Source: an uncultured Actinomycetes bacterium | GTDB lineage: Bacteria > Actinomycetota > Acidimicrobiia > Acidimicrobiales > Ilumatobacteraceae | Direction: 5' to 3' | DNA length: 64,000 nucleotides | Assembly (NCBI GenBank): GCA_903872155.1 | Contig: CAIQJP010000026.1 | Span: 1 to 64,000, forward strand | Shown: in pieces, positions 1 through 64,000 of the stretch | Layout: the number at the start of each line of letters is the position of its first letter | How positions within the stretch are numbered: the first letter of the stretch is position 1 | Position numbers and translations under genes: made by a program | The notes under the pieces: model-generated | Database searches by the model: none | Told to the model about the DNA's origin: nothing | Seen by the model: only the letters and a program-made list of their open reading frames with translations

Positions 1-372
1 ATTTCGGCCACGCTTCACTGGGACTTGTGTCGTGACGCCTGAAGTGAACGATCCGCTGTTGGTTCCGTTGACCCAAGTTGCGGTGCCAGTGGAGAATGTT
101 GCAGTGACACCACTTGTTGCATCAGCACCAGGAATCAACGAAGCGTCAAATATTTGCGATTGTCCTGACCGTTCATTCAATGTTGAGTTTGAAAAGTCGA
201 TGCTTGAAATCGGACCGCTCGTCGAGGCAGCGTGGGCAGGAGAAGCTGAAAGATACGAATTCGACGCGACATAGGTAACCGAAAGAAGTCCGATAACTGC
301 GGTCATTGAAACCAAGACTTTGAAATTTTTGCGGACATTCTGGGACGTGAAAAACGAAATTAGAGGCATCAT
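1..372 (-). CDS. Secreted protein, N-terminal part (cut by window edge)
   Basis: An open frame starts at ATG 372 (a second ATG follows directly) and runs off the left edge after 124 codons, so only the N terminus is visible. It begins with a basic stretch (QNVRKNFK) and a hydrophobic segment (VSMTAVIGLLSVTYVAS). A SPAHA|AS signal-peptidase-I-like site follows near residue 48. The rest is rich in Ser, Thr and Gly (for example SGVTATFSTGTATWVNG), which suits an exported, surface or cell-wall protein. The family cannot be named from this part. Export is inferred from the signal peptide only. Confidence 0.7.
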   Translation of the reverse strand, partial: MMPLISFFTSQNVRKNFKVLVSMTAVIGLLSVTYVASNSYLSASPAHAASTSGPISSIDFSNSTLNERSGQSQIFDASLIPGADATSGVTATFSTGTATWVNGTNSGSFTSGVTTQVPVKRGRN

Positions 373-415
373 AAGTATCCAATTCAATCACACTCGTGCA
401 CCATGTACATAATTC

Positions 416-439
416 AAGTGCAATATATACACTGCACTT
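416..439. terminator. Hairpin downstream of the glnR-like gene
   Basis: A 7-bp perfect stem (AAGTGCA/TGCACTT) with a 10-base AT-rich loop lies between the stop of the glnR-like gene and the secreted-protein gene. A short T run follows on the plus strand. No U tract follows on the minus strand, where the genes lie, so its role as a terminator is weakly supported. Confidence 0.3.
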
Positions 440-451
440 TTTAAAACTGTT

Positions 452-1132
452 TTAGTTGCCCCAGCGGGATTGGCCGAAGCGGTAGCCAACACTGCGAACT
501 GTCTGAATCAGGTTCGCTTGCTCTTCACCTAACTTGGCTCGTAGTCGACGAATATGCACGTCAACGGTTCGCGCGCCGCCGTAATAGTCGTATCCCCACA
601 CTCGCGACAACAGAATTTCACGAGTGAAAACCTTGCCGGGGTTCTGGGTAAGAAACTTCAACAACTCATATTCCATGTAGGTCAAGTCGAGCGGGCGACC
701 GTCAATCGACGCCTGATAGGTCTCAAGGTTGAGGGCGAGTCCACCGTAGTCAACAACATCGGGTTTGATACTTGACGACATATGTGCAAACACATGCTTG
801 AGGCGTGCTTCAAGTTCGCGCGGATGAAACGGCAACAAACAGAAGTCAGTAAACAACTCATCACGCAATGTGAGATCGTCTAACTGCGCACCAGTCACTA
901 ACAACATCAGCGGCACTTGAATTCCGTCGCGCTTTCGCAACGCGCGACAAACCGCCCATGCGCCTTCCATATCGTCGTCGGCCATCACAACGGCACCAAG
1001 CCAACCTTCGGTTGGTTCGGCCTTGATCACGGCATCGGCAGAACCAAAAGCCTTCCAACGAAAGCCGGCCATGTCGAGAGTGCGCGCCAGTTCTGGCGAC
1101 GGTGACTCGGGAAAGACTGCGATGAGATCCAT
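452..1132 (-). CDS. glnR: GlnR-like OmpR-family orphan response regulator
   Basis: This 226-residue protein has an N-terminal receiver-like domain (about 1-115) and a C-terminal OmpR winged helix (about 125-222). The second half is very close to actinobacterial GlnR: RPLDLTYMEYELLKFL, VWGYDYYGGARTVDVHIRRL and VRSVGYRF. The receiver is atypical. The region expected to hold the phospho-acceptor reads VVMADDDMEGA instead of the usual DLxLPG form, as in GlnR proteins that work without a partner kinase. The gene lies 14 bases after glnA and is probably co-transcribed with it. Expected role: nitrogen-responsive regulator of glutamine synthetase and ammonium genes. The GlnR assignment rests on remembered family sequence and on context. 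Confidence 0.8.
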   Translation of the reverse strand: MDLIAVFPESPSPELARTLDMAGFRWKAFGSADAVIKAEPTEGWLGAVVMADDDMEGAWAVCRALRKRDGIQVPLMLLVTGAQLDDLTLRDELFTDFCLLPFHPRELEARLKHVFAHMSSSIKPDVVDYGGLALNLETYQASIDGRPLDLTYMEYELLKFLTQNPGKVFTREILLSRVWGYDYYGGARTVDVHIRRLRAKLGEEQANLIQTVRSVGYRFGQSRWGN

Positions 1133-1146
1133 GATGATGTTCTCGC

Positions 1147-2508
1147 TCAGATGCTCTTTAAGTAGCGCTGAAGTTCAAATGGGGTCACTTGCGTTTTGTA
1201 ACCGCGCCATTCAGATCGCTTGTTACGCAAGAACCATTCGAAGATGTGTTCACCAAGAGCTTCTCGCACCAACGTTGATGACTCCATCACGTTGAGCGCA
1301 TCAGATAACGACTGCGGCAATTGTGCAATACCTAACTTGTCGAGATCGCCATCATGCATTTCAAACAAGTTGGCATCGGCCTCTGCGGGAAGTTCGTAAT
1401 TCTGTTCGATACCGCGCAACCCAGCAGCCAAGATCACCGAGAACGCCAAGTAAGGGTTACACGCCGGATCGGGTGAACGATATTCGATGCGAGTCGCCGA
1501 CGGATTGGCCTTCTTCGGCACAGGCACACGAATCAGTCCACTGCGGTTGTTGCGAGCCCATGACACGTGCACGGGTGCTTCAAAACCAGGCACTAAACGC
1601 TTGTAGCTATTGACTGTTTGGTTTGTGACTGCGGTGATTTCACTGGCGTGATGCAACAAGCCCGCCATGAACTTCTTGGCGGTGTCGGACAAGTTGTAAG
1701 CGTCATCAGGTGAATAGAAAGCGTTGCTGTCGCTGTCGTCGGTGCCGTTGTTGTTGAACAACGACAAGTGCAAGTGCATTCCGCTACCTTGCACACCTTC
1801 AAGCGGCTTGGGCATGAACGTTGCATGCACACCTTGCGCTGCAGCAACTTCTTTCACGACCAAACGGAAAGTCATCACACTGTCGGCCATGGTGAGCGCA
1901 TCGGTATGACGTAAATCTATTTCGTGTTGCGACGGAGCGTCCTCGTGGAACGAGTACTCAACCGGAATGCTCATGGTCTCAAGTGTGCGAATGGTTTCTT
2001 TACGCAATGTGCCCGTGACATCGGTCGTTGTGAGGTCAAAGAATGATGCTTCATCAAGCGGCTTAGGTGGCTGACCATTTTCGGGAGGAGCGAAATAGAA
2101 GAACTCCATGTCGGGTGCGATCAAGAAATCGAGTCCCATTGCTTGAGCGCGCTGCAAGTTGCGGCGCAATACCTGACGGGGGTCGCCACCAAATGGTGAA
2201 CCATCAAGGTTGTAGATATCGCAGAACACGCGCGCTTCGGGCGCCTTGTTGTCGGCCCATGGCAACATCACAAATGTGTTGGGGTCGGGAATCGCGAGCA
2301 CATCACTTTCTTGCACGCGTGAGAATCCATCAATTGATGAACCGTCAAAGGTCATGCCATCTTCGAGAGCATTTTCAAGTTCGGCCGGACTGATGGCGAA
2401 GCTCTTGAGATTGCCCAAGACATCGGTGAACCACAAACGAATAAGTCGGACGCCGCGCTCTTCGACGGTGCGAAGCACGTAGTCACGCTGTTGATTCAGC
2501 ATGTTCAT
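1147..2508 (-). CDS. glnA: Glutamine synthetase, GlnA2-like type I
   Basis: This 453-residue enzyme makes glutamine from glutamate, ammonia and ATP in the cytoplasm. Visible signatures are the N-terminal beta-grasp region with FDGSSIDGF, then the catalytic domain with MEFFYF, GSGMHLHLSLF, NSYKRLVPGFEAP and the glutamate-binding IEYRSPDPACNPYLAFS. The C terminus (FLRNKRSEWRGYKTQVTPFE) lacks the NLYDLP adenylylation loop, matching the GlnA2-type group rather than adenylylated GlnA1. An open frame extends to a TTG at 2547, but ATG 2508 (MNMLNQQRDYVLRTVEERG) fits family starts and has AAAGG upstream. The order glnII, glnA, glnR-like suggests a nitrogen-assimilation unit. Confidence 0.92.
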   Translation of the reverse strand: MNMLNQQRDYVLRTVEERGVRLIRLWFTDVLGNLKSFAISPAELENALEDGMTFDGSSIDGFSRVQESDVLAIPDPNTFVMLPWADNKAPEARVFCDIYNLDGSPFGGDPRQVLRRNLQRAQAMGLDFLIAPDMEFFYFAPPENGQPPKPLDEASFFDLTTTDVTGTLRKETIRTLETMSIPVEYSFHEDAPSQHEIDLRHTDALTMADSVMTFRLVVKEVAAAQGVHATFMPKPLEGVQGSGMHLHLSLFNNNGTDDSDSNAFYSPDDAYNLSDTAKKFMAGLLHHASEITAVTNQTVNSYKRLVPGFEAPVHVSWARNNRSGLIRVPVPKKANPSATRIEYRSPDPACNPYLAFSVILAAGLRGIEQNYELPAEADANLFEMHDGDLDKLGIAQLPQSLSDALNVMESSTLVREALGEHIFEWFLRNKRSEWRGYKTQVTPFELQRYLKSI

Positions 2509-2543
2509 GGTTTCAGTCTGCCTTTGCTGTTTTGATAAATGAC

Positions 2544-2581
2544 CCAAAAAATGAAACTAGGGGCCGGGTTTCCCCAGCCCC
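2544..2581 (-). terminator. Intrinsic terminator after glnII
   Basis: Read on the minus strand, a GC-rich hairpin (outer stem GGGGC/GCCCC at 2577-2581 and 2560-2564, inner GGG/CCC) is followed by TAGTTTCATTTTTT. It sits between the glnII stop and the glnA start. It would end or attenuate glnII transcription, so glnA probably has its own promoter or depends on read-through. Confidence 0.6.
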
Positions 2582-2629
2582 CAGTTCAGATTGCTTGCAC
2601 CTCGATGAGTCGAGGCAAGGTGTGTGGCC

Positions 2630-3637
2630 TCAGCCGCAAACTGTCTCAAGAAGGAGACGGCAGACGGTGTACGGATCCATGTTGGCGTTCGGACGACGGT
2701 CTTCGGCGTAGCCACGACCAGACTTTTCAACCTGGAACGGAATACGGATTGAAGCACCACGGTCGGAAACGCCGTAGCTGAACTTGTTCCACGGAGCGGT
2801 TTCGTGCTTGCCGGTGAGGCGGCTTTCGATGTCGTGACCGTAGTTGGTGACGTGCTCCATGACCTTCTTGCCGATGGCGTTACATGCAGCAGTGATGGCC
2901 TTCATGTCCTTGTCTTCACGCATGGCCTTGGTCGAGAAGTTGGTGTGAGCACCAGCGCCGTTCCAGTCACCCTTTTGCGGCTTGGCGGCCAAGGTGATGA
3001 CCACGTCGTAATCTTCGGCGATGCGGTGCAACAACCAACGAGCAACATGCATGTGGTCGCCAACGGTGAGTGCGTCAGCGGCACCAATCTGGAATTCCCA
3101 CTGACCGGGCATCACTTCGGCGTTGGTGCCTTCGATCATGAGACCAGCATCGAGGCAAGCCTGCGTGTGCTCTTCGATGATCTCGCGACCAATGACGCGG
3201 CCGGTGCCGACGCCGCAGTAGTACGGACCCTGCGGTTCGGGGAATCCGCCACCGACGGGGAAGCCGAGGGGGCGACCGTCTGGGCGAAGCATGGTGTATT
3301 CCTGCTCGATACCGAAAATCATTTCGTCAGAGGCGTACTTCTTGGCAGCCTTGGCGCACGCGGCACGGGTGTTAGTTGCGTGGGGCTTGCCGGTGGTTGC
3401 CGACGTGACTTCACACAAAACGAGAATGTTGTCGCCGCCACGGATGGGGTCGGGACAGGTGAACACGGGGATCAGGGCGCAGTCGGACTTGTCGCCCGAT
3501 GCCTGATTAGTTGACGATCCGTCGAAACCCCAGTTTGGAGGGGTGGTGACGTCGTCCGCCAAGATCTTGGTCTTTGAACGGAGCAACGGTGTCGGCTCGG
3601 TGCCGTCGATCCAGATGTATTCGGCTTGATAGGCCAC
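2630..3637 (-). CDS. glnII: Glutamine synthetase type II
   Basis: This 335-residue protein is a eukaryotic-type (GSII) glutamine synthetase, clearly different from the type I enzyme beside it. Signatures include AEYIWIDG at the start, PNWGFDGSSTNQASG, FGIEQEYTML, NAEVMPGQWEFQIG, NGAGAHTNFST and the C-terminal IRIPFQVEKSGRGYAEDRRP. The start is taken as GTG 3637, five bases after a strong GGAGG; the longer open frame upstream does not resemble the family. Having GSI and GSII side by side is known in actinobacteria. A repeat-rich possible operator lies about 95-125 bases upstream, toward nadE. Confidence 0.93.
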   Translation of the reverse strand: MAYQAEYIWIDGTEPTPLLRSKTKILADDVTTPPNWGFDGSSTNQASGDKSDCALIPVFTCPDPIRGGDNILVLCEVTSATTGKPHATNTRAACAKAAKKYASDEMIFGIEQEYTMLRPDGRPLGFPVGGGFPEPQGPYYCGVGTGRVIGREIIEEHTQACLDAGLMIEGTNAEVMPGQWEFQIGAADALTVGDHMHVARWLLHRIAEDYDVVITLAAKPQKGDWNGAGAHTNFSTKAMREDKDMKAITAACNAIGKKVMEHVTNYGHDIESRLTGKHETAPWNKFSYGVSDRGASIRIPFQVEKSGRGYAEDRRPNANMDPYTVCRLLLETVCG

Positions 3638-3731
3638 TTGGTCCTCCAGGGATTTGGTCCGGCGATGCCGGGTTAGTTGTACGGGGCAGCGAAAGGTTCG
3701 CAGGGGGGCATTTCTCGGTCGTTGCCCAATT

Positions 3732-3762
3732 GTGAACGCTGTGTGAACCATCTTTGGTTCAC
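3732..3762. promoter_or_regulatory. Repeated GTGAAC half-sites between glnII and nadE
   Basis: Two GTGAAC direct repeats start 11 bases apart (3732 and 3743). The second also forms a perfect 7-bp inverted repeat, GTGAACC-N6-GGTTCAC (3743-3762). The 11-bp phasing is typical of tandem half-sites for OmpR-family regulators such as GlnR, and the site sits between the divergent glnII and nadE genes. The regulator is inferred from context. The exact GlnR consensus is not matched. Confidence 0.45.
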
Positions 3763-3837
3763 GGCGCAACAACGAACTCAAACCGCAGTCGTAACGGTAA
3801 CCGCAAACCTTCCGAACGCCCACACTGGCGGTGCGGT

Positions 3838-3850
3838 TAGCCTCGCAGAT
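3838..3850 (+). promoter_or_regulatory. Leaderless-type -10 box for nadE
   Basis: TAGCCT at 3838-3843 lies seven bases before GTG 3851, and no Shine-Dalgarno sequence is seen. The arrangement predicts transcription starting at or near the start codon and supports GTG 3851 over longer starts. Confidence 0.55.
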
Positions 3851-5494
3851 GTGGCAACTTTGCGCGTCGGCTTGGCTCAGATGAACCCCACCGTGGGCGA
3901 CTTGGCGGGTAATCGAACGTTGATTGCCGACTTGTATGCGCAAGCTGTTGCGGCCCACTGCGATGTCGTGGCGTTTAGTGAGTTGTCGGTGACGGGTTAT
4001 CCACCCGAAGACTTGGTGTTGAAACCTGGCTTCGTACGCGACAACCGCATTGTGGTTGAAGACCTCGCGAAATTGACCGGCTCGTGTGTTGCAGTGATTG
4101 GTTTTGTTGACAGCGGCGTTGGTAATCAAGTGGCCTCGGGTCGACCTGTGATTTATAACGCCGCGGCCGTGTGTGCAAACGGCGCGATTCAACACGTGTA
4201 TCACAAACGGTTGTTACCGAACTACGACGTGTTTGATGAAGAGCGCACCTTTGAACCAGGTAGCGGTGAGCACCATATTTTTGATGTGGCTGGTGTGAAG
4301 TGTGCCGTGTCAATTTGTGAAGACATCTGGCGTGCCGATGGTCCTGTCAGTCAGCAAGCTCGTGCGGGTGCACAAGTAAACATCAATATCAACGGTTCGC
4401 CCTTTCATAGTGGGAAGTTGCTTGAACGTGAAGAAATGTTGCGCACGCGTGCTACTGAAAACAAATGCGCGATTGTGTATGTCAATCAAGTGGGTGGACA
4501 AGACGAACTCATTTTTGATGGTTCATCAATGGTGTTTGCCGCCGACGGAACTTTGTTAAGTCGTTCGGCGCAATTTGAAAGTGGATTGACAGTAGTTGAG
4601 ATCAATACTGACGAACCACGAGTCGCATCTGTTGCACCAATCAGTGATCGTTATGCCGAAATGTATGGGGCCCTCGTATTAGGTACGCGCGATTATGTGC
4701 GCAAGAACAAGTTCACCGATGTGGTGATTGGTTTGTCGGGTGGAATCGACTCATCAATTGTTGCCGCTGTGGCCGTTGATGCTTTAGGCGCTGAACATGT
4801 TCATGGTGTGGCAATGCCATCGCGTTATTCGTCTGATGGTTCAAAGACTGATGCGTATGCATTGGCTGAAGCATTAGGTATTGATTGTCGAACGATTTCG
4901 ATCGAGCCAGTTTTTGAAGCGTACTTGTCGATGCTTGCCCCAAGTTTTGAGGGTAAGCCGGCCGACCTTACTGAAGAGAATTTGCAGAGCCGCTGCCGCG
5001 GACAAATTTTGATGGCCTTGTCGAACAAATTTGGTTGGATGGTTTTGACAACGGGCAACAAGAGCGAACTTGCGGTCGGATACTTCACGATTTACGGCGA
5101 CTCGGTTGGTGGCTATGCAGTCATTAAAGATTTATTGAAGACCGATGTGTTTGGTTTAAGTCGGTATGTCAATCAGCGCGCTGGTCGCGAGATCATTCCC
5201 GAGTCGGTGCTTACCAAGCCACCGTCAGCTGAACTACGTCCCGATCAACGCGACGATCAAAGTCTTCCGCCCTACGACGTGCTTGATCCAATCTTGGCGT
5301 TGTATGTCGAACAAGATCGCACCGCAGCCGAGATTATTGAGATGGGACATCCCGAAGACATCGTGCGCCGAATTGCACGACTTGTTGACATCAATGAATA
5401 CAAACGTCGTCAATGCCCTCCAGGTGTGCGCGTTTCTGAAAAGGCGTTCGGCAAAGATCGTCGACTACCAATTACGAATGGTTACCGCGGTTAA
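3851..5494 (+). CDS. nadE: Glutamine-dependent NAD+ synthetase
   Basis: This 547-residue enzyme amidates nicotinic acid adenine dinucleotide to NAD+, using ammonia released from glutamine. The N-terminal nitrilase-type glutaminase domain carries the expected triad E44 (FSELSVTGYPPEDL), K119 (HKRLLPNYDVFDEERTF) and C156 (SICEDIW). The C-terminal synthetase domain has the ATP-binding SGGIDSS loop (296-302), TGNKSELAVGYFTIYGD and KPPSAELRPDQRDDQSLPPY. The start is set by a TANNNT box just upstream and by family similarity beginning at LRVGLAQ. The gene diverges from glnII, so glutamine supply and a glutamine-consuming enzyme share one intergenic region. Confidence 0.94.
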   Translation: MATLRVGLAQMNPTVGDLAGNRTLIADLYAQAVAAHCDVVAFSELSVTGYPPEDLVLKPGFVRDNRIVVEDLAKLTGSCVAVIGFVDSGVGNQVASGRPVIYNAAAVCANGAIQHVYHKRLLPNYDVFDEERTFEPGSGEHHIFDVAGVKCAVSICEDIWRADGPVSQQARAGAQVNININGSPFHSGKLLEREEMLRTRATENKCAIVYVNQVGGQDELIFDGSSMVFAADGTLLSRSAQFESGLTVVEINTDEPRVASVAPISDRYAEMYGALVLGTRDYVRKNKFTDVVIGLSGGIDSSIVAAVAVDALGAEHVHGVAMPSRYSSDGSKTDAYALAEALGIDCRTISIEPVFEAYLSMLAPSFEGKPADLTEENLQSRCRGQILMALSNKFGWMVLTTGNKSELAVGYFTIYGDSVGGYAVIKDLLKTDVFGLSRYVNQRAGREIIPESVLTKPPSAELRPDQRDDQSLPPYDVLDPILALYVEQDRTAAEIIEMGHPEDIVRRIARLVDINEYKRRQCPPGVRVSEKAFGKDRRLPITNGYRG

Positions 5495-6697
5495 TCAAGC
5501 TGCGCGTTGAGTTGTACGCCCGTAAGCGACGATGCACCCAATCATTCCGGCCGCGCAGATTGCGCCGATGAAAGCCGGAACATTGATACCGAATTTGTCA
5601 TAGGCCGCAGTAGCAATGAGCGACATACTTGCACGGCCCAAAGTTCCGCCGGCTAGAACAATTCCTAATCCGCGTCCAGGTGAAGCCGGGATGAGGTTGG
5701 CGGCTAATGGCAGCATGCTCACGATAGAGAATTCAAAACCAAGTAAGTAAATGCCCAACAAAATCAAGCCGGTGACTTGGTTGTTGTGGCCGACAGTGAG
5801 CAAAAGGCCCGCTGGGAAAATGAGTGCGGCACCGAATATTGCACTGCGCTCTTTGCCCCAGGTGTCGGTGCGGCGAGCACTCGTCACCGACGCGAGTAGT
5901 TCAAATGCTCCGAGACCAAAGACCACTGCCGAAATACCGGCCTCGGTAAAACCAAATTGATCTTCGAGCCATGAACCAAAAGTGACAAACAATGTTTGGC
6001 TCGCGGCCATTAAGAAAAACATCGCGCCAAAGATCCAGTAACCATTAAGCGGCATCTTGGGTTTAACGGTTTCTCGCGATCGTTGCGAACCAGCGACATC
6101 GTGACCGTCAAGACGAGTCATCACAATGAGGGCCATGACGGCAACACTGATCGCACCAACGGCATAACCCCAGCGCCATGAACTGGCGGCAGCCACCAGA
6201 CCCATTGCAGTCACACCAATAAGTAGACCGAGTGCCCATGACGTTTCGGTGATGCCAATAACACGGCCGCGCTTTTCGTATTCAACGTGATCATTCACCC
6301 ACGACGCGAGACCAATATCGAAAATGAATTTGGCGATGGCAATCAGCAATATGCCAAGAACAAAAATCCATACCGATGGACTTGCCGCTGCGATAGTGGC
6401 AGCACCAGAAATTGCGAGTAATCCACCGGCCATCGCAGTACGACGATGTAGGCGATCGACGAGTCGACCAAGTACGGGCGAGATGCCCATCGCGATCTCA
6501 GTGATCATGAGCGCGAGTCCAAGTCGCGACAAACTGATATGGAAATCGTCAGAAATGCTTGCAAGAAATGGTGGGGCGTAGCGGAAACAGGCGTTTGATG
6601 TCAGTCGCGCAATAGTGAGTGTCAAAACATGGCGTCGAGTTTCTTCAGAATACGTATCGTCTAGAAACCGATCAGCAAGGTATTTCTTGGTTGTCAC
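5495..6697 (-). CDS. MFS transporter
   Basis: This 400-residue protein has about twelve hydrophobic segments and major-facilitator features such as PVLGRLVDRLHRR after the second helix. Other segments resemble drug or sugar efflux members (SWALGLLIGVTAMGLVAAASSWRWGY). The GTG start overlaps the stop of the upstream metallopeptidase gene (GTGA), so the two are translationally coupled. The substrate cannot be told from sequence. The gene ends next to, and convergent with, nadE. Confidence 0.8.
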   Translation of the reverse strand: MTTKKYLADRFLDDTYSEETRRHVLTLTIARLTSNACFRYAPPFLASISDDFHISLSRLGLALMITEIAMGISPVLGRLVDRLHRRTAMAGGLLAISGAATIAAASPSVWIFVLGILLIAIAKFIFDIGLASWVNDHVEYEKRGRVIGITETSWALGLLIGVTAMGLVAAASSWRWGYAVGAISVAVMALIVMTRLDGHDVAGSQRSRETVKPKMPLNGYWIFGAMFFLMAASQTLFVTFGSWLEDQFGFTEAGISAVVFGLGAFELLASVTSARRTDTWGKERSAIFGAALIFPAGLLLTVGHNNQVTGLILLGIYLLGFEFSIVSMLPLAANLIPASPGRGLGIVLAGGTLGRASMSLIATAAYDKFGINVPAFIGAICAAGMIGCIVAYGRTTQRAA

Positions 6698-7290
6698 GGC
6701 GTGGCTGCATCTCGTGAATCAATGACATCATTGTCATCCTCGGTGTCTCCTGCTTTCGCGATGAGATATCCGATGGCACGTTCGGTCTTTTCGTAGCGCC
6801 GAGTGATTTCCCAAAAATCAGGACCGTGACCTGACACATGTAAGTGCGCTAATTCGTGAATGATCACGTAGTCAAGGACCCATGAAGGAAAACCGACCAG
6901 GCGAGTGGACATGCGAATGGTTTTTGTTGACGGTGTACAAAGCCCCCATACCGATGTGAGATTTTCTGCCCATTCAATGCTGTCGGGTGTACGTAGCGAG
7001 TAACGCTTTGCCAAAATGCGAGCGCGATCGGTGAGATCAACTTCTTGGGTTGCAATTTTGCGTTTAAAGCGACGCACCATTTCGGCGACGTTGCTCGCTT
7101 CTTCGCTCTTGCTCATCCAACTCGGAATTGAAACGCGCAATACATCGCCGTGCATTTGTGCGCTGACGGTACGACGACGCTTTTTTGAGCGAACGACTTC
7201 AACCTGAAATGGTTCGAGTTGAACGGGTGAGTCGTCAAAAAGTTTGAGTTCAGAATTTTCTGATCCGGTGCTGCTTGTCATGTCACTCAT
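6694..7290 (-). CDS. YgjP-type (DUF45) metallopeptidase-like protein
   Basis: This 198-residue protein contains the zinc-binding pattern HELAHLHVSGHGPDFW near residues 140-155 (HExxH plus a further His), typical of the YgjP/WLM metallopeptidase group. The N-terminal part (VEVVRSKKRRRTVSAQMHGDVLRVSIP) matches the beta-rich start of that family. It is soluble and cytoplasmic by appearance. Its start overlaps the stop of the histidine phosphatase gene and its stop overlaps the MFS start, giving a three-gene coupled unit. The biological substrate is unknown. Confidence 0.8.
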   Translation of the reverse strand: MSDMTSSTGSENSELKLFDDSPVQLEPFQVEVVRSKKRRRTVSAQMHGDVLRVSIPSWMSKSEEASNVAEMVRRFKRKIATQEVDLTDRARILAKRYSLRTPDSIEWAENLTSVWGLCTPSTKTIRMSTRLVGFPSWVLDYVIIHELAHLHVSGHGPDFWEITRRYEKTERAIGYLIAKAGDTEDDNDVIDSRDAATP

Positions 7291-7928
7291 TCGACTGCAC
7301 CGGTGTTGCGAAGTTCATCGGCGATGAGTTGCAAAGGAAATAGCAACGACCCACATTTCCAGCCGTCGTTGGGAGTGTGTTCAAACCATGAACCCGCCAA
7401 GTTAGGAAAGCGTTGTTCACCGCCACCGAGGTGTTCGTGCATCAAGCGTAAGACACCTCCGTGCGAAATCACCAAAACACAACCGCCGGCATTTTGCGTC
7501 ACGATGTCGTTCAGGGCTGCTTGAGCACGCGAGGTCGTCGAGGCAACCGATTCAAAATTGGGCGGACGGCGATCGGACTCGAGGTAGCCAGGCCATTGGG
7601 TACGAATTTCAGATTGGGTCAGACCCTGCCATTCACCGGCATCGTTTTCTTGCCAACGCGGATCAAGTCGGTGGGCCGAACAACCGATGACAGAGGCAAT
7701 GGTTTGTCCGGTGACTCGAGCGCGTTCAAGATCGCTCGTGACGACGACGTCAAAAGTGGGGCATTCGGTGGCTATGAGTCCGCCGGCGAGTCGGGCTTGC
7801 TCGAGACCGTGGGCGGTGAGCGGTGGGTCGGCTCGGCCTTGCCAACGACCTGTCGCATTCCATTCGCTTTGGCCATGTCGCAGAACCAAGATTCGGGTTC
7901 GAAGTTGGTTGAGTGGTTCGACTGACAC
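7287..7928 (-). CDS. Histidine phosphatase (phosphoglycerate-mutase-like)
   Basis: This 213-residue protein shows the branch-one histidine phosphatase motif VLRHGQSEWNATGRWQG near the N terminus, with RHG as catalytic core. The second catalytic His lies in VLVISHGGVLRLMHEHLGG. Such enzymes dephosphorylate small metabolites or act as acid phosphatases; the exact substrate is not evident. GTG 7928 is preferred because a TACCCT -10 box lies eight bases upstream on the minus strand; TTG 7934 is an alternative. It heads a coupled three-gene unit and diverges from the MoaD-like gene with only 34 bases between start codons. Confidence 0.82.
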   Translation of the reverse strand: MSVEPLNQLRTRILVLRHGQSEWNATGRWQGRADPPLTAHGLEQARLAGGLIATECPTFDVVVTSDLERARVTGQTIASVIGCSAHRLDPRWQENDAGEWQGLTQSEIRTQWPGYLESDRRPPNFESVASTTSRAQAALNDIVTQNAGGCVLVISHGGVLRLMHEHLGGGEQRFPNLAGSWFEHTPNDGWKCGSLLFPLQLIADELRNTGAVE

Positions 7929-7936
7929 AACCAACG

Positions 7937-7942
7937 AGGGTA
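7937..7942 (-). promoter_or_regulatory. -10 box for the histidine phosphatase unit
   Basis: TACCCT (read on the minus strand) lies eight bases before GTG 7928. It is almost back-to-back with the plus-strand TACGCT box at 7950-7955, so the two divergent promoters must use -35 regions inside or next to each other's coding starts. Confidence 0.45.
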
Positions 7943-7949
7943 GTGCGGG

Positions 7950-7962
7950 TACGCTCGGCGAG
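7950..7962 (+). promoter_or_regulatory. Leaderless-type -10 box for the MoaD-like gene
   Basis: TACGCT at 7950-7955 lies seven bases before GTG 7963. No ribosome binding site is present, which predicts a leaderless transcript covering the MoaD-like and rsiG-like genes. Confidence 0.5.
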
Positions 7963-8205
7963 GTGGCAACTCTGCGTCTCTTTGCTCAAGCCCGAGAAGT
8001 GGCCGGCACCTCGAGCGACACCGTCGATGGGTCCACTGTCGATGAAGTGATTGCTAACGCTGTTGCTCGCTATGGGCAAAATTTCGCCAACTTGCTACCG
8101 ACTTGCCGAATTTGGCTCAATGGTGAAGCGGTACCGGCTTCAACCACCGTGAGCGATAAAGATGAAGTAGCGGTTTTGCCACCCGTCTCTGGAGGATGCC
8201 AATGA
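7963..8205 (+). CDS. MoaD/ThiS-family ubiquitin-like sulfur carrier
   Basis: This 80-residue protein has the beta-grasp pattern of small sulfur carriers: VATLRLFAQAREVAGTSSDTV at the start and WLNGEAVP with DKDEVAVLPPVSGG at the end. Typical members end exactly in Gly-Gly, which is adenylated and thiocarboxylated. Here two residues follow (GGCQ), so a trimming step would be needed to expose the diglycine, as reported for QbsE with its GGCF tail. The Gly-Gly codons GGA GGA also form the Shine-Dalgarno sequence of the next gene. Partner enzymes are not in the window, so the pathway (molybdopterin, thiamin or other) is open. Confidence 0.8.
   Translation: MATLRLFAQAREVAGTSSDTVDGSTVDEVIANAVARYGQNFANLLPTCRIWLNGEAVPASTTVSDKDEVAVLPPVSGGCQ
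8191..8195 (+). promoter_or_regulatory. Shine-Dalgarno of rsiG inside MoaD-like codons
   Basis: GGAGG at 8191-8195 lies six bases before ATG 8202 and decides that start over ATG 8196. The same bases encode the diglycine of the upstream protein. Confidence 0.7.
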
Positions 8206-8717
8206 ATATGCCAAAGAATATGGGGGATCAATCATCAGGTGATCCCGCGTCATTGGCTTTGCCCGAATTACGCGCCGAACGTGATGCGCTGCGCAAACAA
8301 GAAGATGCGGTGTCGTTTGTGCGTCGACTTGCTCAAGGTCGCGTTGACTTGGTGATTGCTGTTCGGCAACATCAGGCCGATGGAACTGGCGCAGTGTCAG
8401 TTGCCGAAATCGTTCGCTCGGGCGTTGGACCGGCTCCCAGTACTGGCTCGGCACGCCCTCCGCGTGACACCGAAGTGAGCGCCGATCATCCGTTGCTCAC
8501 CGAGTTTGATGCGTTGTGCGATCAGTTGGGTTTTGACAATATGGCCGACCTTGACGATGCCGGCTTGCAGGTGCTCGAGTCAGGCCTGAAGGCTTTTGAG
8601 TCAACGCAGTCTGAGATTCGTCGGCAGTTGTTTGACCGTATTGATGCCCTGACCGCCGAATTAGTACGTCGCTATCGCGATGGCGATGCCTCGGTCGACA
8701 CTCTTTTACAGAACTAA
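8202..8717 (+). CDS. rsiG: RsiG-like c-di-GMP-responsive anti-sigma factor
   Basis: This 171-residue protein looks like two long helices joined by a low-complexity linker (about 72-95). The first helix carries E34-x3-S38-x2-R41-x3-Q45-x3-D49, an exact match to the c-di-GMP-binding signature known for Streptomyces RsiG. The second helix carries E133-x3-S137-x2-R140-x3-F144-x3-D148, the same signature with Phe in place of Gln. RsiG proteins hold sigma factor WhiG inactive when bound to c-di-GMP. No sigma gene is visible here. The start overlaps the MoaD-like stop (ATGA). Confidence 0.8.
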   Translation: MNMPKNMGDQSSGDPASLALPELRAERDALRKQEDAVSFVRRLAQGRVDLVIAVRQHQADGTGAVSVAEIVRSGVGPAPSTGSARPPRDTEVSADHPLLTEFDALCDQLGFDNMADLDDAGLQVLESGLKAFESTQSEIRRQLFDRIDALTAELVRRYRDGDASVDTLLQN

Positions 8718-8774
8718 CGCATCAACTTAAGTCCCTTCTTGGGGCACGTTCAGGCAAAGTTCGCTGACCACCGA

Positions 8775-8780
8775 TAGTTT
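8775..8780 (+). promoter_or_regulatory. Candidate -10 box for mshA
   Basis: TAGTTT at 8775-8780 lies nine bases before GTG 8790, which would leave a leader of only a few bases. Confidence 0.35.
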
Positions 8781-8789
8781 TTGTCTTCT

Positions 8790-10001
8790 GTGACGCGTGT
8801 AGCCATGCTCTCTTTCCACACCTCGCCACTGGCTCAGCCAGGCGTTGGTGATTCGGGCGGTATGAACGTGTACGTGCGCGAACTTGTTGCGGGTCTTGCT
8901 CACGCTGGCGTGGAAGTCACTACTTACACGCGTGAGTGGCGCAGTGGTTTGCCGCGAGAGGTTTTGGTCGAGCCCAATCACCGTGTCGTTCATGTGCCAG
9001 CCGGTCGATTTGATTTGCCGAAAGAAGAACTTGAAGGCATGGTTCCCACGTTTACCGATTTTGTTTTGGACAATATTCGGCATGCTCATGCAGCCGATGT
9101 GGTGCATGCCAACTACTGGTTGTCGGGCGTTGCCGGACATTCCATCAAACACGAACTCGGTATTCCGTTAGTAACAACTTTCCATACCTTGGCGCGAGTG
9201 AAGGCCGAAGGCGGAGACCCCGAACCCGAACGTCGTGAACGTGCCGAAGCGCAAATCATCGGATGTGCGGACGCGATTTGTGTCAGCTGCGATCAAGAAG
9301 AAGATCAATTCCGTCGTTTGTATGGCAATCCTCCGGGACTTGTTGAAATTGTTGCACCCGGTGTCGAACACGCTTTCTTTACACCTGGCGATAAGCGCGG
9401 TGCGCGTTTTGCTTTAGGTATGAATGACGGCCCGGTGTTGTTATTTGTCGGTCGCATTCAGCCACTGAAGGGCGTCGATGTTGCGGTTCGAGCGTTGGCT
9501 GCATTGAATCGCCGCGATGCGTCGTTGTATGTCGTTGGTGGAGCCAGCGGAATGCAAGGTGACACCGAAGTTGCCCGAGTGAATGCATTGATTGATGAAC
9601 TGGGCCTCACCCAACAAGTGCATTTCGTAGAGCCGCAGGCTCACCACATGTTGTCAACGTATTACCGTGCGGCCGATGCAGTGTGGGTACCAAGTCGTTC
9701 CGAAAGTTTTGGACTTGTTGCTCTTGAAGCAGCGGCTTGTGGAATCCCGGTGATTGCAAATGCTGTCGGTGGATTGTTGTCATTGGTCGATCACGGACTC
9801 ACGGGTTATCTGGTTGCCGATCGCGATCCAGAGATGTTCGCGAAATACACCACTGAACTGTTGAACAACCCAGCGCTTGCATCATCGATGAGTGCCGCTG
9901 CGGCCGAACGTGGTCGTCGTTATACCTGGAGCTTTGCCGCGGCACGTTTGCGTCGCGTGTACACCGATGTCACATCACGCGCCCTCGTGAATTGCTCGTG
10001 A
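8790..10001 (+). CDS. mshA: D-inositol-3-phosphate glycosyltransferase (MshA-like)
   Basis: This 403-residue GT4 glycosyltransferase should transfer N-acetylglucosamine from UDP-GlcNAc to inositol 3-phosphate, the first step of mycothiol synthesis. The N-terminal VAMLSFHTSPLAQPGVGDSGGMNVYV is close to MshA. Later features are the GPVLLFVGRIQPLKGVDVAVRAL domain start and the nucleotide-sugar site SRSESFGLVALEAAACGIPVIANAVGG. The next gene overlaps by four bases and encodes a YbjN-type protein, the same pairing as mshA-Rv0487 in mycobacteria. GTG 8790 is chosen by similarity; TTG 8781 is possible. Confidence 0.88.
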   Translation: MTRVAMLSFHTSPLAQPGVGDSGGMNVYVRELVAGLAHAGVEVTTYTREWRSGLPREVLVEPNHRVVHVPAGRFDLPKEELEGMVPTFTDFVLDNIRHAHAADVVHANYWLSGVAGHSIKHELGIPLVTTFHTLARVKAEGGDPEPERRERAEAQIIGCADAICVSCDQEEDQFRRLYGNPPGLVEIVAPGVEHAFFTPGDKRGARFALGMNDGPVLLFVGRIQPLKGVDVAVRALAALNRRDASLYVVGGASGMQGDTEVARVNALIDELGLTQQVHFVEPQAHHMLSTYYRAADAVWVPSRSESFGLVALEAAACGIPVIANAVGGLLSLVDHGLTGYLVADRDPEMFAKYTTELLNNPALASSMSAAAAERGRRYTWSFAAARLRRVYTDVTSRALVNCS

Positions 10002-10471
10002 GCGACCTCTTTAACGACCCGTCACTTGCCGTCATCGAACGACAGATCGATGAGTGGTTAGCCAATATGAAGATTGACAACAATGTCATTTTGGCGATCG
10101 ATCACGGTGACCCCGATCCGGCCTATCGCGCGCGGTGGTATGTACGCATGAAGGGCGATACCAAAGACTTCATTACGGTATGGCTCACACTCGGTCAACG
10201 CACCTTGCGTTACGAGACCTATGTAATGCCTGCACCAGAAGAGAACATTGCCGAATTCAATGAGAACCTGTTGCGTCGTAATGACAAGTTGATCGGTGCG
10301 CATTTCTCTTTGGGTCTTGAAGACGCGGTGTACTTGCGTGGCGAATTACCACTGTCAGGTCTGACTGAATCTGAAGTTGATCGCATAGTTGGCTCGATAT
10401 ATGCCCACGTTGAACAATGTTTTCGCCCGCTGCTGTCGATTGGCTTTGCATCGCGTTTTAAGAACCAATAA
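9998..10471 (+). CDS. YbjN domain-containing protein
   Basis: This 157-residue soluble protein resembles the YbjN (type III secretion chaperone-like) family, with a repeated pattern seen in WYVRMKGDTKDFITVWLTLGQRTLRYETYVMPAP and ENLLRRNDKLIGAHFSL. Its role in actinobacteria is not known. The GTG start overlaps the mshA stop (GTGA), so it is translated together with MshA. Adjacency to mshA is conserved in mycobacteria, which suggests a link to mycothiol enzymes, but this is inference. Confidence 0.75.
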   Translation: MSDLFNDPSLAVIERQIDEWLANMKIDNNVILAIDHGDPDPAYRARWYVRMKGDTKDFITVWLTLGQRTLRYETYVMPAPEENIAEFNENLLRRNDKLIGAHFSLGLEDAVYLRGELPLSGLTESEVDRIVGSIYAHVEQCFRPLLSIGFASRFKNQ

Positions 10472-10560
10472 TCACCGTCACGGCGCGGCCACATCCCACA
10501 CTGCAGTGGTCTCGCTGGTGTTGATCGGGAAGTCGGCATCGGCGAGACCGCCAATCGCGT

Positions 10561-10572
10561 TAGCGTGAAGGT
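10561..10572 (+). promoter_or_regulatory. Leaderless-type -10 box for proC
   Basis: TAGCGT at 10561-10566 lies six bases before ATG 10573, with no Shine-Dalgarno sequence. Confidence 0.55.
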
Positions 10573-11379
10573 ATGAGCAACACCACGGGTTCTTCAACTC
10601 TGGCCATTATCGGTGGCGGAAATATGGGCGCAGCTTTAGCGGGCGGCTTGTTGGCTTCGGGTTTCGTGTCACCTTCCGAATTGGTGATCGTCGAAGTAAT
10701 TGCGGCACGCCGTGAACAACTCACGACGATGTTCCCTGGCGTCACGATTTCTCCTCTAATTACTCCGTGTGGTTCGGCAGTGATTGCCGTGAAACCTCCC
10801 GATGTTCCGGCCGCTTCGCAATCAGCGGTCACAGCAGGGGCAAGTCGCGTGTTATCAATTGCCGCTGGTGTCACGATCAAAACGCTTGAGGCCGCGTGCG
10901 GTGCTGGCGTTGCAGTGATTCGTGCGATGCCTAATACGCCGGCATTGGTAGGTGAAGGAGCTTCGGCAATTGCTGGTGGGGCACATGCCACCGAGGTCGA
11001 TATTGCGTGGGCCGAGGCTGTGCTTGGTTCGGTTGGACTGGTTGTGCGGGTCCCCGAAACTCAACTTGATGTGGTGACGGGCTTGGCGGGCAGTGGTCCG
11101 GCTTATTTGTTCTTGGTTGCCGAAGCCCTGATGGATGCTGGTGTGGCGTCTGGATTGCCTCGGGCGACGGCCGAAACTCTGGTGCGGCAGTTGTTTGTCG
11201 GTTCAGCAAAATTGCTCGCCCAAGGTGAGGCTCCGGCCGATCTTCGAGCAAGTGTGACCTCGCCCGGTGGCACCACAGCGGCTGGCGTTTCGGTTCTTGA
11301 GTCTGAAGCCGTGCGGGCTGCCTTCATTCAGGCGGTCAAAGCTGCAACTGACCGCAGTCGTGAGTTGGGCAACCGTTAG
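10573..11379 (+). CDS. proC: Pyrroline-5-carboxylate reductase
   Basis: This 268-residue enzyme reduces 1-pyrroline-5-carboxylate to proline with NAD(P)H. The N-terminal Rossmann motif reads LAIIGGGNMGAALAGGLL. The C-terminal dimerisation domain contains VTGLAGSGPAYLFLVAEALMDAGV and VTSPGGTTAAGVSVLE, both diagnostic of ProC. Length is normal for the family. The gene appears monocistronic, with its own -10 box upstream and a hairpin downstream. Confidence 0.93.
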   Translation: MSNTTGSSTLAIIGGGNMGAALAGGLLASGFVSPSELVIVEVIAARREQLTTMFPGVTISPLITPCGSAVIAVKPPDVPAASQSAVTAGASRVLSIAAGVTIKTLEAACGAGVAVIRAMPNTPALVGEGASAIAGGAHATEVDIAWAEAVLGSVGLVVRVPETQLDVVTGLAGSGPAYLFLVAEALMDAGVASGLPRATAETLVRQLFVGSAKLLAQGEAPADLRASVTSPGGTTAAGVSVLESEAVRAAFIQAVKAATDRSRELGNR

Positions 11380-11407
11380 AGCCCTCGCCAAAACCCCCGA
11401 AATCAGG

Positions 11408-11434
11408 GCAGAATTTTTTGGAAAAAACTTCTGC
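11408..11434 (+). terminator. Hairpin after proC
   Basis: GCAGAA-TTTTTT pairs with AAAAAA-C-TTCTGC across a two-base centre, giving a nearly perfect AT-rich inverted repeat 28 bases after the proC stop. It may end proC transcription. No separate U tract follows. Confidence 0.4.
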
Positions 11435-11441
11435 GCAAATT

Positions 11442-11471
11442 TTCACATTTGGTGGAAAGCGGGTCTAGGGT
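11442..11471 (+). promoter_or_regulatory. Sigma70-type promoter for candidate RNA
   Basis: TTCACA (11442-11447), an 18-base spacer and TAGGGT (11466-11471) form a plausible promoter. Transcription would start near 11479. No open reading frame of useful length follows within the next 100 bases. Confidence 0.5.
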
Positions 11472-11478
11472 ATGTCGC

Positions 11479-11570
11479 AGGTCACATGACCGCTAGCTGA
11501 AAAGCTGGGAGACGCGCTCGAAAGAGCAGCGCCGACTGGGCCGGTGTCATCGGGGGGTTGACACCGGCCC
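11479..11570 (+). ncRNA. Candidate structured small RNA or leader
   Basis: Downstream of the promoter, four hairpins fill about 92 bases. They are GGTC-ACAT-GACC (11480-11491), a 6-bp stem capped by GAAA (11493-11508), a stem of seven pairs with one bulged A capped by GAAA (11513-11531), and a perfect 12-bp stem with a nine-base loop holding six Gs (11538-11570). Two GNRA tetraloops and a long GC stem are unlikely in plain spacer DNA. It could be a small RNA ending at the last hairpin, or a leader of the SAM hydrolase gene starting 79 bases later. I do not recognise a known family. Confidence 0.5.
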
Positions 11571-11649
11571 TGTCGCATTCTCGGGCCACATCTTTAGGCC
11601 GCATTCTTTGATCGCATTTTTCTGGTGAACCACTGACACACTGTCGTTC

Positions 11650-12516
11650 GTGAGTCGCACCTATGACACCGTGTCGTTCTTATCTGACTTGGGTTATGAG
11701 TCAGAGCACGTCGGTGTCGTGAAGGCGGTCATTCGTGAATCAGCACCGCAAGTAGTGGTCATTGATCTCACTCACGGCATTGCACCGTTTGATACGCGTG
11801 GTGCTTCGTTGTCGTTAGCACGAGCTGTTCCATATCTCACCGAAGGAATTGTGATTGCCGCAGTTGATCCGGGTGCAAGTAACGAACGTCGACTTGTTGC
11901 GGTAGAAGTTGCCGGTGGTGCCGGAATTTTCATTGGTCCCGATAACGGAGTGTTAGCGCCAGGAGTCGCACTTGCTGGTGGGGCTGAACGGGCAGTTGTG
12001 CTTGATCACGATGAGTTGCACTTAGCAACGCCCGGAACAACTTTTGTTGCGCGCGATGTCTTTGCGCCAATCGCTGCGTTGCTCGCAAATGGTGAAGATC
12101 TCTTTGATGTCGGCACCGAAATTGATCCGTCGTTGTTGTTGCCGGGCATTATTCCGATCCCACGCGAAGAGAATGGTGGCTTCGAGGGTGAAGTGTTGTG
12201 GGTCGATCGCTTTGGCAACTGCCAACTCAATGTGAGTCTTGATGATCTGGAAACTTCTTGGGTCAATCCTGTTGAGCGCGTCCGAGTTTCATTTGGTGAC
12301 ACCACACGTAACTTTGTGGTGGCGCGGTCGTACGCCGAACTGGGCCAGGGTGCTGCCGGGTTAGTCGTTGATTCATCTGGCTTGTTGTGTGTGGCAGTCG
12401 ATAGCGGTTCGGCCGCTGAGCAACTAGGTCTGGGCGAAGGTCAGCAAGTGACATTGCAACCTGGGGGCGACGAACCAGCCATCTCAACCCCAGTTGCGCT
12501 GCGCCCCACTCCATAA
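11650..12516 (+). CDS. SAM hydrolase (SAM hydroxide adenosyltransferase, DUF62)
   Basis: This 288-residue protein belongs to the family that splits S-adenosylmethionine into adenosine and methionine with water. Visible motifs are FLSDLGYESEHVGVVKAVI at the start, VVVIDLTHGIAPFD, VIAAVDPGASN and GIFIGPDNGVLAP. The C-terminal beta-barrel part contains GEVLWVDRFGNCQLNV. It acts in the cytoplasm and may limit SAM or supply adenosine. GTG 11650 follows a CACACT box by seven bases and has no Shine-Dalgarno sequence. Confidence 0.85.
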   Translation: MSRTYDTVSFLSDLGYESEHVGVVKAVIRESAPQVVVIDLTHGIAPFDTRGASLSLARAVPYLTEGIVIAAVDPGASNERRLVAVEVAGGAGIFIGPDNGVLAPGVALAGGAERAVVLDHDELHLATPGTTFVARDVFAPIAALLANGEDLFDVGTEIDPSLLLPGIIPIPREENGGFEGEVLWVDRFGNCQLNVSLDDLETSWVNPVERVRVSFGDTTRNFVVARSYAELGQGAAGLVVDSSGLLCVAVDSGSAAEQLGLGEGQQVTLQPGGDEPAISTPVALRPTP

Positions 12517-12520
12517 TCGC

Positions 12521-12532
12521 TAAGGTGAGGTC
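12521..12532 (+). promoter_or_regulatory. Leaderless-type -10 box for the small membrane peptide
   Basis: TAAGGT at 12521-12526 lies six bases before ATG 12533, matching the pattern of established gene starts in this window. Confidence 0.55.
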
Positions 12533-12616
12533 ATGCGTCCGGCTACCACATTGACAGTTGCAATTTTGTTAGGTGCAATCTTTCTTGCCGGGATCGTTTC
12601 GCTGATGCGTTTGTAG
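12533..12616 (+). CDS. 27-residue single-span membrane peptide
   Basis: ATG 12533 opens a 27-codon frame ending at TAG 12614-12616. The peptide begins MRPATTLTVAILLG and ends SLMRL; about 20 residues in the middle are hydrophobic and could form one membrane helix with basic residues at both ends. The start is preceded by a TANNNT box at the leaderless distance, and the next gene begins after AGGAG only 14 bases further on. This suggests a bicistronic mRNA with the acyl-CoA synthetase. Function is unknown. Confidence 0.55.
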   Translation: MRPATTLTVAILLGAIFLAGIVSLMRL

Positions 12617-12630
12617 ATCAGGAGCTTGCA

Positions 12631-14136
12631 ATGAACTTGGCATCGATCATCGATTCACATGACGCCCAAGTCCCAGCATTCATTAGTCAGGGTCGTACGA
12701 CAACCTACGGAGAACTCCGCGATCAGGTTGAAGGTTTTCGCGGCTCGTTAATGAATCTCGGTATCAAAGCTGGCGATCGCGTCGCCATGGTGTGCGGAAA
12801 TGGTCGCGGATTTGTGATTGCCTACTTGGCAACAATTGGTGCCGGCGCGATTGCTGTTCCACTCAATCCGCTCAGCCCAAGTCCTGAACTCGAATCTGAA
12901 CTCATCAGTGTTGATCCGATCGCGGTCATCGTAGAGCCATCGGGCGTTGCTTCTTTCCAAGGAATCAACCGTTCGCGTTTAATCTCATTGCGGCATGTCA
13001 TCGTGACCGATCAGTTGAGTTCAACTTCTTTAGGTGACGCAACCGACCTTCATCTATTTGATGATTTGCTCAATGGTCCAGCAACGAAATGGGTGAGTCT
13101 TCCTGCACCGACGCCGGCAGTGTTGATTTTTACGAGTGGTACCGCAGGGTCGCCTCGTGCGGCCACCTTGTCGCACGGCAACTTGCTCGAGAATATTTGT
13201 CAGAACAACTCAACAAGTGATCACATCAAAGAAGGCGATGTGGTGTTTGGTGTATTGCCGATGTTCCATATCTTTGGTCTGAATGTGGTTTTAGGAATGT
13301 CACTGATGGCCGGAGCGTGTGTCGTGTTAGTTCAACGCTTTGATCCAGTCACTGCGGTTGAAACGATTATTGAACGCAACATCACCATTGTTCCTGGTGC
13401 TCCACCTGTATGGGTAGCGATCTCGTTGATGGAAGGTGTCAACGCTTCGGCGTTTGCCACTGTGCGCATGGCATTAACTGGCGCGGCCCGAATGCCCGAA
13501 GACGCGACTGAACGATTGAAGCGAAAATTCAATATTGAATTACGTGAGGGTTATGGTCTCACCGAAGCAGCACCTGTTGTCACGAGTTCAGTCGGCATTG
13601 AACCGCGACGAGGTTCAGTTGGTCGTGCAGTTGAAGGTCTTGAAGTTCGTGTTGTTGATTCTGAAGGCGACGATGTACCGGTTGGTGATAGCGGCGAAGT
13701 ACTTGTGAAGGGTCCGAACGTTTTTGTTGGTTACTGGAATGATCCGGTGACAACTGCACGAGTGATCGACAAAGATGGATGGCTACATACCGGTGATGTG
13801 GCAATGGTTGATGATGATGGTTATCTATATCTGGTCGATCGTGCCAAAGACTTGATCATCGTCTCGGGATTCAATGTGTATCCGGCCGAAGTTGAAGAAG
13901 TATTAAAGCGTCATCCCGCAGTACTTGAAGCAGGTGTGGTCGGTGTTCCACATCCAACAACTGGCGAAGCCGTTAAGGCTTTTGTTGTTTTGCAAAAAGG
14001 TGCATCAGTTGACGAAGATGCACTTATTGATCATTGCCATGATTATGTTGCACGTTATAAGTGCCCCAACAAGGTATTGATTGTTGACGAATTACCGCGC
14101 AACACCTTCGGCAAGTTGTTGCGCCGTTCGCTGTGA
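12631..14136 (+). CDS. Acyl-CoA synthetase (AMP-forming)
   Basis: This 501-residue member of the ANL superfamily activates a carboxylic acid to acyl-AMP and then to acyl-CoA. It shows the P-loop IFTSGTAGSPRAATLSHGNL (about 170), the A5 motif REGYGLTEAAP, the hinge region GWLHTGDVAMVDDDGYLYLVDRAKDLIIVSG and the C-terminal catalytic lysine in NTFGKLLRRSL. Similarity is to long-chain fatty-acid ligases, but chain length is not certain. An AGGAG ribosome site precedes ATG 12631. Its 3' end overlaps the convergent membrane-protein gene by 45 bases. Confidence 0.87.
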   Translation: MNLASIIDSHDAQVPAFISQGRTTTYGELRDQVEGFRGSLMNLGIKAGDRVAMVCGNGRGFVIAYLATIGAGAIAVPLNPLSPSPELESELISVDPIAVIVEPSGVASFQGINRSRLISLRHVIVTDQLSSTSLGDATDLHLFDDLLNGPATKWVSLPAPTPAVLIFTSGTAGSPRAATLSHGNLLENICQNNSTSDHIKEGDVVFGVLPMFHIFGLNVVLGMSLMAGACVVLVQRFDPVTAVETIIERNITIVPGAPPVWVAISLMEGVNASAFATVRMALTGAARMPEDATERLKRKFNIELREGYGLTEAAPVVTSSVGIEPRRGSVGRAVEGLEVRVVDSEGDDVPVGDSGEVLVKGPNVFVGYWNDPVTTARVIDKDGWLHTGDVAMVDDDGYLYLVDRAKDLIIVSGFNVYPAEVEEVLKRHPAVLEAGVVGVPHPTTGEAVKAFVVLQKGASVDEDALIDHCHDYVARYKCPNKVLIVDELPRNTFGKLLRRSL

Positions 14137-14850
14137 ACTGCTTGCTTGAGTTGAAGCAACCAAAAATCCACTGAACAGAACAACAATTCCGACCAGCAAG
14201 GTAATTGCGAAGGCTCGATCTTCACCCATGCGGCCAGCCAACGTTCCGCTACCAGATAAGACCAAAGTGCCGAGTGCGATCAAAGTGTTGCTCGTTGCAT
14301 GCCGTCGAGCGTTGGTGATGTGTCGCTGAGCTTCGCCGACAGCAGGTACACGCCCCCGAACAACACGAATGATTGACCACACGGCACCACCGATAATCAC
14401 CACAGCAGCAACACCAGATCCGACCGCGGCAAAAACACGCGGTGCCACGCCAAACAATTCGCTTCCTTGCGGCAAAGCTTGTTGCCCAAGGTCATTGTTT
14501 TTCGTGGGCGCGATGAGCACCACGCCTACTGCAACACCCGATAAACCGATGAGCCATTGTTTGGTGATGTATCCGATGCGCGGACCAAACAATAAATACA
14601 CCGTTCCGAGTGCCAGCCACGGAACATTAAGGACAGCACCGGCCAAGAAGAAAACACGAAACGATCCAAGACTCCAGCCGCGAGCTTCGGCCCACCACAG
14701 CGCTATCGACCCGAGTGCGAAAAGTAAAAGTGAAAAACTCCACGCGCCGTCGTGCGGACGTCGTCGTCGTAACCAGCGATCGAAAGTTGAAATGCTGAAC
14801 GCGAGAGCCACCATTGTTGCGGCGGCAGCGAGAGCAGCATTCAGTGTCAC
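14092..14850 (-). CDS. Unknown polytopic membrane protein
   Basis: This 252-residue protein has about seven hydrophobic segments, for example ALAAAATMVALAFSIS, WSFSLLLFALGSIALWW and AITLLVGIVVLFSGFLVAS, separated by short basic loops such as RWLRRRRPHDG. No catalytic or transport motif is recognised. It is convergent with and overlaps the acyl-CoA synthetase gene, and is divergent from rex. Confidence 0.65.
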   Translation of the reverse strand: MTLNAALAAAATMVALAFSISTFDRWLRRRRPHDGAWSFSLLLFALGSIALWWAEARGWSLGSFRVFFLAGAVLNVPWLALGTVYLLFGPRIGYITKQWLIGLSGVAVGVVLIAPTKNNDLGQQALPQGSELFGVAPRVFAAVGSGVAAVVIIGGAVWSIIRVVRGRVPAVGEAQRHITNARRHATSNTLIALGTLVLSGSGTLAGRMGEDRAFAITLLVGIVVLFSGFLVASTQASSSQRTAQQLAEGVAR

Positions 14851-14950
14851 AGTGTGAGGTTAGAGCAGAGCGGGCGTCCTGCGAGGAGGCGTCACAAAAG
14901 TTGACAGCGTGGCGGTGACCGATGACCATCGTTTATCAACAGGTTTACGT

Positions 14951-14988
14951 GGTGAGAGTTCACCATCGGTCGTGGTGACGCGTAGCGT
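14951..14988 (+). promoter_or_regulatory. rex promoter with overlapping palindrome
   Basis: TTCACC (14959-14964), 18 bases and TAGCGT (14983-14988) form the promoter, with ATG seven bases further on. GGTGA-GAGT-TCACC (14951-14964) is a palindrome that covers the -35 box, so a repressor there would block rex transcription. The spacing of the half-sites differs by two bases from the usual Rex operator. Confidence 0.5.
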
Positions 14989-14995
14989 TTTCTCT

Positions 14996-15676
14996 ATGGC
15001 CGAACGCCCCCGACGCCGAATTCCTGATGCAACTGTTGCGAGATTGCCGATTTATCTTCGGATTCTTCACGACCTCGTCGAAAACGAAACGACTGGTATT
15101 TCATCTGAACAACTTGCCGAACTCGCTGCAGTGAATGCCGCCAAAGTTCGCAAAGATTTGAGTTACCTCGGAAGTTACGGAACCCGTGGCATCGGATATG
15201 AAGTGCGCTATTTGGTTTTCCAGATTGAACGCGAACTGGGTCTGAATCATGAATGGCCCGTCGTGATCGTTGGCGCGGGCAACTTAGGTCAGGCTTTGTC
15301 GGGTTATGGCGGATTTGGTCAAAAGGGATTTCCCGTGGCCGGTGTCGTTGATATCGATCCAGCCAAAATCGGCGGAGTGGTTGGCGGGGTGAGGGTTCGC
15401 CATATTGACGAACTCGCCCAAGTCGTGGCGGCCCGGCAAGTGTCGATTGGTGTTGTGGCCGTGCCTGCTGATGCCGCTCAAGATGCGGCTGAACGTCTGG
15501 TCAAGGCCGGAATTACCAGCATTTTGAACTTTTCGCCCGTTGTTTTGACTCTTCCCTTCGGAATTACGGTCCGAACGGTCGATTTAGCCCTCGAATTACA
15601 GATTTTGAGCTACCACGAGCAGCAACGCCAGACTCGCCAAGCCGCCATTGTGTCGTCCAAGAGCGCCAGCGCGTAG
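14996..15676 (+). CDS. rex: Redox-sensing transcriptional repressor Rex
   Basis: This 226-residue regulator binds DNA when NADH is low and leaves it when NADH rises. The N-terminal winged helix reads IPDATVARLPIYLRIL with SSEQLAELAAVNAAKVRKDLSYLGSYGTRGIGY. The Rossmann domain has VVIVGAGNLGQALSGYGGF and FPVAGVVDIDPAKIG. The C-terminal swap helix ends in ALELQILSYHEQQR. The start at ATG 14996 is fixed by the TAGCGT box. Rex beside hemA, hemC and hemD is a known actinobacterial arrangement, and its usual targets (respiratory genes) are plentiful in this window. Confidence 0.95.
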   Translation: MAERPRRRIPDATVARLPIYLRILHDLVENETTGISSEQLAELAAVNAAKVRKDLSYLGSYGTRGIGYEVRYLVFQIERELGLNHEWPVVIVGAGNLGQALSGYGGFGQKGFPVAGVVDIDPAKIGGVVGGVRVRHIDELAQVVAARQVSIGVVAVPADAAQDAAERLVKAGITSILNFSPVVLTLPFGITVRTVDLALELQILSYHEQQRQTRQAAIVSSKSASA

Positions 15677-15731
15677 TTCAGAAGTCGACCAAGATTCTGT
15701 GTGCATAGGTACCGCAAAAGGTCTCAGGGAA

Positions 15732-15744
15732 TAAGGTAAGAACC
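15732..15744 (+). promoter_or_regulatory. Leaderless-type -10 box for hemA
   Basis: TAAGGT at 15732-15737 lies seven bases before GTG 15745, so hemA can be transcribed independently of rex. Confidence 0.55.
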
Positions 15745-17007
15745 GTGTCGATCGTCGTCTTCGGGGTGAATCACCGTACTGGGCCCCTCGCCCTTCTTGA
15801 GCGGGTCACTATTGCCGACGACGCAATTGCCAAAACAGTGCACAGTTTGATGTCGCGGCCAAACATTCGTGAAGTTGTGGTGTTGTCAACATGCAACCGC
15901 ACCGAGGTGTACGCAGTCGCTGAAAAGTTTCACGGAGCGTATGGAGACCTGCGCGATTTCTTTTGTGACCTCGGCGGATTCTCGGCCGACGAGTTAATTC
16001 CACATGTCTATAGCCAGCACGATGATGCGGCAATCAGTCACCTCTTTGAAGTTGCTTCCGGACTTGATTCAGCAGTGCTCGGCGAAAGTGAAATTCTCGG
16101 ACAGGTTCGTACCGCCTGGGAGCGTTCGCAACGCGAAGGTGGCGCACTGTCAACTTTGAATCTCTTGTTCCGTCACGCGATTGAAACCGGAAAGCGCGCT
16201 CGCACTGAAACTTCAATTGGACGCCACACATCGAGTGTCAGTCATGCCGCTGTCGACATGGCTCGCGAAAGTCTCGGTGCAATTGACGGCTTGACTGTTC
16301 TTGTTGTCGGCGCTGGCGATATGGGTGAAGGTGTCACCGTTGCCTTGGCAGATTCTGGTGTTGGACAAGTACTTGTCACTAATCGCACGATTGCTAAAGC
16401 ACAGGCATTGGCTGATCGAGTTTCAGGTTCGGTTACCGAGTTCTATCGCTTGGCTGAAACACTCAGTGACGCAGATGTAGTTGTGACTTGTACTGGTGCA
16501 GGTTCAACAGTGATTGACGCCGGCATGGTGAAGAACGCGATGTCGCAACGGGCGAATCGTCCGTTATTCATTGTTGACATTGCTGTTCCGCGCGACGTTG
16601 ATTCTGATGTGGCCCATATTGATGGCGTCACTTTGCTCGATCTCGACAACCTGCGCGATTGGGCAGCCCGCGGTCAAGCGCAGCGAGCGACTGAAGCACT
16701 CGCTGTTCGTGACATCATCGTGCAAGAGATTGAACGATTCAATATGGAGACAACGGCGCGTCAGGCTGCTCCACTTGTTGCTCAATTGCACGAACGCGCC
16801 GAAGCAGTGCGTGCCGCTGAAATTGATCGTCAACACAAGAAACTGTCATCTCTCACACCAGAGCAACAAGATGCAGTTGATGCGGTCACTAAGGGAATCG
16901 TGGCCAAGTTGTTGCACGACATGTCGGTGCGGCTGAAAGACGATGCTGGCACTCCACGTGGCGAGCGCAATTCTGCGGCCGTTCGCGATCTCTTCGACCT
17001 TTCATAA
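15745..17007 (+). CDS. hemA: Glutamyl-tRNA reductase
   Basis: This 420-residue enzyme reduces glutamyl-tRNA to glutamate-1-semialdehyde, the first committed step of tetrapyrrole synthesis by the C5 route. The catalytic cysteine lies in VVLSTCNRTEVYAVAEKFHG (about residue 50). Other motifs are ESEILGQVRTAWERS, the NADPH-binding VLVVGAGDMGEGV and DIAVPRDVD. The C-terminal dimerisation helix contains LTPEQQDAVDAVTKGIVAKLLHD. hemC, hemD, hemB and hemL follow on the same strand, so the whole route from Glu-tRNA to uroporphyrinogen III is encoded here. Confidence 0.96.
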   Translation: MSIVVFGVNHRTGPLALLERVTIADDAIAKTVHSLMSRPNIREVVVLSTCNRTEVYAVAEKFHGAYGDLRDFFCDLGGFSADELIPHVYSQHDDAAISHLFEVASGLDSAVLGESEILGQVRTAWERSQREGGALSTLNLLFRHAIETGKRARTETSIGRHTSSVSHAAVDMARESLGAIDGLTVLVVGAGDMGEGVTVALADSGVGQVLVTNRTIAKAQALADRVSGSVTEFYRLAETLSDADVVVTCTGAGSTVIDAGMVKNAMSQRANRPLFIVDIAVPRDVDSDVAHIDGVTLLDLDNLRDWAARGQAQRATEALAVRDIIVQEIERFNMETTARQAAPLVAQLHERAEAVRAAEIDRQHKKLSSLTPEQQDAVDAVTKGIVAKLLHDMSVRLKDDAGTPRGERNSAAVRDLFDLS

Positions 17008-17023
17008 TGATCGCAGTGACACG

Positions 17024-17905
17024 ATGAGCGTGCTTCGTATTGCGACTCGTAGTTCGGCACAGGCTCGCACGCAAGCATCGGCTATCGCTCAATTACTTGA
17101 AGCCACACACAACGGTTTAACTGTTGAACTCGTTTTTGTTGATACCACTGGTGATCAAAAACAAGATGTTCCTTTGCACACCATCGGCGGTCAGGGTGTC
17201 TTCGTTAAAGAAGTTCAAGCCGCGGTCCTCGCTGGTCGAGCTGATATCGCAGTTCATAGTGCGAAGGACCTTCCCTCAACACCCGCTGACGGTTTGTGTA
17301 TTGGGGCCTTTGGCCAGCGCCGTGATCCGCGTGATGTATTAGTAGGCCGTTCGCTGGCCGACTTAGCCCAAGGAGCAACGATCGCGACCGGCTCGGTACG
17401 TCGCCGCGCCCAATTATCGGCGGTACGCCCCGACCTTCAATTTGTTGAGTTACGTGGCAACATCCCCACGCGTCTTGAGAAAATTCCGACCGATGGATCG
17501 ATCGTGATGGCTGCCGCTGCACTCGAGATTTTGGGCTGGACTGAACGTGTCAACGAATACATCGCAGTTGATGTGATGGTCCCAGCAGTTGGCCAGGGTT
17601 GCGTGGCAATTGAGTGCCGCATGGATGACGATCACACGCGAAATTTCTTGGCGGCAATTGACGATGCGCCATCGCGTCAAGCAGTTGAACATGAGCGAGC
17701 GTTTCTTGCCGAACTTGGAAGTGGATGTTCATTACCAGTTGGCGCGTACGACGATGGTGAGAAAATGTTGGTGTACTTGGCATCTGACGATGGAACGAAG
17801 CATTACTTCGCCACAGTGCCAACTGGTCGAACCGCGTCACATGAGGAATTACTTGTCGCGGCACGAAGTGCGGCACAAGTTGCCCGAGACGCTGTCGCCG
17901 GCTGA
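17024..17905 (+). CDS. hemC: Hydroxymethylbilane synthase
   Basis: This 293-residue enzyme joins four porphobilinogens into hydroxymethylbilane. Motifs include RIATRSSAQARTQA, TTGDQKQDVPLHTIGGQGVFVKE, AVHSAKDLPS, GSVRRRAQL and LRGNIPTRLEK. The dipyrromethane-cofactor cysteine lies in ELGSGCSLPVGAY. ATG 17024 is chosen by similarity, 16 bases after the hemA stop; the longer open frame upstream is inside hemA. Transcription with hemA is likely. Confidence 0.95.
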   Translation: MSVLRIATRSSAQARTQASAIAQLLEATHNGLTVELVFVDTTGDQKQDVPLHTIGGQGVFVKEVQAAVLAGRADIAVHSAKDLPSTPADGLCIGAFGQRRDPRDVLVGRSLADLAQGATIATGSVRRRAQLSAVRPDLQFVELRGNIPTRLEKIPTDGSIVMAAAALEILGWTERVNEYIAVDVMVPAVGQGCVAIECRMDDDHTRNFLAAIDDAPSRQAVEHERAFLAELGSGCSLPVGAYDDGEKMLVYLASDDGTKHYFATVPTGRTASHEELLVAARSAAQVARDAVAG

Positions 17906-17908
17906 GAT

Positions 17909-18646
17909 ATGACGACTGACTTGCCCACGCTTGCTGGTCGCACCATCATCGTGACGCGCGCCGCCGAGCGGGCAGGCGGCTTAACTTCTTTGTTGATCGA
18001 TGCAGGCGCGACGGTTCTCGAGATTCCAGTCACCACAACAGTTGATGCACGAGACGCTGGCATCGCATTACAAGAAGCGATTGACAACATCGAGCGATAT
18101 GACTGGGTAGTTGTGACATCGCCCGAGGGTGCGCATCGATTTCGCGAAGCAGCATCTCGTATCCACTCTTCACAACAACATTTCAAAATTGCTGCTGTTG
18201 GCACTGCAACAGCTGACGCAGTTGGCGGAGCCGACTTAGTGCCTCAAGTACAAACTGGTCGGTCGCTTGGTGAAAGTTTCCCTTCTGGTTCGGGACGAGT
18301 TCTATTAGCAGTTGCCGAATCGGCTGGCACCGATTTTGAAATTGCAGCGCGCGGAAAAGGGTGGACTATCGATCGAGTGACCACGTATCGAACTGTTCCC
18401 GTCACCCCTTCCGTAGACCGAAGTACTGATATTTCTCACGCCGACGCCATCACCTTTGCGTCGGCCTCGTCGGTCCATGCTTGGCACGAAGTTTTCGGTA
18501 TCACCATGCCCAAAGTTGTAGTCGCCATGGGTCCGATGACCGCACATGCGCTCAATGAATTGGGTCTCGAGAATGTGGTTGTGGCTTCTGAGCAGACTTT
18601 GACGGGCCTTGTCAACGCGACGGCTCAGGCACTGGAGAGTCGTTAA
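17909..18646 (+). CDS. hemD: Uroporphyrinogen-III synthase
   Basis: This 245-residue protein starts three bases after hemC and has the loose two-domain pattern of HemD: LAGRTIIVTRAAERAGGLTSLLIDAGATVLEIPV at the start, YDWVVVTSPEGAHRF, and a second half with ADAITFASASSVHAWHEVFG and VVAMGPMTAHALNELG. It cyclises hydroxymethylbilane with inversion of ring D. HemD sequences diverge strongly, so the call leans on these motifs and on its position. Confidence 0.9.
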   Translation: MTTDLPTLAGRTIIVTRAAERAGGLTSLLIDAGATVLEIPVTTTVDARDAGIALQEAIDNIERYDWVVVTSPEGAHRFREAASRIHSSQQHFKIAAVGTATADAVGGADLVPQVQTGRSLGESFPSGSGRVLLAVAESAGTDFEIAARGKGWTIDRVTTYRTVPVTPSVDRSTDISHADAITFASASSVHAWHEVFGITMPKVVVAMGPMTAHALNELGLENVVVASEQTLTGLVNATAQALESR

Positions 18647-18660
18647 GCACCGACCGACCG

Positions 18661-18672
18661 TAGGCTGGGGAT
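18661..18672 (+). promoter_or_regulatory. Leaderless-type -10 box for hemB
   Basis: TAGGCT at 18661-18666 lies six bases before ATG 18673, giving hemB and hemL a possible separate promoter. Confidence 0.5.
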
Positions 18673-19662
18673 ATGTCCGCACGCTTCCCCGTGTCACGTC
18701 CGCGTCGTTTGCGCCGCACCCAGGCTTTGCGCGATCTCGTCGCTGAGACACGCCTTGATGTCAATGATCTCGTTGCTCCATTGTTTGTGCGCGAAGGAAT
18801 TGATTCACCCATTCCGATTACATCGCTGCCAGGTGTTGTGCAACATTCGCGAGTCAGTTTGCGAGAAGAAGTGCGACAACTTGCTGATCTCGGAATTAAG
18901 TCAGTCATCTTGTTTGGCATTCCCGCCAAGAAAGACGACATCGGATCTGGAGCATTTGATCCAAATGGTGTTGTGCAAGTTGCACTGAATGATTTACGTT
19001 CCGATCTCGGCGACCGCGTTGTGTTGATGTCGGACTTGTGTGTTGATGAATACACCAGTCATGGACACTGCGGAATTCTTGATGGACATGGGTCTGTCGA
19101 CAATGACAAGACACTTGAGATTTACGCCAAGGCAGCCATCGCTCAAGCCAACGCAGGTGCGCACATCGTGGCACCGAGCGGAATGATGGACGGACAAGTC
19201 GGCGTTATTCGTAGCGCACTCGACGGTGCTGGACATACCGAAACGTCAATTCTTGCGTACTCGGCAAAATATGCCTCAGGTCTCTATGGCCCGTTCCGTG
19301 ATGCAGTTGATGTGCAAATCGTTGGTGGTGGAGACCGTAAGGGCTATCAACAGGATTGGCGCAACGCGCGCGAGGCTCTCACCGAAGTAGAAGCCGATAT
19401 TGAACAAGGCGCCGACATGGTGATGGTTAAGCCAGCACTGGCATATCTCGACGTCATTGCCGCGGTTCGTTCAATCGTGAATGTTCCTGTTGCTGCGTAT
19501 CACGTGAGTGGCGAATACTCAATGATTAAGGCAGCAAGCGCAAATGGTTGGATCGATCACGATGTCGTGGCGACCGAACATCTCACTGCAATTAAGCGTG
19601 CTGGCGCTGACATTATTTTGACGTACTTGGCACGCTGGTATGCCGAATTAGCGAACGGCTGA
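18673..19662 (+). CDS. hemB: Delta-aminolevulinic acid dehydratase
   Basis: This 329-residue enzyme condenses two 5-aminolevulinates to porphobilinogen. Motifs are RPRRLRRTQALRDLVAET at the start, the metal-binding stretch SDLCVDEYTSHGHCG, APSGMMDGQVG, the Schiff-base lysine region ILAYSAKYASGLYGPFRDA and VKPALAYLD. The metal site keeps Cys at the first and third positions but has Asp at the second, compared with the three-Cys form in E. coli; this mixed set is also my recollection for other actinobacteria. hemL follows five bases after its stop. Confidence 0.96.
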   Translation: MSARFPVSRPRRLRRTQALRDLVAETRLDVNDLVAPLFVREGIDSPIPITSLPGVVQHSRVSLREEVRQLADLGIKSVILFGIPAKKDDIGSGAFDPNGVVQVALNDLRSDLGDRVVLMSDLCVDEYTSHGHCGILDGHGSVDNDKTLEIYAKAAIAQANAGAHIVAPSGMMDGQVGVIRSALDGAGHTETSILAYSAKYASGLYGPFRDAVDVQIVGGGDRKGYQQDWRNAREALTEVEADIEQGADMVMVKPALAYLDVIAAVRSIVNVPVAAYHVSGEYSMIKAASANGWIDHDVVATEHLTAIKRAGADIILTYLARWYAELANG

Positions 19663-19667
19663 AACTC

Positions 19668-21035
19668 ATGACAACTCAACAAGCGTCAGTCATTCCTTAT
19701 TGCGATGCCACGGCATGCGTTGCAGCTGGGTGCAATCCGATCGTATGTACCGGTGCCGGAACACCGTCAAACAAAGAAGTATTCGAGCGTTCAACCCGCG
19801 TGATTCCTGGTGGAGTGAATTCATCGATTCGCGCATTTAGAGCAGTAGGCGGTTCACCTTATGTTGTTGCTCGTGGTGCGGGTGCGCACGTGTATGACGT
19901 TGAAGGAAAGCAGTACGTCGATTTAGTGCAAAGTTATGGCGCAGTCATCTTGGGCCATGCCCACCCATCGATTACTTCAGCGTTGCGTGATGCTGCTCCC
20001 GACGGAACGTCTTTTGGTGCGCCAACACCTCGTGAAATGAAATTGGCTGAAGCAATTAGTGAGCGTGTGCCGTCATGTGAGCGTGTTCGGTTCATGAACT
20101 CGGGCACCGAAGCAACATCGACTGTTGTTCGATTGGCTCGTGGTCTGACTGGTCGTTCAAAAGTCATCATCTTTGATGGCAACTTTCATGGTGCTACTGA
20201 CGCGTTGTTGGCCGCTGGCGGAAGTGGTGTTGCAACACTTGGATTGCCTGGCACTGCCGGCGTTCCCCCTGAAGCGGTTGCGAACACCATCGTTGCTCCT
20301 TACAACGTTGTTCCTGAAATAGATGACACTGTTGCGTGCGTCATTGTTGAAGCAGTTGCGGCAAATATGGGCGTGGTTGCGCCGGCGCCTGGATTTCTCG
20401 AAGGCCTACGGGCAGCATGCGATCGCGTTGGCGCACTTCTGGTGTTTGACGAGGTCATCACTGGGTTCCGTTTAGGCACCGATGGTGCTCAAGGTCGATT
20501 CAATGTGAAGCCCGACCTCACGTGCTTTGGCAAAGTGATTGGTGGTGGATTGCCGATTGGTGCTGTTGGTGGCCGACGCGATGTCATGGAGAATCTCACG
20601 CCGCTCGGCAAAGTTTTCCACGCCGGAACTTTGGCAGGAAACCCAATGGCAACCGCAGCAGGTTTAGCGGCTTTGAGCGAACTCACGCCCGACGTCTATA
20701 CCGAACTTGAAACGCGCGCCACACGACTCGCCAGTCTGATTGCTGATGCCACAAGTGCAGCGGGCTTACCAGTCACCACATCGCGTGTCGGCACATTGGT
20801 TGGTATCTATTTAGGTAATGCACTTGGTGGTTCACGGTTGCCCATCAATTTTGATGAAGCCAAGCAAACCGATGAAGCGTTATATGCACGGCTCTTTCAC
20901 TCATTGTTAAACGAAGGAGTTGCGATGGCGCCAGGTGCCTATGAAGCAATCTTCGTTGGGCTCGGCCATACCGACGTCGTGATGAATGATTTGGCGGAGC
21001 GTTTCCATCGAGCTGCCCGCGCAGTGACTGCCTGA
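19668..21035 (+). CDS. hemL: Glutamate-1-semialdehyde 2,1-aminomutase with Cys-ladder extension
   Basis: This 455-residue PLP enzyme converts glutamate-1-semialdehyde to 5-aminolevulinate. The core starts at SNKEVFERSTRVIPGGVNSSIRAF and includes MNSGTEATSTVVRLARG, FDGNFHGATDALL, LLVFDEVITGFR and the PLP lysine in LTCFGKVIGGGLPIGAVGG. Ahead of it is an extension of about 33 residues with cysteines at 12, 17, 22 and 27, exactly five residues apart. ATG 19668 directly follows hemB, and no other start precedes the conserved core, so the extension is probably real. It may bind a metal, cluster or heme, which is inference. Confidence 0.94.
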   Translation: MTTQQASVIPYCDATACVAAGCNPIVCTGAGTPSNKEVFERSTRVIPGGVNSSIRAFRAVGGSPYVVARGAGAHVYDVEGKQYVDLVQSYGAVILGHAHPSITSALRDAAPDGTSFGAPTPREMKLAEAISERVPSCERVRFMNSGTEATSTVVRLARGLTGRSKVIIFDGNFHGATDALLAAGGSGVATLGLPGTAGVPPEAVANTIVAPYNVVPEIDDTVACVIVEAVAANMGVVAPAPGFLEGLRAACDRVGALLVFDEVITGFRLGTDGAQGRFNVKPDLTCFGKVIGGGLPIGAVGGRRDVMENLTPLGKVFHAGTLAGNPMATAAGLAALSELTPDVYTELETRATRLASLIADATSAAGLPVTTSRVGTLVGIYLGNALGGSRLPINFDEAKQTDEALYARLFHSLLNEGVAMAPGAYEAIFVGLGHTDVVMNDLAERFHRAARAVTA

Positions 21036-21040
21036 AGCCG

Positions 21041-21052
21041 TACGATCAGAGG
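21041..21052 (+). promoter_or_regulatory. Leaderless-type -10 box for the putative lipoprotein
   Basis: TACGAT at 21041-21046 lies six bases before GTG 21053, starting six bases after the hemL stop. Confidence 0.5.
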
Positions 21053-21649
21053 GTGCGACAGTTTCTCAGTTGGCGATATTGGGCCGCGTTAGGTGTGCTC
21101 TTTGCGATGACTGCATTGTTGTGGGCATGTCAAGGTGGCAGTAGTTCAACCGCCGTTTTGCAGAATGCCAGTTCACGACGCATTGACTTGATTGCTCAAA
21201 CATCAACGATACGTTCTGATGGAACTTGGTCGGTATCAGGTGGTATGACTCACGGTGATGCAACGGCAGTTCTGCAAGACGGACGAGTATTGACATTGGC
21301 CGACGGCACGCTGGCTGAATCATCATGTTTGTTTCCTGATGCATTGAATGCCTGCGTGTTATTGGCTGACACTCTTGGCGATGGAGTGGTGTGGTTTGCT
21401 TTGGTCGCCGCGCCAGCAGAAGGAACCACCGAACTTGAATTGCCGGCCATTGAAACGTTGCTCGACGGCGTGACCTATGCGCAACTCACGAATGGTTGGG
21501 AAGTTCCGTTGCTCGACAAAGTCGTACGACGCTGCAAAGAAGAAACTCCAAACCTCACGGCATTCGTACAAAAATTTGCCGATCGACATGTCACGATTGT
21601 TGATCTTGCGCAGTCGCAAGTTTCAGCAGTGCGTTGTATCGGCCAATAA
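21053..21649 (+). CDS. Putative lipoprotein of unknown function
   Basis: This 198-residue protein begins with a hydrophobic segment (YWAALGVLFAMTALLWAC) ending in a cysteine that resembles a lipobox, though Trp at -2 is unusual. The rest is soluble, with no recognised domain; a Gly/Asp-rich region (DGRVLTLADGTLAESSCLF) and four further cysteines suggest possible disulfides outside the membrane. It follows hemL and is convergent with the flavoprotein gene. Function unknown. Confidence 0.65.
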   Translation: MRQFLSWRYWAALGVLFAMTALLWACQGGSSSTAVLQNASSRRIDLIAQTSTIRSDGTWSVSGGMTHGDATAVLQDGRVLTLADGTLAESSCLFPDALNACVLLADTLGDGVVWFALVAAPAEGTTELELPAIETLLDGVTYAQLTNGWEVPLLDKVVRRCKEETPNLTAFVQKFADRHVTIVDLAQSQVSAVRCIGQ

Positions 21650-21661
21650 ATACAGTATTAA

Positions 21662-22909
21662 CTACGCGTTTGGTGCAAGTCGCACTATTGCCGCGGCTGC
21701 TTTGTATGCGGCTTCTGCCGGACCAATTTCGTCGGGGCGAAGCAAGTTAGCCATGATGCGCAGCACCCATTCCATGAGAGTGCGACTATTCATTCCGACG
21801 CGTGATAGTTCACGCATGATGGCTGGTCGACCGATGATGCGTGCGAACAAACGGGCTACTTTGAAGTACTGACCGTATTCATCGTCAATCATGGTTTGAT
21901 AGCGCTGCAATGCAGTCGGATCATTGTTGCGAATTGCTTCAGTCAAAACTTGAGCAGCCATGCGCGCAGTCTCATACGCATAGTCGATACCTTCGCCGTT
22001 AAATGGATTCACACTGCCGGCTGCATCGCCCACGACGAGATAGGTCGGTCCAGACTTTGGTCCAACTGAACCACCCATAGGTATGCGGCCTGATGTTGCC
22101 TTACCAGTTGGTTGATCAGGATTGATTTCCCAACGATCCGCAATCATGTGTGCGTACTCATTTAACAAGTGCGTGGTGTTGACACTCTTGAAGTCACGAA
22201 ACGTTGATAACAAACCAACACCAATGTTCACAGTGCCATCGCCAACCGGAAAGATCCACCCGTAGCCAGGCATGGGGTTTCCTTGACGATCTTTCACATC
22301 AAGTGCTGACTCAATCCAGGGTTCGGCATGTCGAGGAGTTTCCCAGTACGTGCGAATTGCAGTTCCGTATGGCCATTCTTTTGTGCGGAATGTTCCGAGC
22401 GATCTACCGAATCGACTATTGGCACCATCGGCGACAATCACATAGCGCGCCGTGATATCAAAAGGAGCTTCGGAATCTTTTGCTTGGACTGTTGCACCGC
22501 GAACAAATCCGCGTTCAAGAACTGGCGCAAGTGCTTCGTGTCCTTCTAACAACTTTGCACCGGCAGCAACGGCATTGCGCACGACCATCGTGTCGAGTTC
22601 GCGACGACGCACGACATAACCGTGCTGTGGGTACATCGGATGTGAGGGCCAGTGCAATTCAATTGCTTTTCCATGACCCGTGGCGCGTAGTCCGTCATAA
22701 CGATGGAATTGCGCCAACTGGTCGCCAAGTCCCATGTCATTGATTTGCTTCACGGCTCGCGGCGTGAGGCCATCTCCGCAGGTCTTTTCGCGAGGAAAGA
22801 CTTTCTTGTCAACCATGACGACATCGAGGCCTTCTGCGGCAAGCCAATATCCAGCGGCCGCGCCAGCAGGGCCAGCTCCGATGATCAGTACGTCGTGATG
22901 GTTGCTCAT
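21662..22909 (-). CDS. Geranylgeranyl reductase family FAD-dependent oxidoreductase
   Basis: This 415-residue flavoprotein has the N-terminal dinucleotide fold VLIIGAGPAGAAAGYWLAAEGLDVVMVDKK followed by FPREKTCGDGLTPRAV, the signature of the geranylgeranyl reductase group. GDAAGSVNPFNGEGIDYA is the second FAD motif. Members saturate isoprenoid chains, including the side chain of menaquinone (MenJ) or lipids. Its place beside a cytochrome c gene and near respiratory operons fits a quinone-modifying role, but this is inference. Confidence 0.87.
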   Translation of the reverse strand: MSNHHDVLIIGAGPAGAAAGYWLAAEGLDVVMVDKKVFPREKTCGDGLTPRAVKQINDMGLGDQLAQFHRYDGLRATGHGKAIELHWPSHPMYPQHGYVVRRRELDTMVVRNAVAAGAKLLEGHEALAPVLERGFVRGATVQAKDSEAPFDITARYVIVADGANSRFGRSLGTFRTKEWPYGTAIRTYWETPRHAEPWIESALDVKDRQGNPMPGYGWIFPVGDGTVNIGVGLLSTFRDFKSVNTTHLLNEYAHMIADRWEINPDQPTGKATSGRIPMGGSVGPKSGPTYLVVGDAAGSVNPFNGEGIDYAYETARMAAQVLTEAIRNNDPTALQRYQTMIDDEYGQYFKVARLFARIIGRPAIMRELSRVGMNSRTLMEWVLRIMANLLRPDEIGPAEAAYKAAAAIVRLAPNA

Positions 22910-22993
22910 GGTGTCAGGGTCATCGCCGATTGACGGTTCTGCCCGTGGTCAAGCTGGATGAGTGACAGACCTCGAAAGGCCGATCAACTCAAC

Positions 22994-23803
22994 TCAGCCG
23001 GCGGCCATGATTTCGGCGCCAGCGGTGGTTCCAAGTCGTGGTGCGGTTCCGATCTTCAGCTCAGGGCTGTCGAAAGTCATGGTTCCACCTTCAAGACCAG
23101 CGAAGATTGCACTGGTTGGGGCACACCATTTTTCGTACTCTGCGGCCCACTCACCAGCGGCATCAGCACCTGAAATGTCATAACGAATATGGCAAACCAA
23201 TCCCAAAATCTGTGCTTCGGTCATCGCTCCGCCATTTTTGGCACCCTGAGCGGGCATCGCACTGCCGTTGTACGAACGGGGGTAATGGGCTCCGCCTTCG
23301 CGGTTGGGGTCGCCGTAACTGGCAACTCCGGCGGCTTCAAAGGCTTCGGTGCCGTTGTAGACCCAGTTCAACATGTCTTCGATGTGCGGGAAAGTCTTGA
23401 GAACTTCGCCGCCCTTCAGTACTCGACCGGCTCCACCAGCACCGTCGGCACCATGACAACTGGCGCAGGCGCCATAGTTCGCAATTCCGATTGCGACTGG
23501 TCCACTGGCTTCGGCCTTTTGGGGCTGCAAACCACGGACATACATGAACAAGAAAATGGGCATGAGGGCCAAAGTGGCCATCGCCCATGACGGGATGCGG
23601 CCACGGGTCTTGGCAGCCTTGATATAGGCAGGATCGGGCTTTGAAACTGCAGCTTTTGCTGGGGTTTCTGCAACAACCTTCGCTACCGGGGCAGCGGCAG
23701 TGGTTGCCGGCGTCGACGCAGCAGCCTCGCTTGAGGATGCGTCTCCACCCGCAGCTTTACGCTCGCGGGAACGCTTCAATAGGTGCTCGGGAATCTCGGT
23801 CAC
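22994..23803 (-). CDS. Membrane-anchored monoheme cytochrome c
   Basis: This 269-residue protein has an Ala-rich cytoplasmic N terminus, one membrane helix (about 71-91, IPSWAMATLALMPIFLFMYV) and an external cytochrome domain with one heme site, C113-A-S-C116-H117. A Met-containing stretch (NGSAMPAQG) is a candidate sixth ligand. GTG 23803 has AAAGGA seven bases upstream. The first residues, TEIPEHLLKRSRERK, are nearly the same as the start of the bc subunit IV protein at 25957. It diverges from the bc operon and probably carries electrons from that complex. Confidence 0.85.
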   Translation of the reverse strand: MTEIPEHLLKRSRERKAAGGDASSSEAAASTPATTAAAPVAKVVAETPAKAAVSKPDPAYIKAAKTRGRIPSWAMATLALMPIFLFMYVRGLQPQKAEASGPVAIGIANYGACASCHGADGAGGAGRVLKGGEVLKTFPHIEDMLNWVYNGTEAFEAAGVASYGDPNREGGAHYPRSYNGSAMPAQGAKNGGAMTEAQILGLVCHIRYDISGADAAGEWAAEYEKWCAPTSAIFAGLEGGTMTFDSPELKIGTAPRLGTTAGAEIMAAG

Positions 23804-24241
23804 AGGCCAGTCCTTTCGGGCGTGGGGCACGACAAATAATTGACGGACACCAATTGGTGACCGACTTCGGTAAGAACACTAGAGGGCGAGCGACCCCATG
23901 ACGGAATTCCTCGTCATTTTCTCTCAGGAAACCCGTCACGCGTTGCTCGATTTCAGTACCGTGAACTTGCGCACAACCATGCTGAACAGGGTGGGTGTGC
24001 TGATAGACCTCTACTCGGTGACTCGTAGGCGGTCACTGGCCGTCAGGAAAGTTTGTTCGGTCCAACTTCAAGGAGTTGGGGCGCGCGTGACCCTTGGCGA
24101 CTAAGGTTCAAGGTGGTCCTGGTGGCGGTAGCTGTCAGATCCACATTTGGAATCAAATTTAGAAATAACAAACCACCAACCATTACGTGCAACGACCATG
24201 TATCGACCTCGTTACAGGGCATAGAAGGGATGACCGGCTGC
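23804..24241. other. Divergent promoter region between cytochrome c and bc operon
   Basis: These 438 bases hold no convincing gene. They should carry the divergent promoters for the cytochrome c gene (minus) and the long bc-nuo run (plus). A perfect 12-bp palindrome, CACCAATTGGTG, lies at 23848-23859, about 45 bases upstream of the cytochrome c start. GTGAC-N9-GTCAC occurs near 24018-24036. No -35/-10 pair for the bc operon can be called with confidence. Short open frames here lack ribosome sites or family features. Confidence 0.5.
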
Positions 24242-24718
24242 ATGCTGGCTATAAACATTCTGAAATGGCCGGGAATGAATCAGGCTTTCCTATTCTCCTT
24301 GGTATTGACCATCATTTTGACTGGTCTGATTTTTGTGTACGGAAAACGTCGTCCGATCGGCACACCAGTGTCATGGGGCGAAGCGATGATTGGTTCGGTC
24401 TACGCATTCTTCGTCATGTTCATTGCGTATGGTGTCTTGCCTCACCAGTGGCTCGTACATGTGCAAAACGAACTCGGCTGGCGTTCTGATAAACCGTTCC
24501 TCGGACCGGGCTCGATTTTCAAATCAAAGGCAAAGGGCGGAAGTTTCCCCTTTGACATCAACTACCTACAGATTGGCGACATTCTTGTCACCGGGATCTA
24601 CGGCGTGCTCTTGGGCGTGCAGATTTACACCTGGGTATGGTGGCAAAAGCGGGGAACAAAGAAGTCAACTGATGTTGAGCAATCAACGTATGGTCGTCCT
24701 TTGGTGAAAAAGGCATAA
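24242..24718 (+). CDS. Unknown three-helix membrane protein of the bc operon
   Basis: This protein of about 158 residues has three likely membrane spans: AFLFSLVLTIILTGLIFVYG, EAMIGSVYAFFVMFIAYGVL and ILVTGIYGVLLGVQIYTWVWW. It has no recognised cofactor motif. ATG 24242 is chosen because AGAAGGG lies upstream at workable distance; ATG 24230 and ATG 24275 are alternatives. It starts the cytochrome bc run and ends three bases before the ferredoxin gene, so it may be an accessory subunit that docks the ferredoxin or stabilises cytochrome b. That role is inference. Confidence 0.7.
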   Translation: MLAINILKWPGMNQAFLFSLVLTIILTGLIFVYGKRRPIGTPVSWGEAMIGSVYAFFVMFIAYGVLPHQWLVHVQNELGWRSDKPFLGPGSIFKSKAKGGSFPFDINYLQIGDILVTGIYGVLLGVQIYTWVWWQKRGTKKSTDVEQSTYGRPLVKKA

Positions 24719-24721
24719 CTC

Positions 24722-25135
24722 ATGGCCCGTACCGACGCCAATCCGCCGATGATGCCATTCACCGACCAGTACCAACTGGTCGAGGTGGATGCGGACTATC
24801 TCACCAAGGCGGTGAAACCCAAGCAGTTCATTCATATCGATCAATCTGAATGCATCATGTGTGAGGGTTGCGTCGATATCTGTCCGTGGAAGTGCATTCA
24901 CATGGTGACGCCCGATGCTGTGGTCGAAGCCACAGGAACAGAGCGTCCAGGAATTGATCCCAACGACAATGTTCTTTTTATTATTGATGATGATGTGTGT
25001 ACGCGTTGTGCACTGTGCGTCGATCGGTGTCCGACCGGCGTCATCATTCTCGGCAAGGCCGGTGCAGCACTTGCAACCGGTGACACACACACCCGTACCG
25101 CAAACCACGGTTACGCCTACGGAATGCGTTTCTAG
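24722..25135 (+). CDS. Ferredoxin-like 2[4Fe-4S] protein in the bc operon
   Basis: This 137-residue soluble protein has two classical cluster motifs, CIMCEGCVDICP and CTRCALCVDRCP, each C-x2-C-x2-C-x3-C-P, separated by about 40 residues. The N-terminal 40 residues have no recognised domain. The C terminus (HTRTANHGYAYGMRF) is unusual for a plain ferredoxin. It lies between the unknown membrane protein and cytochrome b with gaps of 3 and 11 bases, so it is probably a subunit or partner of the bc complex. It could also donate electrons to the second complex I. Confidence 0.87.
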   Translation: MARTDANPPMMPFTDQYQLVEVDADYLTKAVKPKQFIHIDQSECIMCEGCVDICPWKCIHMVTPDAVVEATGTERPGIDPNDNVLFIIDDDVCTRCALCVDRCPTGVIILGKAGAALATGDTHTRTANHGYAYGMRF

Positions 25136-25146
25136 GAGACAAGCAC

Positions 25147-25929
25147 ATGGCTAAGGTCATCGAAGATCCCCGACCCACCGCAAAAGAGCGGCTGAATAAA
25201 ACGGTAGATGGAGTACAAGGCAGTCAAGCCTGGAACTCAATCTTCCGTCCTGGTTCTATTTTCCGTAAGGGCTACACCGACAGTCCGCGTAACCGTTCAT
25301 ACGTGATCATGAACTCAGTGCTATATCACTTGCACCCAGTGAAGGTGAAGCGCCATGCAGTCAAGGTCAGTTACACCTTGTGTCTCGGAGGCCTGAGCTT
25401 CTTCCTCTTTATTTTGTTAACCGTGACCGGCATCTTCTTGATGTTCTTCTATCGACCCGAAGCCACTGCGGCATGGAATGACATCAGCAGTCTTCAGACT
25501 TCGGTGGCGTTCGGATTACTTGTGAGAAATATGCACAGATGGGGCGCGCACTTAATGGTGCTCTCCGTGTTCTTGCACATGGCTCGCGTTTTCTATCACG
25601 GTGCATACAAAGCTCCGCGCGAATTCAACTGGGTTATCGGCGTTGTGTTGTTGACACTCACCTTGTTGCTTTCGTTCACCGGCTACTTGTTGCCATGGGA
25701 CCAGTTGTCCATGTGGGCCGTGGCAGTAGGAACAAACATGATGGGCTATACGCCAGTGTTTGGTTCGCAAGTGCGTTTCGTGTTGCTCGGTGGTGTTGAA
25801 ATTGGTTCTGAAACCTTGTTGCGTTGGTACGTGTTGCACGTACTCATGCTTCCTTTCGTCATCGTGATCTTCATGGCTATCCACTTCTGGCGTGTCCGTA
25901 AGGACGGCGGCATCTCAGGTCCTTTGTGA
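25147..25929 (+). CDS. Cytochrome b6-like subunit (N-terminal cytochrome b)
   Basis: This 260-residue membrane protein is the four-helix heme-binding half of cytochrome b. Helix B has MHRWGAHLMVLSVFLHMARVF with the two heme histidines 13 residues apart. Helix D has LHVLMLPFVIVIFMAIHFW with 14 residues between histidines, the b6f-type spacing. GYLLPWDQLSMWAVAVGTNM is the conserved Qo-site stretch. AGGAG precedes ATG 25147. With the next gene it makes a split cytochrome b, which oxidises quinol and passes electrons to the Rieske protein and across the membrane. Gene name not assigned because actinobacterial naming differs. Confidence 0.93.
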   Translation: MAKVIEDPRPTAKERLNKTVDGVQGSQAWNSIFRPGSIFRKGYTDSPRNRSYVIMNSVLYHLHPVKVKRHAVKVSYTLCLGGLSFFLFILLTVTGIFLMFFYRPEATAAWNDISSLQTSVAFGLLVRNMHRWGAHLMVLSVFLHMARVFYHGAYKAPREFNWVIGVVLLTLTLLLSFTGYLLPWDQLSMWAVAVGTNMMGYTPVFGSQVRFVLLGGVEIGSETLLRWYVLHVLMLPFVIVIFMAIHFWRVRKDGGISGPL

Positions 25930-25956
25930 CCGGTGCTTGAAAGGACTTGACTCAAC

Positions 25957-26715
25957 ATGACTGAAATCCCCGAACACCTCCTGAAGCGAGCACAAGCTGC
26001 TCGCGATAAGGCTGCTGCTGATGCCGGTGCTGCTGCGCCGGCTGCCAGTGATGCACCGGCTGCTGATCCGCGTATTCCTGCACATCTACTTGAGCGCAGC
26101 AAAGCTGCCAAGACAAAAGCTGATGGCGAAGGTGGCGCAGTTGCTGTTGCCGAAAAAGTTGGCGCCCTCGTTGCCGCTGCTCCAGCCGCTGGTGGAATTC
26201 CTGTTGGTGCTGGTCCTGGTGGACACACTCAGCGTTTGTTGACAGTCGTTAAGTCGGGGTCAATTCAAGACGTCAAAGCAACACCAGTTGACAAAGTCCA
26301 CACGTGGCCGCACTTGTTGGCAGCTGAATTTGTTGCAGCATTGGCTTGTACTGCGTTCTTGTTCTTCTTCTCGATTTTCGTGAACGCACCGCTGTTGCAG
26401 TTGGCCAACCCCAACCGCACACCGAACCCTTCAAAGGCTCCTTGGTACTTCCTCGGTTTGCAGGAATTGCTCACCATGTTCCACCCCATGGTCGCTGGTG
26501 TGACAGTTCCAGGTATTGCCTTGTTCGCATTAATTCTTGCTCCGTACATTGACAAGAACCCATCGAACAAACCCGAAGATCGCAAGTTCGCAACTTCAAT
26601 CATGACAGTGCACCTCATGTTCTGGGCAGTGCTCGTGATGATCGGTTCGTTCTTCCGTGGTCCCGGATTCAACTTCGTCTTCCCATGGCGCGACGGCCTG
26701 TTCTTCGAGTTGTGA
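25957..26715 (+). CDS. Cytochrome bc subunit IV-like (C-terminal cytochrome b)
   Basis: This 252-residue protein has an Ala-rich hydrophilic N terminus of about 110 residues, then three membrane helices typical of subunit IV/PetD. The first 12 residues (MTEIPEHLLKRA) match the start of the divergent cytochrome c, and a second copy of the pattern (RIPAHLLERSKAAK) follows at about 45. The quinol-site motif usually written PEWY reads APWY here (SKAPWYFLGLQE), so the usual Glu is absent at that position and may be replaced by the Glu seven residues on. It pairs with the cytochrome b6-like protein. Confidence 0.9.
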   Translation: MTEIPEHLLKRAQAARDKAAADAGAAAPAASDAPAADPRIPAHLLERSKAAKTKADGEGGAVAVAEKVGALVAAAPAAGGIPVGAGPGGHTQRLLTVVKSGSIQDVKATPVDKVHTWPHLLAAEFVAALACTAFLFFFSIFVNAPLLQLANPNRTPNPSKAPWYFLGLQELLTMFHPMVAGVTVPGIALFALILAPYIDKNPSNKPEDRKFATSIMTVHLMFWAVLVMIGSFFRGPGFNFVFPWRDGLFFEL

Positions 26716-26728
26716 GGATCAAACTTTT

Positions 26729-27586
26729 ATGACACCCCTAGCAACAATCATTATTGCCATCGCAGTCATTGTGGTGTTGGCCGCTGTCGTCCTTGTGACG
26801 TCGGCTCGTCGCTCCGATGTTCGCGGCGCTGGCGCGTTGTCACGTGAAACCGTGAAGCGCGACAAGTCCATCAAGGCCGAGTCGGGCGCTGGACCGACTG
26901 GTGCAGCGTACGAATCAACAGAAGTTGCAACTCGTTCATCCGAACTTGCTAAGGCCACCGAAGTTGCACCCGTTGCCTGGGAAGCGCCCGATCAAGATGC
27001 AATCGATGTTTCGCGTCGTCAGTTCTTTAACCGTGCTGCAATTACTTTGATGACGACAAGCATCGCGTCCTTTGGTGTTGCATGCATCGCCTTCTTGTGG
27101 CCACGCGCTGGTGGAGGCTTCGGTTCAAAGGTCACCGTTGGACGCCTCGAGGATTTGATTGTGCAGATTCGTAGCGATAAGGGATTCGTGTACAAGCCCG
27201 AAGCGCGTACATGGCTGACCGCGTATCCCGCCGATGCTTTGCCGAAAGCGCGTAAGGCTTACGCCAAGCAAGGTCCAGTGCTCGCCGGAATGGAAGCCGG
27301 AATTGTGGCGTTGTACCAGAAGTGCCCGCACCTTGGTTGCCGTGTTCCCGAGTGCAAGAGTTCGCAATGGTTTGAATGCCCGTGTCATGGTTCGCAGTAC
27401 AACCGTGTTGGCGAAAAGAAAGCTGGTCCCGCACCTCGCGGAATGGATCGCTTCGGAGTCACGGTCGCTAACGGAAACGTCATTGTCGACACTGGAACAG
27501 TTTTTAATGGTCCAGCAATTGGTACCAACACAACCGGGCAGGAAGCCGAAGGGCCGCACTGCATTTCCGGAGGAGCACACCACTAA
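26729..27586 (+). CDS. Rieske iron-sulfur protein
   Basis: This 285-residue protein carries the [2Fe-2S] cluster motif C199-P-H-L-G-C and C217-P-C-H220-G-S, with C204 and C219 as the expected disulfide pair. There is an N-terminal helix (residues 4-24) and a second helix (104-124). The second is preceded by a twin-arginine sequence, SRRQFFNR, which implies folded export of the cluster domain by Tat. It takes electrons from quinol at cytochrome b and gives them to cytochrome c. GAGG lies upstream of ATG 26729; the longer open frame overlaps the previous gene. Confidence 0.93.
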   Translation: MTPLATIIIAIAVIVVLAAVVLVTSARRSDVRGAGALSRETVKRDKSIKAESGAGPTGAAYESTEVATRSSELAKATEVAPVAWEAPDQDAIDVSRRQFFNRAAITLMTTSIASFGVACIAFLWPRAGGGFGSKVTVGRLEDLIVQIRSDKGFVYKPEARTWLTAYPADALPKARKAYAKQGPVLAGMEAGIVALYQKCPHLGCRVPECKSSQWFECPCHGSQYNRVGEKKAGPAPRGMDRFGVTVANGNVIVDTGTVFNGPAIGTNTTGQEAEGPHCISGGAHH

Positions 27587-27588
27587 TC

Positions 27589-28656
27589 ATGATTGCCGCA
27601 TCAGCTACCAACACCATTGCCATTGTTATCTCGTTGATCTTCGTGGTCGGCTGGATTGTCTATGCCGTGATGAATCGATCGGCCGGCAAAGCCGAGATCG
27701 GTTCAGAAATCGAGCTTGCTGCCAACCGTAAGGCGTATTACGACGACGAAGAACTCGAAGGTCATCGCTTGCAGCGTATGCAGTTGCTCGGTGTGCTTTT
27801 ACTTGCCACGATCACTATCGGTCTGCCGGCTTATTGGCTTGCTGAACCAAGCCGTCAAGCCAACACCATTGAAGGTAAAGCCAATCGTTTCATTTCGTGG
27901 GGCTCGGGTCTCTTCGCTCCGACCGCCGAAGGTGGATTCAACTGCGCAGGTTGCCACGGTGGAATGAATGGTGCCGGTGGTGCTGCTCCGTACACCGTGA
28001 CCGATTCAAAGACTGGTGAAGTTAAGGCAGTCACGTGGAAGGCGCCGGCCCTCAACACGGTGTTCTACCGATTCGATGAAAGCGAAGTTCGTTTCATTCT
28101 GGTGTACGGTCGCCCGTTCTCGCCGATGTCACCGTGGGGTATTGACGGTGGTGGACCAATGAACGCGCAACAGATCGATACTTTGCTTGCCTACCTCAAG
28201 AGCATTCAGATTCCGCGTGAAGATTGCGTCGTTGCCGATGCCAATCCGTTGAACTGCGAAGGCGGCCACTTGCCCGTGACCGAACAAGAGAAAATTCAAG
28301 CGGCTGCACAAAAGACAGTCGACGATGGAACCTATGGTTCAATCGGTGAAGCGTTGTTTAATCTCGAACTCAGTTCAGGTGCCTACAGTTGCGCTCGTTG
28401 CCACACACCTGGCTGGAGTTGGGGCGAACCTGGTCAAACTGGTTCGGGTGCATTTGGTTGGAACCTCACTGGTGGAGCAACCAACACACACTTCGCAACT
28501 GAGCAAGAGATGATCAACTTCATCAAAGCTGGTTCGAAGTACGGCGCCAAATACGGAATTCAGGGCCAAGGTTCTGGACGTATGCCTGGGTTCGGTGACC
28601 TTCTCACCGATGAACAGATCCAACAGATCGTGAACTACGTCCGGAACGAACTATGA
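27589..28656 (+). CDS. Diheme cytochrome c subunit of the bc complex
   Basis: This 355-residue protein has two N-terminal membrane helices (about 8-28 and 66-86) and two cytochrome c domains. The heme sites are C119-A-G-C122-H123 and C268-A-R-C271-H272. Candidate axial methionines lie in SPMSPWG and GRMPGFG. It begins two bases after the Rieske gene. The arrangement is like the diheme QcrC-type cytochrome that links actinobacterial bc complexes directly to an oxidase, although here the helices are N-terminal. No oxidase genes are in the window. Confidence 0.9.
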   Translation: MIAASATNTIAIVISLIFVVGWIVYAVMNRSAGKAEIGSEIELAANRKAYYDDEELEGHRLQRMQLLGVLLLATITIGLPAYWLAEPSRQANTIEGKANRFISWGSGLFAPTAEGGFNCAGCHGGMNGAGGAAPYTVTDSKTGEVKAVTWKAPALNTVFYRFDESEVRFILVYGRPFSPMSPWGIDGGGPMNAQQIDTLLAYLKSIQIPREDCVVADANPLNCEGGHLPVTEQEKIQAAAQKTVDDGTYGSIGEALFNLELSSGAYSCARCHTPGWSWGEPGQTGSGAFGWNLTGGATNTHFATEQEMINFIKAGSKYGAKYGIQGQGSGRMPGFGDLLTDEQIQQIVNYVRNEL

Positions 28657-29474
28657 GCGCACTTCTGAGTATTGGTTGGGAACCCGAACTTCGCGGTCTA
28701 CTAACAGTCATCATTGGAGCAGTTGCCCTATGCGGCAGCGTCTATCTACTTCTTGGCACGAACCTTGGTGCCCGCTTGGGATTTTTGGTTGCCATGGCTG
28801 GATTGTTTGGCTGGATGATGATGATGGGAATCATCTGGATGAGCTACGGAATCGGTCTGAAAGGAACGCAACCTTCGTGGAAGCCGGCCGATCCTTTCAC
28901 CATTGTTCGTGATGCGAAGTTGTTGCACGAAGCTGGTGTCATTGATGGACCGGTCACGGTGTCGGCAGATGCGACGTATCCAGAAATTGCGGCAACCGCA
29001 GCAACTGCACTTGAAAATGAAAAGTGGAAATTGCTTCCCACCGACGATCAAGGTCGTGGACAGGCCATTGCTGCAGCTACTGAAATTATTGAAGTCCAAT
29101 CAAAGATGTATGCAGCGGGCGAGTACGAAGCAGTAGCTGTGTACGAACGTGGTGGTGAGCGCTACCCGAAATTTGGTGACTCAGTTGACTTCATAGCCTT
29201 CTTACATAAGCCGCACTATTCACTCGTTGAGATAGCGCCTTTACTGCCACAACGCGATGAGCCAGGTCGTGCGCCTGCTCGTCCGGTCGTCGACAGCAGT
29301 CAACCTCATCAGTACGTCATCATGATTCGTGATCTTGGTACCAAGCGTCAGCCGGCACTGTTCATCACGATTGGCTCAGCAATCATCTTCTTGCTGTGTT
29401 GCCTCATGTTGCACCGTCGTGATCGAATTCTTGCGGCGCACCTTTCGGGTTCGTCCGTTCCTGCGAAGGTATAA
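28653..29474 (+). CDS. Unknown membrane protein between bc and nuo genes
   Basis: This 273-residue protein has two N-terminal helices (LLTVIIGAVALCGSVYLLLG and LGFLVAMAGLFGWMMMMGII), a hydrophilic domain of about 150 residues and a C-terminal helix (ALFITIGSAIIFLLCCLML). No cofactor motif is seen. Its start overlaps the cytochrome c stop (ATGA), and nuoA begins three bases after its stop. It is probably an accessory protein of the bc complex and physically joins the two gene sets. Function unknown. Confidence 0.72.
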   Translation: MSALLSIGWEPELRGLLTVIIGAVALCGSVYLLLGTNLGARLGFLVAMAGLFGWMMMMGIIWMSYGIGLKGTQPSWKPADPFTIVRDAKLLHEAGVIDGPVTVSADATYPEIAATAATALENEKWKLLPTDDQGRGQAIAAATEIIEVQSKMYAAGEYEAVAVYERGGERYPKFGDSVDFIAFLHKPHYSLVEIAPLLPQRDEPGRAPARPVVDSSQPHQYVIMIRDLGTKRQPALFITIGSAIIFLLCCLMLHRRDRILAAHLSGSSVPAKV

Positions 29475-29477
29475 CGC

Positions 29478-29942
29478 ATGGGCCAGTACCTCGCAGTTTT
29501 CGCTCTCACAGTTCTCGGAATTCTGTTCGGTGCGCTGAGTTTTGTTGCTTCACGATTGTTGGCGCCCCGCCGGCCATCGTCAGCTAAAGAAGCTCCCTAC
29601 GAATGTGGAATTGTGCCAACGCGCGAACCACCTGAACGTTTCCCGGTGAGTTTTTACATCGTGGCGATGTTGTTCATCATGTTCGACATTGAAATCATTT
29701 TCATTTATCCGTACGCAGTCAACCGAGCAGAGCTCGGTGCTTTTGCGTTTTGGGAAATGTTGTCTTTCAGCGTGGTGTTCTTTTTAGCTTTTGTCTACGT
29801 AGTTGCGCGCGGCGCCCTTGACTGGGGTCCGGTTGCCAAGGCTCGTCGACTGGTCGATGGTGTTTCTGCAACGCGTACGTCAACATCGACAATTCGTCGC
29901 GTCGGTCTTGAAGGCCGTTCCGATAACGACCAGGCTGCCTGA
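29478..29942 (+). CDS. nuoA: NADH-quinone oxidoreductase subunit A (complex I-1)
   Basis: This 154-residue membrane subunit has the NuoA pattern: [42 protein letters not shown], where the acidic residues in the second helix belong to the quinone-linked proton path. It has a longer C-terminal tail than usual. It is the first gene of a full 14-gene operon. Confidence 0.93.
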
Positions 29943-29959
29943 GAAGTAGGGGATTCGAT

Positions 29960-30568
29960 ATGGGTGTAGTTCGCAACGTACTCGACGATGGACTTGGTGG
30001 TCTCGAACACAACTTCATTACCGGTCGAATTGAAGATCTGGTGAAGTGGTCACGTAGTCGTTCGAGTTGGGGTGCAACTTTTGGTTTGGCCTGTTGCGCT
30101 ATTGAAATGATGGGCGCCGGCGGACCGCATTACGACATCGCACGCTTTGGTATGGAAGTTTTCCGTGCCTCGCCGCGTCAAGCCGACATCATCATCGTTG
30201 CTGGTCGCGTGAGTCAGAAAATGGCTCCCGTATTGCGACAGGTATACGACCAAATGATGGAACCCAAATGGGTGATCTCGATGGGTGTGTGCGCCTCGAG
30301 TGGCGGCATGTTCAATAACTACGCAATTCTTCAAGGTGTCGATCAGATCGTGCCCGTTGATGTGTATGCCCCAGGTTGCCCGCCAACACCTGAAACTTTG
30401 ATTCACGCCATCGAAACATTGCACCAGAAGATTGAAGATGGTGAAATCATGCGCCGTCGTGCCACGAGTGGCGCAGGTGCAAATATTCACATCACCGAAA
30501 TTCCTGCTCAGACTTCACCAGTGCCCGTATCGCTTGGTCGTCCCGCAACTTCATGGACGTCGTCATGA
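29960..30568 (+). CDS. nuoB: NADH-quinone oxidoreductase subunit B (complex I-1)
   Basis: This 202-residue subunit holds cluster N2, the last cluster before quinone. Ligand motifs are [28 protein letters not shown] and [10 protein letters not shown]. It ends with a hydrophilic tail of about 40 residues not usual in NuoB. Its stop overlaps the nuoC start (ATGA). Confidence 0.94.
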
Positions 30569-31065
30569 GTGATGTTGAAGTAACGCCAGAACCGCAACCA
30601 CAATTGCATGGTTGCCTGTTGAGCGATTCGCGGGGTCAGCAAGTTGTGCACCCAACTCGTGCTCAATATGTAGCGCTCATGAAGAAGTTGCTCGATGGCG
30701 GATTTGTCATGTGTAGCGACCTCACCGCTGCTGATTACTTAACTCATTCGGGTCGCACCTTGCCCGAAGGTATTGAAGCCGAACGATTTGAAATTGTGGT
30801 CAACCTCACAGCGATTGCTACACGCGATCGTATTCGTGTTCGAGTACAAGTTCCCGAATCTGATCCGAGCATTGCTTCAATGTTTGATTTGTGGCCCGGA
30901 ACCGAAGCCATGGAACGCGAAGTTTTTGACATGTTCGGTATTTCATTTGACGGGCACCCCGATCTCACGCGTATCTTGATGCCCGAAGATTGGGATGGTC
31001 ACCCACTTCGTAAGGATTATTCGATCGGTCGCATTCCGGTGCAATTCAAGGGGTCGAACTCATGA
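30565..31065 (+). CDS. nuoC: NADH-quinone oxidoreductase subunit C (complex I-1)
   Basis: This 166-residue 30-kDa-type subunit ends with the hallmark [38 protein letters not shown] 30565 overlaps the nuoB stop and is preferred over ATG 30553. It forms part of the connecting (Q) module. Confidence 0.92.
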
Positions 31066-32396
31066 CATCGGTTGAAAATATTTTCAAGACCAACGAAGGC
31101 GCGCAAGAAATGCGGGCTCGTAGCGAAATCAGTGCGAAAGAAATTTTGCGCGAAGTTGGTTCGGTACTGCGCATGAGTGAAGCCGAAGCCGCCAAGCTCG
31201 GACAGATTCCGGCTGACGCCGACGAAGATCAAACCATGATCATCAACATGGGACCACAACACCCAAGTACTCACGGTGTTTTGCGACTCATGCTCGAACT
31301 TCAGGGTGAAAAAGTTTTACGTTGCAAGCCCATCATTGGTTACTTGCATACCGGCATGGAGAAGACGGGTGAAGAACTCACATACATGCAAGGTGGCACC
31401 AACGTCACTCGTATGGACTACTTGAGTCCACTCAACAACGAACTCGTTTTCTCGATGGCAGTTGAAAAATTGCTCGGGATTGAAAATGACATTCCAGAGC
31501 GCGCCATATGGATGCGCATGTTGTTGTCAGAACTCAACCGCATGAGCAGTCACTTATTGTTCCTAGCCACCAACGGCATGGACCTCGGTGCAGTTTCGAT
31601 GATGTTGTACGGCTGGCGTGAACGCGAAGAAGTTTTACGTTTCTTCCAAAAGGTCACCGGCCTGCGTATGAATCACAACTTCATTCGCCCCGGTGGAGTT
31701 GCGGCTGACCTGCCAGCCGGTTGGCGCGATGATGTTCTTGCAATTCTTGAAATGTTGCCGGGTCGTTTGGCCGAGTACGACATCTTGATGACCGATCAAC
31801 CCATCTGGCGTGAGCGCTTGCAAGGTGTTGGTGTGATTACTGCCGACGAAGCTTTAGCACTCGGAACCAGCGGACCGATCTTGCGTTCAACTGGTGTCGC
31901 CTGGGACTTGCGTCGCGATCAGCCGTATTTGCATTACGACAAAGTTGAGTTCGATGTCATCGTCGGCTCTTACGGCGACGCCTTTGACCGCTACGCCATT
32001 CGTATTAACGAGATTCGTGAATCAATCCGCATCGTGTACCAGATTCTTGATGCCATGCCACTTGGTGACTATCGCATTCAAAATAAGAAAGTCACGCCTC
32101 CGCCGCGTGCTCGCATTGATGAATCAATGGAAGCTTTGATTCACCACTTCAAGATTTTCACCGAAGGTTTCAAAGTTCCCGAAGGTGAAGTGTATGTAGG
32201 AATCGAAAGTCCTCGTGGCGAAATTGGTTGCTACATCGTGAGCGATGGTGGCCCGAAGCCCTATCGCATCCATATGCGCGCACCAAGCTTCGTCAACATT
32301 CAGGCCTTACCGCACATGATGCGCGGTGGTTTAGTTGCCGACGCGGTTGCAGTGATTTCGTCTATTGACCCAGTTCTAGGAGAGGTCGATCGCTGA
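31062..32396 (+). CDS. nuoD: NADH-quinone oxidoreductase subunit D (complex I-1)
   Basis: This 444-residue 49-kDa-type subunit lines the quinone cavity. After an N-terminal extension of about 60 residues comes MGPQHPSTHGVLRLMLELQGE, then HTGMEKTGEE, NFIRPGGVAADLP and the C-terminal DPVLGEVDR. The Arg in HGVLR corresponds, from memory, to the residue methylated by NDUFAF7 in mitochondria, of which a relative is encoded at 61248. It overlaps nuoC by four bases. Confidence 0.95.
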   Translation: MTSVENIFKTNEGAQEMRARSEISAKEILREVGSVLRMSEAEAAKLGQIPADADEDQTMIINMGPQHPSTHGVLRLMLELQGEKVLRCKPIIGYLHTGMEKTGEELTYMQGGTNVTRMDYLSPLNNELVFSMAVEKLLGIENDIPERAIWMRMLLSELNRMSSHLLFLATNGMDLGAVSMMLYGWREREEVLRFFQKVTGLRMNHNFIRPGGVAADLPAGWRDDVLAILEMLPGRLAEYDILMTDQPIWRERLQGVGVITADEALALGTSGPILRSTGVAWDLRRDQPYLHYDKVEFDVIVGSYGDAFDRYAIRINEIRESIRIVYQILDAMPLGDYRIQNKKVTPPPRARIDESMEALIHHFKIFTEGFKVPEGEVYVGIESPRGEIGCYIVSDGGPKPYRIHMRAPSFVNIQALPHMMRGGLVADAVAVISSIDPVLGEVDR

Positions 32397-33010
32397 TGGC
32401 CCGCTTAACAGAAGACAACGTGCGTCTCGCTAAAGAGATCATCGGTCGTTATCCGCGACCGCGTTCAGCAACGATTCCGTTGTTGCATCTCGCACAGCAA
32501 CAAGACGGCTATGTCACTAACGATGCAATGGTTCATATTGGTGAACTCGTTGGTGCAACATCGGCCGAAGTGTATGGAACCGCCTCGTTCTACGAAATGT
32601 TTAAGTTTGAACCAGTTGGCAAATACCTCGTCAACATTTGCGGAACAATGTCGTGTGCATTGATGGGTTCTGAAGAACTCATGCATCATGCTGAACACAA
32701 GCTTGGCGTCAAGGCTGGCGGAACAACGAGCGACGGAATGTTCACTCTTGAACATGCCGAGTGTCAGGCCGCTTGCACTGAAGCTCCATGTCTGCAAGTG
32801 AACTATCGCTATCGCTTCCGGGTCACGCCAGAAAGTTTTGACTCGTTGATCGATGATTTGTCGGCTGGTCGTTTGACTGCCGAAATCCCAGATCACGGAA
32901 CAGTTGCAAAAGTTCGTCAGCACATTCCTGCCGATCGTGGTGTTGGTGCAGTGCCTCCCGAATCTGTGACTGAAGCGCCGGCATGGCTCGATGGGAAGGC
33001 TGCGCTATGA
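32396..33010 (+). CDS. nuoE: NADH-quinone oxidoreductase subunit E (complex I-1)
   Basis: This 204-residue subunit holds the [2Fe-2S] cluster N1a. The four cysteines are in NICGTMSCALMGSEEL and AECQAACTEAPC. With NuoF and NuoG it forms the NADH-oxidising module, absent from the second nuo operon. Its first base is the last base of nuoD. Confidence 0.93.
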   Translation: MARLTEDNVRLAKEIIGRYPRPRSATIPLLHLAQQQDGYVTNDAMVHIGELVGATSAEVYGTASFYEMFKFEPVGKYLVNICGTMSCALMGSEELMHHAEHKLGVKAGGTTSDGMFTLEHAECQAACTEAPCLQVNYRYRFRVTPESFDSLIDDLSAGRLTAEIPDHGTVAKVRQHIPADRGVGAVPPESVTEAPAWLDGKAAL

Positions 33011-34407
33011 GCGGAACATACGCCCACGCTCCTGGCTTTATTGCCGGAGATCGTCCAAAGATCGTGACATCACGATTTGAATACGAAGATTCGTACACAT
33101 TGCAGCGATACCTGGCAACCGATGGATATCAAGGTTTGCGTGCAGCACTTGGTCGTGCGGCTAATGAAGTGCACGACGAAGTCAAGAGCGCAACGGTTCT
33201 TGGTCGTGGTGGAGCTGGCTTCCCCGCTGGCACAAAGTGGGGACTCACACCACAAGGTGTGTATCCGCGTTATTTAGTTGTCAATGGTGACGAGAGCGAA
33301 CCCGGTACCTACAAAGACCGCTTGCTCATGGAACGCGACCCACACCAATTGATTGAAGGTTGTTTGATCGCGTGTTACGCGGCCGGACTATCGCAGTGCT
33401 TCTTGTACATCCGTGGCGAAATGGCGTTGGCACAAGAGCGTGTTGCTGCTGCATTGAACGATGCTTACGCCGCTGGATATGTCGGCAAAAACATTTTGGG
33501 CTCAAAGTTTTCTGTTGACATCGTGTTGCACTGGGGTGCTGGTGCATACGTCGTCGGTGAAGAAACTGCGTTGATTGAAAGTCTTGAAGGCAATCGCGGC
33601 ATGCCGCGTTTGAAGCCCCCGTATTTCCCCGCAGCGATTGGTCTGTACGGTCAGCCGACGATCGTGAACAACGTTGAAACTCTGGCGAACTTGCCATGGT
33701 TGTTGCGTAACGGCGCCGAGGCTTACACAGCAATCGGAACTAAGACTTCACCAGGTACACGAATGGTTGCAGTGAGCGGTCATGTCAATCGTCCCGGTGT
33801 CTACGAAATCATCAACGGTGTGACTACCTTCCGCGACTTGTTGTACAAAGAAGAATTCTGTGGTGGTATTCGTAACGGCAACCAGTTGAAGGCGTTTGTC
33901 CCTGGTGGCGGTTCGGCACCTTGGTTCACCGAAGATCAACTTGATATTCCTTTTGAAGGACCACAAGCTGGCGCTGCTGGTTCGATGCTCGGATCAGGTG
34001 CGGTCATGGTGATGGATGAGACAACCGACATTCCTGCCGCTGCTCTCACCTTGACTCGTTTCTATGCCCACGAATCATGCGGTAAGTGCACTCCATGTCG
34101 CGAAGGCGGAACTTGGCTTGAGCGAATTCTCAGTCGAGTCGTTGACGGTAAAGGCACGATGGCCGATCTCGATCAGCTCATTGAAGTTGGTACATCAATT
34201 TGTCCCGGAGATTTTCCACACGCCTCCAATGCGAAGTTGGGTATCAGTGCCGTTCCGTTCCCGTACAAGATGAACACCATTTGTTTCGTCGGACCGTCGG
34301 CTTATGCACCAGTGAACTCGGCACTTGTTTTGTTCCGTGAAGAATTCGAAGCCAAGATCGTCAAGCGCAATACGATCCCTGTTACCGCCGTTGGAGCTGC
34401 GTCATGA
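33007..34407 (+). CDS. nuoF: NADH-quinone oxidoreductase subunit F (complex I-1)
   Basis: This 466-residue subunit binds NADH, FMN and cluster N3. GRGGAGFPAGTKW is the nucleotide/FMN site, NGDESEPGTYKDR follows, and the cluster motif is ESCGKCTPCREG with a later Cys in SICPGD. ATG 33007 overlaps the nuoE stop. Confidence 0.95.
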   Translation: MSGTYAHAPGFIAGDRPKIVTSRFEYEDSYTLQRYLATDGYQGLRAALGRAANEVHDEVKSATVLGRGGAGFPAGTKWGLTPQGVYPRYLVVNGDESEPGTYKDRLLMERDPHQLIEGCLIACYAAGLSQCFLYIRGEMALAQERVAAALNDAYAAGYVGKNILGSKFSVDIVLHWGAGAYVVGEETALIESLEGNRGMPRLKPPYFPAAIGLYGQPTIVNNVETLANLPWLLRNGAEAYTAIGTKTSPGTRMVAVSGHVNRPGVYEIINGVTTFRDLLYKEEFCGGIRNGNQLKAFVPGGGSAPWFTEDQLDIPFEGPQAGAAGSMLGSGAVMVMDETTDIPAAALTLTRFYAHESCGKCTPCREGGTWLERILSRVVDGKGTMADLDQLIEVGTSICPGDFPHASNAKLGISAVPFPYKMNTICFVGPSAYAPVNSALVLFREEFEAKIVKRNTIPVTAVGAAS

Positions 34408-36773
34408 CCACGACTGAACCCAACATCGAAAACGCGGCACCGGTTGACCCAAATGCCATCACGATGTCGATCAACGGTAAACCCGTTGCGGCGCGTAAAG
34501 GCGAATTGATTATTGCTGCTGCTGATCGCAGTGGTGATTACATTCCGCGTTTCTGTTACCACCCGCGTATGAGCGCTGTCGGCATGTGCCGTCAGTGTTT
34601 GGTTGAAGTCGAAGGTCCACGCGGACCGATGATGGTGGTCAGTTGCATGACCCCAGTTGCCGAAGGCCAAATTGTTCGCACCGAAACCGATCAAGTGAAG
34701 CGCGCACAAGAAGGCATCGTCGAATTGTTGTTGGCGAATCACCCGCTTGATTGTCCAGTGTGCGACAAGGGTGGCGAATGCCCATTGCAAGATCAGGCGT
34801 TTAGTCATGGTCCTGGCGAAAGTCGCTATATCGAAGAGAAGCGCCACTACGAAAAGCCGATCCCGATCAGCGATCTGGTTTTGCTTGATCGTGAGCGTTG
34901 CATCTTGTGTGATCGTTGCACGCGTTTTGCGGATGAAGTTGCCGGCGATGCGTTGATTCACTTCACGTCACGTGGCAACAACACGCAAGTACAGACTTTC
35001 CCCGACGAACCATTTAGTTCGTACTTCTCGGGCAACACTGTGCAGATTTGCCCAGTTGGTGCACTCACTGCCCAGCCGTACCGATTTAAGGCCCGTCCAT
35101 GGGACCTCGAAAAGACCGAGAGCACGTGCACCACGTGTTCGGTGGGTTGTCGAATCACACTTGAATCAAGCCGCGATGAATTGTTGCGCTACCAAGGTGT
35201 TGACAGCGATCCGGTGAACCACGGTTGGTTGTGCGATAAGGGTCGCTTCAATTTTGAATCAGTGAAGAGCGATCAGCGTCTGGCTGAGCCAATGGTGAAG
35301 CACAACGGCGCTTTGGTTCCAACATCGTGGAGCTCTGCGTTGTCAACTGCGGCTGATCTGATTTCGAAGTCAATCAAAGAAGGTGGAGCACAAAGTGTCG
35401 CCATTCTTGGTGGCGCTCGCGGAACCAACGAAGATGCTTACGCATGGTCGTTGTTTGCTCAGGCTTTAGGCGTCACCAACGTTGATGCACAGCTCGATGA
35501 TGGTTTGCCCGCCTCGGTCTATGCATACAACCAGGCGACCATCGATCAAGCGGCTAACGCAACAACGGTCATCTTGTTGTCGCCAGACCTTAAAGAAGAG
35601 TTGCCCATTTTGTATTTGCGCTTGCGCGATGCTTCTGAAAAGAAGCGCAGCAAGCTGATTGAATTCGCACCCAAGCAAACCGGCATCACGCGTTATGCAT
35701 GGAAATCAGTCGCTTACGAACCAGGCAGCCAAGTTGCCGTTGTTGCTGGCACTTTGGCTGAAGCAACAATCGCAGCTCAAGTTGCCAAGGGTTCAGTTGT
35801 CGTAGTCGTCGGTCGTGCCAACTTGGCCGAAGACGATTCGTTCACGATGGCTGCACTTGATGCAGTGATGGCTGTTGCCCCTCATGCGTCGGTTCTGCCA
35901 GTCGTGCGCCGTGGCAATGTGCGTGGTGCGATTGAAAGTGGTTTGGTCACTGGATCAACAACTTCAATCTTGCGTGCAGCTGCTGCTGGAAAAATCAACT
36001 GTTTGATTCTTCTCGGTGCCGACCCAATTGCTGACGTGCGTGACACCGAGCTTGCGCGACAGGCCATGGCTGCTGTTCAGCATGTCATCGCCGTTGATAC
36101 TTTTGCTTCGACGTCATCACAGCGCGCCGACGTGTTGTTGCCGGCTGCTGCCTTCGGTGAAAAAGATGGAACCACGACCAACCTTGAAGGACGAGTCACG
36201 CAACTCAACCGCAAGGTCAATGTTCATGGCACGGCTCGCCCCGACTGGATGATTGCACTTGAACTTGCCGATTACTTAGGCCATGACTTGGGTGTTGGTT
36301 CGGTACAAGAAGTTCACCAACACTTAGTGAGCAAAGTTTCGTCATTCGCTGATGCAACTCGTGCTGCACTTGCGATCAACCCAGACGGAATTTTGTTGCG
36401 ACGTTCAACCGGTAACGCTTCTGCCGTCACCGCACCAGCTGTGCCTGATCGTCCTGGTTTTGGTTATCGTTTAGTCGTCAGCCGCAAGTTGTACGACAAC
36501 GGAAGCAACGTTGCGCATTCGCCGTCGCTTGCCCCATTAGCGACAAGTTCGTCATTGCACATGCATCCGCTTGATCTTGATCGACTTGGTGCTTCGGTTG
36601 GTGCGCAGGTCAAGGTTTCAAACGATCGCACATCAATCGTGATGCCGATCGTTGCTGATGAATCAGTGACTCGCGGAACTGTTTGGGCCGCGTGGGCTCA
36701 AAGCGGTTCAAACATTGGCGAACTCATTGATTCGTCACGTTCGGTCAACGATGTGAAGGTGGAGACACTGTGA
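34404..36773 (+). CDS. nuoG: NADH-quinone oxidoreductase subunit G (complex I-1)
   Basis: This 789-residue subunit has an N-terminal ferredoxin domain (FCYHPRMSAVGMCRQCLVEVEG), the His-Cys cluster region HPLDCPVCDKGGECPLQD, a two-cluster domain (RCILCDRCTRF, CPVGAL) and a molybdopterin-oxidoreductase-like body. CTTCSVGC with the later GWLCDKGRF supplies four cysteines for the extra cluster N7 seen in some bacteria. It completes the NADH module. Confidence 0.94.
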   Translation: MTTTEPNIENAAPVDPNAITMSINGKPVAARKGELIIAAADRSGDYIPRFCYHPRMSAVGMCRQCLVEVEGPRGPMMVVSCMTPVAEGQIVRTETDQVKRAQEGIVELLLANHPLDCPVCDKGGECPLQDQAFSHGPGESRYIEEKRHYEKPIPISDLVLLDRERCILCDRCTRFADEVAGDALIHFTSRGNNTQVQTFPDEPFSSYFSGNTVQICPVGALTAQPYRFKARPWDLEKTESTCTTCSVGCRITLESSRDELLRYQGVDSDPVNHGWLCDKGRFNFESVKSDQRLAEPMVKHNGALVPTSWSSALSTAADLISKSIKEGGAQSVAILGGARGTNEDAYAWSLFAQALGVTNVDAQLDDGLPASVYAYNQATIDQAANATTVILLSPDLKEELPILYLRLRDASEKKRSKLIEFAPKQTGITRYAWKSVAYEPGSQVAVVAGTLAEATIAAQVAKGSVVVVVGRANLAEDDSFTMAALDAVMAVAPHASVLPVVRRGNVRGAIESGLVTGSTTSILRAAAAGKINCLILLGADPIADVRDTELARQAMAAVQHVIAVDTFASTSSQRADVLLPAAAFGEKDGTTTNLEGRVTQLNRKVNVHGTARPDWMIALELADYLGHDLGVGSVQEVHQHLVSKVSSFADATRAALAINPDGILLRRSTGNASAVTAPAVPDRPGFGYRLVVSRKLYDNGSNVAHSPSLAPLATSSSLHMHPLDLDRLGASVGAQVKVSNDRTSIVMPIVADESVTRGTVWAAWAQSGSNIGELIDSSRSVNDVKVETL

Positions 36774-37987
36774 ACAACACGACTTCAATTCTCGGACTCG
36801 ATCCAATCGCTATTGGCGATTTGATTTGGGCACCACTTGTCATCATCTTGCTCAAAGTCGTCGTAATCTTTGTTCTTGGACTTGTCGCGACCATGTTGAT
36901 GGTGTGGTTCGAACGTAAAGCAATCGCTGGCATGGGTAACCGCATCGGACCAAACAAAGCGGGTCCATGGGGATTGCTGCAAACTTTGGCCGACGGAATC
37001 AAGTTGTTCTTCAAAGAAGACTTGATGCCCGATCGTGCTGACCGATTTGTTTTTAAACTGGCACCGTATTTGGCATTCGTCCCAGCCTTCTTGGTGTGGT
37101 CGGTCATTCCGCTCGGTGGCGATTTCTCGCATGGTAAAGGTGGACTTGTCACCTGGTTTGGTCACGTCACGCGTGTGCAACTAGCCGATCCGCCTGTTGG
37201 CGTGTTGTTGTTGCTCGCGCTGTCGTCCGTTGCCGTGTACGGAATCATGTTGGCCGGTTGGTCAAGTGGTTCTAAGTATCCACTCCTCGGATCGGTGCGT
37301 GCTTCGGCACAAATGGTTTCGTATGAAGCAGCACTTGGTCTGAGCATCGCCACAGTGATTTTGTTGGCAGGTACTTTGTCAACGAGTGGCATCGTTGGAC
37401 ACCAATCGAGTTTCGCCGATTGGCACGTTGTGTCAACCGGTGTCATTCCGTTCATCATCTTCATGTTGGCGGCAACTGCAGAAATGAATCGCCCGCCGTT
37501 CGACTTGGTAGAAGCCGAACAAGAGCTCGTCGGCGGATTCAATACCGAATACTCAAGTATTCGTTTCGGACTTTTCTTCTTAGCCGAATTCATGAACACC
37601 ATCACTATGAGTGGAGTCATCGTGACGTTGTTCTTTGGTGGCCCGCAAGGATTGTTTAACATCCCCGGAATTCCTGGCGCGATTGAAGGCTCAATTTGGC
37701 TCATCGCCAAAGTGCTCGTGTTCTTGTACATCTATGTCTGGATGCGAGCAACCTTGCCTCGCTTCCGTTATGACCAGTTGATGGATCTTGGTTGGAAGAT
37801 TTTGATTCCAACTTCACTCGGTTGGTTTATGTTGATGGCAGTTTTGCGCCTGAGTCGCGACGAAAACTGGAACCGTGGTCTTGTCGCCATCGTCGCTGCA
37901 GTCATCATTCTTGGTTGTGTCGCACTGATGTCGACCGCTGTGAAAGTTAGTAAAGCCAATCGCGAACGTGAAGGAGCGATGTTCTGA
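36770..37987 (+). CDS. nuoH: NADH-quinone oxidoreductase subunit H (complex I-1)
   Basis: This 405-residue membrane subunit forms the entrance of the quinone tunnel. Motifs are [43 protein letters not shown] and [26 protein letters not shown]. The start is GTG 36770, overlapping the nuoG stop. It differs clearly from the paralogue at 53348. Confidence 0.95.
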
Positions 37988-38631
37988 TGGGTTACCTCGG
38001 AGGATTTCTTGTCACGCTGGCTCAGGTCGGTCGTCGCAACAAACTGACACTTGAGTATTCAGGTGGACGTCAAAACAAAAAGGGCAAACCGCAAAAGGAC
38101 GAGAAGGCTCCCAAGCCTGAACGTTTGCACGGCCGCCATGTTTTGAACCGCTACGAAGATGGTATGGAAAAGTGCATCGGCTGTGAGTTGTGCGCCGGCG
38201 TCTGCCCAGCGAAGTGCATCTATGTCCGCGGTGCAGATAACGATCCCGAGAATCCCACATCGCCAGGTGAGCGCTTTGGTTTCGTGTACGAAATCAACTA
38301 CTTGCGTTGTATCCACTGCGATCTTTGTGTTGAAGCTTGCCCAACTGAGGCAATTACCGAGTCAAAGTTGTTTGAATTCTCATTCACGAACCGCAAAGAC
38401 GCGATTTACACCAAGGCTGAATTGGTTGTCGGAGACGATGGCAAACCCCAGCAAATGCCGTGGGAAGACTGGCGCGAAGGTGAAGATGTCTTGACATCGG
38501 GTTGGTTGCGCGCCACCGCGCCATCGGGCGATGCAACTTTTGAAGGTGTCGTTGGTTGGAGTGGCGAGTTGGGTTACGGCGTTCGCGCGCCCGAGCCAGC
38601 TCAAGATCAGAGAGACGAGGCTGGTCACTGA
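37987..38631 (+). CDS. nuoI: NADH-quinone oxidoreductase subunit I (complex I-1)
   Basis: This 214-residue subunit carries clusters N6a and N6b in [15 protein letters not shown] and [23 protein letters not shown] and [14 protein letters not shown] are typical. The C-terminal tail beyond about residue 165 is poorly conserved. Confidence 0.95.
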
Positions 38632-39173
38632 TGGAACTAGTGGTCTTCGTACTTGCTGCCGCCATGATTTTGGTTGGCGGACTCGGAGTAGTCCTTCGTA
38701 GTCATCCAGTGCACGCTGCGCTGAGTCTGATCTTGACTCTGTTCGGTGTTGCAGTGATGTTCGTTTCGCAACAAGCTCATTTTCTTGCGGCGGTACAAGT
38801 CATTGTGTATGCCGGAGCAATTGTCGTGTTGTTCTTGTTCGTGATCATGCTTCTTGGCGTCGACCGAACTGAAGATCTCAAAACCGAACCCTTCAAGGTA
38901 CAACGTCCCCTCGCAGTCATCGTCGGGCTCGGAGTTGTGGGCTTAGTAACTGCGGCTGTTGTGACATCGCGTGATGTTGTTGCTACTCGTGGTGCGGGCA
39001 TTATCGAGCCGGCCATGACTGATCCAGATTCAAATATCCGTCAACTGTCACGCAGTGTGTTTGGTGATTATGTCGTGGCCTTTGAAGTGACGTCCGTGTT
39101 ATTGGTTGTTGCAGTTGTCGGCACGGTTTTGCTCACTCGCAAAGTGAAGCCGACGTCAAAGGAGTCTCAGTGA
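38631..39173 (+). CDS. nuoJ: NADH-quinone oxidoreductase subunit J (complex I-1)
   Basis: This 180-residue subunit has about five helices. [51 protein letters not shown] contains the conserved pi-bulge helix region. The ATG shares a base with the nuoI stop. Confidence 0.92.
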
Positions 39174-39499
39174 TGTCAGCTTTGATCGCTGCGGCGACAC
39201 CTACCACGACGTGGTATTTGGTGCTTGCGGCTGTTTTGTTTGGAATTGGCACGGTCGGTGTTTTGGTCCGTCGCAACCCTCTCGTGATGTTCATGTGTAT
39301 TGAACTCATGTTGAATGCCGTCAACTTGACGTTCGTGGCCCTCGCCAAGCGACTCGGTGACATTGGTGGTCAAACCACGGTGTTCTTCGTGATGGTTGTG
39401 GCTGCAGCCGAAGTTGTTGTGGGTCTCGGAATCATCGTGTCCATTATGCGTAAGCGCCCAGGTGCAAACGTTGACGACATTTCGGCGCTGAAGGGCTGA
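39173..39499 (+). CDS. nuoK: NADH-quinone oxidoreductase subunit K (complex I-1)
   Basis: This 108-residue, three-helix subunit has the expected membrane glutamates in [14 protein letters not shown] and [15 protein letters not shown] 39173 has AGGAG eight bases upstream; GTG 39170 in the same frame is possible. Confidence 0.92.
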
Positions 39500-39509
39500 G
39501 GGGAAAACG

Positions 39510-41423
39510 ATGCTCGATCTCATTTGGTTAATCCCAGCGCTACCGCTTGCTGGCTTTATTTTGATTCTGTTGTTCGGTCGCTTGTTGGGCGAACCGAAGT
39601 CCGGAATCTTGGCAGCATTAATGGTTGCTGGATCTTTCGCTGTCACGGTTGGCGTGTTCTTTGAGTTGCTATCAAAAACAACCGAAGAGCGTCATCATGT
39701 TCTCAAGGCGTTCTCGTGGGTGCCGATTGGTTCGTTACATGTTGATTTAGCTTTCTTGGCTGATCCGCTCAGCATCACGATGGCGTTATTCGTGACTGGA
39801 ATCGGTTCACTGATTCATCTCTATGCAATTGGCTATATGCATGGTGACCCCAAGTTCTCAAAGTTCTTCTTGTATCTCAACTTGTTCGTGTTCTCAATGT
39901 TGATGTTGGTCATGGGTGAGAACTTGCTCGTTACCTTCCTTGGCTGGGAAGGCGTGGGTACGTGTTCGTACTTCTTGATTTCGTTCTGGCATACCCGTGA
40001 AAGTGCCGCAACCGCTGGCAAGAAAGCATTCGTCACTAACCGTGTTGGTGACTGGGGCGTCATGATGGCGATGTTCTTGGCTTTCGGTGCAACCGGAACT
40101 TTGAGTTACGCCGGAATTAATCACGCTGCCGAATCAGGTGCCCTATCTGCAGTCACCGCAACGGGAATCGCCATGATGTTGTTCATCGGTGCATGCGGTA
40201 AGAGTGCACAGCTGCCGTTGTACATCTGGTTGCCTGACGCCATGGAAGGTCCGACACCAGTGTCGGCTCTTATCCATGCCGCGACAATGGTGACTGCAGG
40301 CGTCTTCTTGATGACTCGCATTAGTCCGGTGTTGTCGATTGCATACTCGTGGGCGCCAACCATCATTGCCGTTGTCGGTGTTGCCACAGCATTGTTCGCG
40401 GCCACGATTGCGGTTGCACAGACAGACATCAAGAAGGTCTTGGCTTATTCGACGGTGAGTCAACTCGGCTTCATGTTCTTGGCAATTGGATCAGGTGCAT
40501 ATGTCGCAGCGATTTTCCACATGGTCACCCACGCATTCTTTAAGGCACTGTTGTTCTTGGGATCTGGTTCAGTCATTCATGGAATGCATCACGAACAAGA
40601 CATGCGAAAGATGGGTGCACTACGCATTTTGATGCCTATTACGGCCATCACGTTCATCGTTGGTTGGTTGGCTATCGCTGGTGTGCCACCGTTTGCCGGT
40701 TTCTGGAGCAAGGACGAAATCTTGTTGTTCGCCTTTGCTAAGAGCCCAATTCTGTATGTCGTTGGCATGATCACTGCATTGCTCACGGCGTACTACATGA
40801 CTCGCCAAGTGATCATGGTCTTCTTTGGCGAAGCCCGCTGGAAAGATCAGAGCGAAGAGCACGGCGCCCATGGCGATTTCAAACCGCATGAGAGCCCCAA
40901 AGTCATGCTCGCACCACTCGTTGTACTTGCTGGATTGTCCATTGTTGGCGGAGCATTGCAGCTTCCCTTTAACCACAACACCAAGTTCCTTGAAAAGTGG
41001 TTGGCACCGGTGACCGAGTTTGGTGAGAAGAATATTTCGGGAACATGGGCCGACAACAACAAGTACATCTTGTTGGCTGTCGCGGTCGTAGTGGCTTTGA
41101 CTGGTATCGCTGTTTCGTATCTGGTGTATTCAAAGAAGAAGTTCGCGGCAATCGAACCCAATGTCATGGCTCAGGGTTGGTTCTACGACAAGAGCATTTC
41201 GAATTTCATGGGTGGACCTGGTCGCAAAGCTTTTGACGGAATCACTTGGGCCGATCGCACCATTGTCGATGGTGCAGTCAATGGCGTGGGCAAACTTGTT
41301 CAAGGAGCCGGTGGTTTCTTGCGTAAAGGACAAACCGGAGCCGTGCGTAGTTACGCAGCTGCTGTGGGCTTAGGCGTTGTCGCCTTACTTGTCTGGTTCT
41401 TCGTTCGAGGAGTGGTGCTGTGA
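39510..41423 (+). CDS. nuoL: NADH-quinone oxidoreductase subunit L (complex I-1)
   Basis: This 637-residue antiporter-like proton pump subunit has LGWEGVGTCSYFLISFW (helix 5 Glu), GKSAQLPLYIWLPDAMEGPTPVSALIHAATMVTAGV and DIKKVLAYSTVSQLG. The C terminus has the DGAVNGVGKLVQGAGGFLRKGQTG pattern before the last helix. Its loop near residue 450 has few histidines, unlike the paralogue at 55729. Confidence 0.95.
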   Translation: MLDLIWLIPALPLAGFILILLFGRLLGEPKSGILAALMVAGSFAVTVGVFFELLSKTTEERHHVLKAFSWVPIGSLHVDLAFLADPLSITMALFVTGIGSLIHLYAIGYMHGDPKFSKFFLYLNLFVFSMLMLVMGENLLVTFLGWEGVGTCSYFLISFWHTRESAATAGKKAFVTNRVGDWGVMMAMFLAFGATGTLSYAGINHAAESGALSAVTATGIAMMLFIGACGKSAQLPLYIWLPDAMEGPTPVSALIHAATMVTAGVFLMTRISPVLSIAYSWAPTIIAVVGVATALFAATIAVAQTDIKKVLAYSTVSQLGFMFLAIGSGAYVAAIFHMVTHAFFKALLFLGSGSVIHGMHHEQDMRKMGALRILMPITAITFIVGWLAIAGVPPFAGFWSKDEILLFAFAKSPILYVVGMITALLTAYYMTRQVIMVFFGEARWKDQSEEHGAHGDFKPHESPKVMLAPLVVLAGLSIVGGALQLPFNHNTKFLEKWLAPVTEFGEKNISGTWADNNKYILLAVAVVVALTGIAVSYLVYSKKKFAAIEPNVMAQGWFYDKSISNFMGGPGRKAFDGITWADRTIVDGAVNGVGKLVQGAGGFLRKGQTGAVRSYAAAVGLGVVALLVWFFVRGVVL

Positions 41424-42988
41424 TGTCGTTGCTGGCCAGCGAAATGCACGGTTCGCTACCGTTCCCAATTTTGACTGCATTGATTTTGATTCCGGCTGCC
41501 GGATCAATTTTGACTTTGATTAGTTCTAACCGTCGTCCCGAAATCACCAAGTTGATTGCGTTATTGACGTCGGTATTCACCGGGGCACTTGGCTTGTGGA
41601 TGCTCGCATCTTTCAAGACCGGAGAAGCTGGCTACCAATTCACGTCGCAACATCAGTGGATTTCGTCGTGGCACATCGGCTGGCATGTCGGAGTTGACGG
41701 AATCTCATTATTCTTAGTTGTACTGACGGGCATCTTGTTCCCGCTGGTGATTGTTGGTTGCGATCCGCACCATGATGAGAAGCGTTATCTGGCCTGGATC
41801 TTGTTACTTGAAGCCGGAGTCATGGGTTCGTTCTTGAGCCTTGACTTGTTCTTGTTCTTCTTGTTCTTCGAAATCGTGTTGGTACCGATGTATTTCTTGA
41901 TCGGTGGTTGGGGTTACGACCAGCGCATCTACGCAGCAACCAAGTTCTTCTTGTACACCATGGTTGGCTCGGCCTTTATGTTGGTGGGAATTGTCACGAC
42001 GGCGCTGCTGGCAAAGAAAGATCTCGGACATGTGAGTTTCGATCTTGTTGAAATTGCCGAAGGCGCCAACTTTGCAGCCAGCACCGGTCGTTGGTTGTTC
42101 TTCGCTTTCGCCATTGCGTTCGCGGTGAAAGTTCCGTTGTTCCCGTTGCACACGTGGCTTCCCGATGCTCACACTCAAGCACCAACGGGTGGCTCAGTCA
42201 TCTTGGCCGGTGTGTTGTTGAAGCTCGGTACGTATGGCTTGTTGCGCTTTGGCGTGTACTTGTTCCCCGAAGCTGCGCTGTGGAGCCGTCAAATTTTCTT
42301 GACTCTTGCGGTGATCGGGATCATTTGGGGCGCAGTTGCAGCAACAATGCAAAAAGACCTCAAACGCCTTGTTGCGTATTCGTCAGTTGCTCACCTTGGT
42401 TTCATCGTGCTCGGAACGTTTGCTTTCACAGCCGAGGCCATGGGTGGTGGAGTCATGCAGATGATCAACCACGGTGTTTCAACGGGGGCACTCTTCTTGT
42501 TGGTCGGCATGATTTACGAGCGTCGTCATACGCGCCTCATTTCAGAACTCAAGGGTCTGCAGAAAGTTGCACCAATTTTCGCTGCGGCGTTCATGGTCGT
42601 GATGTTGTCGAGTATCGGTGTGCCTGGCCTCAACGGATTTGTTGGCGAATTCTTGGTATTGATCGGCAGTTTCGCGACTGCACGTTGGTGGGTTGTCGTT
42701 GCCGCGACCGGCGTGATCTTGGCAGCGTTGTATTTGCTCTGGGCTTACCAGCGGGTCTTCCACGGCGAACCCGATGAAGCCAACTCAACTTTCCGCGAAC
42801 TACGTCTGCGCGAAGGCTTGGTGTTGTTGCCATTCATCGGACTCATCATTTTCTGTGGCGTGTATCCGAAGCCAATGCTTGATCGCATTGAACCAAGTGT
42901 GAAAGCAATCTTGGTTCGCGTTGAAGAAAAGACTGGTTACGTTGCTCCAGAACCTGTGGTTCTGACAACTGAAGGGGAAGAGGGCTGA
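41423..42988 (+). CDS. nuoM: NADH-quinone oxidoreductase subunit M (complex I-1)
   Basis: This 521-residue antiporter-like subunit has FEIVLVPMYFLIGGWG (helix 5 Glu), KVPLFPLHTWLPDAHTQAPTGGSVILAGVLLKLGTYG and DLKRLVAYSSVAHLGF. ATG 41423 shares a base with the nuoL stop. Confidence 0.95.
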   Translation: MSLLASEMHGSLPFPILTALILIPAAGSILTLISSNRRPEITKLIALLTSVFTGALGLWMLASFKTGEAGYQFTSQHQWISSWHIGWHVGVDGISLFLVVLTGILFPLVIVGCDPHHDEKRYLAWILLLEAGVMGSFLSLDLFLFFLFFEIVLVPMYFLIGGWGYDQRIYAATKFFLYTMVGSAFMLVGIVTTALLAKKDLGHVSFDLVEIAEGANFAASTGRWLFFAFAIAFAVKVPLFPLHTWLPDAHTQAPTGGSVILAGVLLKLGTYGLLRFGVYLFPEAALWSRQIFLTLAVIGIIWGAVAATMQKDLKRLVAYSSVAHLGFIVLGTFAFTAEAMGGGVMQMINHGVSTGALFLLVGMIYERRHTRLISELKGLQKVAPIFAAAFMVVMLSSIGVPGLNGFVGEFLVLIGSFATARWWVVVAATGVILAALYLLWAYQRVFHGEPDEANSTFRELRLREGLVLLPFIGLIIFCGVYPKPMLDRIEPSVKAILVRVEEKTGYVAPEPVVLTTEGEEG

Positions 42989-44493
42989 TGGGCGCTCAAA
43001 CCATGACTTATCCGTCAATCGATTGGTTGGCTATCACGCCGATCATCATCCTGCTCGGCGGCATGATGATCAACTTGGTGCTCGCGGCACTCACTCGAGC
43101 CTGGCCACGTGCTTGGTATGCCATCGGAACTGTTGAACTTGCGGTCGCAGCACTCATTGTTGAAATGTTTTTGTGGCACGACATCAACAAAGACGGTGCA
43201 CGCATCATCATCAATAATGCGATCTCAATTGACCACTTCACAATGTTCTGTTGGATCGGTATTGCGGGGGCCTTAGCGCTCGTTTCACTATCAACTGCCG
43301 AATATTTGCGTCGTGAATCGCTTGAAGGTCCTGAGGTGTACGCGTTGTACATCTGTGCAGCCCTTGGTGCAATGATCATGACGGCATCGAACGACATGAT
43401 TGTGTTGTTCTTGGGTCTCGAAACCCTTTCGATTGCGTTGTATGTCTTGGCTGCCAGTCATCGTCGTCGTGCCGAAAGCCAAGAAAGTGGCTTGAAGTAC
43501 TTCATTCTTGGTGGCTTTGCTTCAGCCTTCTTCTTGTATGGCATTGCTTTGATTTACGGCTCAACTGGCACCACCAACATCAGTGGTATCGGCAGCGTGT
43601 TGTCGACCGAAGTGTTCGTCAAGGGTGACGACGCGATGCTGCTTGCTGGTATTGCATTGCTCATCGTTGGTCTGGCCTTCAAAGTTGCCGTCGTTCCGTT
43701 CCACTTCTGGACTCCCGATGTGTACCAAGGTGCACCGACACCAGTTACTTCGTTTATGGCATCGGTCGGTAAGTTTGCGGCCTTCGCAGCTCTCCTTCGA
43801 GTTGTCGCAACTGCATTACCGAGCCGTGCTGAAGATTGGCGCCCAGTGATTTGGGTGCTGGCCATCTTGTCGGTAGTAGTGGGCTCGGTCCTCGCCGTTG
43901 TGCAGACCGATGTCAAGCGCATGTTGGCGTACTCGTCAATTAGCCATGCTGGTTTCATGATGATTGGTATTGAATCAATCGGACACAGTGGCGACACTGA
44001 TGGATTACCCGCGACGTTGATGTACTTGATGATTTATTCGGTCTTGGTCATCGGAACTTTCACCGTGGTGTCACTCGTGACTCGTACTGGTGACAATGGC
44101 AGCGACATCGGTTCATTCCGTGGACTCGGAAAAGAACGACCGGCGTTGGCATTGGCGATGACAGTGTTCTTGTTGGCCCAGGCTGGTATGCCCCTCACAT
44201 CGGGCTTCATTGCCAAGTTCGGTGTCATTAAGGCAGCCGCTACGAATCACAGTTACGCCATTGCGATTATCGCCATGGTTGCTTCGGTGATTGCGGCCTT
44301 GTTGTACTTGCGCATCATGATCAGCATGTGGTTGAGCGATGAAGAGTCGGGCGATGACAAGCGCGAGGCCATCAAGGTGCCATTCACCGCTGGTTTTGTC
44401 GTCGCCGGATCTGCCTTTTTCACGTTGCTCGTGGGTGTCTGGCCAAGTTGGCTGATTGACGCTTCACAAGCCGCATTGCAACTCGCCAAGTAG
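42988..44493 (+). CDS. nuoN: NADH-quinone oxidoreductase subunit N (complex I-1)
   Basis: This 501-residue antiporter-like subunit has LGLETLSIALYVLAASHRR, KVAVVPFHFWTPDVYQGAPTPVTSFMASVGK and DVKRMLAYSSISHAGFM. It is the last gene of the first complex I operon and of the long plus-strand run starting at 24242. Confidence 0.95.
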   Translation: MGAQTMTYPSIDWLAITPIIILLGGMMINLVLAALTRAWPRAWYAIGTVELAVAALIVEMFLWHDINKDGARIIINNAISIDHFTMFCWIGIAGALALVSLSTAEYLRRESLEGPEVYALYICAALGAMIMTASNDMIVLFLGLETLSIALYVLAASHRRRAESQESGLKYFILGGFASAFFLYGIALIYGSTGTTNISGIGSVLSTEVFVKGDDAMLLAGIALLIVGLAFKVAVVPFHFWTPDVYQGAPTPVTSFMASVGKFAAFAALLRVVATALPSRAEDWRPVIWVLAILSVVVGSVLAVVQTDVKRMLAYSSISHAGFMMIGIESIGHSGDTDGLPATLMYLMIYSVLVIGTFTVVSLVTRTGDNGSDIGSFRGLGKERPALALAMTVFLLAQAGMPLTSGFIAKFGVIKAAATNHSYAIAIIAMVASVIAALLYLRIMISMWLSDEESGDDKREAIKVPFTAGFVVAGSAFFTLLVGVWPSWLIDASQAALQLAK

Positions 44494-44496
44494 GCG

Positions 44497-44525
44497 ACAC
44501 TTCATTTCAGTGTGGGGGTCTCCCC
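44497..44525 (+). terminator. Possible terminator after nuoN
   Basis: ACACT-N7-AGTGT is directly followed by a GGGG/CCCC hairpin, starting four bases after the nuoN stop. There is no U tract, so this is a weak call, but such tandem hairpins could end the long operon. Confidence 0.35.
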
Positions 44526-44558
44526 GAAACTGCAGTAGCCCCATGACAGACTGATGTC

Positions 44559-45326
44559 ATGTTGGAAACACCGGAGTACCTCTCGCCATCGTCTATTTCG
44601 ACGTATCGCGATTGCCCGATGAAATTCAAGTTCTCGCGCATCGACAGAATCGTTGAGCCTCCCACTTGGCAAACTCATCTCGGCACTTTTGTTCATGAAG
44701 TTCTTGAACACTTTTACCAACTAGATGGTGATGCCCGAACGGTTGAGTCAGTGAAGGCAACTGCGACTGAGCGTTGGACCGTCGGCGAATGGGAATCAAA
44801 AGTTAATGAGCTAGAGAAAAAGCTCGGAACGATTACTGAATTCAAAAAGTCAGCTTTTGAATGCATGACTAACTTGTGGAAAATCGAAGATCCGCAGCAG
44901 ACCGAACTCATCGGCATGGAGTACGAACTCTTCACTGATGTAGAAGGTGTTCGTATGAAGGGTTTTGTTGATCGTTTTCTTTTTGACGACGACGGAAAAA
45001 TCATTATTAGTGATTACAAGACCGGGGCAATTCCAAATCCGCGATTCAAATCTGATGATGAAAAGTATTTCCAGCTTCTGGCTTACGCACTCATGTTTGA
45101 ATCGGCCGACCAAGAAGAAACATCAAAGTTGCAGTTGTTGTACTTGAAGCACAGCACCAATCATGAAATTTCTGTGACACCAGTCAAACTAGCTATTGCT
45201 CGGGGTGTCATCGTTGAAACAAAAGAGGCAATCGATCAGGCGTGTGCGACTGAAAACTTCGCCTGCAATAAGACCAAATTATGCGATTGGTGCTTCCACA
45301 AGCCGTATTGCCCCGCACACCAGTAA
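44559..45326 (+). CDS. RecB-family PD-(D/E)XK nuclease with Fe-S cysteines
   Basis: This 255-residue protein opens with LSPSSISTYRDCPMKFKF and has GTFVHEVLEHFY. The catalytic core is GFVDRFLFDDDGKIIISDYKTG (D, then DYK), typical of stand-alone RecB-like nucleases. The cysteine in YRDCP and those in KLCDWCFHKPYC at the C terminus match the four-cysteine [4Fe-4S] clasp of AddB/Cas4-type nucleases; C-x2-C and the last Cys are clear. No helicase or CRISPR genes are nearby, so it may act in DNA repair. Confidence 0.82.
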   Translation: MLETPEYLSPSSISTYRDCPMKFKFSRIDRIVEPPTWQTHLGTFVHEVLEHFYQLDGDARTVESVKATATERWTVGEWESKVNELEKKLGTITEFKKSAFECMTNLWKIEDPQQTELIGMEYELFTDVEGVRMKGFVDRFLFDDDGKIIISDYKTGAIPNPRFKSDDEKYFQLLAYALMFESADQEETSKLQLLYLKHSTNHEISVTPVKLAIARGVIVETKEAIDQACATENFACNKTKLCDWCFHKPYCPAHQ

Positions 45327-45334
45327 CGCTGGGG

Positions 45335-46030
45335 TTATTTGATAGATGCGATTAACGCATCAAATAGATTTTGTTGTTGTCGATCTTCGGTCGCTGAGTC
45401 TTCGGGATGCCACTGCACGGCGACACACCACGTTGCTGATGTGCTTTCGATTGCCTCGATCGTTCCGTCAATTGCTTGACCAGACACAACGAACCCGTGG
45501 CCGAGCGTGTCAACTGCCTGGTGATGAAATGAATGGCAGGCTTTTGCTTGCGGTGCACCAATTGCTTGGGCAACCTTTGAATTGGGTGTGAGATTGACAG
45601 GGTGATACTTCTGACGATGATCTTCGGTTCCGAGATCTTGAATCAGAGTTCCACCATGGGCAACGTTGACCACTTGCAGACCACGGCAGATGGCAAGCAT
45701 AGGAATGTCTTCGGCTATGGCATGACGCGCCACGGCTAATTCGATTTCATCGTGACTCGCATTAATGCCGTACAACGCGGGTGTCGTTGCGGCCTGTCCG
45801 TAATGTTTCGGATCGATATCGCCGCCACCGTGCAGAACAATTGCATCGCAACGGGACAACAAAGTTTCGAGTTGGTCATGAAGATCGGCGATGGGCGGCA
45901 AAATGATCGGAATACCGCCAGCGCGGGTAATGGCATGTGCGTATGTGCGTCCGATTCCAAAAGCGGGACCGCGCACGCCCGTGGCGTCAGTGATCTCACG
46001 ACCAACAATTAATACAACGGGATTCTTCAC
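45335..46030 (-). CDS. Gamma-glutamyl-gamma-aminobutyrate hydrolase-like (peptidase C26)
   Basis: This 231-residue class I glutamine amidotransferase-like hydrolase has GGGDIDPKHYG, the nucleophile cysteine in LAICRGLQVVNVAHGG and the catalytic His in VAVQWHPEDS. This is the PuuD pattern, cleaving gamma-glutamyl bonds, for example in gamma-glutamyl-GABA. The start is GTG 46030 with a CAGAAT box six bases upstream on the minus strand. It diverges from the flavin oxidoreductase gene; an aldehyde dehydrogenase gene follows that, so the three could form a polyamine or amine degradation group (inference). Confidence 0.83.
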   Translation of the reverse strand: MKNPVVLIVGREITDATGVRGPAFGIGRTYAHAITRAGGIPIILPPIADLHDQLETLLSRCDAIVLHGGGDIDPKHYGQAATTPALYGINASHDEIELAVARHAIAEDIPMLAICRGLQVVNVAHGGTLIQDLGTEDHRQKYHPVNLTPNSKVAQAIGAPQAKACHSFHHQAVDTLGHGFVVSGQAIDGTIEAIESTSATWCVAVQWHPEDSATEDRQQQNLFDALIASIK

Positions 46031-46071
46031 AAAATCATTCTGCCAGCAGTGCCAGCGGTAAAGATGGGTAT

Positions 46072-47151
46072 ATGACCTCGTTGCTCGATTCAGTGTCCTT
46101 TGCCAGCGGTACCAAAATGGCCAACCGTTTTATGTTGGCCCCTCTCACTAATCAGCAAAGTCATACCGACGGAACGCTCTCGAATGAAGAACACCATTGG
46201 TTGACCATGCGCGCACAAGGCGGATTTGGATTAACCATGACGTGTGCTGCCCATGTTCAAAAGACTGGCCAGGGGTTTGCTGGGCAGTTGGCAACATTTG
46301 GTGATGAGCACATTCCTGGACTCAAGCGTCTAGCCCGAGATATCAAGAGCCATGGAAGTTTGTCGATTGTGCAACTCCATCACGCTGGACAAAAATCGCC
46401 AGCCGACCTCATCGGACGCGCTCCTATGTGCCCGTCCGATGATGCGGCAACCGGTGCTCAAGCGATGACCAATGCCGAGGTGTACGAAACCATTAATGCT
46501 TTTGTTGACGCTGCAGTTCGCTGCGAGAAAGCCGGCTTTGAGGGCGTTGAACTTCATGGAGCACATGGTTATTTGATTGGCCAATTCTTGTCACCAGAAA
46601 TCAATCAGCGCACCGATGAATTCGGTGGAAGCCTCGATAATCGCGCTGGATTCTTGTTAGCAATCATCGACGGCATTCGACGCGACTGTCGCGACTCGTT
46701 GAACTTGTCGGTGCGACTGTCACCTGAACGTTTTGGTTTGAAGACTTCAGAGATGCTCGAACTCTTTGGCTGGCTCGTTGATTCAAAGAAGCTTGACTTC
46801 ATCGACATGTCAATGTGGGATATTCGCAAGGATGCAGTTGACCAAGAGTTTGCCGGAAAGACATTGATGCAACTGTTCGCTCATGCCGAACGCGGCAATA
46901 CCCGACTGGGTGTGGCCGGAAAGATTTATTCGGCAGCCGACGCACAGTGGGCGGTTGACAACGGCGCTGATTTCGCAGTGATTGGTCGTGCGGCAATTGC
47001 GCATCATGATTTTGCGCGTTTGGCTGGTGCCGATGCGGAATTCACAATGCGACCTTTACCCATCAATCCAGAAGAACTCAAAGCAGAAGGTCTCTCGGAT
47101 GGATTCATTGAATACATGAAGGCTTTCAAAGGTTTCGTTGCCGAAGCATAG
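46072..47151 (+). CDS. NADH:flavin oxidoreductase (Old Yellow Enzyme family)
   Basis: This 359-residue FMN enzyme has the barrel signatures of the OYE family: RFMLAPLTNQQSH at the start, QLHHAGQKS, VELHGAHGYLIGQFLSPEINQRTDEFGG and GNTRLGVAGKIYSA. Such enzymes reduce activated double bonds with NAD(P)H; the natural substrate is unclear. A TAAAGAT stretch lies about six bases before ATG 46072. The aldehyde dehydrogenase gene starts just after its stop. Confidence 0.85.
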   Translation: MTSLLDSVSFASGTKMANRFMLAPLTNQQSHTDGTLSNEEHHWLTMRAQGGFGLTMTCAAHVQKTGQGFAGQLATFGDEHIPGLKRLARDIKSHGSLSIVQLHHAGQKSPADLIGRAPMCPSDDAATGAQAMTNAEVYETINAFVDAAVRCEKAGFEGVELHGAHGYLIGQFLSPEINQRTDEFGGSLDNRAGFLLAIIDGIRRDCRDSLNLSVRLSPERFGLKTSEMLELFGWLVDSKKLDFIDMSMWDIRKDAVDQEFAGKTLMQLFAHAERGNTRLGVAGKIYSAADAQWAVDNGADFAVIGRAAIAHHDFARLAGADAEFTMRPLPINPEELKAEGLSDGFIEYMKAFKGFVAEA

Positions 47152-47161
47152 AGTGGACAAT
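47149..47161 (+). promoter_or_regulatory. Leaderless-type -10 box for aldehyde dehydrogenase
   Basis: TAGAGT at 47149-47154 includes the TAG stop of the upstream gene and lies seven bases before ATG 47162. Confidence 0.5.
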
Positions 47162-48523
47162 ATGTCCAAACGTTCAATCACACTTCGTAATCCAGCCGAC
47201 GACTCGGTGATACAAGACGTTCCCTTAGCGACGACGCACGATGTTGATCAGGCAGTTATTCGCGCGCAAGCCGCACTGCCAGCGTGGCGCGATATGGCAC
47301 CGAATGATCGCATCAAGATCATGCGGCGCTTCGCAGAAACAATTGCCGCACATGCACAAGAATTAGCCGAACTTGATACGCGCAATATGGGGATGCCCTT
47401 TGGTTCAAGTAAGTGGTGTGCCGACACGGCTGCTGAAGTGATTCATTATTACGCCGGAGCCGTTGACAAGCATCTTGGTCATACGTATCCCGTCGCTGGT
47501 GGCGTCACGATGACATTTCATGAACCGCTAGGTGTCGTTGGTTTGATTGTGCCCTGGAACTTCCCATTGCTCATTGCTTGTTGGAAGCTTGGGCCAGCAT
47601 TGGCGTGCGGCAATACCGTGATTTTGAAACCTGCCGAAACAACACCATTAAGTGCGATGCGACTTAGTGAGTTAGCACTCGAAGCCGGAATTCCTGAAGG
47701 TGTGTTGCAAGTTGTTGTCGGAACTGGACCCGAAGCAGGATGGCGATTAGTTGAACACCCGATGGTGCGCAAAATTGGTTTCACCGGTAGCACTGCTGTG
47801 GGCAAGCGAATTATGGCTGGCGGTTCTGAGCATTTGAAGCGAGTCACTCTTGAACTTGGCGGCAAGAGTGCCAACATCATTTTTGCTGATGCAGATATTG
47901 AAACAGTTGCAGCATCGGCTCCAGGTGCGGTCTTCGACAACAGTGGTCAAGACTGCTGTTCACGTTCACGAATTTTTGTGCAGCGGCCAATCTTTGACGA
48001 GTTTGTCGAATTGATGATTGCCGAAACTCAAAAGATTGTGGTGGGCGATCCGATGGACCCAAAAACAGCAATGGGGCCTTTGTTTACGCGGGCACATCAT
48101 GATCGAGTGTCGTCGTATCTTGAAGGTGTCACACCAACCTGGTCCGGATCGGCACCAACTGGTAATGGTTATTGGTTTCCGTGCACGATCGTCGCTACCG
48201 CAGATATAACAAGCCGAGTATGTACCGAAGAAATCTTTGGCCCAATCGCCACGATCATTCCTTTCACCGATGAGAACGATGTTTTGAGAATGGCTAATGA
48301 CACCGAGTATGGATTATCTGGTTCGGTATGGACCCGAGATGCTGAGCGAGCAATGCGTGTGGCACGTCGACTTGAAGGTGGGACGTTAAGCGTCAATTCG
48401 AATTCGTCGGTGCGATTCTCCACACCATTTGGTGGATTCAAACAAAGTGGAATCGGTCGCGAATTATCAATGACCGCAATGGATCACTACAGCGAACTCA
48501 AAACAATCTTCTGGAAGTCATAA
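47162..48523 (+). CDS. Aldehyde dehydrogenase family protein
   Basis: This 453-residue NAD(P)-dependent dehydrogenase has GLIVPWNFPLLIACWKLGPALACGNTVILKPAETTPL, FTGSTAVGKRI, the catalytic Glu in ELGGKSANIIF and the catalytic Cys in NSGQDCCSRSRIFV. FGGFKQSGIGRE is near the end. It is somewhat short for the family (usual about 480-500). ATG 47162 is set by the TAGAGT box; the longer open frame overlaps the upstream gene. The substrate is not certain. Confidence 0.88.
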   Translation: MSKRSITLRNPADDSVIQDVPLATTHDVDQAVIRAQAALPAWRDMAPNDRIKIMRRFAETIAAHAQELAELDTRNMGMPFGSSKWCADTAAEVIHYYAGAVDKHLGHTYPVAGGVTMTFHEPLGVVGLIVPWNFPLLIACWKLGPALACGNTVILKPAETTPLSAMRLSELALEAGIPEGVLQVVVGTGPEAGWRLVEHPMVRKIGFTGSTAVGKRIMAGGSEHLKRVTLELGGKSANIIFADADIETVAASAPGAVFDNSGQDCCSRSRIFVQRPIFDEFVELMIAETQKIVVGDPMDPKTAMGPLFTRAHHDRVSSYLEGVTPTWSGSAPTGNGYWFPCTIVATADITSRVCTEEIFGPIATIIPFTDENDVLRMANDTEYGLSGSVWTRDAERAMRVARRLEGGTLSVNSNSSVRFSTPFGGFKQSGIGRELSMTAMDHYSELKTIFWKS

Positions 48524-48528
48524 TCCAT

Positions 48529-48585
48529 TGTGATTCTGGTGAGGATTATTACTCAAAATGAGTAAAAATCCTCACCAGAATCACA
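48529..48585. repeat. Dispersed hairpin repeat, complete copy
   Basis: Two 27-bp arms (48529-48555 and 48559-48585) form an inverted repeat with one mismatch and a three-base loop. The left arm begins TGTGATTCTGGTGAGGATT. It starts six bases after the aldehyde dehydrogenase stop and its right arm covers the stop codon of the convergent ilvA gene. The same arm sequence recurs at 63967. It could act as a bidirectional terminator or as a mobile palindromic repeat. Confidence 0.85.
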
Positions 48586-49783
48586 GCGCGGTGATGTCGT
48601 AGCCGGCGTTACGAACAGTGTCGATTAACAATTCGGCATGATCGGGACCACGAACTTCAAGAACTGCGTTAACCCCTGTTTCACGCACATGTAAATCAAC
48701 ACCATCGCGTACGTGATCAATGTCAATCACACTCGCGCCAACTTCGGCAAAAATCGTCAGCAACTTGGCGAGTCCACCTGGACGATCGCTCACTTTGACG
48801 AACACGATGAGCCGTCGGCCAGCTTGAGTTTCAAAACGACGAATGAGTCCAGGCACAACACCAAGATCCACGTTTCCACCCGACAAAACAACACAAGTAG
48901 TACCACTGCGCGATGGCGCTGCACGTTCGCTCAATAAAGCCGATACGCCAACTGCACCACCACCTTCGACATATAACTTTGATCGCTCCATTAACAACAC
49001 CATCGCATCGGCCACTGCATCTTCGTCAACGACAACAATGTCATCGAGCCATTTTTCGATGAGTGGTCGCGTGATCTCGCCAGGTTTCTTGACCGCAATA
49101 CCATCAGCCAAGGTGAATACCGGACCAGTTGGGGGAGTGCTGTTCGCATAAGGTGCGCACGCTTCAACTTGAACACCAATCACTTTGATCGTTGGATCAT
49201 GTTGTTTGACTGCGATAGCAACACCACTTGCAAGTCCGCCGCCACCTAAGGGCACTAGCACGCGACGCAAGTTAGGAATATCAACGATGAGTTCGAGCCC
49301 GAGAGTTGCTTGACCAGCTACGACAACTGCATCGTCGTAGGGATGACAAAACTGCATTCCTTTTTCGGTGGCGCGGGCGCGCGCTGCGGCAACCGCTTCA
49401 TCTAATGAATCGCCACCTTCAACGACTGTTGCTCCATAAGCACGACATGCCGCGATCTTGGCAATGGGTGCATTTTTTGGAACGAAGATTTCGCATGGCA
49501 CTCCAAAAGTGCGCGCCGCGAATGCCAAAGCTTGGGCATGGTTGCCAGCGCTTCCGGCGGTGACTCCGGTTTTTGCTAACTCGCCCAGCGAAGAGAGCTT
49601 GCTCATCGCACCACGGATTTTGAAACTTCCGGTGCGTTGCATGTTTTCGGCCTTGAGCACAATGTCGCCTCCGGTCCGATCGCTCAGCGCGGCCGATGCC
49701 GTGACGGGGGTGTGCTTGACGACCCCCGCGCCAGCGGCGTGGGCACGAGCGATATCGGCAGCAGAAATCTCAATGGCGGGCAT
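48581..49783 (-). CDS. ilvA: Threonine ammonia-lyase with ACT domain
   Basis: This 400-residue PLP enzyme deaminates threonine (or serine). The PLP lysine lies in MQRTGSFKIRGAMSKL, SAGNHAQALAFAA binds the substrate and PLGGGGLASGVA binds the phosphate. The C-terminal 75 residues (LIVFVKVSDRPGGLAKLLTIFAEVGASVIDI) form one ACT domain, as in short TdcB-like enzymes with regulation. ATG 49783 gives the family-like start PAIEISAADI; a TATGGT box lies nine bases upstream. Its final codons lie inside the hairpin repeat. Confidence 0.88.
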   Translation of the reverse strand: MPAIEISAADIARAHAAGAGVVKHTPVTASAALSDRTGGDIVLKAENMQRTGSFKIRGAMSKLSSLGELAKTGVTAGSAGNHAQALAFAARTFGVPCEIFVPKNAPIAKIAACRAYGATVVEGGDSLDEAVAAARARATEKGMQFCHPYDDAVVVAGQATLGLELIVDIPNLRRVLVPLGGGGLASGVAIAVKQHDPTIKVIGVQVEACAPYANSTPPTGPVFTLADGIAVKKPGEITRPLIEKWLDDIVVVDEDAVADAMVLLMERSKLYVEGGGAVGVSALLSERAAPSRSGTTCVVLSGGNVDLGVVPGLIRRFETQAGRRLIVFVKVSDRPGGLAKLLTIFAEVGASVIDIDHVRDGVDLHVRETGVNAVLEVRGPDHAELLIDTVRNAGYDITAL

Positions 49784-49829
49784 GCATGGTTCACCATACT
49801 CAGGGTGATCCCCATATTGTGGGGCACAT

Positions 49830-50519
49830 ATGCGTGCGCTCGTGGTTGCCAATTCAAATGATGCCGACCCCGGATTTGTGGGCGAGCGTTTCCGCCACCA
49901 CGGCTTTGCCTTCTCGGAGGCTCATCGCGAGTATCCCGCCGAATGGCCAGAAATGGCTGGTCACGACCTGATTTTGCTCCTCGGATCAGAGTGGAGCGTC
50001 TATTGGGATCACATTTCGGGTGAAGTTGCCGCCGAATCGGCCCTTGTTCGGGCCGCCCATCAGGCCGGAATCCCGATATTTGGTATCTGTTTTGGTTCGC
50101 AAATGGTGGCCCATGCTTTGGGGGGTCGAGTCCATCGCGCAACCCGTCCCGAAGTGGGCTGGCACCAGGTCGAAACCACATTTCCGCAGGTCATAGCCTC
50201 GGGACCATGGTTGCAGTGGCATTTTGATGTCTTTGAAAAGCCGGCCGAATTCACCCAATTGGCCCACAGCGAGTCGGGTCCGCAGGCCATTGTGGCCGGT
50301 CGGACCTTTGCCAGCCAGTTCCACCCCGAGGCCACCGAGTCGATGTTGGCGCGCTGGACCGCTGGCGGGGGAACCGATGAATTGAGCCGACTCGGCCTGA
50401 CCCCTGAACAGGTCATGACTGATACCCGTGCCAACGTCGGTGTGAGTCGCAAAAACAGCGACCGAATCGTTGACTGGTTTGTCGAGTCGGTCGCCTCGGC
50501 GACGCTCGGGCGTGACTGA
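49830..50519 (+). CDS. Class I glutamine amidotransferase-like protein
   Basis: This 229-residue protein has the GATase1 triad elements: nucleophile in FGICFGSQMVAHALGG, and His-Glu in SQFHPEAT. It resembles stand-alone GuaA-like amidotransferase proteins, whose partner or substrate is not known. A TATTGT box lies nine bases before ATG 49830; it diverges from ilvA with 46 bases between starts. The second nuo operon begins 66 bases after its stop. Confidence 0.78.
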   Translation: MRALVVANSNDADPGFVGERFRHHGFAFSEAHREYPAEWPEMAGHDLILLLGSEWSVYWDHISGEVAAESALVRAAHQAGIPIFGICFGSQMVAHALGGRVHRATRPEVGWHQVETTFPQVIASGPWLQWHFDVFEKPAEFTQLAHSESGPQAIVAGRTFASQFHPEATESMLARWTAGGGTDELSRLGLTPEQVMTDTRANVGVSRKNSDRIVDWFVESVASATLGRD

Positions 50520-50571
50520 ACTTCCAGCCATATGCAGGGAGAGAAGTTAGGAGTGGTTGGGTCGCCCGTAG

Positions 50572-50585
50572 TAGCGTCTTCGGCG
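50572..50585 (+). promoter_or_regulatory. -10 box for the second nuo operon
   Basis: TAGCGT at 50572-50577 lies eight bases before ATG 50586. This supports ATG 50586 as start rather than ATG 50532 and shows the second operon has its own promoter. Confidence 0.5.
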
Positions 50586-50951
50586 ATGTCGGAGTTTTTG
50601 AGGTCCTACCTCGTCGTATTTTGGTTCGGGTTGATCGCCCTTCTTTTGGCGTCCCTGCTTTTGGGGATTTCTGTTTTGATCCGCCCTTCAAATCCGACGC
50701 GTGAAAAATTGCTCACCTACGAAAGCGGTGTTGATCCCGTTGGCGAAGGTTGGTCGCAAAGTCAGATTCGTTATTACGTGTTCGCACTTCTCTTCGTCGT
50801 GTTTGACGTTGAAGCAGTGTTTATCTTCCCGTGGGCCACTCAGCTCGAGCGCTACGCCGGTTTCGGTTTAGTTGAAATGGGTGTGTTTGTAGGTGTGTTG
50901 TTATTGGGTCTCGTCTACGCCTGGCGCAAGGGTGTCCTTCGCTGGGTGTAA
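50586..50951 (+). CDS. nuoA: NADH-quinone oxidoreductase-like subunit A (complex I-2)
   Basis: This 121-residue membrane subunit has LLTYESGVDPVGEGWSQSQIRYYVFALLFVVFDVEAVFIFPWA, the NuoA core. The usual YECG motif is YESG, so the loop cysteine found in the first copy is absent. It heads an 11-gene operon with no nuoE, nuoF or nuoG. Confidence 0.92.
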   Translation: MSEFLRSYLVVFWFGLIALLLASLLLGISVLIRPSNPTREKLLTYESGVDPVGEGWSQSQIRYYVFALLFVVFDVEAVFIFPWATQLERYAGFGLVEMGVFVGVLLLGLVYAWRKGVLRWV

Positions 50952-50966
50952 TGGACAAGGAGTCAC

Positions 50967-51533
50967 ATGGGTCTCGTTGACCGCGGGCGGCTGCCAAAGC
51001 CGCTGAATTCATTACTAAACATGGGTCGCTCGTACTCCCTTTGGGTGTATCAGTGGGGCCTTGCGTGTTGCGCCATCGAGATGGGCGCTGCTTTTGCATC
51101 CCCGCGATATGACGTGATGCGTCTTGGTGTGATTCCGCTTCCCGCAAGTCCGCGTCAAGCCGACCTTGTGGTGATTTCCGGAACCGTCACCGACAAGATG
51201 GCTCCGGCCATCAAGCGTTTGTACGAACAAATGCCCGATCCGAAGTACGTCATTTCAATGGGTTCATGCGCCAATAGTGGTGGCCCTTATTGGGACAGTT
51301 ACTCGGTCACCAAGGGTGTTGACCAAATCATTCCGGTCGATGTGTATGTACCTGGTTGCCCGCCTCGACCCGAAGCATTGCTTGAAGGTGTTGTGTTGTT
51401 ACAACAGCGCATCTTGAACGAAGACATGGGCGCACGTTGGCGCGGCGAGGGTTACAAGCCGATCATTGTTGGCGAAACCAAGAAGTCGAAGAAAGCTGCA
51501 GCGAAGCGAGGTGAGTTGAATGTCATCAACTGA
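50967..51533 (+). CDS. nuoB: Complex I-2 subunit B
   Basis: This 188-residue subunit has all N2 ligands in [27 protein letters not shown] and [10 protein letters not shown]. It overlaps the nuoC start by 14 bases. It differs along its length from the first copy, so the two operons are not a recent duplication. Confidence 0.94.
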
Positions 51534-52173
51534 TACTCCGATCGCTGAGATTCCTGGCGACACTTTGCGTGAGCGCATTGTTGACGATCTTCGTGCGCAT
51601 ATTGGTGCCGATCTCGTTGACAGTTTGGTGAAGCCTGGCGACGATGTGTGGGTGCGAGTGAGCACCGATGCATGGCGTCGTGCTGGCGTTGCTTTGCGTG
51701 ACATGGGCTTCGAATACTTCTGTTTCTTGTCGGCCATTGACTGGATGCCATCACCGTTTGGCAAAGGTGAAGATGACCCGACTGCTCCGCCGCCCGAACG
51801 TGATGACACTGTGAAACAGGGTTACGCCGGTGGCGCTACGCGTTTGCAGGTTCTTGCTCGTTTAGTGCACCCGACATTGCATGTTGGCGTGAACATCAAG
51901 TGCGATGTTTCAGATTCTGAGCCGGTTGTTGAGTCATGGGTTTCAGTTTTTGCTGGTGCGAACTGGCACGAACGTGAAGCTCACGAAATGTTCGGTATCG
52001 GATTTGCTGGTCATCCCGATTTGCGCAATATGTATTTGCCAACTGAATTTGAAGGTCATCCGTTGCGCAAAGACTTCCCATTGCTCGCACGCATGGTGAA
52101 GCCGTGGCCCGGAATTGTTGATGTTGAACCGATGCCTGGTGGCTCTGCTGATGAAGAAGGTGACGCAGAATGA
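51520..52173 (+). CDS. nuoC: Complex I-2 subunit C
   Basis: This 217-residue subunit ends with [36 protein letters not shown], diagnostic of NuoC, followed by a short acidic tail. A Pro/Asp-rich insert ([14 protein letters not shown]) interrupts the middle. GAGGTGAG precedes ATG 51520. Confidence 0.93.
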
Positions 52174-53351
52174 CGTCTACTGAATCGCTGATCGATCGTC
52201 GCCAGTTGGCGTACATCGCGTCGCAAGCCGCCGATGCGCGTCTCAACGTTGAACTCGAAACCGAGGGCATGACTCTCAACATCGGACCGCAGCACCCCGC
52301 AACTCACGGTACGTTGCGCATCATTGCTCACCTCGATGGTGAACAAGTGGTGTGGGCCGAACCGTCGTGCGGCTACATGCACCGTGGTTACGAAAAACTC
52401 ACCGAAGTTCGTACGTACCCACAAGTGACGTCACTCGTGAACCGCATCGACTGGCTCGGAAGTTTTGCCAATGAAGTGCCGTTCATTTTGGCTGCTGAAA
52501 AGTTGATGGGAATTGAAGCACCGCCGCGTGCTCAGTGGATTCGCACCATTTTGTTTGAGTTGTCGCGTATTGCCAACGTGTCGTTGTTCTTGGGTGACCT
52601 TGGTGTGCAACTGGGTGCTGTGACTCCAGTATTCATGGCGTTCCGCGATCGCGAACATGTTCTGAACTTGATTGAAGCAACAACGGGTGGACGTTTCCAC
52701 CCCAACTTCGACCGCATTGGTGGACTCAAGGACGACCTGCCCGCTGGCTTCATTGATGAAACCCGCGCGGTCATGAAGACCCTGCGTAACTTCTGTACCG
52801 AAATGGAAGATCTGTTGTTCGGCAACGAAATCTTCCAGAGTCGTACTCGCGGAATCGGAGTGATTCCAAAAGACATCGCCATGCAGTACGGCTTGTCGGG
52901 TGCCAACTTGCGCGCGAGTGGAGTTGATTGGGACTTGCGTCGCGATCAGTCGCTTCCGATGGCTTGGGACAAGGTCGACTGGAAAGTTTGGACTCACCCC
53001 GATGGCGACAGCTTTGCTCGTTGCTGGATTCGTCTGCAAGAAGTTCGCGAATCAACCCTCATCGTTGATCAGTTGCTGAACAACATTCCGTCGGGTCCAG
53101 TCATGGCCAAGGTGCCGCGCATCATCAAGGTGCCCGAAGGCGAAGCTTGGGTATCAACTGAAAACCCTCTCGGCGAAATGGGTTACTACGTCGTGAGCAA
53201 GGGCGACCTCGGTCCGTTCCGTACCAAGATTCGTTCAGCAAGTTTCAACAACATTTCGATCGTGCCGTGGATCTTGAAGGGTGTCTATGTTCCAGACATC
53301 ATCACGATCCTCGCGTCGCTGTACTTCATTCTCGGAGATATCGATCGATGA
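52170..53351 (+). CDS. nuoD: Complex I-2 subunit D
   Basis: This 393-residue subunit has IGPQHPATHGTLRIIAHLDGE, CGYMHRGYEKL, HPNFDRIGGLKDDLP and the C-terminal YFILGDIDR. Unlike the first copy it keeps the classical HRG after the first motif. The Arg of HGTLR aligns with the residue methylated in mitochondrial NDUFS2 (from memory). ATGA overlap with nuoC. Confidence 0.94.
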   Translation: MTSTESLIDRRQLAYIASQAADARLNVELETEGMTLNIGPQHPATHGTLRIIAHLDGEQVVWAEPSCGYMHRGYEKLTEVRTYPQVTSLVNRIDWLGSFANEVPFILAAEKLMGIEAPPRAQWIRTILFELSRIANVSLFLGDLGVQLGAVTPVFMAFRDREHVLNLIEATTGGRFHPNFDRIGGLKDDLPAGFIDETRAVMKTLRNFCTEMEDLLFGNEIFQSRTRGIGVIPKDIAMQYGLSGANLRASGVDWDLRRDQSLPMAWDKVDWKVWTHPDGDSFARCWIRLQEVRESTLIVDQLLNNIPSGPVMAKVPRIIKVPEGEAWVSTENPLGEMGYYVVSKGDLGPFRTKIRSASFNNISIVPWILKGVYVPDIITILASLYFILGDIDR

Positions 53352-54403
53352 ACGCTTTGCTTGCCGCCGATCTGCCGTACTGGGTGCAGTCGTTGCTGCG
53401 CGTCCTTGGTGGACTCGTCGCTGTTCTGTTGCCCGCCGGCACCATCGTGTACTTGTTCTTGTTCAAGATGATGTCGTTCATGCAGAGTCGTCTCGGACCG
53501 ATGGAAGCTGGTCCCTACGGTTCAATGCAATTGTTTGCCGAAGTTGGCAAGTGGTTGCAGAAAGAAGACATCACACCAGCGCGTGCTGATCGGACTATTT
53601 TCAAGATTGCGCCGCTCGTCGTTTTGGCGAGCACATTCTTGTTAGTCGCAGTTGTTCCGTTTGGTCCCGATGCCTGGTTCACCAACTTCGAAGCTGGCGT
53701 GTTTTACATGTTGGCCGTTTCGTCGGTGAGCGTGCTCGGTATTTTGATCGCAGGTTGGTCAAGTGCCAACAAGTATTCGTTGCTCGGTGGTTTGCGTGCT
53801 GCTGGTCAGTTGATCGCTTACGAACTTCCGATGGTGCTTGCCGTCATTGGTGTCATCATTCAGGCCGGCACGATGAACTTGCAGGGAATTGTTGTTGCGC
53901 AGAACGGCGGCGAGATTTTTGGTTGGAACGGGTTGGGTAATCCGTACATCCTCACGCAGTTCACGGGCTTCATCATTTTCATGATCGCGGTTCAAGCAGA
54001 ACTCACCCAGACTCCTTTCGACATGCCGATCGCCGAATCAGAACTCGTGTCTGGTTACATGACCGAGTATTCGGGTTTCCGATTCTTGACGTTCTTTATT
54101 GCCGAATTCGCCACTGCTGGTGTGTTCTCACTGATTGCCTCGGTGTTGTTCCTTGGTGGTTGGGGAGTCCCCTTCGCATGGTTCGACTGGAAGAGCATCG
54201 ATGACATCTCTGATTGGATGAATGTTGTCGGACCACTCATCATGTTTACAAAGATGATGGTTTTGGCCTTCATCATCATGTGGGTGCGTTTCAGTTACCC
54301 ACGTTTCCGTGAAGACCAACTGCAGCGTTTTGCGTGGAAGGTTCTCATTCCGATTTCATTGGTGAACATTATGATCACCGCGATCTTGAAGGTGGCTTTC
54401 TGA
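53348..54403 (+). CDS. nuoH: Complex I-2 subunit H
   Basis: This 351-residue membrane subunit has [34 protein letters not shown] and [28 protein letters not shown]. The usual R-x-x-x-x-R-x-G-P-N and NRxPFD motifs read SRLGPM and TQTPFD, so the tunnel entrance differs from the first copy. ATG 53348 overlaps the nuoD stop. Confidence 0.93.
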
Positions 54404-54894
54404 TGCCCAAGGTCCCTGGTCTCTTGAAAGGTCTCGGCGTCACGCTGAACACCTTGAAGCGCACCGCTATCGATGGTGCGAACACCGTGCAGTATCCGCA
54501 CGAAAAAGAAGCTCCACCGATTCGTGCTCGTGGCGTGATCGCGTTGCACGAAGGCAACTGCACCTCATGCATGTTGTGCGTTCGTTCGTGCCCCGACTGG
54601 TGTATCTACATCGAAGGTCACAAAGAAATGGCACCGCCTCGCCGTGCTGGTGGCAAGCCGCGTCAGGTCAACAAGCTCGATCGTTTCGACATTGACTATG
54701 CACTTTGCATGTACTGCGGTATTTGCGTTGAAGTGTGTCCGTTTGACGCTTTGTTCTGGAGCCCCGAATACGAATACAGCGAACCCAAGATCGCCGACTT
54801 ATTGCATGACAAGGCCAAGTTGAGCGAGTGGATGGAAACTGTTCCCGAAGCACCGGCTCTCGAAGCTGGCGCCGAAAAGAAGGGTAAGAAGTAA
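54403..54894 (+). CDS. nuoI: Complex I-2 subunit I
   Basis: This 163-residue subunit carries two [4Fe-4S] motifs, [15 protein letters not shown] and [12 protein letters not shown]. In an enzyme without NuoEFG this is the most exposed cluster protein and the likely entry point for electrons from ferredoxin or another donor (inference). The tail is Ala/Glu/Lys-rich. Confidence 0.94.
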
Positions 54895-55415
54895 TGATCG
54901 CGGCCGATCTTCTTGTTGCCCAGAACGTGGGCTTCGGCATCATCTCGTTATTGATGATTGTTGCCGCGTTGCGCGTCGTCACCGTGAAGAATGTGGTGCA
55001 TGCCGCGTTGTGGCTCGTCATTGTTTTGTCGGGTGCCGCTGCGCAGTACTTGTTACTGTCGGCCGAGTTTGTGGCTATTACACAAATCTTGGTGTACGTC
55101 GGTGCCGTGATGGTTCTGTTCTTGTTTGGCACGATGCTCACCCGAGCACGTATTGGTGCCGAATCAGATCTCAACAACAAGAACTGGGCGCTCGGTATCC
55201 CCGTCGCACTTTTAATGTTGGGCGTGATGTCGTACGTGATTATTGATGGCTTCGGTAGCGAACGCCTCATCGAGAATCCGGGTGACATGACTCAGGTTCC
55301 GGTTCAGGTCATTAGTGATGACATCTTCGGACCGTACTTGTTGCCTTTCTGGGCGTTGTCGTTTGTATTACTCGTCGCCGTCATTGGTGCCATCGTCTTG
55401 GCGCGGAAAGACTGA
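54894..55415 (+). CDS. nuoJ: Complex I-2 subunit J
   Basis: This 173-residue membrane subunit has VKNVVHAALWLVIVLSGAAAQYLLLSAEFVAITQILVYVGAVMVLFLFGTML, the conserved NuoJ region. The ATG shares a base with the nuoI stop (TAATG). Confidence 0.92.
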   Translation: MIAADLLVAQNVGFGIISLLMIVAALRVVTVKNVVHAALWLVIVLSGAAAQYLLLSAEFVAITQILVYVGAVMVLFLFGTMLTRARIGAESDLNNKNWALGIPVALLMLGVMSYVIIDGFGSERLIENPGDMTQVPVQVISDDIFGPYLLPFWALSFVLLVAVIGAIVLARKD

Positions 55416-55425
55416 GAGGCCGACC

Positions 55426-55725
55426 ATGTTGACTACTCAATTCCTTCTTTTAGGTGCCGTGCTGTTTTGCATCGGCGTTTATGGCGTGCTTGCACGCAAG
55501 AACGCCGTGATGGTGTTGATGTCGATCGAACTCATTTTGAACTCGGTCAATATCAACCTGTTGGCCTTTTCAGTTCGCCACGGTTCAGTTGATGGCAACA
55601 CATTTGCGTTGTACATCATCGCCATCGCTGCTGCTGAAGTCGGTGTGGGCTTGGCCCTCGTGCTCTTGATTTATCGCAACCGTCGCACAATTGCGCTCGA
55701 TGACTTGTCAGAGATGAAGGGCTAA
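55426..55725 (+). CDS. nuoK: Complex I-2 subunit K
   Basis: This 99-residue subunit has three helices with the membrane glutamates in VLMSIELILNSVNINLL and IIAIAAAEVGVGLAL. ATG 55426 follows GAGG; the longer frame lies inside nuoJ. Confidence 0.92.
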   Translation: MLTTQFLLLGAVLFCIGVYGVLARKNAVMVLMSIELILNSVNINLLAFSVRHGSVDGNTFALYIIAIAAAEVGVGLALVLLIYRNRRTIALDDLSEMKG

Positions 55726-55728
55726 CCG

Positions 55729-58125
55729 ATGCTGGCTCACGAAATGACCTCAGAAGTTCTGGCTTCATCGGGCTGGTTCTTAGACCACGCTTGGTTGATC
55801 CCGATCATCCCAGCTGTTGCGTTCGTCCTCATCATCTTCTTTGGCAAGAAGTTGCCCATGAAGGGCAGCGAACTTGGCGTGTTGTCAATGCTCACATCAC
55901 TGGCCTTTGCTGGTGGCGCTGCGTGGCAGTGGATTCAACGAGTGAACAGCGTCGTCGACGGTGCACACGAAGCTGTCGCTGAAGGTGCTCATCATGTGGC
56001 GCCGTTTGTTTCGCCGGTCATTCACGAATGGACCTGGTGGCAAAGTGGTGGATTCCATTTTGGTATCGGTCAACACATTGATGGTTTAGCCCTCACCCTT
56101 TTGGTGGTCGTGGCGTTCATTTCAAGCCTCGTGCAGATCTACTCGCTCGAATACTTGCGTGGCGATCGTCGTTACACGCATTTCTTCGCTGCGCTGACAT
56201 TGTTCTCGGCCGGCATGTTGTGCATGGTTCTGGCTCCCAACATGGTGCAGTTGATTCTTGGTTGGGAAATCATGGGTCTGTGCTCGTTCATGTTGATCGG
56301 TCACTGGTGGGAAGAAGAAGCCAACTCGCGAGCAGCGCTCAAAGCTTTCTTCACTGTGCGTGTTGGTGACATGGGCTTGCTCATCGGAACTGCCATCTTG
56401 TTCTTCTCGGCTAATAGTTGGACCCAAAAGAATCTCGGTGTTTCTGGTTTCAACATCAGTGGTTTGTCAGCTTGGGCCATGTCGGGTCAAGCAAGCCATA
56501 GTGCTCTCACATGGGGTGCCGTTGCTCTGTTCGTAGCCTGTATCGGCAAGAGCGGTCAGTTCCCATTGCATACGTGGTTGCCCGACGCCATGGCCGGACC
56601 GACACCAGTCAGTTCTCTGTTGCACTCGAGCACCATGGTTGTCGCCGGCGTGTTCTTGGTCGCTCGTCTGTACCCGGTGTTCTGGGAAGGCATGAAGATC
56701 GGTGACACCAACATCAACTTCATTGTTCTCATTGGCGGTATCACCATCGTGATCGCAGCACTTTTGGCATTCGTTCAACACGACATCAAAAAGGTGTTGG
56801 CGTATTCAACGGTGTCGCAGTTGGGTTACATGATGATGGGTCTTGGTGCCGGCGCTTGGTTGCCCGCAGTGTTCCACATCTTCACCCACGCATTCTTTAA
56901 AGCATGTTTGTTCTTGTCCGCTGGTTCAGTGAGCCACTCAGGTTCGCATCACTCGTTCGACATGAAGAAAGACATGGGTGGTTTGGCCAAGAAGATGCCC
57001 ATTACCGCCACCACATGGATCATCTCAACTTTGGCTTTGGCTGGCGTGTTCCCATTGGCTGGTTTCTTCTCGAAAGACGAGATCATCGACAACGTTGGAC
57101 ATAACGGTTACAACGCGTTCATGATCGTTGGTTTGAGTGGTGCGTTCTTGACTGCTGCGTACATGACTCGCGCGACCTACCTGACTTTCTTTGGTAAGGC
57201 TCGCGGCGCAGCTGCGGGCGAACATCATGATGAACACGATGCGCATGCCGATGCTCACGATTCTCATGACGCCCACGCAACCCAGAATGCACACGACTCG
57301 CATGATGCTCATGGCGCACACGATGTTGCTCATGGTCCTCACGAAAGTCCGAAGCTCATCACGATTCCGTTGATGATTCTTGCGGCGTTGGCGTTAGTTG
57401 CTGGATTGTCGAACGCAACTCCCTTTGGCGAAAACTGGGAACGCTTCAAGAAGTACGTTGAACCAAGTGCCGAGTATGTTGCGATCGAAGGAACCATGGC
57501 TTCTGGTCCGGGCGAGGCTGTTGTTGTCCCCGCTCAGAATGTGTCGTCAGAAGAAGCAGTAGCCGAAGAAGGTTGCGCGGTTGTTGCACCCGAAGCCGGC
57601 ATGGCTTGTTACTTCCCAACGATTCACCATGCGCCCTTCAAGTGGTCAAAGGCTGCACTGTCCCTCATCATCGTGGCGTTTGGTTTGTTGTCAAGCTGGA
57701 TGTTCTGCGTGCAGTACTACACGCGTCGTAACAAGCGCCTTGTTGGTCTCACCGAGCGCAGCAAAGTGTTGCGCGGTGGTTACACCTTCTTGTGGAACAA
57801 GTACTACCTCGATGCCTTATACGAAAAGGTCATCGTTCGTTCGATTGCACACCCGATCGCAGCTGCTGCGTATTGGGTGAATCAAAACATTCTTGACGGC
57901 ATCGTAAATGGTGTTGGCAAGGTTTCCCGCCGGGTGGCCGGTTGGGTCTATCGAAATATCGATCAGCGCGTCGTCGACGGCGCGGTGAACGGCTCGGGCG
58001 CCGCAGCCCGGGGCACAGGCGGAGCGTTGCGTCCAGTGCAGTCGGGCAAGGTCAATCAATACGGAGCGCTGCTGTTTGCTGCGGCCGCCATCGGCGCTCT
58101 CATACTCGTCATCATCAACACCTGA
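55729..58125 (+). CDS. nuoL: Complex I-2 subunit L with His-rich loop
   Basis: This 798-residue subunit is long for NuoL (usual about 610-680). The core has LGWEIMGLCSFMLIGHWW, GKSGQFPLHTWLPDAMAGPTPVSSLLHSSTMVVAGV and DIKKVLAYSTVSQLGYM. Residues 498-538 hold 13 histidines in a repeated HDSHDAH-type pattern. A second insert of about 65 residues (near 575-640) is rich in Glu, Ala and Val and contains two cysteines. The C terminus repeats DGIVNGVGK and DGAVNGSG. Confidence 0.94.
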   Translation: MLAHEMTSEVLASSGWFLDHAWLIPIIPAVAFVLIIFFGKKLPMKGSELGVLSMLTSLAFAGGAAWQWIQRVNSVVDGAHEAVAEGAHHVAPFVSPVIHEWTWWQSGGFHFGIGQHIDGLALTLLVVVAFISSLVQIYSLEYLRGDRRYTHFFAALTLFSAGMLCMVLAPNMVQLILGWEIMGLCSFMLIGHWWEEEANSRAALKAFFTVRVGDMGLLIGTAILFFSANSWTQKNLGVSGFNISGLSAWAMSGQASHSALTWGAVALFVACIGKSGQFPLHTWLPDAMAGPTPVSSLLHSSTMVVAGVFLVARLYPVFWEGMKIGDTNINFIVLIGGITIVIAALLAFVQHDIKKVLAYSTVSQLGYMMMGLGAGAWLPAVFHIFTHAFFKACLFLSAGSVSHSGSHHSFDMKKDMGGLAKKMPITATTWIISTLALAGVFPLAGFFSKDEIIDNVGHNGYNAFMIVGLSGAFLTAAYMTRATYLTFFGKARGAAAGEHHDEHDAHADAHDSHDAHATQNAHDSHDAHGAHDVAHGPHESPKLITIPLMILAALALVAGLSNATPFGENWERFKKYVEPSAEYVAIEGTMASGPGEAVVVPAQNVSSEEAVAEEGCAVVAPEAGMACYFPTIHHAPFKWSKAALSLIIVAFGLLSSWMFCVQYYTRRNKRLVGLTERSKVLRGGYTFLWNKYYLDALYEKVIVRSIAHPIAAAAYWVNQNILDGIVNGVGKVSRRVAGWVYRNIDQRVVDGAVNGSGAAARGTGGALRPVQSGKVNQYGALLFAAAAIGALILVIINT

Positions 58126-58138
58126 GGAGCAATACGGC

Positions 58139-59743
58139 ATGGACGTACTCCAAAATTCAAACTGGGTGCTCAGCGTTGGCACTTTCTTGCCGCTAGTCGG
58201 CGTGATTGTCATGTTGTTCATCCCCAAGGCAGAAGAAGAGCTCCACAAGTTGGTAGCTCTTGTGACCGCGCTCGCAACCTTGGGAGTGGGTATCTACACA
58301 CTCACCCAGTTCGACTTCAGTCAAGCCGGCAAGTTGCAGTTCTTCGCGAACGCCGAGTGGATCAAAGTCATTTCCAGTAACTACACGATTGGTCTCGATG
58401 GAATGAGCTTGCCGCTCTACTTCTTGTCGATGGTGGTCACGGTGCTGGTGATGGTTTATTCGTGGAACCACGTTCCGTCACCGGGTAACCCGAAGGCATT
58501 CCTCATCTTGATGCTCATCTTGCAGACAGGTATGGCCGGAACTTTCATCTCACAAGACCTCATCTTGTTCTTCGTGTTCTTCGAAGTGGTGTTGTTGCCG
58601 ATGTACTTCATGATTGGTGTGTGGGGTGGCGAAAATCGTCAGTACGCATCGCTCAAGTTCTTCTTGTACACGATGTTCGGTTCGGCTCTCATGCTCGTTG
58701 CATTCATCGCGTTGTTCTACAAAGTTCGTGGTCAACTGCCGGCTGGTGTCGAGCCGTCGTTCTCGATTCCACAACTTGCTGAATACGGTGGATTGCTTGG
58801 ACGTTCGGCACAGATCTGGATCTTTGGTGGAATGTTTGTCGGCTTTGCCGTCAAGGTTCCGATGTTCCCATTCCACACATGGTTGCCCGATGCTCACACA
58901 CAAGCCCCAACCCAAGGTTCAGTTATCTTGGCTGCAATTTTGTTGAAGCTCGGTACCTACGGTTTCGTGCGCATCGCAATTCCGATTCTTCCCACTGCTG
59001 CTAAAGAATGGGCACCTTGGATCGGCCTTCTCGCCGTCATCGGAATTATCTACGGTGCGCTTGGTTGTTTGGCGCAAACCGACATGAAGCGATTGATTGC
59101 TTTCTCATCAGTTGCTCACATGGGATTTGTGATGTTGGGTATTTCAACACTTACTCCAATGGGCTTCAACGCCGCCATCTTCGGAATGGTTGCTCACGGT
59201 CTCATCACCGGCATGTTGTTCTTTGTTGCCGGCTCAGTGAAGGATCGTTATCACACACTCGAAATCGCACGACTTGGTGGCATGCTCAAGCAGATGCCTC
59301 GTCTCGGTTGGATCTTGGGCTTCTGTGCGATGGCGTCACTTGGTTTGCCAGGTCTTGCCGGATTCTGGGGTGAGTTCCCCGCGATCTTGTCGACGTACTC
59401 GCCAGCTAAGGGTTTGTCTGAAGGAACTTTCCGTGTGTACATGGTGATTGCTGCACTCGGCACCGTTCTTGCTGCTGCGTACTTGTTGTGGCTGTTCCAG
59501 CGCACCGCCTTTGGTGAACCCAAGGCAGAATTTGCTGGTGCATCACATGATGATCACGGTCATGGTCATGCTGATCACGGTCACGACGATCACAGCAGCG
59601 ACATTCATGATGTGAATGTTTTCGAATGGATTGCTTGGACTCCGTTCTTGTTGGCCATTGTTGTCTTCGGTGTGTATCCGCAGCTGATGTTCAAGATCAT
59701 CGATCCGGCAGTGCATGTGGCCTTGAAGGCATTCGGAGGCTGA
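58139..59743 (+). CDS. nuoM: Complex I-2 subunit M with His-rich loop
   Basis: This 534-residue antiporter-like subunit has FFEVVLLPMYFMIGVWGG, KVPMFPFHTWLPDAHTQAPTQGSVILAAILLKLGTYG and DMKRLIAFSSVAHMGF. Residues 470-490 contain eight histidines (HDDHGHGHADHGHDDH). GAGGAG precedes ATG 58139. Confidence 0.95.
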   Translation: MDVLQNSNWVLSVGTFLPLVGVIVMLFIPKAEEELHKLVALVTALATLGVGIYTLTQFDFSQAGKLQFFANAEWIKVISSNYTIGLDGMSLPLYFLSMVVTVLVMVYSWNHVPSPGNPKAFLILMLILQTGMAGTFISQDLILFFVFFEVVLLPMYFMIGVWGGENRQYASLKFFLYTMFGSALMLVAFIALFYKVRGQLPAGVEPSFSIPQLAEYGGLLGRSAQIWIFGGMFVGFAVKVPMFPFHTWLPDAHTQAPTQGSVILAAILLKLGTYGFVRIAIPILPTAAKEWAPWIGLLAVIGIIYGALGCLAQTDMKRLIAFSSVAHMGFVMLGISTLTPMGFNAAIFGMVAHGLITGMLFFVAGSVKDRYHTLEIARLGGMLKQMPRLGWILGFCAMASLGLPGLAGFWGEFPAILSTYSPAKGLSEGTFRVYMVIAALGTVLAAAYLLWLFQRTAFGEPKAEFAGASHDDHGHGHADHGHDDHSSDIHDVNVFEWIAWTPFLLAIVVFGVYPQLMFKIIDPAVHVALKAFGG

Positions 59744-59746
59744 TTC

Positions 59747-61264
59747 GTGCTTTCTTCGATCCTCGCTCAGATTCCGTGGCAGTCACCGTCTGTCGACTAC
59801 CACGCCATCGCGCCCGAGATCGTGTTGGCTGGTGGCATATGCCTCATCATTCTTGTTGATCTGTTCACCAGTGAAAGCAAGAAATGGATTACCGCAACAC
59901 TGACCGGCTTTGTGATGTTGGCAGCTTTAGTGCCGGTGCTCACTTTGGCAGTGAGTGATATCAATGTGCGATCACTATTTGATGGTCGCTATGTCATTGA
60001 CGAGTTTGCGCTCACGCTGAAAGCACTGTTTTTAATCGCTGGATATGTTGTGGTGTTGCTATCGCAAAACCATGTTGAAGAAGGCGACTACTACCAAGGT
60101 GAATACTTCACGTTGTTGCTGACCTCAGTGACCGGAATGGTGATGATGGCCTCAAGTCGCGACTTGGTGAGCATCTTTGTTGCACTCGAAATGCTCAGCA
60201 TCCCGGCCTACATGTTGGCTGCCTGGCGCAAGCGTGACCGCAAGAGCAACGAAGCGGGTGTCAAGTACTACCTACTCGGTGTTTTCGCTTCAGCAATCAT
60301 GTTGTACGGCATGAGCTTGCTGTACGGCGTGACCGGAAGTACTTTGCTCAGCGAAATTGGTCGTCAGCTAACAGTTGAAGGCAAGTTTGGTGGAGTGCAA
60401 GCCCTTGCCATCACCTTTGTCATTGTTGGTTTTGCCTTCAAAGTTTCGGCTGTTCCGTTCCACACCTGGGCCCCCGATACTTACGAAGGTGCACCGACAC
60501 CGGTGACTGCGTTCTTGTCAGTGGCCAGTAAGGCCGCTGGATTTGTTGCGCTCGTGACACTCATTTATGTCGGCTTCCCGCAGGCAAAAGATGTGTGGCA
60601 ACCATTCATCTGGGTGCTCGCCGCCGTCACGATGACGATGGGCAACTTGGTTGCGTTACGTCAGACCAACATCATTCGTATGTTGGCCTACTCGAGTATC
60701 AGCCAGGGCGGATTTATCTTGATGCCACTTGCAGTTGCCGGAACTGGCGATGCCGCCGGACCCGCATTGCAGTCGGTTGTTGTCTACTTGATTGTGTACG
60801 CCGCGATGAACCTCGGAATGTTCGCCGTGGTGATTGCCGCATCACGCACAACGCGTAGCGGTGAGATCAGCAGCTTTGGCGGCTTGTTCTCGTATGCACC
60901 TGGCCTGGGCGTCTTGATGACAATCTTCTTGGCATCGTTGGCTGGTATTCCGCCGCTCGGTGGATGGATTGCTAAGTTCACCGCTTTCCGTGCAGTTCTT
61001 GAAGCTGGCGGCGGTTGGGGTTACGGCATCGCAGTGATTGGTGCCATCAACTCGGTGATCGCATTCGGTTACTACGGAAGCATCATGCGAGAAATCTGGA
61101 TGAAGCCCGCACCCAATGGCGAGACATCAGCAGTGAAGACACCAAGTTCGTTGATTGCAGCCATGGTTATCACAACTGCAGGAACCATCGTGTTTGGTGT
61201 GTTGCCAGGTGTGGTGTTGCGTTTCGGCGATTTGGCCGATCTCACCGGTGCCTTCGGCCGCTGA
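59747..61264 (+). CDS. nuoN: Complex I-2 subunit N
   Basis: This 505-residue antiporter-like subunit has FVALEMLSIPAYMLAAWRKRD, KVSAVPFHTWAPDTYEGAPTPVTAFLSVASK and NIIRMLAYSSISQGGFI. The start is GTG 59747. It is the last Nuo subunit of the operon; the methyltransferase gene appears to start inside its 3' end. Confidence 0.94.
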   Translation: MLSSILAQIPWQSPSVDYHAIAPEIVLAGGICLIILVDLFTSESKKWITATLTGFVMLAALVPVLTLAVSDINVRSLFDGRYVIDEFALTLKALFLIAGYVVVLLSQNHVEEGDYYQGEYFTLLLTSVTGMVMMASSRDLVSIFVALEMLSIPAYMLAAWRKRDRKSNEAGVKYYLLGVFASAIMLYGMSLLYGVTGSTLLSEIGRQLTVEGKFGGVQALAITFVIVGFAFKVSAVPFHTWAPDTYEGAPTPVTAFLSVASKAAGFVALVTLIYVGFPQAKDVWQPFIWVLAAVTMTMGNLVALRQTNIIRMLAYSSISQGGFILMPLAVAGTGDAAGPALQSVVVYLIVYAAMNLGMFAVVIAASRTTRSGEISSFGGLFSYAPGLGVLMTIFLASLAGIPPLGGWIAKFTAFRAVLEAGGGWGYGIAVIGAINSVIAFGYYGSIMREIWMKPAPNGETSAVKTPSSLIAAMVITTAGTIVFGVLPGVVLRFGDLADLTGAFGR

Positions 61265-62300
61265 ACACATCGGCCGCATCATTGATGCGGCTGACAATGA
61301 ACAGGTTCGTTTCGATCAATTTATGAACGAAGCGCTGTATGGCGCTCAAGGTTTCTATACCTCAGGTGTTGGCCGCGCTGGTCGTCGAGGTGACTTCATT
61401 ACGTCTCCGGAAATTGGTCCGTTATTCGGAACAGTGATTGCCCGTGCACTTGATGCGTGGTGGCGTGACATGGGACGCCCGCACGACTTTCATATTTATG
61501 ATGTTGGCGCGGGACCGGGTGGATTAGCTCGAGCCGTGATTGCTGCGCAGCCAGACTGTTTGGCTGGTGATGTTTCGCGATACGTGTGCGTAGAAATTGG
61601 TGAGGCACAGTGGGCGACGCATCCCACTGGTGTCACGTCAATGAAGTCATTGCCCAGTGGAGAGTTGCGCGGTGTTGTGCTAGCTAACGAATTGCTCGAC
61701 AGTTTGCCATTTCGTTTGTTGGTGTGTGACGGCGCTTGGCGTGAAGCATGGGTAACGCATCGTGCAGGCGCTTTCAGTGAGGTTTTGTATCCACTGAGTG
61801 ATGAACCGGCTTTCGCACTTCCTGCGAAACCAATTCTTGGTGCGCGCATTCCGTGGCAACAAGCAGCGGGCGAATGGGTGAGTGACATCTTGAGTCGTCT
61901 GAATGGACGACTTGTTGTGATTGATTATGCAGTTCCTTTAACGACCGAACTCGCGCAACGCCCATGGCGCGATTGGTTACGTACGTATGCGGGCCATGAA
62001 AAGGGAGCCCACTATTTACGCAACGTTGGTGCGCAAGACATCACAACTGATGTGTGCATTGATCAGATCATTGCAACTTGCGGGCAACCAGACTCGGTGC
62101 GATCACAATCGCAGTTCTTGCAACTATGGGGTATTGATGAACTTGTTGAAGAGGGAAAGCGAATTTGGAATGAAGAATCGGCACGACCTGGTTTGGGGGC
62201 GATGAAAATGCGCAGCCGAATCAGTGAAGCTGAGGCGCTCCTTGACCTAAATGGCCCTGGCGGGTTTTCTGTACTTGAATGGATTAGGTTACGTGAGTGA
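61248..62300 (+). CDS. midA: MidA/NDUFAF7-type SAM-dependent methyltransferase
   Basis: This protein of about 350 residues has the DUF185 signatures: YGAQGFYTSG, GDFITSPEIGPLFGTVIARAL, the SAM loop YDVGAGPGGLARAV and VVLANELLDSLPFRLL. The mitochondrial relative NDUFAF7 methylates an arginine of the NuoD homologue and is needed for complex I assembly. Its place directly after nuoN suggests the same job on one or both NuoD copies here. GTG 61248 is chosen because it lies just before the conserved part and overlaps nuoN by 17 bases; the start is not certain. Confidence 0.86.
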   Translation: MPSAAEHIGRIIDAADNEQVRFDQFMNEALYGAQGFYTSGVGRAGRRGDFITSPEIGPLFGTVIARALDAWWRDMGRPHDFHIYDVGAGPGGLARAVIAAQPDCLAGDVSRYVCVEIGEAQWATHPTGVTSMKSLPSGELRGVVLANELLDSLPFRLLVCDGAWREAWVTHRAGAFSEVLYPLSDEPAFALPAKPILGARIPWQQAAGEWVSDILSRLNGRLVVIDYAVPLTTELAQRPWRDWLRTYAGHEKGAHYLRNVGAQDITTDVCIDQIIATCGQPDSVRSQSQFLQLWGIDELVEEGKRIWNEESARPGLGAMKMRSRISEAEALLDLNGPGGFSVLEWIRLRE

Positions 62301-63211
62301 TCACCGTTGAGGGTTTAACCAAGAAGTATGGATCGACAACCGCAGTTGACTCGTTGTCATTCACTGTCACTCCAGGTCGAGTCACCGGATTCCTCGGGCC
62401 TAATGGATCGGGCAAGAGTACGTCAATGCGCTGCATGATCGGACTTGATCGCGTGCAGTCGGGGACCACTCTTTTTGATGGTCAACCGTATGAAAAATTG
62501 AAACAACCGTTGCATGAAGTTGGGGCTTTGCTTGACGCAGGAAATGCCCACGCTGGACGTACGGCGCGTAACCATTTACGTTGGCTGGCGATGAGCAATG
62601 GCATCTCAACCAAGCGTGTTGATGAAGTTCTTGAACTAGTGGGTTTGACTGACGTCGCCAAAAAGCGTGTGGGTCAGTTCTCGCTGGGTATGAAACAACG
62701 ACTCGGTATTGCATCAGTCATGTTGGGGGATCCGAAAGTTGTCATCTTGGACGAACCAGCGAACGGACTCGACCCTGAAGGTATTCGTTGGATTCGCGAG
62801 ATGCTCAAGCATTTGGCCTCGCAAGGTCGTTCGGTGTTGGTGAGTAGTCACCTACTTTCTGAGATGGCGCTCATGGCCGATGATCTCGTTGTGATCGGTA
62901 AGGGTCGCTTGATTACTGAATGCACCGTTCCAGAATTTGTCGATCGGTATACAAAGAAATGGGTAGTGGTGAAAAGTCCACAACTCGGAGTTTTAGTTTC
63001 ATTAGCTCAAACTGCCGGAATGCATGTATCAATCGGCTCAGATACTGCCGAGTTTCATGGCATAGCTGCGGCAGCGATTGGTGAACTTGCTGCACAAAAC
63101 AACATTGTTTTGCATGAACTGGCTACACAAACCGGATCCCTTGAAGACGCCTTCTTAGAAGTCACCGCAGACTCTGTCGAATATCACAGTCATTCGGAGG
63201 TGAAGTCATGA
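62297..63211 (+). CDS. ABC transporter ATP-binding protein
   Basis: This 304-residue ATPase has Walker A GPNGSGKST (about 36-44), a Q-loop region, the signature FSLGMKQRLGIA and Walker B VVILDEPANGLDPEG. The C-terminal 80 residues form an accessory domain typical of ABC-2 type exporters. The GTG start overlaps the methyltransferase stop, and the permease gene overlaps its own stop. The exported substrate is unknown. Confidence 0.9.
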   Translation: MITVEGLTKKYGSTTAVDSLSFTVTPGRVTGFLGPNGSGKSTSMRCMIGLDRVQSGTTLFDGQPYEKLKQPLHEVGALLDAGNAHAGRTARNHLRWLAMSNGISTKRVDEVLELVGLTDVAKKRVGQFSLGMKQRLGIASVMLGDPKVVILDEPANGLDPEGIRWIREMLKHLASQGRSVLVSSHLLSEMALMADDLVVIGKGRLITECTVPEFVDRYTKKWVVVKSPQLGVLVSLAQTAGMHVSIGSDTAEFHGIAAAAIGELAAQNNIVLHELATQTGSLEDAFLEVTADSVEYHSHSEVKS

Positions 63212-63957
63212 TGTCTATCGTTCGAAGTGAATGGCTGAAATTGCGAACCGTCCGTTCGAATGTCACACTGGCGATTGTTGCCATCCTGTTGCCGCTTGCG
63301 ATTACTTTATTAACCGCGGTCTTTATCAAAATACGTGATGTTGACGATTCAACGATTCCGGCAGTGTTGCTTGGTAGTGGAACAATGAGTGTTCTGCTTA
63401 TGGGCGTTGTAGGTGTTTTGGTAATTACTCAGGAATATTCACAGGGCACTATTCGTTTGACATTTGCGGCAACGCCACATCGTTCTCGTGTTTATATGGC
63501 AAAGATCATTCTCTTATTTGCCGTGTCAATTGTTGTCACCTCGATTGTGCAAGTCGTCGGAAGTTTCGGCGGGAAAGCAATCTTGAATTCCCGCGGGTTT
63601 CATGGAGCAGTCTTTAACGATCAAACAACCGTGGCATTCATTGCAATGACAATCGTCGGAGTGCTTGTTTCGTTTCTTGGCCTAGCAATCGGAACTTTCA
63701 CTCGCAACCCACCTTTTGCGATCACCACTTTGGTGCTTTGGCCATTGTTGATTGAAGGAATCGTTGGCGGGTTGTTGTCACTCATATTTGGTGAACATAT
63801 GCGCACCTGGTTGCCATTTTCGGCGGGATTAGGTTCGATGCAAATACGTGATCACTTTTTGCATCTTGGACGTTGGGGTTCGGTCGGATACTTCGGTGCA
63901 TGGGTTGTCGGAATTTCACTGATCGCTCACACAGTTCTGCGACGTCGCGACGCCTAA
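63208..63957 (+). CDS. ABC-2 type permease
   Basis: This 249-residue protein has six hydrophobic segments with the ABC-2 pattern: MSIVRSEWLKLRTVRSNVTLAIVAILLPLAITLL at the start, VLVITQEYSQGTIRLTFAATPHRSRVYMAKI and LGLAIGTFTRNPPFAITTLVLWPLL. It forms an exporter with the ATPase before it. ATG 63208 overlaps the ATPase stop; the second ATG at 63211 is equally possible. Confidence 0.86.
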   Translation: MMSIVRSEWLKLRTVRSNVTLAIVAILLPLAITLLTAVFIKIRDVDDSTIPAVLLGSGTMSVLLMGVVGVLVITQEYSQGTIRLTFAATPHRSRVYMAKIILLFAVSIVVTSIVQVVGSFGGKAILNSRGFHGAVFNDQTTVAFIAMTIVGVLVSFLGLAIGTFTRNPPFAITTLVLWPLLIEGIVGGLLSLIFGEHMRTWLPFSAGLGSMQIRDHFLHLGRWGSVGYFGAWVVGISLIAHTVLRRRDA

Positions 63958-63966
63958 ACATTCCCC

Positions 63967-64000
63967 TGTGATTCTGGTGAGGATTTTTACTCAATATGAG
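63967..64000. repeat. Dispersed hairpin repeat, copy cut by window end
   Basis: The left arm TGTGATTCTGGTGAGGATTT (continuing to TTTACTCA at 63993), a three-base loop and the first four bases of the right arm are present. The arm equals the left arm of the copy at 48529 except for one base. It starts ten bases after the permease stop. The window ends inside it. Confidence 0.8.

Follow-up and report, generated by a model that had tools for sequence, protein, structure and literature searches.

The window analysed here, 64,000 nucleotides of contig C26 from the draft genome G000 (2.81 Mb), carries at 48529-48585 a hairpin that fills the space between two convergent genes, one for an aldehyde dehydrogenase on the forward strand and an ilvA-like one on the reverse strand. 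The features of the window that bear on this element are the following:

12506-12530, no strand: hairpin-free site; the hairpin is present in the sister genome G004, with flanks 96-99% identical
47162-48523, + strand: aldehyde dehydrogenase gene, convergent with the ilvA-like gene; its stop is 5 nt short of the hairpin
48529-48585, no strand: solo 57-bp palindrome with an A-type core (AGGATT...) and the tips TGTGATTCTGGTG and CACCAGAATCACA
48581-49783, - strand: ilvA-like threonine dehydratase (PALP and ACT, Pfam); the hairpin tip makes its TGA stop
63208-63957, + strand: ABC-2 transporter gene; its stop is 9 nt ahead of the second hairpin
63967-64000, no strand: second solo palindrome, again with an A-type core; the window ends within it, and it is whole on contig C26 (G000:C26:63967-64023)

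The arms of the hairpin (48529-48555 and 48559-48585) measure 27 nt each, with 26 of 27 positions paired around a loop of 3 nt, and its fold reaches -43.5 kcal/mol (z of -11.7 versus shuffles), in agreement with the original prediction of an inverted repeat with one mismatch and a three-base loop between two convergent genes. That prediction also included the last codons of ilvA in the element, a slight overstatement, as the overlap consists of the TGA stop and two bases of the last codon. The second copy that it reported at 63967 is real, but “nearly identical” was too strong, the two sharing 51 of 57 bases (89%) and 32 of the 34 visible in the window. No Rfam family was found between 46000 and 64000.

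Both hairpins belong to a dispersed repeat family, as had been proposed, comprising about 38 copies rather than two and lying outside duplicated blocks. Searching the whole genome for TTCTGGTG...CACCAGAA with 10-40 bases in between returned 32 palindromes, a number above chance because every one of them spans 47 bp although spans of 26-56 were allowed, and because the reversed tip pattern gave no match in the same search. A relaxed scan covering 634 kb of G000 around element sites, with 1.2 Mb of the sister genome G004 used for comparison, gave 39 matches, of which 38 were retained as elements and one (L172, within a gene and with nine pairs) was dropped as chance. The 38 elements have a fixed length and near-invariant outer bases or tips (TTCTGGTG/CACCAGAA), while their inner 13 pairs differ, with up to four pair types, and remain complementary. 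Pairing holds in 86% of inner-stem cells, compared with 74% after shuffling and no more than 49% with the arms slid, and two-sided (compensatory) changes in the stem stand at 117 versus 52; related copies may beat shuffles without selection, and the weight of these figures rests on the slid control and on the effect size. The tips are symmetric (TGTGATTCTGGTG), the 38 aligned copies lacking a fixed GTAG or CGTC head at one end. One hairpin (L188:10014-10070) is a chimera with one arm of T/W type and the other of C type, and a similar chimera occupies the orthologous site of G017 (L110).

Placement of the palindromes relative to genes

Further copies next to gene ends, anticipated by the original prediction for a repeat family, are the rule in G000: in 32 of 38 cases a gene ends no more than 25 nt away, and in 16 this is so on both sides. 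The elements lie 3-7 nt past stop codons or provide the stop codon themselves, the palindrome tip being the stop in 11 cases. Gaps of up to 600 bp hold 17 elements between convergent, 14 between tandem and 1 between divergent genes, where available length predicts 2.1 convergent and 12.6 divergent; genes were called by a simple codon-usage script and individual placements may be wrong. Convergent gaps lacking an element, to which most convergent gaps belong, are typically about 11 bp long and hairpin-free. Insertion 3' of genes would be harmless, and copies would survive there for that reason.

The element had alternatively been viewed as a copied bidirectional terminator, a suggestion that finds no support, since a T-rich stretch (at least 5 T in the 8 nt after the stem) follows only 2 of 76 hairpin edges and the palindromes are therefore not canonical intrinsic terminators.

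Nuclease genes bracketed by palindromes

Two loci of G000 (L159:7155/8178 and L187:2855/3881), which, like the interspecies core swaps described below, the original prediction could not see, hold a gene of ~305 aa bracketed by the family's own palindrome, and two further nuclease genes of this genome (on C87 and C33) are bracketed by other palindromes. In the first two of these palindrome-gene-palindrome units the palindromes are spaced by about 1.02 kb. The bracketed protein of G000 matches DUF559 (E 3e-9) and, weakly, AbiEi_4; among 25 homologs, DUF559 was detected in 24, MTES_1575 in 21 and AbiEi_4 in 14. Compared with solved structures, the nuclease domain matches 3hrl (E 2e-11) and 3r3p (“mobile intron protein”, E 5e-5), which we take to be I-Bth0305I, and residues E205, D232 and E243 are invariant. 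Judged from its sequence, the protein is a fusion of an AbiEi-type winged helix, predicted to bind DNA, with a Vsr/DUF559-type PD-(D/E)XK nuclease. The dN/dS of its orthologs, 0.02-0.08, denotes strong purifying selection.

The N-terminal region recalls the AbiE type IV toxin-antitoxin systems, PADLOC models of the antitoxin AbiEi matching it in all 25 proteins, but the C-terminal nuclease domain and the bracketing palindromes set these genes apart from AbiE. No AbiEii nucleotidyltransferase was apparent by eye among the predicted neighbour genes of the two own-genome units. On the same contig, some 3.4 kb past the end of the window, L163:10418-11221 encodes an AbiEi-like winged helix and, after it in frame, a nucleotidyltransferase-like region; it matches the nuclease profile weakly, lacks DUF559 and has no palindromes on its sides.

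Bracketing was assessed as a shared word of at least 12 bp between the 200 bp before a gene and the 130 bp after it. Matched repeats were found on both sides of all 16 distinct homologs of the genus and of 10 of the 27 from elsewhere in the phylum, the other 17 of these 27 having no repeat by this simple shared-word test; the total of 26/43 compares with 0/229 control genes, taken from G000 only (P 3e-25). Separate nuclease lineages within the genus are associated with separate palindrome pairs (TTCTGGTG, CTGGGT, GCGACAAWTTGTCGC, GCCACTCTGTAC, CACCCTGATGCG, GATCTGGTC and others), of which one palindrome lies ~30-110 nt ahead of the start and the other ~0-30 nt past the stop. Species share the nuclease at one syntenic locus (L232/L233/L241/L246, L234 and L247) and differ there in both bracketing palindromes.

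Solo copies follow the same pairing. A cores make up 20 of 38 in G000, the only genome in which the A-type nuclease was found, versus 3 of 107 in the seven sisters combined (P 2e-11), and C cores 9 of 12 in G021, where the C-type nuclease was found, versus 15 of 133 elsewhere (P 3e-6); both P values overstate independence, given the kinship of the genomes and the incompleteness of several. For the unrelated GCGACAA family, the four genomes that hold its nuclease, and only these, reach about 10-12 copies; a fifth has a few degenerate ones and the remainder essentially none. A third family (GCCACTCTGTAC) backs the cognate pairing weakly: G009 has four copies, of which two bracket the gene, and G017 has one. 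Palindromes are present and the nuclease undetected in G016, G017 and G006, assemblies that are 62-80% complete. The association of nuclease and palindrome is well supported; that of core type with nuclease type is correlative, in a set of phylogenetically related genomes.

This organization resembles that of REP/RAYT systems (REPtrons), in which palindromes lie by 3' ends, mostly in convergent or unidirectional gaps, with repeat ends supplying stop codons, and in which two cognate repeats, drifting yet remaining palindromic, flank the enzyme gene (PMC2817692, PMC3733652). The hairpins described here are likewise extragenic and near 3' ends, with tips serving as stops and an enzyme gene between cognate palindromes, so that the “REP/MITE-like” label of the original prediction was apt for anatomy and placement. 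It was not apt for identity, as the enzyme is an AbiEi-DUF559 nuclease instead of a HUH/Y1 tyrosine transposase, and the linked REP-associated transposase (Y1_Tnp, PF01797) that would have accompanied a REP family was found in 0 of 24 genus genomes, with positive controls detected. Moreover, the repeats measure 57 bp versus 20-40, lack the fixed GTAG/CGTC head and have whole 31-bp cores swapped at fixed sites. A true REP/RAYT system, for which the anatomy, the placement and the stop codons provided by repeat ends could otherwise have argued (PMC3733652, PMC2817692), has next to no probability, and we treat this identity as ruled out by the negative PF01797 search.

Core replacement and alternation of units with solo copies

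Comparison of G000 with G004 revealed 18 solo sites filled in both genomes, nine with the same core type and nine swapped. At the swapped sites the whole 31-bp core is replaced between conserved tips, in flanks mostly 90-99% identical (80-85% at L165); at L170:10539, for instance, flanks of 99% and 95% identity enclose a core AGGATTATTCTTC... in one genome versus TCATTTCATTTGG... in the other. Of nine A-type sites of G000 with a partner in G004, eight have T or C cores there, and the ilvA site itself has an A core in G000, a T core in G004, G016 and G009 and a C core in G021. Two palindrome families (ATCTGGTC and TTCTGGTG) lie ~170 bp apart at L165:10552 and L165:10720 (G000 C46), and the same pair occurs at this place in G004 (C8:39486 and 39661).

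Palindromes recombine easily, and core swaps could in principle result from routine gene conversion within the genome or from repair by template switching, with nuclease genes caught between two copies by accident, an explanation consistent with the existence of chimeric hairpins with two arm types (L188:10014-10070). We consider it highly improbable: bracketing of 26/43 versus 0/229 is far beyond chance, and the palindrome sequence follows the nuclease lineage in several unrelated families.

Occupied sites also alternate between unit and solo copy. Where G021 holds a unit (L223), G016, G000 and G006 have solo hairpins with C, A and T cores, respectively, and a unit site of G000 (L220) corresponds to a solo T in G006 and to nothing in the pond MAG locus L070; at both sites some genomes hold the unit and others a solo copy, comparable to the occupied and unoccupied alleles of a homing endonuclease element. 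Neither a target-site duplication nor a clean insertion junction was found in six filled/empty comparisons, and some of the “empty” sites, which have TGATT-like remnants, may be deletions. In G004, ~364 bp of extra sequence lie beside the hairpin orthologous to L178:4395 (G004 C1:7158), and at L186:4069/L064 ~1.7 kb between the hairpin and its right flank are missing from G000.

These comparisons bear on a conventional MITE or IS family, in which an as yet unfound transposase would act in trans on a DNA transposon with the palindromes as its terminal repeats. The hairpins share with MITEs their short, dispersed, non-autonomous, inverted-repeat nature, and the bracketed gene looks like an autonomous element, with presence/absence differences among species. 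However, this gene encodes a DUF559/AbiEi nuclease and not a transposase, the flanking duplications expected for such a family are missing from the six filled/empty pairs, cores are exchanged at fixed sites between tips that stay conserved, and each unit end is a complete hairpin. We hold this explanation to be improbable, marginally less so than accidental conversion.

The likeliest of the alternatives, though unlikely in our opinion, is that the palindromes are host elements of 3' ends or of the chromosome (terminators, mRNA 3' stabilisers, gyrase sites or sites for nucleoid proteins), kept similar to one another by the AbiEi-DUF559 protein, which would be a resident factor binding or processing them. 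The 3' placement (17 convergent, 14 tandem and 1 divergent, with 32/38 within 25 nt of a gene end), the compensatory stem changes and the strong purifying selection on the protein are in its favour. Yet the hairpins have no U tract, most convergent gaps (~11 bp) are hairpin-free, the family is missing from several congeners, and wholesale core swaps and unit/solo alternation would not be expected of a stable host signal.

A candidate nuclease-based selfish system

We propose, with a probability of roughly 60%, that a nuclease-based selfish system underlies the family and that the hairpin at 48529-48585 is one of the solo copies of its cognate repeat. In the model that we infer for palindrome binding, cutting, the repair route and the direction of conversion, the autonomous unit would be palindrome - ~305-aa gene - palindrome, with about 1.03 kb from one palindrome centre to the other, and a nuclease dimer would read the ~57-bp palindrome via its conserved tips and cut palindromes with a non-cognate core. 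The copy bracketing the nuclease gene, or another cognate solo, would serve as repair template, with the tips as homology, and repair would convert the core or install the whole unit; recombination between the bracketing palindromes would later excise the gene, leaving a solo with a new core. A precedent is offered by the EDxHD (Vsr-like) homing endonucleases, among them I-Bth0305I, to which the match with 3r3p (E 5e-5) relates the nuclease domain. I-Bth0305I has been described as a dimer whose target approaches 60 bp (PMC3943268), a length close to that of the 57-bp palindrome, and this reported target, together with the nuclease domain, suggests a dimer on the palindrome and cleavage-driven conversion of cores. 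Unlike these endonucleases, the gene described here is not intron-borne, its DNA-binding part is AbiEi-like, and two complete palindromes bracket it in place of a single interrupted target. The T-type unit, found at one site in four species and under strong purifying selection, is more like a resident gene than an aggressive mover.

Taken together, these findings suggest a REP-like selfish system not previously described, with a wide distribution in Actinomycetota and a nuclease that is now labelled an antitoxin; in the open-access literature we found no description of palindrome-bracketed DUF559 genes. Somewhat short of an even chance, in our estimation, is the broader proposition that such elements, selfish or domesticated, form a phylum-wide class and that their Vsr-like nuclease, fused to an AbiEi domain, polices dispersed palindromes, overwriting foreign cores. 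Such policing would in effect be a gene drive on 57-bp hairpins, and many type IV antitoxin and DUF559 annotations would belong to the system. REP-like dispersed palindromes would then have arisen a second time, with a nuclease replacing the HUH transposase, and a multi-copy family now scored as antitoxin or defence gene would gain a function. The old question of why palindromic repeats spread, by what means, and how they remain palindromic would become testable, because cores would record the last-acting nuclease and conversions would be readable in close genomes.

Matches to the nuclease family occur in 153 of 296 sampled Actinomycetota genomes; none was found in phage records, and plasmids gave two distant DUF559 matches only. 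The palindrome has a narrower distribution: with exact tips it was found in 9 of 24 genus genomes and in 0 of 17 genomes outside the genus, and with relaxed tips in 17 of the 24, several congeners lacking the family. Relaxed-tip copies span 46-48 bp among the matches listed and have very different cores. Two exact-pattern matches only were obtained in viral contigs and taken as chance, and the database records with the palindrome are freshwater actinobacterial MAGs, plus isolated, chance-like matches in unrelated taxa. Several MAG records entitled “Bifidobacterium breve” (CAMDCI, CAMDER and CALPPJ; L058, L063, L066, L084 and others) match the genus of the window, and their titles are apparently wrong. 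At the ilvA stop of another genome (L197, G020), TTGTGATTTTGGTGGCA looks like a decayed palindrome half left after rearrangement.
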